From a virus: a stretch of 31,162 nucleotides of DNA. The DNA is taken from the IMG/VR virus record IMGVR_UViG_3300001847_000171, positions 1 through 31,162 of that record. One strand, written 5' to 3'. Of this stretch, positions 1 through 31,162 are shown one piece after another; positions within the stretch are counted from its first letter, which is position 1, and every line of letters begins with the position of its first letter. The position numbers and the translations under genes were made by a program. The notes under the pieces are model-generated. The model was not told where the DNA came from and made no database searches. It saw only the letters and a list, made by a program, of their open reading frames with translations.

Positions 1-1551
1 GATGTATTTGCACAAACTCGTATGTGGGATGCTTTGACTTATTCTTATTTGCTTGAGAGAAAGATTATTGTCCCTCCTCGTAGAGTGCAACATAAAGATA
101 ATGCATTTGACGGTGCATATGTTAAAGAACCTCAGATCGGTATGTTTAAGTATGTTGCATCGTTTGACTTGGACAGTCTGTATCCCCATTTGATGATGCA
201 GTATTCTATCTCACCAGAAACTTTGGTTGATGTTAAAGATTATACCGATGAAATGCGTGATATCATTTCACAAGGTGTTTCTGTTGACAAACTATTAATG
301 AAACAGGTAAATACTTCCGAACTTGTTAATGTTACAATCACACCAAATGGTCAATTCTTTAGAACTGACAAGGCAGGTTTTCTTGCTGATATGATGGAAA
401 CAATGTATGAAGATCGTAAAAAGTTTAAGAATCTAATGTTGAAATACAAACAAGATTATGAAAACGAAAAAGACGAATCTAAAAAATATGAGATTGAAAA
501 ACTGGTTGCAAAATATAACAATCTACAACTAGCGAAAAAAGTTTCTCTCAATAGTGCCTATGGTGCCCTTGGCTCACAGTATTTTAGGTTCTATGATCTT
601 CGTATGGCTTTGGGTGTTACTTCTGCTGGTCAATTATCGATTCGTTGGATTGAAAATAAAATCAATGACTACATGAACAGTCTGTTGAAGACTGATACTG
701 ATTATGTTATCGCATCAGATACTGATTCAATTTACCTCAATCTAGGTCCTCTTGTAGATAAAGTATATGGTGTTGACGGTAAAGTAAATATGCCTGAAAG
801 TAAAGTTATTGATTTTATGGATCGTGTGTGTGAAGACAAGATCAAACCATATATTGATAAAAGTTTCACAGAACTTGCAGACTATGTTCATGCCCGAAAA
901 CAGAAGATGCGAATGAAAAGAGAATCATTGGCAAACAAAGGTTTCTGGACAGCAAAGAAAAGATATGCATTGAATGTATATAATAATGAAGGTGTTGTGT
1001 ATAGTGAACCTGATGTTAAAGTGATGGGTCTTGAAATGGTCAAGTCTTCAACGCCGCCTATGGTTCGTGATAAGATGTATGAGATGGTAAATCTTATTAT
1101 GAAATCCGATGAACAGACGGTGCAAGAATTCGTTGCAAAGTTCCGAGAAGAATTCAAAACTTGGCCAGTAGAAGAAATTTCTTTCCCTCGCGGTGTGAAC
1201 GGCATTAATGAGTATTCGGATAATATTACACAATATAAGAAAGGTACGCCCATTCATGTCAAGGGTGCCATTCTATATAATAATATGCTGAAGAAACATA
1301 ACCTTACCAAGAAGTATGAGGCAATCAAAGATGGTGAGAAACTAAAGTTTACTTACCTGAAGCAACCAAACATTTTGAAAGATAGTGTCATATCTTTTCC
1401 AGTTAGATTGCCTAAAGAGTTTGGTTTGGAACAATACATCGATTACGATACACAGTTTGATAAGTGTTTCATAGAACCGATGAAGATCATTTTAGATTGT
1501 ATCGGTTGGCAGTTAGAGAAACAAAATTCACTAGAAGACTTTTTTGGATAA
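1..1551 (+). CDS. 43: DNA polymerase, T4 gp43-like family B (5'-truncated by window edge)
   Basis: Replicative DNA polymerase that copies the phage genome in the T4-type replisome. The reading frame is open from base 1, so the N-terminal part, where the 3'-5' exonuclease lies in this family, is outside the window. The three polymerase motifs are visible: motif A with SFDLDSLYP (about bases 160-185), motif B with KKVSLNSAYGALGS (about 535-575) and motif C with ASDTDSIYL (about 712-738), which carries the metal-binding aspartates. The last residues, SLEDFFG, resemble the C-terminal clamp-binding peptide of RB69 gp43. It is followed after 15 bases by uvsX, as expected for a T4-like replication cluster. 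Family assignment is very secure. Confidence 0.97.
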   Translation, partial: DVFAQTRMWDALTYSYLLERKIIVPPRRVQHKDNAFDGAYVKEPQIGMFKYVASFDLDSLYPHLMMQYSISPETLVDVKDYTDEMRDIISQGVSVDKLLMKQVNTSELVNVTITPNGQFFRTDKAGFLADMMETMYEDRKKFKNLMLKYKQDYENEKDESKKYEIEKLVAKYNNLQLAKKVSLNSAYGALGSQYFRFYDLRMALGVTSAGQLSIRWIENKINDYMNSLLKTDTDYVIASDTDSIYLNLGPLVDKVYGVDGKVNMPESKVIDFMDRVCEDKIKPYIDKSFTELADYVHARKQKMRMKRESLANKGFWTAKKRYALNVYNNEGVVYSEPDVKVMGLEMVKSSTPPMVRDKMYEMVNLIMKSDEQTVQEFVAKFREEFKTWPVEEISFPRGVNGINEYSDNITQYKKGTPIHVKGAILYNNMLKKHNLTKKYEAIKDGEKLKFTYLKQPNILKDSVISFPVRLPKEFGLEQYIDYDTQFDKCFIEPMKIILDCIGWQLEKQNSLEDFFG

Positions 1552-1566
1552 AAATAGGAGATTATT

Positions 1567-2625
1567 ATGAGTTTATTGGACAAACTAAAGAAAAATACTA
1601 CGATTAAAGAAAGTGCCATTTTGGCAAAATCTAAATTCTTCAATGAGAAGGATGTTGTAACGACTGGAGTGCCAATGGTAAATGTGGCACTATCAGGTAA
1701 TTTAAATGGTGGTCTTACGCCTGGTCTTACAATGTGGGCAGGACCAAGTAAGCATTTTAAAACTGCTTTTTCTTTGCTCATGGCTAAGTCTTACATGGAC
1801 AAGTATCCTGAAGCAGTTCTTTTATTCTATGATTCGGAGTTTGGTACGCCAATCAAATACTTTGAAACATTTGAGATTGATATGGACCGAGTGCTGCATA
1901 CACCCTTAACTGATATCGAACAGTTGAAGTTTGATATTATGCAGCAGTTGCAAGAAGTTGAACGCGGCGATAAGTTGATTATTGTCCTTGATTCGATTGG
2001 TAATCTCGCATCAAAGAAAGAAGTAGAAGATGCACTTGAAGGCAAATCAGTTGCTGATATGAGCCGTGCGAAACAAGTTAAGAGTTTGTTCCGTATGGTA
2101 ACACCACACTTGAACCTTAAAGATATTCCAATGGTTGTTGTCAATCATACATACAAAGAAATCGGTATGTTCCCTAAAGATATCGTTGGTGGTGGTACAG
2201 GTTCTTACTACTCTGCTGATAACATCTTTATCATTGGTCGCCAACAAGAAAAAGATGGAACTGAAATCGTAGGCTACAATTTTATTATCAATGTGGAGAA
2301 GTCCCGATATGTTAAAGAAAAATCTAAAATACCTGTCAGCGTATCTTTTGATGGTGGCATTAGTAAGTGGTCTGGTCTACTTGACATTGCATTGGAGTCC
2401 GGACACGTTTCAAAACCAAGCAATGGTTGGTATGCAAAGGTAGATAAAGAAACTGGAGAAATCGGCGACAAACATCGCCTTGATGCCACACAAACAGAAG
2501 AATTTTGGGGTGACATTTTAGAAGATGAAAGTTTCAAAGAATATGTAAGGAAAAAATATGAAATCGCTTATGGTAGCATTATGGGATCGAATTCAGAACT
2601 GGAGTTGGAAGAGAGTGAAGTATAA
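1567..2625 (+). CDS. uvsX: UvsX, RecA-like recombinase
   Basis: Strand-exchange ATPase for recombination-dependent replication and repair; in T4 it works with UvsY, gp32 and the gp41 helicase. The protein has 352 residues, a little shorter than T4 UvsX (about 390). Residues 57-68 hold WAGPSKHFKTAF, the variant Walker A of the UvsX family with Lys65-Thr66, and KLIIVLDSIGNLASKK is the Walker B strand. The C-terminal tail is very acidic. AGGAG lies just upstream of the ATG. The gene sits directly after gp43 and overlaps the next gene, so translation is probably coupled. Confidence 0.95.
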   Translation: MSLLDKLKKNTTIKESAILAKSKFFNEKDVVTTGVPMVNVALSGNLNGGLTPGLTMWAGPSKHFKTAFSLLMAKSYMDKYPEAVLLFYDSEFGTPIKYFETFEIDMDRVLHTPLTDIEQLKFDIMQQLQEVERGDKLIIVLDSIGNLASKKEVEDALEGKSVADMSRAKQVKSLFRMVTPHLNLKDIPMVVVNHTYKEIGMFPKDIVGGGTGSYYSADNIFIIGRQQEKDGTEIVGYNFIINVEKSRYVKEKSKIPVSVSFDGGISKWSGLLDIALESGHVSKPSNGWYAKVDKETGEIGDKHRLDATQTEEFWGDILEDESFKEYVRKKYEIAYGSIMGSNSELELEESEV

Positions 2626-2953
2626 AGAAAACAGAGACTATGTTTTTATTGATGTAAATCGTAAAACGGATGACGGTGAAGAAGATAAAATCACCGGCAT
2701 CCAAATCATCAAAGGTAAGTATAAAGATGTGGTGTATCATTATAATAAGGCAAGAGTGTCTGAACAAGGTGCTATGGCAGTATTGCAATTTAGTTACACC
2801 ACACTTCATCCAGGAGAACATGATATAGATGAGTTGCAAAATGATCAAGATTTTGTTACACTTATGGGTGACATACTTACAGAAATAATGTTAGCTAAGG
2901 TAGATAATGAATCGACTAGAACAAACAATCCTCAAGAACTTGATCTACAATGA
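2615..2953 (+). CDS. Conserved phage protein at the T4 gene 40 position
   Basis: A 112-residue protein between uvsX and the gp41 helicase. I chose GTG at 2615 because a GGAG/GGAAG stretch precedes it inside the uvsX 3' end and the product then begins with a well-formed strand (VKYKENRDYVFIDVNRK); an ATG further upstream would run deep inside uvsX. The product has mixed alpha/beta character, no membrane segment and no catalytic motif that I recognise. T4 carries gene 40 (head-vertex assembly chaperone, 114 residues) in exactly this slot, so length and synteny suggest the same gene, but I cannot confirm homology by eye. The 3' end overlaps the helicase start by 47 bases. Confidence 0.75.
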   Translation: MKYKENRDYVFIDVNRKTDDGEEDKITGIQIIKGKYKDVVYHYNKARVSEQGAMAVLQFSYTTLHPGEHDIDELQNDQDFVTLMGDILTEIMLAKVDNESTRTNNPQELDLQ

Positions 2954-4310
2954 AAAATTTTGTCGTAAAGTTTTGCCGTTCATAAAAAAAGAATATTTCT
3001 CTGATGATGTTGAGAGATTAATTTTTAAAGAAGTAAATGATTTTGTAACACAATATAAAACTCTTCCTACACATGAAGCGTTGGTGATTAACTTCACCGA
3101 AAGTGATAAACTTACTGAAACTCAAGTGCGAGGCAGTATTGATCTTTTGAATGACATTCATCAGAACAAAGATGATCCAACAGAAGAACAATGGCTTACT
3201 GATCAAACAGAAAAGTTTTGTCAAGATAAGGCAATCTATAATGCCATCATGGAATCTGTCAGCATCATGGATGACAAGAACTCCAAGAAATCAAAAGGAG
3301 AAATCCCAAAGTTATTGAGTGATGCTTTGGGTGTTTCTTTTGATGCGAATGTGGGTCACGACTATATCGGTGATGCTGATTCACGATATGATTTTTATCA
3401 CAAAGTAGAATCTCGTGTAAAATTTGATCTTGATATCTTCAACAAGATTACCAAAGGCGGTGTCCCAAACAAGACTTTGAATATCTGTCTTGCAGGTACT
3501 GGTGTTGGTAAATCTCTTTTTATGTGCCATGTTGCCGCTTCTTGTATCGTTAATGGACATGATGTTTTGTATATCACTCTTGAAATGGCAGAAGAAAGAA
3601 TCGCAGAACGAATCGATGCGAATCTTTTGAACATCAATATTCAAGAACTGAATACAATCAGTAAAGCAGACTATGATAGAAAGTTTAATATTCTGAAAAA
3701 TAAGACACAAGGTAAACTGATCATCAAAGAGTATCCAACTGCGGCGGCATCTACACTACACTTCAGGGCTTTGTTGCAAGAACTTCATCTTAAGAAGAAC
3801 TTTAAACCAGAAATAATCTTTGTTGATTATCTGAATATCTGTTCATCAGCAAGAATGAAACCTGGCAATAGTGTAAACAGTTATACTTACATCAAAGCGA
3901 TTGCAGAAGAGTTGCGAGGTCTTGCCGTTGAGTTTAATGTTCCTATCATAAGTGCGACACAAACAACAAGAAGTGGTTTCACAAATAGTGATCCAGGTCT
4001 TGAAGATACTTCAGAATCTTTTGGTTTGCCAGCAACGGCAGACTTTATGTTTGCTCTTATAAGCACAGAAGAACTTGAACAGTTGGGACAGATTATGGTG
4101 AAGCAATTGAAGAATCGATATTCTGATCCCAATACCTACAAAAGATTTGTTATTGGTGTTGACCGAGGCAAGATGCGTTTATTTGATACTGAACAATCGG
4201 CTCAAACAAATATTGCTGATAGTGGACAAGATATACCTGATAGACCGTTAAATACTTTTGGTAGCAGAGAGAGAAGTTACAATTCAAAATTTGATGGAGT
4301 TAGAGTGTAA
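2907..4310 (+). CDS. 41: Replicative DNA helicase, T4 gp41-like (DnaB family)
   Basis: Hexameric 5'-3' helicase that unwinds the fork and partners the gp61 primase, which lies about 25 kb away at 28999. The protein has 467 residues, close to T4 gp41 (475). The N-terminal helical domain covers roughly residues 1-150. A RecA-fold ATPase follows with Walker A GTGVGKS at 197-203, and IIFVDYLNI is the Walker B strand with the aspartate. The start resembles T4 gp41 in having an ILxxLIY-type opening. The ATG lies inside the 3' end of the preceding gene, and the stop codon shares one base with the next start (TAATG). Confidence 0.95.
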   Translation: MNRLEQTILKNLIYNEKFCRKVLPFIKKEYFSDDVERLIFKEVNDFVTQYKTLPTHEALVINFTESDKLTETQVRGSIDLLNDIHQNKDDPTEEQWLTDQTEKFCQDKAIYNAIMESVSIMDDKNSKKSKGEIPKLLSDALGVSFDANVGHDYIGDADSRYDFYHKVESRVKFDLDIFNKITKGGVPNKTLNICLAGTGVGKSLFMCHVAASCIVNGHDVLYITLEMAEERIAERIDANLLNINIQELNTISKADYDRKFNILKNKTQGKLIIKEYPTAAASTLHFRALLQELHLKKNFKPEIIFVDYLNICSSARMKPGNSVNSYTYIKAIAEELRGLAVEFNVPIISATQTTRSGFTNSDPGLEDTSESFGLPATADFMFALISTEELEQLGQIMVKQLKNRYSDPNTYKRFVIGVDRGKMRLFDTEQSAQTNIADSGQDIPDRPLNTFGSRERSYNSKFDGVRV

Positions 4311-4876
4311 TGCCAACATACACTACTTATTGGGATGATACTTTAACAAAAGATCAATGTAATAATATCATTGATAGATTTGAAAAAGATAAAGAGTTCC
4401 ATGAAGATACTTTCTATGAAGGACTCAGACATTTTACCGAGTTGAATATTACAAAACGAGGTGAACCGTGGGCCGACATACAGAATCTTTTGCTTGATAA
4501 GATGGAATTTTATCTTTTGCGTTATAAGCAGATGTTCAGTATTGATGATAAAGTCTGGCCAGAACAGTTAGGTTTTGAACAGTTTCGTATGAAAAAATAT
4601 GAACCTAACGGAAAAGATGAGTTTGCATTTCATGTTGATGTTGGAAATCATGCATCGGCAAGAAGATTCCTTGTCTTTTTTTGGTACTTGAATGATGTTG
4701 ATGTTGGAGGAGAAACTACATTTCAGAAGAATAGATTGTCGAGAGTTGATCTTTCTGTCAAACCTACAGCAGGAAAAATGTTAGTCTTTCCTCCTTTTTG
4801 GACACATCCTCATAGCGGAACTAAACCTATCAGCGGTCCAAAATACATCATAGGAGGATACCTGCACTACATTTAA
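4310..4876 (+). CDS. 2OG-Fe(II) oxygenase (prolyl 4-hydroxylase superfamily)
   Basis: Predicted iron- and 2-oxoglutarate-dependent dioxygenase; substrate unknown. In the 188 residues the double-stranded beta-helix core shows the iron triad: His108-x-Asp110 in FAFHVDVGNHA, and a distal histidine at 166 or 168 in THPHSG. Lys178 in SGPKYI sits where the 2OG carboxylate is bound in P4Hc enzymes. Such genes are frequent in aquatic T4-like phages. It is coupled to the helicase by a TAATG overlap, so it is probably made with the replication genes. A second, unrelated-looking oxygenase ends the sugar module. Family call secure, target protein or nucleic acid unknown. Confidence 0.88.
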   Translation: MPTYTTYWDDTLTKDQCNNIIDRFEKDKEFHEDTFYEGLRHFTELNITKRGEPWADIQNLLLDKMEFYLLRYKQMFSIDDKVWPEQLGFEQFRMKKYEPNGKDEFAFHVDVGNHASARRFLVFFWYLNDVDVGGETTFQKNRLSRVDLSVKPTAGKMLVFPPFWTHPHSGTKPISGPKYIIGGYLHYI

Positions 4877-4888
4877 TTTGTGGGTAAA

Positions 4889-4896
4889 CATAAATA
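4889..4896 (+). promoter_or_regulatory. T4-type late promoter candidate (CATAAATA)
   Basis: CATAAATA differs by one base from the T4 late -10 element TATAAATA that is read by gp55-programmed RNA polymerase. It lies in the short gap before the nuclease-like gene, 19 bases from the ATG, with AAAGGGG between them as the ribosome site. The same octamer occurs before three other genes of this window (16763, 23144, 26756), which supports a real signal. Confidence 0.6.
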
Positions 4897-4915
4897 CTCT
4901 ATAAAGGGGTAATTT

Positions 4916-5728
4916 ATGGCGGCACAGCAAGGATTTGAATACGAAAAAAATGCAATCAATTTCTTAAAACCATTTGGTTTGTCTGATGGTAAGTTTGCTG
5001 GCGCATCGCACGATAGACCAGATATTATGTTGACTGTTCGTAAAAAAGAAGCTGGTTGTGAATTGAAAATATCTCCAACTGCTGGCGGAAGTCTAGTTAT
5101 CAAAGCGTATGCCAATTCAACACCACATTGGAGATTTGGTGATATAGACCACGATGAAACTGAAAAGAAATTTCTTGCTGAACTGGCCAAATCATCTGGT
5201 GTTTTAACTGAAATTAATAGAAAATGGCAAACTCCAATCTATAATATTGCTGATAGAACACCACAATGGGAAAAACAGATGTTAAAAATTCCATTGAATG
5301 AAAGATATTCTACAGATTTAAAAACTTGTCCTGACATTAGAGAACCTCTGAGTGCTGATGCCATGACAAAATATTATAACTTGAAAAAGACATACTATAT
5401 AAATGTCGGAACTCATGGTTTTTATTTGTTAGGAAATTTAGATCCATTAGGTTTGAATGAACGATTGAAAAAAGCAGGTATGCCAATAGTTCCAAGATTT
5501 GAAGATAATTGTAAAATTACCGCTAGAGTTCGTTGCCAATCAAAAGGCATAACTAAAGCGGATGCTGATGAAAAATCAAAAAGAAGAATTGGCGCACAAG
5601 GATATCAGTTCACATTCACTATTGAATTTTCATTACCTAGAAATTCTACTCCCTATAATATCGCACCAATTAACGGCAGCAATGTGACAATTTTAAAAGA
5701 TAAAGCAAACTATAAGTGTCTTCTATGA
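4916..5728 (+). CDS. Putative PD-(D/E)XK nuclease-fold protein
   Basis: A 270-residue protein. The N-terminal part has the spacing of a PD-(D/E)XK nuclease core: an early glutamate in GFEYEKNA, Pro34-Asp35 in DRPDIML, then Glu48-x-Lys50 in GCELKIS, followed by a basic, glycine-rich stretch. This motif set typically binds one or two magnesium ions and cuts DNA. The C-terminal half (TYYINVGTHGFYLLG and the following strands) matches nothing I can name, although similar conserved hypotheticals occur in T4-like cyanophages. It follows a late-type promoter with a strong ribosome site and overlaps the KxDG gene, so the two are probably made together. The nuclease call is motif-based inference. Confidence 0.6.
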   Translation: MAAQQGFEYEKNAINFLKPFGLSDGKFAGASHDRPDIMLTVRKKEAGCELKISPTAGGSLVIKAYANSTPHWRFGDIDHDETEKKFLAELAKSSGVLTEINRKWQTPIYNIADRTPQWEKQMLKIPLNERYSTDLKTCPDIREPLSADAMTKYYNLKKTYYINVGTHGFYLLGNLDPLGLNERLKKAGMPIVPRFEDNCKITARVRCQSKGITKADADEKSKRRIGAQGYQFTFTIEFSLPRNSTPYNIAPINGSNVTILKDKANYKCLL

Positions 5729-6957
5729 AATTTACAGATTATCTTACAGAATCAAAAAAAGAAGGCGCCAATCTTCACCTAGAACATATCGAAGATGAGG
5801 TGTTGAATCGCGGTGTTTCTGGAGCCCGAGATGCTATTAATTTCTTACAGTCACTCCGTGATATGTTGTCTGGTCATTCAAAATCAAAAGTAAACATCAC
5901 TACAAAATGGGATGGTGCACCAGCCATATTCTGCGGTATCAATCCTGATAATGGAAAGTTTTTTGTTGGTACAAAAGGTGTATTCAATGTCAATGCAAAA
6001 CTTAACTATACAGATGAAGACATTGATAAGAATCATCCAGGCGAAGGACTTAATGCCAAGTTGAAGATTGCTTTGCGTTATTTACCTAAATTAGGTATCA
6101 AAGGTGTTTTGCAGGGCGATATGATGTTTGTCAAAGGTGATATCCAAGATAAAACAATCGATGGCATAGATTATATTACATTTCAACCTAACACAATCGT
6201 CTATGCTGTACCAGCAGATTCGAAACTAGCATCTATGATGCAAGCAGCACAATTAGGTATTGTATTTCATACCTCTTACACTGGTAAAACATTCTCTGAT
6301 ATGAAAGCATCATTCAATATTGATATCAAGAATCTTGCTACAACAAAAGATGTTTGGTTCCGCGATGCATACTTTGTTGATGCATCAGGTACGGCAACAT
6401 TTACCGAAGATGAAACACAAGAGATTAATAGTATTCTTTCTAGTGCAGGAAGAAAATTTCAATCCATTAGTTCATTAACACTAAATCGTATCTCTGTTTC
6501 AGAAACCATATTGACATACATCAAAACTTTCAATAACACTAAAGTTCGTGAAGGTTTAAAAATTAAGAATACAAAACAACATACACTTGAGTTGATTCGT
6601 TGGGTTGAAGCTAAATTAAATAAAGATATTGCTGATGCAAAGAAGGCTGAGACAAAGCAGAAACGTGTTAAAGAAAAAACGGAGATTATGAGATTCTTTA
6701 GATCATCAATTACCGATCTTCAAAACATTTTTGATTTGATGAATCTTATCGTTGATTCTAAAAATATGATAGTTAAAAAACTACAACAACTCAAACAAGT
6801 AACTGGAACATTCCTTCAAACTGATGATGGATACAAAGTTACCAATCCAGAAGGTTTCGTTGCTGTAGATAAACTAAAAGGTAATGCTGTGAAATTAATT
6901 GATAGACTAGAATTTGCTCATGCCAATTTTAATGCAGCTAAAAACTGGAGTAAATAA
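5725..6957 (+). CDS. KxDG nucleotidyltransferase-like protein (DUF6267-like) with capsid-targeting-like N-terminus
   Basis: A 410-residue protein starting at the ATG that overlaps the upstream stop (ATGA). Residues 61-64 in TTKWDGAPAIF form a KxDG box like motif I of ATP-dependent DNA/RNA ligases and capping enzymes, where the lysine is adenylylated or guanylylated. Later segments fit the usual order: VLQGDMMF at 128-135 resembles motif III (Asp in place of the usual Glu), and REGLKIK at 275-281 resembles motif IV. I recall this family from T4-like cyanophages as DUF6267, without an assigned function. The first nine residues, MKFTDYLTE, match the T4 capsid-targeting peptide pattern, so the protein may be packaged and clipped after Glu9. 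Ligase activity is inference. Confidence 0.7.
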   Translation: MKFTDYLTESKKEGANLHLEHIEDEVLNRGVSGARDAINFLQSLRDMLSGHSKSKVNITTKWDGAPAIFCGINPDNGKFFVGTKGVFNVNAKLNYTDEDIDKNHPGEGLNAKLKIALRYLPKLGIKGVLQGDMMFVKGDIQDKTIDGIDYITFQPNTIVYAVPADSKLASMMQAAQLGIVFHTSYTGKTFSDMKASFNIDIKNLATTKDVWFRDAYFVDASGTATFTEDETQEINSILSSAGRKFQSISSLTLNRISVSETILTYIKTFNNTKVREGLKIKNTKQHTLELIRWVEAKLNKDIADAKKAETKQKRVKEKTEIMRFFRSSITDLQNIFDLMNLIVDSKNMIVKKLQQLKQVTGTFLQTDDGYKVTNPEGFVAVDKLKGNAVKLIDRLEFAHANFNAAKNWSK

Positions 6958-7238
6958 TGGCAGAAATTAAGTTTGATATCAATGCGATAATGAAGGAATA
7001 CGGTGACGATGATTTTGGGTTCACCGCAACTGATGAAGAAGAATATAATTCAGTTATCGCAGAAAAAGAAGATACTGTCCAAGAGTATAAAGATAGGTTA
7101 CAACAGGTAGAAAAGATTATATTGCCGTTTCTGACTAAATTGTTGAAGACGGCAGATCAACCTATCATTAAATGGCCAAATAGAAAAGCTACACTTGAAA
7201 CACAGATTCAAAAAATATTGAATTTGACACGAGGATAG
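6957..7238 (+). CDS. Small conserved phage protein, acidic N-terminus plus helical C-terminus
   Basis: A 93-residue protein coupled to the previous gene by a TAATG overlap. The first 40 residues are acidic and probably flexible. The remainder is helical, with a coiled-coil-like stretch and a conserved-looking TADQPIIKWPNRKA segment before a short C-terminal helix. I recall a similar small hypothetical in T4-like cyanophages, where it also contains an IxWPNR core, but no function is known to me. It closes the late nuclease/ligase-like transcription unit; the early promoter of the sugar module overlaps its last codons. Confidence 0.72.
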   Translation: MAEIKFDINAIMKEYGDDDFGFTATDEEEYNSVIAEKEDTVQEYKDRLQQVEKIILPFLTKLLKTADQPIIKWPNRKATLETQIQKILNLTRG

Positions 7239-7253
7239 ATATAAGTATATAAT
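7224..7253 (+). promoter_or_regulatory. Host sigma70-type promoter (TTGACA, 18-base spacer, TATAAT)
   Basis: A perfect -35 box TTGACA (7224-7229) and a perfect -10 box TATAAT (7248-7253) are separated by 18 bases. Transcription would start near 7260, just ahead of the TTGGAGA ribosome site and the ATG at 7272. In T4-like phages, promoters that match the host consensus this well are immediate-early. This suggests that the whole sugar module is switched on at the start of infection. The -35 lies inside the 3' end of the preceding gene. Confidence 0.8.
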
Positions 7254-7271
7254 TAACTGATTGGAGATATT

Positions 7272-8120
7272 ATGAAAGATTTGATTATAGGATGCTGTAC
7301 CAACTATGATTGGGATAAAATAAAGTTTTGGGTTAACTCAATCAATAAATCAGGGTTTGAAGGCGATAAAGTTATGGTCGCCTTCAATATCTCATACGAT
7401 ACTGTAAACAAGCTAACACAAGCAGGTTTTCAAGTATTGCTTCCAGGGCAAAAAGATGAAGAGCATAGCAGGTTCAACTATCAATCTAACTTGCCTGTCC
7501 ATGTAGAACGATTCATCCATATTTTTAATTACCTCAACGATAAAGAATATCGGTATGTAATCACAACCGATGTGAAGGATGTAGTATTTCAAAATAATCC
7601 ATCATACTTCTTGGAAGAAAATCTTGACAAAACTTCAAAGCAATTTATTTTTGCTTCTGAGAGTATGCTGTATAAAGATGAACCATGGGGTAATCAAAAT
7701 CTATTAGATACTTTTGGTCCTTTCTTCCATAACATCTTCAAAGAAAATGAGATTTATAATGTAGGTGTTCTTGCGGGTCGTGGTGATTCTATGAGAGATT
7801 TGGCCGCGATGATTTTTGCTATGTCATTGAATCGTCCTATTGCAATTGTAGATCAATCGACATTTAATTTTATGATATCACAAGAACCATATTTGTCAAC
7901 AAGCCTATATCTCCGTTCTGAAGATGCGTGGGCTTGCCAATTGGGCACAACTGCTGATCCCAATAAATTGCAGCAATTCAAACCATTCATACTAGAGCCG
8001 TTGCCTCGTTTAATTAACGGCAAAATTACAACATCTACGGGTGTTCCATTTACAATCGTGCATCAATATGATAGAGTACCAGCATGGAAAGAAATTATTG
8101 AGGTACAATATGCCGATTAA
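7272..8120 (+). CDS. Glycosyltransferase-like protein (GT-A fold suspected)
   Basis: First gene of the sugar module, 282 residues. The N-terminus (MKDLIIGCCTNYDWDKIKFW) and the pattern of a nucleotide-sugar fold, followed by YRYVITTDVKDVVFQNNP with a DxxD-like metal site, resemble GT-A glycosyltransferases that act on capsule or lipopolysaccharide sugars. Later come YNVGVLAGRGD and a VDQSTFNFM segment, which in such families flank the acceptor pocket. No signal peptide or membrane segment is visible, so it acts in the cytoplasm. Donor and acceptor are unknown. It has its own good ribosome site behind the sigma70 promoter and overlaps the next gene. Confidence 0.7.
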   Translation: MKDLIIGCCTNYDWDKIKFWVNSINKSGFEGDKVMVAFNISYDTVNKLTQAGFQVLLPGQKDEEHSRFNYQSNLPVHVERFIHIFNYLNDKEYRYVITTDVKDVVFQNNPSYFLEENLDKTSKQFIFASESMLYKDEPWGNQNLLDTFGPFFHNIFKENEIYNVGVLAGRGDSMRDLAAMIFAMSLNRPIAIVDQSTFNFMISQEPYLSTSLYLRSEDAWACQLGTTADPNKLQQFKPFILEPLPRLINGKITTSTGVPFTIVHQYDRVPAWKEIIEVQYAD

Positions 8121-8820
8121 AATAGCACTTTGCTTGTCTGGTCAACCTCGTAGCGTTGAACAAGGATATCAATTCGTTAAGAGAAATATCTTAGACGGCA
8201 ACGATGTTACTGTTTTTACTTTTTCTTGGGGTAAAGATAATCAAAACATACTTGATCTTTACAAACCAGTTTTGGCTAATGTAAGAGAACAAAATGTTGT
8301 TCCTGATTTTTCTCAATACACTAGATTTCCACCACCACAGCCAAATTGGAAAGTAAAAGACCCAAAACTATCTACTTGGTCGCAACTATATGCTATTGCA
8401 GGATGTAATGAACTGAAGTCGCAATATGAAAAAGAAAACAAAATGACATTTGATTGGGTCATTCGTTCTCGTTTTGATTTTGCAATCAATGTCAGAATAC
8501 CTTTTGATGAATTGAATAATTCTAAACTGTATATTCCAAATTGTCGTATGACGCCTGCAAGAGATTTTGGCAACGATCAGTTTGCATTTTCATCATCAGA
8601 AAACATGAACAAATATTCTGAATGCTTTCACCATATCAATAAATTTTACGATGAGGGTGTTCAGTATATGTGCGAAGATTTTATGAGTGCTAATTGGAAA
8701 ATGCATGGTCTTGTTGGCGAGAATCTAGTCTATTGTGATTTGAATCATCCGTTTCCACCCGGACCGTATAATGGTACATGGCACAGTTTGATTAGGACTG
8801 ATTTTGACAAATGGATTTAA
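8110..8820 (+). CDS. Second glycosyltransferase-like protein
   Basis: A 236-residue protein. I start it at the ATG preceded by GAGG inside the end of the preceding gene, because the product then begins with the typical strand MPIKIALCLSGQPRS; upstream in-frame methionines would add an unrelated tail. The motif FDWVIRSRFDF and the early SGQPRS loop recall cytoplasmic glycosyltransferase-like proteins from bacterial surface-polysaccharide clusters. The C-terminal part is rich in His, Pro and aromatic residues (LNHPFPPGPYNGTWHS). It has no membrane segment. Translation is probably coupled to the upstream glycosyltransferase-like gene. Enzyme class is likely, specificity is unknown. Confidence 0.65.
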   Translation: MPIKIALCLSGQPRSVEQGYQFVKRNILDGNDVTVFTFSWGKDNQNILDLYKPVLANVREQNVVPDFSQYTRFPPPQPNWKVKDPKLSTWSQLYAIAGCNELKSQYEKENKMTFDWVIRSRFDFAINVRIPFDELNNSKLYIPNCRMTPARDFGNDQFAFSSSENMNKYSECFHHINKFYDEGVQYMCEDFMSANWKMHGLVGENLVYCDLNHPFPPGPYNGTWHSLIRTDFDKWI

Positions 8821-8884
8821 TTTTTTTACAGTTATCAAAATTTATAAAAAACACAACTTCTTTAATTCGTGAGGACTTTGAAAA

Positions 8885-9601
8885 ATGGCTTCGTTAGTAA
8901 TATGCATGGCTGGTTTAAATACCAGATTTCACAATGTAGGATTTGATATACCAAAATATCTTCTACCATGGAAAGATGAAACTATCATCCATGAGATACT
9001 GAAAAATCTCAATTCATTTGATGATGTTGTTTTGGTTGCAAATAAAAGAGATGAATATTTTAGAGAAGAATTACTTAAAACTATTGAACCTCTTGGCTTG
9101 CATAGTGGAAATGTTATATACATCGGTGATACAGACGGTCAAGCACACACCGCATACATTGGTTGTTTGGCCTTGAAGAACCAAACAGATTCGTTCTTCA
9201 TTCATAATGCTGATACGATTTTGATGGGAAGAAATTTAAATAATATTTCTTTTGCAGATGCCTATATTGATGTATTCGTTGCAAACAATCCAAGTTATTC
9301 ATATGTCAGAACATCTGATGGATTAGCATTAGACATTGTAGAAAAGTCTGCGATATCTCCATTTGCAAGTTCTGGATTATACGGTTTCGAAAGTGGATAT
9401 TTTTATAAAGAATCGTATGAAAGTTTATTGTATCATTTTTCTGGAAAAGAAATGTATGTAGCAAGTGTTCTTTCAGATATAATTGAAAGAAAATATTCAG
9501 TAAATATTAATTCGTTATCAAGTGACCATGAAACTATAGTTCTTGGTACACCGCAAGAGTATGGAATAGAGATAACTAAACAGGCGATTAAAAAATGGTG
9601 A
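8885..9601 (+). CDS. Sugar- or alkyl-phosphate nucleotidyltransferase (NTP_transferase family)
   Basis: A 238-residue protein that would join an NTP to a phosphorylated sugar, cyclitol or alcohol. The N-terminal MAGLNTRF followed by IPKYLLPW is the family signature: the nucleotide-binding loop, then Pro-Lys. IHNADTILMG carries the metal-binding Asp of the NAD/GD motif. It lacks the left-handed helix domain of GlmU-type enzymes and matches the short LicC/RmlA-like group. The stop overlaps the start of an APH-fold kinase, the same kinase plus nucleotidyltransferase pairing as LicA/LicC, so the pair probably phosphorylates and then activates one substrate. A 64-base AT-rich gap with a weak promoter-like sequence lies upstream. 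Confidence 0.85.
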   Translation: MASLVICMAGLNTRFHNVGFDIPKYLLPWKDETIIHEILKNLNSFDDVVLVANKRDEYFREELLKTIEPLGLHSGNVIYIGDTDGQAHTAYIGCLALKNQTDSFFIHNADTILMGRNLNNISFADAYIDVFVANNPSYSYVRTSDGLALDIVEKSAISPFASSGLYGFESGYFYKESYESLLYHFSGKEMYVASVLSDIIERKYSVNINSLSSDHETIVLGTPQEYGIEITKQAIKKW

Positions 9602-10548
9602 AATTAAAAGGTGGTTCTCTTAGTTCAACATACCTGATGGAGAACGAAAAAGGTAAATTTGTTCGCAAGATGGTCAGCACAAAAGAGAATAGAGAGTATG
9701 GTTACATGCGTTGGTATTCGCAGATGAAGAAAATACAACGATATAATACTGATTTTACTAATCTATATCCTCAAATCATAAAAGTTTCTTGTGAGGGTGA
9801 TCAAGCATATTTTGACCTTGAATACTTGAAAACATATAAAGACATTAAGACAATTTTCTGTGAGAGAGAATTGACAGAAAAAGAATTAAATAAAATCAAT
9901 GATGCTATTTGGAATGCTTTTTATCAAATGCATCGTTACACTTATGATTCTAATCCTGGTGCACCACTACTTTACTTTCGAGAAGAAGTAGAACAGAAAC
10001 TTGAAGATGCCAAGAAGTTTCCTGAGTTTCTAGAATTCTTTAACTATGGTACATATCAGTATTATGGTGGTATAGTTCATGGTATAACCAATTACATGGA
10101 TGAAATGCGTAACTTTTTCTCTGAAATGAAATTGATTGAAGAAGAAGCAATTCACGGTAATCCAACACTTGAAAACATCATGTATTCTTTTACCGATGAT
10201 TGTGTTAAGTTTGTTGATCCATATGAAGAAAGTGTTATTGACACCAGATTCTTAGACTATGCTCAGGTACTACAATGCTCAAGAAGTTGGTATGGCATCA
10301 CCAATGATGGTAATGTAAGTGTAAATGAAAATGTTGTGAATAGTGATATTATTGTACCTAAAAATTTCAGAGAGTTTAATAAAATATTTGAAAGACAGAT
10401 TGCTAAACCAGTAATGAAGCAAATGGTAGATGTTTTAGAGGCAACACAATTTATCCGTATGTTACCATTCAAGTTGGCCGCAGGTGATATAGATAAAGCT
10501 AAGTATTTCTATGTTCATGCATGTTCTTTAATGAGACAATTATTCTAA
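9595..10548 (+). CDS. APH/choline-kinase-fold phosphotransferase with altered catalytic motif
   Basis: A 317-residue protein of the aminoglycoside phosphotransferase / LicA kinase fold. Near the N-terminus a KGGSLSSTYLM loop looks like the nucleotide-binding turn, and FVRKM offers the ATP lysine. The catalytic loop reads IHGNPTLENIMY (residues 186-197), where the family normally has HGDxxxxN: the catalytic Asp is Asn189, while Asn194 is kept. VKFVDPYEES provides the metal-binding Asp208. The substitution could reduce activity, shift specificity or mark a pseudokinase. It overlaps both neighbours, the nucleotidyltransferase and the cyclase, so the three are probably made in step. Confidence 0.78.
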   Translation: MVKLKGGSLSSTYLMENEKGKFVRKMVSTKENREYGYMRWYSQMKKIQRYNTDFTNLYPQIIKVSCEGDQAYFDLEYLKTYKDIKTIFCERELTEKELNKINDAIWNAFYQMHRYTYDSNPGAPLLYFREEVEQKLEDAKKFPEFLEFFNYGTYQYYGGIVHGITNYMDEMRNFFSEMKLIEEEAIHGNPTLENIMYSFTDDCVKFVDPYEESVIDTRFLDYAQVLQCSRSWYGITNDGNVSVNENVVNSDIIVPKNFREFNKIFERQIAKPVMKQMVDVLEATQFIRMLPFKLAAGDIDKAKYFYVHACSLMRQLF

Positions 10549-11684
10549 TGAAAAATAATGTTCTAGTGAATTTTAACAATTTTAAGAGAACTTGGAATGT
10601 TGAATCTTCGCTTCCAGTTAATTTTACAATTCATTATTCAAGTGATATATTCAACCCACAAAATCTAGATTTGATTGAATATGGCAAAAGTAAACGCAGA
10701 ATCGTTGTTGTAGATAAGACGGTTCACGAAATCTATGGCGAAAACATAAAATCATATTTTGAATCTATTAAGTTTGATTTGAAACTTAAAATTATAGATG
10801 CCACAGAAGAAAACAAAGATTGGAAACATACAGATGAAATATTACAATTCTTTGAATCAGAAGGCGTATTGAGGCGTGAGAGTATTATTGTAATTGGTGG
10901 TGGCGTATTGCTTGATTTGGTAGGATTCTGTTGCAGTATCTATCGTAGAGGCATTCCTTACATCAAAGTTCCAACCACACTTCTAGCAATAGTTGATGCA
11001 TCGGTTGGTGTCAAAGTTGCTGCTAATCATTTTGGTCGTAGAAACAGAATCGGCGCATATTACCCTCCAATTGCTACTTTGATTGATAAGAAATTTATAC
11101 ACTCACAATCAGAGAGGGAGATTGTCAACGGCATCGCAGAAATATTTAAACTTGGTCTGATCAAATCAGAAGAATTGTTTGAGTTGCTTGAAAATAACTA
11201 TGATCAATTATTAAGAGAGAAGTTTCAGTTTGGTGCCATACCTGTTCGTGTCATTAACATGGCTATCACAGGCATGATTGAAGAATTGGAACCTAATCTG
11301 TGGGAAAAAGATTTAGAAAGACCCGTTGATTTTGGACATACATTCAGTCCTTTGATTGAAATGAACAACATTCAAAACTTAAAGCACGGTGAAGCCGTAG
11401 TATTAGATTGCTTATTGTGTTCATGTATATCATTCAATCGAGGATACATCAACGAAGAAGAATTGAAACGCATATTTGATACGGCTAAAAATTTGAAACT
11501 GCCAACTTGGCATAGAGATTTTGCTAATAAAGAACTTGTTTTTGCTGCACTTGAAGATACCATGAGACACAGAAATGGCAATCAATACATTCCTATTCCT
11601 GTTGGTATAGGTCGTTGTGCAATCATAAACAACCTGAAAGAAGAAGAATTGATTAGTGCCATGAATACTTTTGAGGGTATATGA
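10548..11684 (+). CDS. Sugar-phosphate cyclase, 2-epi-5-epi-valiolone synthase-like
   Basis: A 378-residue member of the 3-dehydroquinate synthase superfamily, which uses NAD and zinc to close a sugar phosphate into a carbocycle. I start it at the ATG overlapping the upstream stop (TAATG). VIGGGVLLDLVGF (residues 115-127) is the NAD-binding loop. Zinc ligands are Glu198 in AEIFK, His264 in DFGHTFSP and His280 in KHGEAV. True AroB proteins read GHTxGHA here; the DFGHTFSP form and the VKVAANHFGRRNRIGAYYPP segment are those I associate with 2-epi-5-epi-valiolone synthases, which cyclise sedoheptulose 7-phosphate. Related cyclases (gadusol or MAA type) cannot be excluded. Its kinase, nucleotidyltransferase and dehydrogenase neighbours fit a C7-cyclitol pathway. 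Confidence 0.85.
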   Translation: MKNNVLVNFNNFKRTWNVESSLPVNFTIHYSSDIFNPQNLDLIEYGKSKRRIVVVDKTVHEIYGENIKSYFESIKFDLKLKIIDATEENKDWKHTDEILQFFESEGVLRRESIIVIGGGVLLDLVGFCCSIYRRGIPYIKVPTTLLAIVDASVGVKVAANHFGRRNRIGAYYPPIATLIDKKFIHSQSEREIVNGIAEIFKLGLIKSEELFELLENNYDQLLREKFQFGAIPVRVINMAITGMIEELEPNLWEKDLERPVDFGHTFSPLIEMNNIQNLKHGEAVVLDCLLCSCISFNRGYINEEELKRIFDTAKNLKLPTWHRDFANKELVFAALEDTMRHRNGNQYIPIPVGIGRCAIINNLKEEELISAMNTFEGI

Positions 11685-12352
11685 AAACTGTTATAATTAC
11701 TGGAACAAGTAGTGGACTTGGTCGTTCACTCGCAGAATGTTTTTTGAAAAATGGATTTCGTGTTATGGGTCTATCAAGAAGTAAATTTGTAGACCAAATA
11801 CATCATATTAATTATTCGCATCATAATTGTGATATCACAAATTTGCAAGCGATAATAAACTTTAGTATGATCATCAAACAACCTATCGACCTTCTGATTC
11901 ATAATGCAGCATCGTTTTCGTTGCAGAAATTTGAAAAAGAATCTAATTATAAAATAAGTCAGATGATTGAAACGAATCTAAAGGCACCTATGATTTTAAC
12001 AGGTCAGATGTTGCCATTTATGAAAGAAGGTTCTAAGATATTTTTTATCAACTCTGTGGCAGGACTTGAAGAAATAGAAAATCAATCTGTTTATTGTGCG
12101 ACAAAATATGGCTTGACTGCTTTTGCTGGTGTTCTAGGTAAAGAATTAAAAGATAGAGGTATCAAAGTTACAAGTTTTCATCCAGGCGGAATCGATACGC
12201 CATTGTGGGACAATATAGGGTTTCATGCTGATACAAGTAAACTACTTGATCCAAATGATGTAGCAGAGTTAGTTTTAAATACCTATAATGCACCTAAAAA
12301 CATGGTACTTAAAACTGTGCAATTTTTTCCTGATATGGAATGGCACCAATGA
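11681..12352 (+). CDS. Classical short-chain dehydrogenase/reductase (SDR)
   Basis: A 223-residue cytoplasmic NAD(P)-dependent oxidoreductase. The N-terminal ITGTSSGLG gives the TGxxxGxG cofactor loop (Gly8, Gly12, Gly14). HNAA replaces the usual NNAG, and Asn99, Ser125 in INSVAG, Tyr138 and Lys142 in YCATK complete the catalytic tetrad. HPGGIDTPLW is the usual segment after the active site. Placed directly after the cyclase (ATGA overlap), it probably oxidises or reduces a hydroxyl or ketone of the cyclitol product, as dehydrogenases do in acarbose-type pathways. The substrate is inferred from context only. Confidence 0.88.
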   Translation: MKTVIITGTSSGLGRSLAECFLKNGFRVMGLSRSKFVDQIHHINYSHHNCDITNLQAIINFSMIIKQPIDLLIHNAASFSLQKFEKESNYKISQMIETNLKAPMILTGQMLPFMKEGSKIFFINSVAGLEEIENQSVYCATKYGLTAFAGVLGKELKDRGIKVTSFHPGGIDTPLWDNIGFHADTSKLLDPNDVAELVLNTYNAPKNMVLKTVQFFPDMEWHQ

Positions 12353-13071
12353 GTTTGATACCAAATAAACATTTGTTTCTAGTAACATCTACTTTGAATG
12401 CAAACATCGGTGTATTCGATCATGAAACTCGTCTTAATCAGACACTTGAAACTTTGAGAGTTTTAAGAGCGAAAGTGCCTGATGCTATTATTGTTTTGAC
12501 GGATTCATCACCAACTATAGTTCCAGATTCTGTTGCAAATGAACTATCAAAAAGTTCAAATTTGAACATTATGTTCCAACAAGATCAAGATTTGGTAACT
12601 CTTGCGAATGCTGGTCTGAAATCACAAGCGGAAATAATTCTCTTGCATAAAACACTATCAATCATAAAATCAAATGCCGATTTATTGAAGATGCTATCAA
12701 GTGTTAAGAGAATACACAAATTATCAGCAAGAACAAATTTGACGAATGAATTTGATATTAGCCGATATGATGACGATTCTCTGTATGGCAAATATACATT
12801 CAAGAAAAGAATGCCCTCCTGGCTTCCTATTGATGTTAAAATGACAACTGAGGCTGATCACTTGCTTATAACTAGGATGTATTCTTTTTGCATTTCGTTA
12901 CTGGACAATTATTTTTCTCTTTTACCTGAAATTTATAAGACCGTAAACGAATGCGGTATTGATACTGAACACGCACATTATAAGCACATAGATAAAAAGT
13001 ATCTGATTGAATTTGATAAAATACATTGCCAAGGAACTATGGCATCTACTGGAATGATGGAAACATATTGA
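12349..13071 (+). CDS. Unrecognised protein of the sugar module, possibly glycosyltransferase-related
   Basis: A 240-residue protein I do not recognise with certainty. I use the second ATG, which overlaps the SDR stop as ATGA; an ATG three codons upstream is also possible. The first 60 residues alternate strand and helix (HLFLVTSTLNANIG, then DAIIVLTDSS), like the start of a nucleotide-sugar-binding fold. The C-terminal part ends with a His/Cys-containing segment (DKIHCQGTMASTGMMETY). There is no signal peptide or membrane segment. It lies between the SDR and the RfbH-type dehydratase with no gaps, so it is very likely part of the same pathway, perhaps as a transferase. Confidence 0.6.
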   Translation: MSLIPNKHLFLVTSTLNANIGVFDHETRLNQTLETLRVLRAKVPDAIIVLTDSSPTIVPDSVANELSKSSNLNIMFQQDQDLVTLANAGLKSQAEIILLHKTLSIIKSNADLLKMLSSVKRIHKLSARTNLTNEFDISRYDDDSLYGKYTFKKRMPSWLPIDVKMTTEADHLLITRMYSFCISLLDNYFSLLPEIYKTVNECGIDTEHAHYKHIDKKYLIEFDKIHCQGTMASTGMMETY

Positions 13072-13072
13072 T

Positions 13073-14356
13073 ATGATTGATGAAAAAATTAAAGAGTTAG
13101 CTAAACTAGCTAAACCAAAATATCTTCCCAACTACGATTCATTTGAGCCAGGTAAAGATTATGTCTTCTACTCAGGTCAACTGTGGGATGAAAAAGAGAT
13201 TGAATTAGCACTCAAGTCCTTTCTAACTGGAAAATGGGTGACAGCCGGTGAAAATTGTGAGAAGTTTCAAATCAGATTTTCTAAAAAGTTTAATGTAAAA
13301 CAATCTCACATGGTGAATTCTGGCAGTTCTGCCAATCTTGTTATGGCTTCAGCATTGAAAAAATATCACGGTTGGAAAGATGGTGATGAAGTTATCGTTT
13401 CTCCTGTAGGATTTCCTACAACGATTGCACCATTCATGCAAAACAATATCAAACCAGTCTTTGTTGATATTGAATTCAATACTTTGAATTTTGATGTAAA
13501 TCTTATTGAATCGAAAATTACACCAAGAACACGAGGCATTGTAGTATCTCCTGTTATGGCTAATCCGCCTGATATGGATAAACTTTTAGAGATATGCCAT
13601 AAGCACAAGATACTTTTGATTGGTGATAATTGTGATTCTCTTGGAACAAAATGGAATGGCAATCTCATAACAGATTTGTATTACAGTTGGACAACATCTC
13701 TTTATCCTGCACATCATATTTCGACTGGTGAAGGCGGTATGATTTCGTCTAATGATTCTGCATTTATTGATATGGCTAGATCGATTAGTTGGTGGGGAAG
13801 AGACTGTTACTGTATAGGTTCAAACAATACACTGCCATGCGGAACTTGTGGTAATCGTTTCGACCAATGGCTTCCAGGTTATGACGGCATCATCGACCAC
13901 AAATACATTTTCACCCATGCAGGCTACAACTTGAAGCCTCTTGATTTGCAAGGTGCTATTGGTGTTGCACAGCTAGAAAAATTTGATTACATTCATCAAA
14001 AGCGCCAAGAGAATTTCAAACGACTATCAAATCTGCTAGTTAAATATTTGGATGTTCGTATACCTACTGTTCTACCTGGTGCTGATCCCTCTTGGTTTGG
14101 TGTGCCAGTTATTTGTGAAACACAAGAGCGAAAAGAAAAACTGGTATCATACCTAGAAGAGAAGAAAATTCAAACGAGAAATTATTTTGCAGGTAACATA
14201 TTGTTGCATCCAGGATTCAAACATTTGGATGATCATACTAAGTATCCTCTATCTAACAAGGCTCTATCTCATGTTTTCATTTTAGGTTGTCCGCCATTTT
14301 GGAACGAATCTGTATTTAATTATATTGAAGAGGTGTTAAAATCATGGCATCAATAA
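13073..14356 (+). CDS. RfbH/E1-type PLP and [2Fe-2S] sugar 3-dehydratase
   Basis: A 427-residue DegT/DnrJ-fold enzyme. In aminotransferases of this fold a lysine binds PLP; here the loop reads SLYPAHHISTGEGG and histidine (His214) takes its place, the mark of 3-dehydratases such as E1 (AscC/RfbH) and ColD. Asp185 in GDNCD binds the PLP pyridine nitrogen. Cys187, Cys245, Cys247 and Cys256 give C-x57-C-x-C-x8-C, nearly the C-x57-C-x-C-x7-C [2Fe-2S] motif known from E1, so the Fe-S type is favoured over ColD. E1 makes 3,6-dideoxyhexoses by removing the 3-hydroxyl of CDP-4-keto-6-deoxyglucose and needs a flavin/Fe-S reductase (E3), which is not in this window. The true substrate may differ here. 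Confidence 0.9.
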   Translation: MIDEKIKELAKLAKPKYLPNYDSFEPGKDYVFYSGQLWDEKEIELALKSFLTGKWVTAGENCEKFQIRFSKKFNVKQSHMVNSGSSANLVMASALKKYHGWKDGDEVIVSPVGFPTTIAPFMQNNIKPVFVDIEFNTLNFDVNLIESKITPRTRGIVVSPVMANPPDMDKLLEICHKHKILLIGDNCDSLGTKWNGNLITDLYYSWTTSLYPAHHISTGEGGMISSNDSAFIDMARSISWWGRDCYCIGSNNTLPCGTCGNRFDQWLPGYDGIIDHKYIFTHAGYNLKPLDLQGAIGVAQLEKFDYIHQKRQENFKRLSNLLVKYLDVRIPTVLPGADPSWFGVPVICETQERKEKLVSYLEEKKIQTRNYFAGNILLHPGFKHLDDHTKYPLSNKALSHVFILGCPPFWNESVFNYIEEVLKSWHQ

Positions 14357-14532
14357 TTGATCAAAAAAATTACAAGTTGACTATAGAGAAGAAAGACACT
14401 ATTCCTTCTGAGTTGAAGCATTTGATTTTCAATAAAGAATCGTTTGACGATGAAGGCAAAACAATTTCTAAAAGCAAATTGGAATTGTTTATCTCTGATT
14501 CAGACATTCAAAAAATAAAAGATATACTATGA
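14344..14532 (+). CDS. Small unrecognised protein inside the sugar module
   Basis: A 62-residue hydrophilic protein with no motif I know. GAGG lies eleven bases before the ATG, within the end of the dehydratase gene, and its stop overlaps the epimerase start (ATGA), so the DNA has room for nothing but this frame. Predicted short strands at the start (KNYKLTIEKK) and a C-terminal helix (DSDIQKIKDIL) suggest a small folded protein, perhaps a subunit or stabiliser of one of its neighbours. It is too short, and has no phosphopantetheine-type DSL site, to be a clear carrier protein. Confidence 0.6.
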   Translation: MASIIDQKNYKLTIEKKDTIPSELKHLIFNKESFDDEGKTISKSKLELFISDSDIQKIKDIL

Positions 14533-15347
14533 GCATCCAAATATTTGGAGGCAATGGCTTCGTTGGCTCTGCATTTGTCGCAAAGAATCAAGATTGTGTA
14601 GTTAAGCCACGATATGATCATACCATAGATACAGATAAAGATGTTTTATACATGATATCTACGGTGACAAACTATAATATGAAAACTGATCCGTATATCG
14701 ATATTGAAACCAATTTGCTTTTGTTAATGAAGATTTTGAATCGTTTCAAGTATACTGATAAAGTTTTCAATTTCGTAAGTTCTTGGTTTGTATACGGCGA
14801 TACAGAAATGCCTGCAACAGAAGAATCGTATTGTAATCCTACAGGCTTTTATTCAATTACAAAACGATGCGCCGAACAGTTGTTGATTTCTTACTGTAAA
14901 ACTTTCAATATAAAGTACCGTATCTTGCGTTTGGCAAATGTATCTGGTTATGGCGACAAGAAGGCATCACCACAGAAAAATGCATTACAGTATATGATCA
15001 ATGAATTAAAAGAAGGTCGTGATGTAAATGTATATGATGGCGGAAATATGTATCGTGATTACATTCATGTGAATGATGTTGCTGATGCTATGAAATTGAT
15101 AATTGAAAAAGGTGAATTGAATTCTATCTATAATGTTAGCAATGGTGAACCTTTGTTATTTAAAGATATGATTGAATACGCTAAAGAGTTAATTGGTGGT
15201 GAAGGCAGATTGAACAACATTCAAGTGCCTGATTTCCACAAGATAGTTCAAGTGCATAGTCAATGGATGAAAAATGATAAGTTGAAAGCATTAGGTTATG
15301 AACCCAAGTATGATATGAAAGCAATTATTGAAGATATGGTCAGATGA
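14529..15347 (+). CDS. NAD-dependent epimerase/dehydratase (extended SDR)
   Basis: A 272-residue extended-SDR enzyme acting on nucleotide-activated sugars. FGGNGFVG gives the GxxGxxG cofactor loop (Gly7, Gly10, Gly13). VSSWFVYG supplies the serine, and Tyr108-x-x-x-Lys112 in FYSITK is the catalytic pair. GNMYRDYIHVNDVA is the conserved substrate/dimer segment of this family. It is shorter than GalE or RmlB (about 330), mainly in the first third. In this module it probably epimerises, reduces or dehydrates the activated intermediate, together with the RfbH-type enzyme. The exact reaction cannot be read from the sequence. Confidence 0.88.
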   Translation: MSIQIFGGNGFVGSAFVAKNQDCVVKPRYDHTIDTDKDVLYMISTVTNYNMKTDPYIDIETNLLLLMKILNRFKYTDKVFNFVSSWFVYGDTEMPATEESYCNPTGFYSITKRCAEQLLISYCKTFNIKYRILRLANVSGYGDKKASPQKNALQYMINELKEGRDVNVYDGGNMYRDYIHVNDVADAMKLIIEKGELNSIYNVSNGEPLLFKDMIEYAKELIGGEGRLNNIQVPDFHKIVQVHSQWMKNDKLKALGYEPKYDMKAIIEDMVR

Positions 15348-15991
15348 ATTTAAAAATATATCAATCTTATTATCTAGAAGAACAGATCAAAGAATTAGAT
15401 TCAAATTTAATTCCATACGACAATACTAAAAATTCTAATCCTGAATTAAGAGAGTTGCCGTTGTGGAAAGATTTATTGGAAAAACACAAAGATTCTGATG
15501 CACATTGGGGTCTATTATCTTGGCGCTGGTCACAAAAAACAGATGTTCGTCCTTTGATATTTAAAGAATGGATTCTATCAAATCCAGGCTTTGATGTTTA
15601 TCATTTAGATCCATTCTCTCATTTACCAGCAGAATTTCCTAATCTATGGATACAAGGAGAAGTTTGGCATCCAGGTATGTTAGAGTTCGCAAGAAAGTTG
15701 TTTGTGAAATTGGGAATCGAAGGCTCAGTAGAACAATACAAATATCTACCTGATGATTTTGCCACTTGTAATTATTTTGTAGGCAATAGTAAATTTTGGG
15801 TGAGTTATCTTAATTTTGTTGATAGGTGTCTCACTTATTGCCAAGAAGATGAATCGATGTTCCGATACATATACAAAGAAGGACAGCAATACAATGGACA
15901 TTTTGTTCCATATTTTTCGTTTGTTGTCGAGAGATTGTTTTCAATGCATAACATACTAAACAGACATATAAAGGTTATAAAATTCAAATGA
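15344..15991 (+). CDS. Putative glycosyltransferase-like protein, DUF4422-type C-terminus
   Basis: A 215-residue protein coupled by ATGA overlaps on both sides. AHWGLLSWRWSQKT near residue 55 and the aromatic-rich middle are unlike any enzyme I can name surely. The ending, FVPYFSFVVERLFSMHNILN, resembles the tail of DUF4422 and related surface-polysaccharide glycosyltransferase-like proteins, which close with a GFxxERLxxxx helix. There is no signal peptide. Its place after the epimerase suggests it transfers or handles the finished sugar. Treat the glycosyltransferase label as a weak inference from the C-terminal pattern and context. Confidence 0.55.
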   Translation: MNLKIYQSYYLEEQIKELDSNLIPYDNTKNSNPELRELPLWKDLLEKHKDSDAHWGLLSWRWSQKTDVRPLIFKEWILSNPGFDVYHLDPFSHLPAEFPNLWIQGEVWHPGMLEFARKLFVKLGIEGSVEQYKYLPDDFATCNYFVGNSKFWVSYLNFVDRCLTYCQEDESMFRYIYKEGQQYNGHFVPYFSFVVERLFSMHNILNRHIKVIKFK

Positions 15992-16767
15992 TTAATGAAT
16001 TTAATTGTGAACAGTTGAACAGACAATATGAAAATGGAAAGCCATTTAAGAATTGTATCATAGATGATTTTTTTGATCACAATACTGCTTTGAAACTTTC
16101 GAATGAGTTTCCAGACTATAATGATGACAAGATATGGGCAATCTATAGTAATGCGATTGAAAATAAACGATTGACTCCTAATTGGGGTCTATTTCCAGCT
16201 ACAACATACAAAGCATTTACTCTGATGAATACTCCAGAATTCATCGAAAAAATAAAAAGAATAACGGGAATTCCAAATCTTGTTGCCGACTACGGTATGC
16301 ATGGCGGAGGTTGGCATGTAAGTAAAAATGGCGGAAAACTCAATATGCATAAAGATTACTCTATCCATCCTAAGTTAGGCATGGAAAGACGAATCAATCT
16401 TATCATATACATGACACCTAACTGGAACAAAAACTGGAATGGAGGTCTAGAATTGTGGTCGCATGATTCAGAGAAGAATTTACCAAAAGAATGCGTTACA
16501 AAGATAGAAAACCTGTTCAATCGGGCTGTTATTTTTGATACCGCTGACAATTCTTGGCACGGACTACCCAAAGAAATAGAATGTCCTGAAGGTGTATATC
16601 GTAAATCTTTGAATATTTACTATGTCGCTGAAGCAAGACCAGAAGCCGAACCTCACGATAGAGCATATTTTGCGCCATACGGAGAACAAGCGAATGATCC
16701 TAAAATATTAGAATTAATTAAGAAAAGATCCAGTTCAAAAACATCGTCAGAAGTTTATAGGACATAA
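15988..16767 (+). CDS. 2OG-Fe(II) oxygenase closing the sugar module
   Basis: A 259-residue prolyl-hydroxylase-like dioxygenase. Iron ligands are His121-x-Asp123 in LNMHKDYS and His191 in NSWHGLP; Arg205 in VYRKSLNIYY is placed to hold 2-oxoglutarate. GGLELW between them is typical of the double-stranded beta-helix. It differs clearly from the oxygenase at 4310. As the last gene of the module, coupled to the one before, it may hydroxylate the sugar/cyclitol product or its acceptor, but this is context only. A late-type promoter overlaps its stop codon, marking the end of the early unit. Confidence 0.87.
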   Translation: MINEFNCEQLNRQYENGKPFKNCIIDDFFDHNTALKLSNEFPDYNDDKIWAIYSNAIENKRLTPNWGLFPATTYKAFTLMNTPEFIEKIKRITGIPNLVADYGMHGGGWHVSKNGGKLNMHKDYSIHPKLGMERRINLIIYMTPNWNKNWNGGLELWSHDSEKNLPKECVTKIENLFNRAVIFDTADNSWHGLPKEIECPEGVYRKSLNIYYVAEARPEAEPHDRAYFAPYGEQANDPKILELIKKRSSSKTSSEVYRT

Positions 16768-16770
16768 ATA
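16763..16770 (+). promoter_or_regulatory. T4-type late promoter candidate (CATAAATA)
   Basis: The octamer overlaps the stop codon of the oxygenase gene and lies 39 bases before the ATG of the large fusion gene, which has a GAGGCGG ribosome site. It is identical to the element at 4889, and fits late expression of the capsid-targeted block that follows. Confidence 0.6.
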
Positions 16771-16809
16771 AACAGTATTTCAATTAAATAACGCTGTAGA
16801 GGCGGAAAA

Positions 16810-19011
16810 ATGAGATTTAAAGATTTTTTGACCGAACAAAAAGAAAAACATGCTGTCCTAGCATTTGGACGCATGAATCCTCCTACCACAGGACACGAAG
16901 TTCTAGTCAAAAAAGTTCATGATGTTGCTAAGGAAGTAGGAGGTTCTCATCATGTTGTCCTATCGCACTCGCAAGACGCTGCAAAAAATCCTCTCTCAGC
17001 AGAGCAAAAAGTCAAACACGCTAAGAGATTTTTCCCTAGCACAAATATTTCCGTTTCCGATAAAGAACATCCAAACTTTTTATCTCAAGCTGCGAAACTT
17101 CATAAACAGGGCGTAACACATCTTCACATGGTCGCTGGTTCAGACCGTGTGCCTGAGTATCACAAACTTCTACACAAATACAATGGCACCCATGAAGGTG
17201 CGTTGTTCAATTTCAAACACATCAAAGTTCATTCAGCCGGTGAAAGAGACCCTGATGCTGAAGGAACAGCAGGTATGTCTGCATCTAAAATGAGAAGTCA
17301 TGCTGCCGCCGGTAACTTTAAAGAATTCAAAAAAGGCATACCTGCTCATGTAAAACACGAACACGCAAAAGAATTGTATAATGATGTTCGTAGCAATATG
17401 AAAACCAACGAAGATATCGACCAAGATTTTGAACAGCTATTGAATGAGGGTGTTCACGATAAAGGTATTTTCAAAGCAGTATTTCTTGCAGGTGGTCCTG
17501 GTTCTGGTAAAGATTATGTTTTAGATAACACATTAGCTGGACACGGTCTAACTGAAATCAATTCAGATAAAGCACTAGAATATCTAATGGACAAAGAGAA
17601 ATTAGATAAGACTATGCCCGATAGTGAAGAGAAACAAAGAGATGTTGTTCGTGAAAGAGCAAAAAGTATGACTGAGTTGCGCCAGCGTTTGGCTCTGCAA
17701 GGTCGCAATGGTCTTATCATTAATGGCACAGGTGATGATGCTGAGAAAATTAAAAGAATTAAAGATAAGTTAGAAAAGTTAGGTTATGATACTTCTATGA
17801 TTATGGTCAATACTGCTGATGAAGTATCAAAACAGAGAAATATTGAAAGAGGTATGCATGGCGGTCGAACAGTACCTGAAAAAATTCGTAAACAAAAATG
17901 GGATAATGTTCAAGCATCTCGTCCAGAGTTTGCAAAAATGTTTGGCAATAGTTATATGGAGTTTGATAACTCTGAAGACCTAAGAAAAGCAGAACCTGAG
18001 ATAGTGAAAGCTAAAAAAGAAGAGATGACTTCTTTATTTAAAGCTATTCAAGATTTTGTTGCACAAAAGCCAAGTTCAGAAAATTCAAAGCAATGGGTTG
18101 CAAACGAATTAGAAAAGAAAGATACTTTGCCTGTCAAGCAAGGCGGTGCTGAAAAAGTTCCTCATCAAAATTCAAAAGCAGCAGATCAGGCTAAGAAACT
18201 TGGTCTAAGTTACTATGGTTTTGGTCGTTATGGTAAAAATGGTGAAGTTACCTATCGATCTGTGCATGATGAATTAGTTCAAGTTCAAAAACAAAAAACA
18301 CCTAATACAAACCTAAAAGAGTGTTATTCATTTTCAGATTCTGGTGCATTAAACTTGTTATTGCTAGGCAATTCAATTGATGAAATAGATTTAGATCCAG
18401 TTGAAGAAGGTAATAAATTAAATAAAGTCAAATTGATGCGTGACAGTAATGGTAAAGTAAGAACCTTTATGTTACGCCGTGCTGCTGCAAAAGAAGCGCA
18501 CCAAAAGAATGGTACAGTCATGCCTTATAAAAATGGCTATGTTATTAAAATAAATGAGGAGAATGAAAATGTTAAGCAAACTATGGAATTGGTTGAACAA
18601 ACCGGTAGGACAGAAAGTAGAAGAATCTCTACCAACGATTCAGGTAGTAGAATCTCCGAAAGTAGAAGCGCCAGTAGCACCAGTAGCACAGGTGGAAGTT
18701 ACTCAGGAACAGCCCGCAAAAAAATCACGCTCCAAGAAATCAGGAAGCAGAAAGAAAAAGTCTTAATCGAATCTATCGATAGAGGTATTGAACCTGGTCT
18801 TTCTATGGCATCTTCTGGTGAAAACTTTAGTCGCGGTATAGATAGAGATATGGCAACAGATGGAAAAAAATACAGTCGTGATTCAAAGAAAAGAACCATC
18901 AAAGAATTAACTGGTGATGAAACTACCATGAGCATTGGTGATAAGAAAGAAGATGAATTGAAAAAAGTAGGAATCAGTTTAAAATCTTTTAAAGCAAAGA
19001 AATTCGTATGA
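16810..19011 (+). CDS. Capsid-targeted fusion: HxGH-type nucleotidyltransferase plus P-loop kinase
   Basis: A 733-residue multidomain protein. MRFKDFLTE (1-9) matches the T4 capsid-targeting pattern. Residues 13-195 form a nucleotidyltransferase of the HIGH superfamily: NPPTTGHE (T26-x-G-H29) and the distal GMSASKMR (S157-R162), as in NMN adenylyltransferases. A linker ending LLNE at 213 leads to a P-loop kinase, with Walker A GGPGSGKD at 228-235 (Asp replaces the usual Ser/Thr) and an Arg-rich lid near ERGMHGGRTVPEKIR. This order recalls NadR (NMN adenylyltransferase plus ribosylnicotinamide kinase), though the kinase looks more like zeta-toxin/PNK types. The part after about residue 420 is modular and unassigned; residues 587-652 are overprinted by a second gene in the +1 frame. 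Confidence 0.8.
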   Translation: MRFKDFLTEQKEKHAVLAFGRMNPPTTGHEVLVKKVHDVAKEVGGSHHVVLSHSQDAAKNPLSAEQKVKHAKRFFPSTNISVSDKEHPNFLSQAAKLHKQGVTHLHMVAGSDRVPEYHKLLHKYNGTHEGALFNFKHIKVHSAGERDPDAEGTAGMSASKMRSHAAAGNFKEFKKGIPAHVKHEHAKELYNDVRSNMKTNEDIDQDFEQLLNEGVHDKGIFKAVFLAGGPGSGKDYVLDNTLAGHGLTEINSDKALEYLMDKEKLDKTMPDSEEKQRDVVRERAKSMTELRQRLALQGRNGLIINGTGDDAEKIKRIKDKLEKLGYDTSMIMVNTADEVSKQRNIERGMHGGRTVPEKIRKQKWDNVQASRPEFAKMFGNSYMEFDNSEDLRKAEPEIVKAKKEEMTSLFKAIQDFVAQKPSSENSKQWVANELEKKDTLPVKQGGAEKVPHQNSKAADQAKKLGLSYYGFGRYGKNGEVTYRSVHDELVQVQKQKTPNTNLKECYSFSDSGALNLLLLGNSIDEIDLDPVEEGNKLNKVKLMRDSNGKVRTFMLRRAAAKEAHQKNGTVMPYKNGYVIKINEENENVKQTMELVEQTGRTESRRISTNDSGSRISESRSASSTSSTGGSYSGTARKKITLQEIRKQKEKVLIESIDRGIEPGLSMASSGENFSRGIDRDMATDGKKYSRDSKKRTIKELTGDETTMSIGDKKEDELKKVGISLKSFKAKKFV
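18569..18766 (+). CDS. Nested 65-residue protein in the +1 frame of the fusion gene
   Basis: A small gene wholly inside another. GAGGAG sits seven bases before its ATG. The product begins with an amphipathic MLSKLWNWLNKP, continues with a Val/Pro/Ala/Glu repeat-like middle (APVAPVAQVEV) and ends in a basic tail (KKSRSKKSGSRKKK). Wobble bases in this frame are mostly A, as elsewhere in the genome. In the host frame the same DNA gives a Ser/Arg/Thr-rich low-complexity stretch with many C-ending codons (ACC, ATC, AGC, TCC), foreign to the neighbouring codons. This indicates that selection acts on the nested frame. The function is unknown; the composition suggests a DNA- or core-associated small virion protein. 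Confidence 0.65.
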   Translation: MLSKLWNWLNKPVGQKVEESLPTIQVVESPKVEAPVAPVAQVEVTQEQPAKKSRSKKSGSRKKKS

Positions 19012-20642
19012 AAAAATTCAATGCATTTTTAGATGAGAGATGTTGGCCTGGATACAAATCAGTACCAGGTAAAAAAGCATATGCAAAAGGTTCTTGCGTT
19101 AAGGAAGATTTGCGTAGATGGTTTAGTAAAACTGATCCTGAAGGTGGCTGGAAAAGAATTAACAGTAAAGGTGAAGCAATAGGTCCTTGTGCAAGAGAAC
19201 CTGGTGAAGCTAAACCAAAATGTATGTCGAATGAAAAGAGAGCGCAATTAACAAAGAAAGAAAGAGCATCGGCTGTTGCTGCAAAACGCAGAAACGATCC
19301 TAATCCCGAAAGAAAAGGTAAGCCAATAAATGTCTCTAACTTTGGAAAAGGAAAGATAAGCGAAGACATGGAAAATTTAGAAGAGAAGAATGTTCCTACA
19401 AGTCCAGAGAAATGGGCACAAGCTAAAGCACAAGCTAAAGCTAAATTCGATGTTTATCCATCAGCGTATGCAAATGGTTGGGCAGCGAAAAAATATAAAG
19501 AGATGGGTGGTGGTTGGAAAACTGCTTCAGAATCCGTGCAATCGTTTAAATCTTTTATTTCTGAAGGTCGCCCATCACAGCGTCATCCATTAGAAGGACA
19601 TGAGTATCACAAAAAGACTGATGCTGAATTGGTTCATATTGCTAAAGATGCTCATAAAGCAGCAGAAGCAATGAAAGGTCATAATACTGATGCAGAAAAC
19701 AAGTATCGTGATCAAGCGAACGATTCTGCAACAGTAAGATATTTCAGACAAAAAAGTGGAATGCCTGATTGGTATAAAAAGAAGTATGGTCATGTCAAAG
19801 AAGAAGTTGTGGCGGAAGGTTGGCGTGCCACAGGTGGTCAAGATAATGCTGGCGGACAATCATATGGTATAGATAATAGTGATGGAACAATCGGAAGGGG
19901 TTATAAACCAGGAAAACATTATTCTTCATCTTCATCAACAGTAGAGATTAAATCTGAACCAAAACATCCATTACATGGTAAACAAGTAACTAATGGTAAA
20001 GTTACAGGTAGATTGATGGGAACTGAGCATCAAGGTACTGTTGCAAAAATCAAACATTCATCAGGAATGATTCATCATGTAGATGCAAAAGAAATCAGAA
20101 AGATCAAAGAAGAAGTTGTGGCGGAAGGCAGCTACAAGACCTATCAACCAAAACATGTTGCTTGGGTTGTAAGACATGGTGATGGTAAAGTATCGGAATT
20201 CAAACCGCATGAAGATGATGCGGCCAACGCCAAATATGATCAAGTAAAAGGTAATCGTGGGGCAAGCATCTATGCTATAGATCAACATAGTCAAAGTATT
20301 CCAATGGGATCACTGAGGGCATTGCGTAAAAAGCAAGGTGTGGCGGAAGAAGTTGAACAGATTGATGAAGTAGCCGCATGGCAGCGTAAAGAAGGAAAGA
20401 ATCCAGAGGGTGGTTTGAACCGCAAAGGTATTGCTTCATATCGTGCAGAGCATCCAAGTTCAAAACTTTCTATGGCAGTTACTACAAAGCCAAGTAAATT
20501 AAAGCCAGGATCAAAAGCAGCTAATCGCCGCAAATCATTCTGTGCTAGAATGTCTGGTATGAAGAAAAGATTAACATCTGCTAAGACAGCACATGATCCA
20601 GATTCACGCATCAATAAATCATTAAGAAAGTGGAACTGCTAG
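19008..20642 (+). CDS. Modular capsid-targeted protein with candidate prohead-protease linkers
   Basis: A 544-residue basic protein that reads as a string of modules. It begins MKKFNAFLDE, a capsid-targeting-like peptide. Next come a Cys-rich module (RCWPGYKSVPGKKAY to about 110), a DVYPSAYANGWAAKKYK module (128-172), a GHEYHKKTDAELVHI...DWYKKKYGH module (197-262), a glycine/serine-rich stretch, two small beta modules, and a C-terminal RRKSFCARMSGMKK...SLRKWNC module. I recall the first and last types as DUF5872/DUF6321-like phage domains; function unknown. The joints end in LEE (126), FISE (186), VVAE (270 and 373) and QIDE (454), like gp21 cleavage sites. It overlaps the fusion gene by ATGA. 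Confidence 0.75.
   Translation: MKKFNAFLDERCWPGYKSVPGKKAYAKGSCVKEDLRRWFSKTDPEGGWKRINSKGEAIGPCAREPGEAKPKCMSNEKRAQLTKKERASAVAAKRRNDPNPERKGKPINVSNFGKGKISEDMENLEEKNVPTSPEKWAQAKAQAKAKFDVYPSAYANGWAAKKYKEMGGGWKTASESVQSFKSFISEGRPSQRHPLEGHEYHKKTDAELVHIAKDAHKAAEAMKGHNTDAENKYRDQANDSATVRYFRQKSGMPDWYKKKYGHVKEEVVAEGWRATGGQDNAGGQSYGIDNSDGTIGRGYKPGKHYSSSSSTVEIKSEPKHPLHGKQVTNGKVTGRLMGTEHQGTVAKIKHSSGMIHHVDAKEIRKIKEEVVAEGSYKTYQPKHVAWVVRHGDGKVSEFKPHEDDAANAKYDQVKGNRGASIYAIDQHSQSIPMGSLRALRKKQGVAEEVEQIDEVAAWQRKEGKNPEGGLNRKGIASYRAEHPSSKLSMAVTTKPSKLKPGSKAANRRKSFCARMSGMKKRLTSAKTAHDPDSRINKSLRKWNC
19795..19819 (+). repeat. 25-base direct repeat, linker copy A1
   Basis: Identical over 25 bases to 20104-20128. It encodes the linker KEEVVAEG that precedes a new module in the modular protein. 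The identity at DNA level, including wobble bases, suggests recent duplication or recombination. Confidence 0.9.
20104..20128 (+). repeat. 25-base direct repeat, linker copy A2
   Basis: Second exact copy of the linker at 19795-19819, again just before a module start (GSYKTYQP). The spacing between copies is 309 bases, a multiple of three, so deletion or duplication between them would keep the frame. Confidence 0.9.
20346..20370 (+). repeat. 25-base direct repeat, linker copy B1 (EEVEQIDE)
   Basis: Identical over 25 bases to 21246-21270, which lies in a different gene. It encodes EEVEQIDE, ending in an IxE gp21-like site. Its upstream edge also shares GTGGCGGAAG with the A repeats. Confidence 0.9.
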
Positions 20643-20643
20643 T

Positions 20644-20904
20644 ATGTTAATTAAAGTTTTGGCTAATGAGTTTTTATTGAGTGCTAGTTCTAATACAACA
20701 GTTAATAATGCCGTTGTTGTTAGAGTGGTCCATACAGGCACACAAGAGCATGTTATAACAATAGGCGATGGTACAGGATCAAATATTGGATCGTTTACGA
20801 TGTTAAACAATTCGGAATTGATTTTAGAAAAAGATAGAACAGATACTTTGCAAGTTGATAGCGGCACAGATGTTAAAGTCGTATCGATTGCGTATAAAAA
20901 TTAA
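20644..20904 (+). CDS. Small beta-rich phage protein, probable virion component
   Basis: An 86-residue protein composed almost wholly of short strands with Gly/Asn/Thr turns (VVVRVVHTGTQEHVITIGDG), ending in DVKVVSIAYKN. It has no signal peptide, cysteine or catalytic motif. I recall a similar small conserved hypothetical in T4-like cyanophages near structural genes. The all-beta build, small size and late-block position fit a virion decoration or neck/tail accessory, but this is inference. It starts right after the stop of the modular protein. Confidence 0.68.
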   Translation: MLIKVLANEFLLSASSNTTVNNAVVVRVVHTGTQEHVITIGDGTGSNIGSFTMLNNSELILEKDRTDTLQVDSGTDVKVVSIAYKN

Positions 20905-20921
20905 AACAAAGGAGATTCAAA

Positions 20922-22202
20922 GTGTATTCAAACAATAAATTAATTCGTGATGTAGCTGAAGCTGCCGCTAAAATTATGTATGGTCAAAAGCCAGTTGAAG
21001 AAGAATTAAAAGGCAATCAAAAAGCTATCGATAAGAACCATAACAACAAAATCGATGGTCAAGATTTTGCTATTCTTCGCGGCGAAAAGAAAGCTATTAA
21101 AGAAGAAGATGCATACGACAAAGATCGTTATGCTGTTAAAAATGGCAAGGCTGTTAAAGATAATCCTGCTCACATGGGTTCAAAAGATGAACCACATCAT
21201 GTTTGGGCAAAAAGTGCTGATGAAGCATTAAAGAAAAAGATGAAAGAAGAAGTTGAACAGATTGATGAAGATATGATGGGATATAAAGCCCGCCAAAAAC
21301 ATGATGATAAATGGCGTATTCATTCACCTGAAGGTGAGCATATTGGTGATGTAACAAAACATGAAAATGGTTGGCAATATCATGCTGGGCATCATTCTAA
21401 ATGGAATGGTTCAAAAGATAGTCCACATTATAAAACTGGAGTTGAAAAAACTAGAGCGGCCGCATCAAGAAAAGTTGCTAGTATTCATAAATCATCTTTA
21501 AGTGAAAGTGTTGAGTTGGAAGAAGGTATCGAAGATCGTCTAGAGGCTGCAAGAGCAAAGGCTAAGGCTGCTGGTAAACCAATCAAAGATAAACCTACAC
21601 CACCAAAGAGCAATGTTCGTAAGATTGAAGGTTCTGCATACGGTGGCGCTAGACAGAAAGATGAACCAGAAGACGATGATGACGATACACCAGCAAAGAA
21701 AACTGTTAAGTATGGTGCTCGTCAGAACTACAAGCGTTCAACTCGCGTCAATGAATCATTTACTGAAATGTTGACAAGATATGACCAAGAAGGTCTAAAA
21801 CCTTTCATCGAATCTCTTTCAAGAGAAGAAGAGGAAGAATTGATTGATGATTTGTCAACAGAGATTGCTGACGAAACTCTAGATGTAATTGATGCCGGTA
21901 GCTACACCGAAGTAACAATTGGTGAAGAAGCCGATACTGAAGAGTTTACAAAAAATTTGGAAACAAACAAGGCAAAATCTTCAGGTAAAGTAAAGCAGCC
22001 TGATCTAGCTAAAGGTGATGTTATGGCTGTTAAGAATGAAGAAGTTGAACTTACCGAACGCCATATGACAGATGCTGAAATGCAAAAGCGTGAAACAATT
22101 GTTAAGTCAATGAAAAAAGGTCTATCAGGCTTCAAACAGCGTTATGGTGATCGCGCTAAAGATGTAATGTATGCCACCGCAACCAAACAGGCGATGAAGT
22201 GA
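20922..22202 (+). CDS. Modular acidic/basic protein with an EF-hand-like loop
   Basis: A 426-residue protein starting at GTG, chosen because AAAGGAGA lies just upstream and no ATG fits. Residues 37-49 read DKNHNNKIDGQDF, a calcium-loop pattern with Asp/Asn at positions 1, 3, 5, 9 and 12, as in dockerin or EF-hand loops. EEVEQIDE (109-116), a gp21-like linker, is followed by a MMGYKARQKHDDKWRI module; a VELEEG joint, a basic/acidic hinge with five consecutive Asp, a helical acidic domain and, after VELTE, a C-terminal module ending AKDVMYATATKQAMK follow. The function is unknown; the build matches its capsid-targeted neighbours, although its own N-terminus lacks the peptide. Confidence 0.75.
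   Translation: MYSNNKLIRDVAEAAAKIMYGQKPVEEELKGNQKAIDKNHNNKIDGQDFAILRGEKKAIKEEDAYDKDRYAVKNGKAVKDNPAHMGSKDEPHHVWAKSADEALKKKMKEEVEQIDEDMMGYKARQKHDDKWRIHSPEGEHIGDVTKHENGWQYHAGHHSKWNGSKDSPHYKTGVEKTRAAASRKVASIHKSSLSESVELEEGIEDRLEAARAKAKAAGKPIKDKPTPPKSNVRKIEGSAYGGARQKDEPEDDDDDTPAKKTVKYGARQNYKRSTRVNESFTEMLTRYDQEGLKPFIESLSREEEEELIDDLSTEIADETLDVIDAGSYTEVTIGEEADTEEFTKNLETNKAKSSGKVKQPDLAKGDVMAVKNEEVELTERHMTDAEMQKRETIVKSMKKGLSGFKQRYGDRAKDVMYATATKQAMK
21246..21270 (+). repeat. 25-base direct repeat, linker copy B2 (EEVEQIDE)
   Basis: Exact copy of 20346-20370, shared between two adjacent genes that are otherwise different. Homologous recombination at such linkers could swap modules between the genes. Confidence 0.9.
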
Positions 22203-23140
22203 GAAGAATCAAAGATATATTAGAACAACACCGAGAGAAAGGCAGGTTCAAGCCTGTCGTTCCTCGGTATGTTCCTAGCGTTGCGGTTGTTTCTCCAAGA
22301 CCAAGTAGTGATAGTGCTGATGTAAAATTAAAAGAAGATGGCGGTTTGGCACAGAATACACTTTTAGACAAGAAAAAGAAACCTATGTCACCTGCAAGTG
22401 CAGAGATATCTTTCCAATCAGTAAAAGAAATGGACACAAGTATGAAAGAAGCAAAAGACGAAAAAGAATATGGCTATGAAGGTGCTATGGCGATGAATCA
22501 GCTAAAAACTATTACACGCCATGCCGAATATTTGATGGAAATGATGAAGCCAGATACTGATTTGCCTGAATGGGTGCAATCAAAAATTACTCTTGCTGCT
22601 GATTATATTCAGACTGCTTGTGATTACATGACTTCAGAAATGGATGAAGCCGTCAATGCTGCACAACAAGCGGCAATAGCCATTAATATGAAAAAGAAAG
22701 GTATCAAACCTAAAAACGAACAAGTTGAGGAGTTAGAAGAAATGGATAAATCACAAGATCCGCCTGGTCGTGATGGCGGCATACAATTTCCACCTGGACC
22801 AAAAGTATCAAAGAAAGATATCAAAGCAGTTAAAAAAGATCCAGCAAAGCATCTTTCAGATTTGCTTGCTAAAGAGTATGCAAAGAAAAAGATCACAGAT
22901 AAATCTGGTGCTGTTCATACACCAATGAGCCGTGCGCGCCATCTTGCTCGTATGGCTATGCAAAAACAAATGACAAAGCCTGTTAAAGAATCTCTTGAAG
23001 AATCTAGAAAGGCACAAATTGTTCGTGAAGCGATGAAGTCTGCCAAAGATAAAATGAAAAAAACAGTTGCAGATGAAGATAAATTTGTTGCTAATCCTGA
23101 ATTAAACAGCAAAGTTATCAAAACTGCTTCACAAATGTAA
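22199..23140 (+). CDS. Modular helical protein of the capsid-targeted block
   Basis: A 313-residue protein starting at a GTG that overlaps the upstream stop. Its first residues, RRIKDILE, approximate the capsid-targeting pattern, with ILE as the possible cut. A central helical module (GAMAMNQLKTITRHAEYL to CDYMTSEMDE) is one I recall from many marine phage proteins, without known function. Joints ending VEELEE and KESLEE precede a Pro/Gly-rich spacer and a basic C-terminal part with an HLARMAMQKQM helix. The overall charge pattern and linkers match the two preceding large proteins. No catalytic motif is visible. It is probably a virion or prohead-core component. Confidence 0.7.
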   Translation: MRRIKDILEQHREKGRFKPVVPRYVPSVAVVSPRPSSDSADVKLKEDGGLAQNTLLDKKKKPMSPASAEISFQSVKEMDTSMKEAKDEKEYGYEGAMAMNQLKTITRHAEYLMEMMKPDTDLPEWVQSKITLAADYIQTACDYMTSEMDEAVNAAQQAAIAINMKKKGIKPKNEQVEELEEMDKSQDPPGRDGGIQFPPGPKVSKKDIKAVKKDPAKHLSDLLAKEYAKKKITDKSGAVHTPMSRARHLARMAMQKQMTKPVKESLEESRKAQIVREAMKSAKDKMKKTVADEDKFVANPELNSKVIKTASQM

Positions 23141-23143
23141 TAA

Positions 23144-23151
23144 CATAAATA
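23144..23151 (+). promoter_or_regulatory. T4-type late promoter candidate (CATAAATA)
   Basis: Third copy of the octamer, in a 40-base AT-rich gap 29 bases before the ATG of a probable structural gene that has a strong AGGAG ribosome site. This is the best-placed of the four copies. Confidence 0.65.
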
Positions 23152-23180
23152 ACAAATAAACCGATTTTTAGGAGAAAAAA

Positions 23181-23744
23181 ATGGCTTTATGGGGAAGTTT
23201 AGACGCATCAAATAACGCACCAAAGCAATCTAGCACAGGTGGTTATGGCGGTAGCACACCTCAAGTAACACAAAATGCTCAAGTATATTTTGCAAATACA
23301 AAAATTGGAGCATTCATTACTAATGCTGCGATTGGTGTTTTTGGTGTTGATGCTTCAGAGCAGGCTGCCGTAACTGCTGCTACTGGTCACGGTGCTCATC
23401 AAGGATGGAACCTTCGTAAAGTAGGAACTGGTCCTATCGTTACTATCACCGCCAACTCTGGCGCTGTAGGTGTTAACAGTTACATTCAATTTTCTGGCGG
23501 TAATGGTATTGCAGGTTCTGGTAATACAGCCGCTAATGCACAAATTTCTGTAAATACCGCTGGTTACATCACAAGCATCACTATCAACAATCCAGGTTTA
23601 TATGCCAACACACCTGTCGCAACACCTAATACAGGTAATGCCGTGTTTACAGTTACAATGGGTGGTCGTGCGAACCGTGTTCAAGTTGAAACTCTTGTTG
23701 CTCTTGGTGGCGGCATGACTGGTGATGGCGACAACGTATTCTAA
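23181..23744 (+). CDS. Probable virion structural protein, Gly/Thr/Asn-rich beta protein
   Basis: A 187-residue protein beginning MALWGSLDASNNAPK, an opening I associate with conserved virion-associated hypotheticals of T4-like cyanophages. The middle is a run of beta strands with many Gly, Asn, Thr and Ala turns (GPIVTITANSGAVG; SITINNPGLYANTPV), as in phage fibre or decoration domains. The C-terminus RVQVETLVALGGGMTGDGDN matches the same group's end. Its own late promoter and strong ribosome site suggest high-level late expression. No enzyme motif is present. The structural role is inference; exact location in the particle is unknown. Confidence 0.7.
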   Translation: MALWGSLDASNNAPKQSSTGGYGGSTPQVTQNAQVYFANTKIGAFITNAAIGVFGVDASEQAAVTAATGHGAHQGWNLRKVGTGPIVTITANSGAVGVNSYIQFSGGNGIAGSGNTAANAQISVNTAGYITSITINNPGLYANTPVATPNTGNAVFTVTMGGRANRVQVETLVALGGGMTGDGDNVF

Positions 23745-24112
23745 TGCAATTTAATAAATTTTTAATTGAATTAGAAAACTTAACTGAAACTCCAGAGCCA
23801 AACGATAGTCCGATATTACAGTCGGATATAAACAATCGTTTGGCTCAAGAGTTGCAAGATATAATTATTTCACCTAGTTTTGCATTTGTAAAAATACGCA
23901 AAGTTTTGTATGCATATGGATTAGATATGCCTACACTTTATGATATTGATCAAGAGGGTGATGAATTAGCATTAGAACTTGACGATGGTTTATTCGTTTA
24001 CATTTTGTATTATAAAACTGATGATGAAAAATATGACTTTTATGCCGAAGTAACGGATTGGGACGGCATAGATAAACTCATGTCAGACGAGGATGAAATA
24101 GAAGAAGAATAA
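23744..24112 (+). CDS. Small acidic protein with capsid-targeting-like N-terminus
   Basis: A 122-residue acidic protein coupled to the structural gene by a TAATG overlap. MQFNKFLIE at the start fits the T4 capsid-targeting pattern and would be cut after Glu9. The remainder forms a compact alpha/beta unit: a helix (NNRLAQELQDII), then strands with DGLFVYILYYKTDDEKYDFYAEV, and an acidic tail rich in Asp and Glu. I know no named domain that matches. Because of its position and start, it is a candidate internal virion protein. Confidence 0.68.
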   Translation: MQFNKFLIELENLTETPEPNDSPILQSDINNRLAQELQDIIISPSFAFVKIRKVLYAYGLDMPTLYDIDQEGDELALELDDGLFVYILYYKTDDEKYDFYAEVTDWDGIDKLMSDEDEIEEE

Positions 24113-24114
24113 GA

Positions 24115-24507
24115 ATGTCTTTTGATGATTTGAATAATGATAATATTATGTTATATGCTATGAAAGTTTATGATAAACCTAATTGCATAATGAGTGAATT
24201 TAAAGATGACATGAAGAGGTTTAATTATCTCAAAAGGTTGTTCCGTAGATATACAAAATTAGGTGATGTAAAAGAAAGACTGATCATTAATCATCTAGTA
24301 GTTTTATATAATGTTTTTGGAGTAGAAGCAGCAACAAGATTGTTATTTTACAAAATGTCTAAAAATGACTATTCTGTATTAAAAACTTATCTGTTATTCT
24401 TATCGTATATGCCTTCTGTTGTTAAAGGTATAAAAGGTCACGATATAAAATCATCGGAAATTTCTGTTGATATGAGAGTAGCAGAGATATTAAGAACAAT
24501 AAAATAA
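24115..24507 (+). CDS. Conserved T4-like phage helical protein, function unknown
   Basis: A 130-residue, mostly helical protein two bases after the preceding stop. Motifs such as NDNIMLYAMKVYDKPNC, FKYLKRLFRRY-like FNYLKRLFRRY, and IINHLVVLYNVFGVEAATRLLF are ones I recall as strongly conserved in T4-like cyanophage genomes, where the gene is a hypothetical near structural genes. The hydrophobic helices look like a soluble bundle, not membrane spans. There is no catalytic motif. It is probably late and involved in assembly, but this is inference from neighbours. Confidence 0.72.
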   Translation: MSFDDLNNDNIMLYAMKVYDKPNCIMSEFKDDMKRFNYLKRLFRRYTKLGDVKERLIINHLVVLYNVFGVEAATRLLFYKMSKNDYSVLKTYLLFLSYMPSVVKGIKGHDIKSSEISVDMRVAEILRTIK

Positions 24508-24508
24508 A

Positions 24509-24745
24509 ATGGCAAACGAATTTAAAAAAGAATGTGGACAAGGCTACTACTGGTGCAATGTAGATAAAGTTTGCAAACCTCTTCAAAAAGAAGATGGTGA
24601 AGGACCTCCAACCAACAATGCTGGCGGTGGTCAAATTGCAGGCATAGGTGTTGGTCCAAAAGGTGAACCTGGAAAAAAGAAAAATAAGTTGTTGCCATTT
24701 ATGGGATTCCTTCGTAGAAAGCCACCCGTAAATGTGGATGCTTAG
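24509..24745 (+). CDS. Small Cys/Gly-rich phage module protein
   Basis: A 78-residue protein. The N-terminus holds three cysteines in CGQGYYWCNVDKVCKPL, a short module I recall at the ends of many phage proteins of this late block type. A Gly/Asn/Pro-rich flexible middle and a basic tail (KKKNKLLPFMGFLRRKP) follow. No signal peptide is present, so the cysteines may bind metal rather than form disulfides. The ribosome site is poor, and it probably relies on translation from the preceding gene one base upstream. Its end overlaps the i-spanin start. Confidence 0.65.
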   Translation: MANEFKKECGQGYYWCNVDKVCKPLQKEDGEGPPTNNAGGGQIAGIGVGPKGEPGKKKNKLLPFMGFLRRKPPVNVDA

Positions 24746-25319
24746 TCTAATACCTACAGAAATACTGCAACTCTTTGTTCATGGAGTTGTTGGACTTGCA
24801 GCATTACTATTTGTTGCAAGTTTTTTTTCTGGTGCTTACAAACCTCTTGTTAGATTAACATCTGTCGTTGTTGCACTATTTGGTATCTATTTTGAAGGTG
24901 GTTATGTTACTGAAATGGAATGGCGTGCAAGAGTAGAAGAACTGCAAGAGAAAGTTAAAGTAGCAGAAGAAAAATCAGCACAAGTGAATACTGTAATTGA
25001 GAAACAGTATATTGATAGAGTAAAAGTCATTAAGGAAACAGCAAATGCAAATATACAATATGTTGATAGAGTTGTTGCGAAGTATGATAATCTTTGCACC
25101 GTGTCTAATGCTGCTATCATGCTCCACGACAGCGCCAGTCGTAATGAAGTGGCCAGAAGTACCATCGGACTTGATGAAGGAACCTCCTCTCTTAAAATCA
25201 GCGACATCCTCTCAACCGTCACAACAAACTACGCAACCTACTACCAGGTAAGAGAACAGGTTTTAGGTTGGCAACAATGGTATAAAGAACAGAAAAAAAT
25301 ATTTGAAAGTGTAAAATGA
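24732..25319 (+). CDS. Inner-membrane spanin candidate (Rz-like)
   Basis: A 195-residue protein that probably disrupts the outer membrane at the end of lysis together with the nested o-spanin. Two hydrophobic segments near the start (about residues 9-30 and 38-54) anchor it, followed by a long charged coiled coil (VEELQEKVKVAEEKSAQVN) and a periplasmic region to the C-terminus, as in i-spanins; the second hydrophobic segment is extra compared with lambda Rz. ATG two codons downstream is an alternative start. The reading frame has C-rich wobble only where the nested lipoprotein gene overlaps. Spanin identity rests on the nested partner and the lysis neighbourhood. Confidence 0.75.
   Translation: MWMLSLIPTEILQLFVHGVVGLAALLFVASFFSGAYKPLVRLTSVVVALFGIYFEGGYVTEMEWRARVEELQEKVKVAEEKSAQVNTVIEKQYIDRVKVIKETANANIQYVDRVVAKYDNLCTVSNAAIMLHDSASRNEVARSTIGLDEGTSSLKISDILSTVTTNYATYYQVREQVLGWQQWYKEQKKIFESVK
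25060..25251 (+). CDS. Outer-membrane spanin lipoprotein, nested Rz1-like
   Basis: A 63-residue lipoprotein encoded in the +1 frame entirely within the i-spanin gene, the classic lambda Rz/Rz1 layout. The signal peptide MLIELLRSMIIFAPCLMLLSC ends in the lipobox LLSC; after processing, a short Pro- and Gln/Thr-rich chain (PEVPSDLMKEPPLLK) remains, typical of o-spanins. ATG at 25060 keeps the arginine before the hydrophobic core; ATGs at 25045 and 25084 are alternatives, and none has a strong ribosome site. It would reside in the outer membrane and contact the i-spanin across the periplasm. Confidence 0.82.
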   Translation: MLIELLRSMIIFAPCLMLLSCSTTAPVVMKWPEVPSDLMKEPPLLKSATSSQPSQQTTQPTTR

Positions 25320-25474
25320 AAACCTTCAAACAGTTTGTAGAGCATATTGTAAAAGTAGGCAACAAATATAGATTAGTTTCTAAATCAACAGGCAGAAATT
25401 TGGGTACCTATGATTCAAAAGCAGGCGCTGAAAAAAGAGAAAGACAAGTTCAGTATTTCAAACACATGGGATAA
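25316..25474 (+). CDS. 52-residue capsid-targeted mini-protein
   Basis: A very short gene starting with an ATGA overlap at the i-spanin stop. MKTFKQFVE is close to the T4 internal-protein targeting peptide (MKTYQEFIxE). The remaining 43 residues, NKYRLVSKSTGRNLGTYDSK and a helix EKRERQVQYFKHMG, form a small beta-beta-alpha module I recall as a frequent phage add-on domain. It is strongly basic, suiting packaging with DNA. Placed between spanin and nuclease genes, it fills what would otherwise be an unexplained gap. Function unknown. Confidence 0.72.
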   Translation: MKTFKQFVEHIVKVGNKYRLVSKSTGRNLGTYDSKAGAEKRERQVQYFKHMG

Positions 25475-25477
25475 AAA

Positions 25478-26242
25478 ATGAAAAAATTATTAATTGCTCT
25501 ACTATTATTACCTTTAATCGCACTTGCTAATCCAATCGATGATAAGTGCCCACAGTTTGTATTGCGTGGCGCACCTATTAGCCAATTAACAAACACTCAA
25601 TATATCTGCAAAACAAATTATGCAATTCATTATCGTTATGATACGAAAACACCAGAATATGTTGTAGAGCATGTTACGAAAGAAGCGATATCTGGTCCTG
25701 CAAAACGCAAAGATGATTTTAGACCTGACCCTGATATTCCAAAACAACATCAGTCTCAATTAGCAGATTATGCTGGACAACCATATGATCGTGGTCACCT
25801 AGCACCAGGTGCAAACAACACCCAAAACGATAACATCATGTCAGAGAGTTTCTTTCTAAGTAACATGATGCCTCAAGTGCCAAACAACAATCGTGGTATC
25901 TGGAAGCAACTTGAAACATATATTCGTAATTGGGTTCTAGAAGGTAAAGATATCTACTTGGTGACAGGAACATACTATGCACAAGGCTATCAAACAATTG
26001 GTGCAAACAAGGTTGGCATTCCAACTCATGCATGGAAAGTTATTGTTGATCGTCAAAAAGGTAAAGCTATTGGCTTTTTCATACCAAACACAGCACTACC
26101 TGTAGCAGATTTACCAAAGTATGCAGTATCGGTTGAACAGATTGAAAGAATGACTGGTATAAACTTCATGCCTCAATTACCAGCACAATTAGCTGGTGTT
26201 GAAAAATCATTCAATCTAACTGATTGGAGTGGTTTACAATGA
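25478..26242 (+). CDS. Exported DNA/RNA non-specific endonuclease (NUC/EndA type)
   Basis: A 254-residue secreted nuclease. MKKLLIALLLLPLIALANP is a clear Sec signal peptide with cleavage after ALA. The beta-beta-alpha metal core shows Asp104-Arg-Gly-His107 in DRGHLAPGANN, where His is the general base, and SNMMPQVPNNNRGIWKQLE, which supplies the metal-binding asparagine and the downstream glutamate. The enzyme would cut DNA and RNA in the periplasm or outside the cell. It sits three bases after the mini-protein and inside the lysis cassette. Possible roles are clearing host nucleic acid at lysis or attacking DNA of competing phages during entry; these are inference. Confidence 0.92.
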   Translation: MKKLLIALLLLPLIALANPIDDKCPQFVLRGAPISQLTNTQYICKTNYAIHYRYDTKTPEYVVEHVTKEAISGPAKRKDDFRPDPDIPKQHQSQLADYAGQPYDRGHLAPGANNTQNDNIMSESFFLSNMMPQVPNNNRGIWKQLETYIRNWVLEGKDIYLVTGTYYAQGYQTIGANKVGIPTHAWKVIVDRQKGKAIGFFIPNTALPVADLPKYAVSVEQIERMTGINFMPQLPAQLAGVEKSFNLTDWSGLQ

Positions 26243-26640
26243 AAAAACTTTTACTATGCTCTGTTGTATTGCTAAGTGGTTGTTCTCTTGTCGATGCATA
26301 CTTCATGGCAAAATATGACACCACAGAACACGCATTAATTAATCGTATTGGTGTTCATGCTGCAATGTATAAAGATGATTGTGCAGACCATGATAAGACT
26401 AAAGCAAATGCCGCTCAATTATTAATTGTTGCTAAAGAATTAAAGAATTTTAGTGAACATTTACCTAATAACGAATTAACGATTAAATTAGTCGTTCCAA
26501 TTCACACCATGGTAGAAGATTTGAACAAAAGATATACTGAAAAAGAAGTCAGCAAAACATATTGTGAATTGAAATTACAATCTATTTCTAACTCAGCCGA
26601 CTATGTGCAGAAGGCTATTGCAAAGAGACCAAGAACATGA
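26239..26640 (+). CDS. Small lipoprotein of the lysis cassette
   Basis: A 133-residue protein; I start it at the ATGA overlap with the nuclease stop, which gives a proper signal MKKLLLCSVVLLSGC with lipobox LSGC. The mature part is helical with two later cysteines (DDCADHDK, YCELKL) that could form a disulfide in the periplasm, and a basic C-terminus. I do not recognise the family. A lipoprotein in this place could act in superinfection exclusion or lysis control; the sequence does not decide. It overlaps the next gene by ATGA. Confidence 0.75.
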   Translation: MKKLLLCSVVLLSGCSLVDAYFMAKYDTTEHALINRIGVHAAMYKDDCADHDKTKANAAQLLIVAKELKNFSEHLPNNELTIKLVVPIHTMVEDLNKRYTEKEVSKTYCELKLQSISNSADYVQKAIAKRPRT

Positions 26641-26843
26641 CAACACCTTTAGAAATTGCCGATATGGCACAACAAATACAAGTTTATTACGAATCAGGTA
26701 GAATATCTAAAGAAGAATTCGTAGAATTGCTACATGATCAGGTAATTTCACAGACCATAAATAACGATGCATTGAATTTAGAAGAAAATATTAGATATCG
26801 TGAGATTATAAGCGGTGTAATTAGTCTCGCATCAGCCGTATAA
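26637..26843 (+). CDS. Small helical protein, function unknown
   Basis: A 68-residue protein made of helices (LEIADMAQQIQVYYESG; SKEEFVELLHDQV), with no signal peptide or membrane segment. The SKEEFVELL pattern resembles small helix-turn-helix phage proteins, but no function is recognised. It is coupled to the lipoprotein gene (ATGA) and is followed after ten bases by the endolysin. A late-type promoter octamer lies inside its second half. Confidence 0.65.
   Translation: MTTPLEIADMAQQIQVYYESGRISKEEFVELLHDQVISQTINNDALNLEENIRYREIISGVISLASAV
26756..26763 (+). promoter_or_regulatory. T4-type late promoter candidate inside a gene (CATAAATA)
   Basis: Fourth copy of the octamer. It lies within the small helical gene, 90 bases before the endolysin start, and could give the endolysin its own late transcript. 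Being inside coding DNA, it might also be chance. Confidence 0.4.
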
Positions 26844-26853
26844 GGAAATAATT

Positions 26854-27474
26854 ATGGAATTGACACTACACCAATTAAAACAACTATTGCCAAAAAATCC
26901 ATATGTAGATCATTGGCATCACGCATTATCTATTTTGTTGCCTGATTATGAAATTAATACGGCTCAACGCATCGCTGCATTTATTGCTCAATGCTCACAC
27001 GAATCTGGCGGATTTACTGCGCTCAAAGAAAATCTAAACTACAAGGCAGAAACTCTATCACGAATTTGGCCAAAATACTTTCCACCTGAGATTGCAAAAG
27101 CCTATGTAGCGATGCCAAATAAACAAGAAGCTATTGCGAATCGTGCATATGCCAATCGTATGGGTAATGGCGATGAACATTCTGGTGATGGTTGGAAATT
27201 CTGCGGTCGTGGTCTTATTCAATTGACTGGTCGTAGCAACTATCAAGCATTCGCTGATAGCCTTGAAATGAATATCGATGATGTACCTGAATATCTTGGT
27301 ACATTTGAAGGTGCGGCACAATCTGCTTGCTGGTTCTGGGAATCAAACAATCTAAATCAATGGGCAGATAAAGGCGACATAATGACATTGACGAAGAAGA
27401 TTAATGGCGGCACTCTTGGTTTAGATGATCGAATAAAACATTACGAACACGCACTTCATGTATTAGGAGCATAA
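26854..27474 (+). CDS. Endolysin, glycoside hydrolase family 19 (chitinase/muramidase-like)
   Basis: A 206-residue single-domain lysozyme-type enzyme that cuts the peptidoglycan glycan backbone. AQCSHESGGFTALKEN holds the catalytic Glu50 and the second acid Glu59. GDGWKFCGRGLIQLTGRSNY (residues 111-130) is the GH19 substrate-binding signature. It has no signal peptide, so release depends on a holin, with candidates just downstream. The length matches phage GH19 endolysins without a cell-wall-binding domain. TAAGGAAAT provides its ribosome site. Identity is secure. Confidence 0.95.
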   Translation: MELTLHQLKQLLPKNPYVDHWHHALSILLPDYEINTAQRIAAFIAQCSHESGGFTALKENLNYKAETLSRIWPKYFPPEIAKAYVAMPNKQEAIANRAYANRMGNGDEHSGDGWKFCGRGLIQLTGRSNYQAFADSLEMNIDDVPEYLGTFEGAAQSACWFWESNNLNQWADKGDIMTLTKKINGGTLGLDDRIKHYEHALHVLGA

Positions 27475-27475
27475 C

Positions 27476-28018
27476 ATGGCAGAAGAAAAGAAACCATTGA
27501 GCCGTTCAGAAAGAGAAGCACAAATCAAAGACAAAGCGGGTCTTGTTATCTGCGTTCTTGCTGCATTACTAGCAATTAATACTTTAATGGGTGGTTCAAA
27601 CTCAAGCAAGATTCTAAACAATACAATCGAAGCAAATAATACTTGGGCATTTTATCAGGCTAAATCGATTAAACAAACTCTAGCAGAAATGTCTTATGAT
27701 GATGCAGTTCGTGCAGGTGACAAAAAGAAAGCAGAAACACTTGCTGCCAAGATTGATCGATATGAAAATGAACCAAAAGAAGGTAAAAAAGAATTGATGG
27801 CAAAGGCTCGTAGTTTAGAAGCCGAAAGAACAACTGCTAAGGCTCGTTCACCATGGTACACTTATGCAGGTTCATTATTTCAGATTGCGATTGTATTATT
27901 GACTGCAAGTATATTAGCAGTTAATATGCGTTTGTATTACTCAAGTGTAGTGGTTGGCTCTGTTGCAGCATTTTTGATGAGCCAAGCAGTTTGGTTATGG
28001 TTACCATTAACATTATAA
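27476..28018 (+). CDS. DUF4337-like membrane protein
   Basis: A 180-residue membrane protein. One hydrophobic segment lies near residues 23-39; a soluble helical part with NTWAFYQAKSIKQTLAEM follows, and two further segments (about 132-150 and 155-178) end the chain. The NNTWAFYQAKSIK core is the mark of the bacterial DUF4337 family, whose function is not known. It sits between endolysin and holin candidate, each with its own ribosome site, so a role in lysis timing or membrane changes is possible but unproven. Its presence in a phage suggests transfer from a bacterium. Confidence 0.75.
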   Translation: MAEEKKPLSRSEREAQIKDKAGLVICVLAALLAINTLMGGSNSSKILNNTIEANNTWAFYQAKSIKQTLAEMSYDDAVRAGDKKKAETLAAKIDRYENEPKEGKKELMAKARSLEAERTTAKARSPWYTYAGSLFQIAIVLLTASILAVNMRLYYSSVVVGSVAAFLMSQAVWLWLPLTL

Positions 28019-28027
28019 GGATTAATC

Positions 28028-28456
28028 ATGGCGCAAGAAGTTAAAAAAGACGAAGATTGGATGCAAAAGAAATGGCGTCCAGCGATGGGTTGGATGTATA
28101 TGGTTGTTTGTATGATGGACATGGTTGTGTTTCCTATCATTTGGAGTTTAGCACAAACATTAACTAAACAACCTATTACACAATGGAACCCACTTACACT
28201 ACAAGGTGCAGGTCTGTTTCATATCGCCATGGGTGCAGTTTTAGGTATCGCAGCATTTGGTCGCACACAAGAAAAGATGGCCGGCGCAGCGGTTAATCCA
28301 ACACCAAGCGCACCAGCACCAATGCCATTACCGATGCCTGTATCGTCACCAGCACCTATGCCAATGCCAGCACCAGTTGTATCGGCACCTGCTGCACCAA
28401 CAATGTCATCAACAGGTAAACTAGCACCACCACCTGCTGAACAACCACTTCTATAG
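28028..28456 (+). CDS. Putative holin with proline-rich tail
   Basis: A 142-residue membrane protein. The charged start (KKDEDWMQKKWRP) is followed by two hydrophobic helices, about residues 18-46 and 62-82 (LTLQGAGLFHIAMGAVLG), then a cytoplasmic-looking tail of repeated Ala-Pro and Met-Pro pairs. I recall the KWRPxMGWMYMxxC...WNPLTLQGxGLFH pattern from holin-like proteins of T4-like cyanophages. Its position near the endolysin supports a pore-forming role. The Pro-rich tail is unusual for a holin and might bind a partner. AAGGATTAATC precedes the ATG as ribosome site. Confidence 0.7.
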   Translation: MAQEVKKDEDWMQKKWRPAMGWMYMVVCMMDMVVFPIIWSLAQTLTKQPITQWNPLTLQGAGLFHIAMGAVLGIAAFGRTQEKMAGAAVNPTPSAPAPMPLPMPVSSPAPMPMPAPVVSAPAAPTMSSTGKLAPPPAEQPLL

Positions 28457-28464
28457 GAAAACAA

Positions 28465-28653
28465 ATGAACAATCTAGCAATAGCAATTGTTACTGCACTT
28501 TCTTTACTTTCTTCACCAGTTCAATCAGCAGAGAAGAAAAAGGTTTGTCACGAAGAAACAGACAAGAAAGGCAAGAAGAAAGAAGTCTGTAAAGAAATTA
28601 AAGTCCATAAGAAACTAGAAGGTACTGCCGTACCAGATGGAAAGAAAAAGTAA
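28465..28653 (+). CDS. Small exported Lys-rich protein
   Basis: A 62-residue protein. MNNLAIAIVTALSLLSSPVQSA is a Sec signal with cleavage after QSA, leaving a 40-residue mature peptide that is very rich in Lys and has two cysteines (KVCHEE and EVCKEI) able to form one disulfide. GGAAAAC precedes the ATG. I know no family. A basic periplasmic peptide next to lysis genes could bind outer-membrane lipopolysaccharide or DNA; this is speculation. The stop overlaps the next start. Confidence 0.68.
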   Translation: MNNLAIAIVTALSLLSSPVQSAEKKKVCHEETDKKGKKKEVCKEIKVHKKLEGTAVPDGKKK

Positions 28654-28958
28654 TGGCAACTACAGCAGAACGATTAGGCATCGTTGAAACCAAGGTAGAA
28701 AACCTTGGTGAGAAAATGGATGAAATCAAGGTAGATGTGCGTGAAATGCATGATTGCCTTGATAGAACCCGTGATGACTTGACAGAGAAACTTGATAAGA
28801 TGTATAATGCATCTTGCGACCAACACGCGGCTTTATCAAAAGAATTAGATGGTCTTAAAAAAGATAAAGATCGGATAGTTTGGATCGTAGGCGGTGCTAT
28901 TGCTGTATTGGGATGGTTATCTGGACATTCGGATAAGATTCTAGCACTATTTCATTAA
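28653..28958 (+). CDS. Coiled-coil protein with C-terminal membrane anchor
   Basis: A 101-residue protein. The first 70 residues form a heptad-like coiled coil (VETKVENLGEKMDEIKVDV; DDLTEKLDKMY) with two cysteines. A single hydrophobic segment near the end (VWIVGGAIAVLGWLSG) would anchor it, followed by a short tail. The build is like XhlA-type holin-associated proteins or small phage membrane regulators. It is the last gene of the lysis cassette; the primase promoter starts three bases after its stop. Assignment to a named family is uncertain. Confidence 0.72.
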   Translation: MATTAERLGIVETKVENLGEKMDEIKVDVREMHDCLDRTRDDLTEKLDKMYNASCDQHAALSKELDGLKKDKDRIVWIVGGAIAVLGWLSGHSDKILALFH

Positions 28959-28961
28959 TCG

Positions 28962-28990
28962 TTGACAACCCTTAGTGGTTGTGTTATATT
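28962..28990 (+). promoter_or_regulatory. Host sigma70-type promoter (TTGACA, 17-base spacer, TATATT) before primase
   Basis: A perfect -35 box, the ideal 17-base spacer and a five-of-six -10 box lie in the 40-base gap before the primase. The start point would fall near 28996, two to four bases before the primase ATG, so the transcript would be leaderless or nearly so; indeed no ribosome site is visible. It would make the primase-thyX-nrdA block an early unit separate from the lysis genes. Confidence 0.75.
28965..28982 (+). promoter_or_regulatory. Inverted repeat in the promoter spacer, possible operator
   Basis: ACAACC and GGTTGT form a perfect 6-base dyad around a 6-base centre, lying between the -35 and -10 boxes. 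A dimeric repressor bound here would block the polymerase. As an RNA hairpin from read-through of the lysis genes it has no following T-run, so a terminator is less likely. Confidence 0.45.
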
Positions 28991-28998
28991 ATGGTACT

Positions 28999-30033
28999 AT
29001 GTCACTCTATATCGAATCTAAGTATGTAAGGTTGCTTTCTCACCGTTTGCGTAATTTCAAACAGAAGAAAGATTACCTGTGGAATTTCTCTTGCCCTTTT
29101 TGTGGCGATTCACAAAAGAATCTCACAAAGGCAAGAGGTTATGTCTTTCAAAGAGGCACCAATTTATTCTATCGGTGCCATAACTGTGGAGTAAGCACCA
29201 ATGTGGGCAATCTCATCAAACATATGGACGATGCCTTACACAAGGAGTTTATTCTTGAACGCTACAAATCAGGTGAAACCAATAACACCCGTAGCGCCAA
29301 CACAGTCCTCAACATACAACCGCCAAGGTTTGATAAGTTATTCAAACAAAAAATATTTGAACACTCAGAATGGGTCGACAAACTCCCAAGTGGACATTTT
29401 TGTTTAGAATACTGCAATCGTAGGAACATTCCAAAAGAAGCACTAAGTAAGTTGTTGTTCACTCAGCATTACAAAAAATTCATGGATGCAATCTATCCCA
29501 ATCACGGGCATGATGATATGTATGATGATGCTCGTTTGGTCATTCCATTCTATGATGAAAACAATGAATTGATTGCTATGTCTGGTCGTGCATTAGAAAA
29601 CTCTAGTGAAAAACTTAGATATGTAACCATTCGCACAAACGAATCAGATAAAAAATTAGTTTATGGAATGGATCGCATCGATAAAAATCAAACAGTCAAG
29701 ATCGTTGAAGGTCCTATCGATAGTCTGTTTTTGAAAAATGCTATTGCAAGTGGTGATGCTAACTTGAAACTCTGCGCGGAAGAAGTTGGTCTTGATAATG
29801 TAATATTAATTTTTGATAATGAACCTCGCAATAAAGAAGTCTGCAAACTTATTTTAAAAGCAATCAACTTGCATTATAATGTTGTCATCTGGCCTGCAAC
29901 CACAAAAGGTAAAGACATTAATGAAATGGTCTTATCTGGCAAATCAGTAGGCGAAATCGAGAGTATTATAAGTAGTAACACATTCAGAGATATAGAAGCA
30001 ACATTGAAATTTAATATGTGGAAGAAAATATGA
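28999..30033 (+). CDS. 61: DNA primase, T4 gp61-like
   Basis: Makes RNA primers for lagging-strand synthesis and works with the gp41 helicase. The protein has 344 residues, as T4 gp61 (342). I start it at MSLYIESKYV; in-frame GTG codons up to 28975 lie inside the promoter. The N-terminal zinc finger uses Cys32 and Cys35 (CPFCGDS) and Cys60 and Cys63 (CHNC). A TOPRIM-like catalytic core follows with VKIVEGPIDSLF (Glu) and LIFDNEPRNKE (Asp). The stop overlaps the thyX start by ATGA. Identity is secure. Confidence 0.93.
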   Translation: MSLYIESKYVRLLSHRLRNFKQKKDYLWNFSCPFCGDSQKNLTKARGYVFQRGTNLFYRCHNCGVSTNVGNLIKHMDDALHKEFILERYKSGETNNTRSANTVLNIQPPRFDKLFKQKIFEHSEWVDKLPSGHFCLEYCNRRNIPKEALSKLLFTQHYKKFMDAIYPNHGHDDMYDDARLVIPFYDENNELIAMSGRALENSSEKLRYVTIRTNESDKKLVYGMDRIDKNQTVKIVEGPIDSLFLKNAIASGDANLKLCAEEVGLDNVILIFDNEPRNKEVCKLILKAINLHYNVVIWPATTKGKDINEMVLSGKSVGEIESIISSNTFRDIEATLKFNMWKKI

Positions 30034-30710
30034 AAATAAAATTGATCAGTTATTCTGAACCCGCAGGTGAAATGCCAGCAGATATTGATGATGTTCAAGA
30101 TTTAGTGGCTTATTGTGCAAGAGTATCAAATCCAAGTAATCAAACAAACACAGATACATCAGAAAAGTTAATTCGTTATTTGATTAAGCATCAGCATTGG
30201 TCACCTTTAGAGATGGTTAGTGCCTGTTTAGAAATTGAAACAACTAGAGATATTGCAAGACAGATTTTAAGACACCGCAGTTTCAGTTTTCAAGAATTTA
30301 GTCAGCGTTATGCCGATCCAACCAAAGAGTTGGATTTTGTTTTGAGAGAAGCACGACTACAAGATACAAAAAACAGACAAAACAGTATTGAAATGGGAGT
30401 TACTCTAAAAGATTCATTGATTGTAGATGAATGGAAACGCAGGCAGGTTGAAATCATTCAACAGGTGAAAGAATCGTATGAATGGGCTATTCGAAATGGT
30501 ATAGCAAAAGAACAGGCTAGAGTAATTCTACCTGAAGGCAATACAATATCAAGGTTGTATATGAATGGAACAATCCGCAGTTGGCTCCACTATATACAAC
30601 TCCGATCTGCAAACGGTACACAAAAAGAACATAGAGAAATCGCACTCAAATGTGCAGAAGTTATTGCCAAAGTATTTCCAATGGCAAAAGAATTTACAGA
30701 ACAAGAATAA
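30030..30710 (+). CDS. thyX: Flavin-dependent thymidylate synthase ThyX
   Basis: Makes dTMP from dUMP with methylene-tetrahydrofolate, NADPH and FAD, supplying the phage replisome. The protein has 226 residues. The signature RHRSFSFQEFSQRY (residues 81-94) is the ThyX motif RHRxxSxxxxSxR. HWSPLEM and the C-terminal RSWLHYIQLRSANGTQKEHRE segment complete the active site of the tetramer. I use the ATG that overlaps the primase stop instead of the GTG four codons upstream. ThyX, not a T4-type ThyA, is common in aquatic T4-like phages. Confidence 0.95.
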   Translation: MKIKLISYSEPAGEMPADIDDVQDLVAYCARVSNPSNQTNTDTSEKLIRYLIKHQHWSPLEMVSACLEIETTRDIARQILRHRSFSFQEFSQRYADPTKELDFVLREARLQDTKNRQNSIEMGVTLKDSLIVDEWKRRQVEIIQQVKESYEWAIRNGIAKEQARVILPEGNTISRLYMNGTIRSWLHYIQLRSANGTQKEHREIALKCAEVIAKVFPMAKEFTEQE

Positions 30711-30723
30711 TTGGAGTAAAGTA

Positions 30724-31162
30724 ATGCAGGATATCGTTCATGGTATTAAGGTAGACTATTCGCGTGATTCCCTATTTGATGAGTTAGGAATCAAACGATT
30801 AAAAGAAAGTTATATGATGGAGGGAGAAGTATCGCCACAGGAGAGATTTGCATATGTATCAAAAAGTTTTGGATCATCTTTGGATCACTCGCAACGCCTT
30901 TACGAATATAGCAGCCTTCATTGGCTTTCTTATTCTACTCCTATACTTGCTTTTGGTAGGACTAAGCGTGGTTTGCCTATATCTTGTTTTCTACCCTATC
31001 TACATGATAGTTCTGAAGGTTTGGTCGATACTCTTGCGGAAGTAAATTGGTTGTCAATGCTAGGAGGTGGAATTGGAATCGGTATTGGAATTCGTAGTTC
31101 AGATGATAAATCTGTTGGTGTTATGCCTCATCTTCGCACCTATGATGCTAGTTCTCTTGCTT
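30724..31162 (+). CDS. nrdA: Ribonucleotide reductase large subunit (3'-truncated by window edge)
   Basis: The first 146 codons of a ribonucleotide reductase alpha chain, which reduces ribonucleotides to deoxyribonucleotides. GGAG lies eight bases before the ATG. SPQERFAYVSKSFG and LYEYSSLHWLSYSTPIL match the start of the catalytic barrel; RGLPISCFLPY carries the first active-site cysteine, and WLSMLGGGIGIGIGIRSS is the conserved glycine loop. No ATP cone precedes the barrel, so this is a short form, as in many phages. Class I is likely by context, but class II cannot be excluded from this fragment. It follows thyX by 13 bases. Confidence 0.9.
   Translation, partial: MQDIVHGIKVDYSRDSLFDELGIKRLKESYMMEGEVSPQERFAYVSKSFGSSLDHSQRLYEYSSLHWLSYSTPILAFGRTKRGLPISCFLPYLHDSSEGLVDTLAEVNWLSMLGGGIGIGIGIRSSDDKSVGVMPHLRTYDASSLA

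Follow-up and report, generated by a model that had tools for sequence, protein, structure and literature searches.

Organization of the locus

The window, that is, the whole stretch of 31,162 nucleotides analysed here, belongs to a T4-like water phage. Its UvsX is nearest to those of Phage C48C1 and of Stenotrophomonas, Xanthomonas and Caulobacter phages, and for the lineage's polymerase and capsid the nearest proteins are from cyanophages. A typical cyanophage feeding the cyclase described below through its own transaldolase was considered and rejected, as neither psbA nor a transaldolase is found in 18 long relatives.

Twelve plus-strand ORFs, designated A to L, span positions 7272-16767. 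The first-pass annotation had described twelve overlapping genes; the number holds and most of them overlap or abut, but gaps of 64 nt and 1 nt separate B from C and G from H, respectively. The features are as follows.

7224-7253, + strand: promoter, sigma-70-type, exact match TTGACA-N18-TATAAT with an 18-nt spacer
7272-8120, + strand: A, glycosyltransferase-like, shared frame (weak GT_PLOD/Nucleotid_trans matches in homologues)
8113-8820, + strand: B, DUF7796 protein, shared frame (Pfam 1.1e-6; adjoins both kinds of unit)
8815-12360, + strand: exchangeable unit C-D-E-F, no blastn similarity to L267/L268 although the flanks on either side align
8885-9601, + strand: C, nucleotidyltransferase opening the exchangeable unit (PF00483)
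9595-10548, + strand: D, APH-fold protein with HGN replacing HGD (Pfam matches of homologues, AlphaFold2 model)
10548-11684, + strand: E, predicted EEVS-type sugar phosphate cyclase (Pfam, solved relatives, residues, tree)
11681-12352, + strand: F, SDR, proposed cyclitol ketone reductase (adh_short)
12340-13071, + strand: G, GT-A-fold protein, shared frame (AlphaFold2 and Foldseek)
13073-14356, + strand: H, RfbH/E1-like 3-dehydratase, optional block (3bcx)
14344-14532, + strand: I, 62-aa ORF, optional block (ORF call)
14529-15347, + strand: J, epimerase-family SDR, optional block (Pfam 4e-30)
15344-15991, + strand: K, optional block, no family matched (ORF call)
15988-16767, + strand: L, 2OG-Fe(II) oxygenase, optional block (PF13640, 4.1e-14)

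The promoter had been proposed as a host-consensus one. The match is indeed exact, and two sites of this type occur in the window for 0.06 expected, but none was found upstream of A in relatives, which rules out an early promoter as a conserved feature. The view that the cassette is expressed early in infection rested on this match, and early expression is not supported.

Genes A, B and G constitute a frame shared between loci, and some of them are glycosyltransferase-like. Homologues of A match GT_PLOD and Nucleotid_trans weakly (best 4e-4, under the cut-off) and conserve a TTDVKDV motif; A has at least 556 viral relatives, most of them outside cyclase loci. The AlphaFold2 model of G (pLDDT 91.8) matches glycogenin in Foldseek (7e-7).

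An exchangeable unit of four genes

In almost all viral loci E has C, D and F as its neighbours, and when loci were sought with D, E came directly after D in all 69. The flanks align at 75-81% nucleotide identity with those of two close relatives (L267 and L268), whereas exactly C-D-E-F is replaced there by a rival unit composed of an APH kinase, a nucleotidyltransferase-HAD protein and an epimerase. One unit is carried by 62 rows of the comparison and the other by 21, with both found together in none. The twelve genes had been taken for a single pathway. Because exactly C-D-E-F is exchanged and the two units never mix, the pathway comprises four genes rather than twelve.

The anticipated co-occurrence of cyclase, kinase, nucleotidyltransferase and dehydrogenase was recovered in dozens of phage contigs, the kinase being recognised by its fold only, and the unit has so far been seen only in viruses. 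Two outcomes had been named beforehand as refuting, namely a grouping of the cyclase with AroB and a lack of co-occurring neighbours, and neither was observed. The arrangement resembles the nucleotide-sugar and glycosylation islands of T4-like phages (A-B-[unit]-G, as in L267) in its slot, its flanks and its kinase, nucleotidyltransferase and SDR steps. Unlike these islands, C-D-E-F also makes the ring, by means of the cyclase E, so that the donor it yields may be something other than a true sugar.

Putative activating and reducing enzymes of the unit

C and F correspond to the NTP-transferase and the SDR recognised at first pass. C matches the NTP_transferase family (3.5e-8) and the solved relative 4evw (1.7e-15), with conserved GxNTRF..PKYLLP, GQA and HNADT motifs. 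F matches adh_short (2.1e-35), and the active-site Ser, Tyr and Lys of SDRs are invariant in its viral set.

D had been called an APH-fold kinase, of which the fold is borne out whereas the catalytic Asp is missing. D itself has no Pfam match above the cut-off, but APH (2.8e-7) and fructosamine kinase (9.2e-7) are matched by its homologues. The best match of its AlphaFold2 model (pLDDT 93.8) is APH(2'')-Ia (E-value 7e-6, TM about 0.5). Besides this fold, D has in common with APH(2'')-Ia and other small-molecule kinases of its kind the Lys, the Asn and the metal-binding Asp that are conserved in the kinase motifs; it differs from them by an Asn in place of the catalytic Asp, and the identity is only about 14%. 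Among 73 distinct homologues, the HxD motif reads HGN in 72 and LGN in one, whereas HGD is kept in bacterial homologues and in the kinase of the rival unit. A search of 398 genomes of one bacterial phylum returned five weak matches to D, all HGD and in longer proteins, and isolated phages yielded none. D may thus be an atypical or a dead kinase, and the replacement of its catalytic Asp makes a kinase step by D uncertain.

The optional block

Downstream of G, the DegT-type protein H has RfbH as its best NCBIfam model (365 bits, under the cut-off of 423), in line with its earlier designation as an RfbH-type 3-dehydratase. It aligns over its full length with the E1/RfbH CDP-6-deoxy-glucose 3-dehydratase (3bcx, 3bb8; E-value 2.8e-74 for 3bcx), including the E1-region cysteines and a PAHH motif in which His stands in place of the aminotransferase Lys. 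The epimerase also announced is J, and K matches no family. Unlike the E1/RfbH system, H is optional and untied to the cyclase, and neither an E3 reductase nor a 4,6-dehydratase was recognised among the cassette ORFs searched in the window.

H and J-L are absent from most cyclase loci and adjoin the non-cyclase unit in L267/L268. The block H-L is therefore optional and is found with the rival unit as well, which rules out H as a cyclitol dehydratase; the deoxy-cyclitol product suggested at first does not follow.

The cyclase and alternative readings of the unit

E displays the DFGHTFSP form of the zinc site noted previously and matches DHQ_synthase (1.2e-33) and DHQS_C in Pfam. As the annotation had supposed, it is predicted from residues, tree and scores to be a valiolone-synthase-type sedoheptulose-7-phosphate cyclase and not AroB. 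Among solved relatives, ValA scores best (282.8 bits), ahead of DDGS (211) and DHQS (at most 129). E198, H264 and H280 are invariant and common to ValA and DDGS. Two fingerprint sites distinguishing EEVS from DDGS have been described (PMC4426668), and at both of them (D261 and H341) all 23 viral sequences are EEVS-like. Over the EEVS/DDGS columns, the viral consensus carries the EEVS residue in 19 of 24. E thus resembles the ValA/AcbC-type EEVS of actinobacterial C7-cyclitol clusters in residues, metal ligands and score, but differs from them in an identity of about 40% and in its separate, virus-only clade. This clade groups 97 contigs and forks with EEVS (support 92/95); as it is deep, the stereochemistry of the product could differ from that of EEV. 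No relative above 46% identity was found in the bacterial genomes scanned, and a search for near-identical DNA was negative. The weak sister sequences L087/L089, checked for a cellular context, have no matching C, D or F. Isolated phages give only unlike matches to E, which in their best places stay under 30% identity or, at about 32%, are short; where annotated, these proteins are named 3-dehydroquinate synthase.

A phage AroB boosting the shikimate pathway is scarcely conceivable: among NCBIfam models E scores highest with TIGR01357 (aroB), but the 213 bits lie under the cut-off of 305, the EEVS/DHQS columns show the EEVS residue in 10 of 11 and the DHQS residue in none, and the viral cyclases branch far from, and outside, DHQS. 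Residues, tree and model scores together rule out this reading. The deep viral branch leaves more room for a DDGS-like or new sedoheptulose-phosphate cyclase, with the unit making another C7 compound, perhaps a soluble small molecule. Such a compound could resemble gadusol or the mycosporines, or be a cyclitol with a novel stereochemistry. A grouping of the viral sequences with DDGS is not rejected by the AU test (p 0.10) and the DDGS residue occurs in three of the 24 columns, yet the fingerprint sites make this reading unlikely. Moreover, the nucleotidyltransferase of the unit and its transferase-like shared neighbours favour a glycosyl donor.

As relatives carry an ordinary sugar-activation unit at the same locus, E might also act on another sugar phosphate, e.g., a hexose phosphate as in a DOIS-like enzyme, leading to a six-carbon cyclitol donor. 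This is improbable given the EEVS-type residues of E and the 77 bits scored by 2-deoxy-scyllo-inosose synthase, far below ValA. Also improbable is a role in DNA modification comparable to glucosylation in T4, which the T4-like setting and the GT-A-fold proteins adjoining replication genes would suggest. PF00303, the dCMP/dUMP hydroxymethylase family, is present in none of the T4-like relatives with gp23, up to 172 kb, which rules out T4-style DNA glucosylation, and the window has ThyX instead. Other modification chemistries keep a small probability, and a role of the unit in DNA modification is on the whole highly improbable.

Proposed pathway

C-D-E-F (8885-12352) are almost always linked and are exchanged together; with this gene content, EEVS-type residues in E and motifs that are intact in C, E and F, the unit probably makes a nucleotide-activated carbocyclic sugar, its most likely product being a nucleotide-activated C7 cyclitol donor. 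We infer the substrate, the order of steps, the nucleotide, the transferase, the acceptor and the benefit of this pathway. E would convert host sedoheptulose 7-phosphate to a valiolone-type cyclitol ketone with release of phosphate, and F would reduce this ketone. A hydroxyl of the cyclitol would then be phosphorylated by D, or by another kinase if D is inactive, before C converts the cyclitol phosphate to an NDP-cyclitol. The cyclitol moiety could then be passed on by transferases among the frame genes (A and/or G, perhaps B). As acceptor, a glycan of the phage or of the host surface is more likely than DNA.

In acarbose biosynthesis, GDP-valienol arises through steps of the same kinds, among them those of a kinase and a nucleotidyltransferase (PMC9200736). 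That pathway differs in having epimerase, 7-kinase and phosphatase steps, so that C-D-E-F represents a four-gene short form, in which the kinase-fold protein has HGN.

Possible implications for phage glycan diversity

Antibiotic-like pseudosugars and the sunscreens of animals are the known settings of valiolone-type cyclases, and carbocyclic "false sugars" are known from acarbose and validamycin. The papers searched for valiolone, carbasugar or cyclitol pathways of phages describe no such case. More tentatively, the virus-only lineage might place a carbocyclic false sugar on virions or on the host surface, activated by the Asn-for-Asp kinase-fold enzyme; glycosidases cannot split such a moiety in the usual way. 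Surveys of metabolic genes in viruses would be led astray if E were labelled a dehydroquinate synthase. A kinase-fold family consistently devoid of its catalytic Asp poses a pointed question, and four small genes make the pathway testable in vitro. If the proposed pathway is true, the existence of such an exchangeable unit for cyclitol activation would imply that glycan diversification by phages extends beyond true sugars.

Gene Content of the Locus

The IMG/VR virus record, of 31,162 bases, carries a run of twelve plus-strand ORFs, A to L (7272-16767), downstream of genes for a T4-type DNA polymerase, UvsX and gp41 helicase. The ORFs overlap or abut apart from two short gaps, 64 nt from B to C and 1 nt from G to H. 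The run, with its cyclase and the families named in the first-pass annotation, is confirmed, and family searches gave the following:

A, + strand, frame gene: weak glycosyltransferase signals
B, + strand, frame gene: DUF7796
C, 8885-9601, + strand: nucleotidyltransferase
D, 9595-10548, + strand: no family above cut-off
E, 10548-11684, + strand: sugar phosphate cyclase
F, 11681-12352, + strand: SDR
G, + strand, frame gene: no family match
H, + strand: RfbH-like
J, + strand: epimerase-like
L, + strand: 2OG-Fe(II) oxygenase

The AlphaFold2 model of G (pLDDT 91.8) matches glycogenin and the transferase domain of lysyl hydroxylase 3, with a PBCV-1 capsid glycosyltransferase ranking lower. Beyond L, a gene at 16810-19011 encodes a protein of 733 aa that combines a cytidylyltransferase-like part with a zeta-toxin/AAA-type kinase part; in relatives, this gene delimits the variable slot on the right.

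An Exchangeable Four-Gene Unit

In viral loci, C, D, E and F are adjacent almost without exception, and a search with D found it followed by E in all 69 loci, many of these contigs having also been found with E. The co-occurrence of cyclase and neighbours expected in related phages thus holds. Gene A is far commoner than the cyclase (at least 556 relatives), and a search with it revealed that the slot between the frame genes also holds other contents. Two such loci, L267 and L268, are 75-81% identical to the window DNA as far as 8814 and once more from 12361 onward, with no similarity between. C-D-E-F is replaced there by genes for an APH-family kinase whose loop is the normal HGD, a HAD-domain nucleotidyltransferase and a nucleotide-sugar epimerase/dehydratase. 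Among the loci compared, the B-to-G slot contains C-D-E-F in 62 rows, this rival unit in 21 and both in none, a few contigs being counted twice.

Since either unit occupies the slot between B and G, genes A, B and G are common to both. A minority of cyclase loci carry H-L after G, as do L267/L268; these genes therefore constitute a third, independent block. The core of the pathway proposal thus holds, but narrowed from twelve genes to a putative four-gene cyclitol-activation unit, C-D-E-F.

Loci L161-L170 form a variant group with a divergent C and, where annotated, a cupin and a RuBisCO-like gene between C and D. The latter (L161:7763-9040) encodes a RuBisCO-like large-subunit protein (PF00016, 2.5e-43) and is adjoined by a small cupin-like ORF; ORFs of similar size lie at this position in L162, L164, L166, L167 and L169, the profile search having covered L161. 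A third slot content, a HAD phosphatase fused to a nucleotidyltransferase, occurs with other genes in another relative (L317:4581-5951).

Class and Distribution of the Cyclase

The best solved relative of E is the EEVS ValA (282.8 bits), ahead of desmethyl-4-deoxygadusol synthase 5tpr (211 bits) and dehydroquinate synthases (at most 129 bits). The structure of ValA yielded 14 fingerprint sites, and two active-site positions part bacterial EEVS from DDGS (PMC4426668). Phage E and all 23 viral sequences compared carry Asp and His at these two positions. We take them to be ValA D281 and H360, in agreement with the alignment (Asp/Ala and His/Thr). The DFGHTFSP motif of E comprises the first of them and a metal-binding His, and the motifs of E are intact.

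That the cyclase is an AroB is very unlikely: of the 11 columns separating EEVS from DHQS, 10 show the EEVS residue in the viral consensus and none the DHQS residue. Of the 24 columns separating EEVS from DDGS, 19 match EEVS and 3 match DDGS. Both sets of columns were picked from our own sequence sample, most members of which are EEVS by similarity only. In the tree, viral cyclases form one clade (100/99) that shares a fork with EEVS (92/95), lies outside DDGS and is remote from DHQS. A grouping of virus with DDGS was not rejected in a reduced tree (AU p = 0.10), which leaves the tree by itself undecided between EEVS and DDGS; the residues favour placing the viral cyclase with EEVS.

Cyclase relatives were found in 97 IMG/VR contigs, of which 80 were kept. 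A single scan across the genomes of 84,980 bacterial and archaeal species returned 236 relatives, the best 80 of which are all at most 46% identical and mostly actinobacterial EEVS-like. Closer cellular copies are likely absent, although this is not proved, because the scan demanded that one of two peptide patterns be matched exactly. Of 18 long relatives, 8 were found to carry gp23, the major capsid protein of T4 type, including those of 172, 162, 146, 136 and 103 kb; psbA and transaldolase were found in none of the 18.

Promoter and Timing

Early expression from a host-consensus promoter had also been proposed. An exact sigma-70 match does lie at 7224-7253 and exceeds chance, with two exact sites in the window against 0.06 expected; in the relatives checked, the region ahead of A yielded no strong match. 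Early expression is plausible because the cassette is located among replication genes. The second exact site (TTGACA-N18-TATAAT) is at 28779 on the + strand, near a primase gene at 28975.

Proposed Route and Role

Most likely, C-D-E-F supplies an activated donor, since activation units are exchanged beside the same transferase-like genes. A route to GDP-valienol has been described (PMC9200736), and the phage enzymes C-F fit a short form of it. By this analogy, E would form a cyclitol ketone with release of phosphate, F would reduce the ketone, D would phosphorylate the reduced cyclitol and C would add the nucleotide. The motifs of C and F are intact.

D is the weak link of this route, and its activity cannot be assumed. 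Its AlphaFold2 model (pLDDT 93.8) best matches aminoglycoside phosphotransferases; TM-scores near 0.5 for the D and G models indicate a common fold, not a common substrate. Where the kinase fold has its catalytic Asp, D carries Asn (N189), as does essentially every viral homologue: of 73 distinct homologues, 72 have HGN in this loop and the remaining one LGN. HGD stands instead in the kinase of the rival unit and in the bacterial homologues that were recovered. Simple decay of D is disfavoured, as the Asn is conserved and other kinase residues are kept. The nearest PDB profile matches, JAK2 kinase chains that also carry HGN (E 0.05, not significant), are in line with a pseudokinase-like site.

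As to the acceptor, the T4-like relatives lack the hydroxymethylase family, which makes a T4-type DNA modification unlikely. Because the donor unit changes from one close relative to another, we lean towards a donor that may serve virion glycosylation or a change of the host surface.
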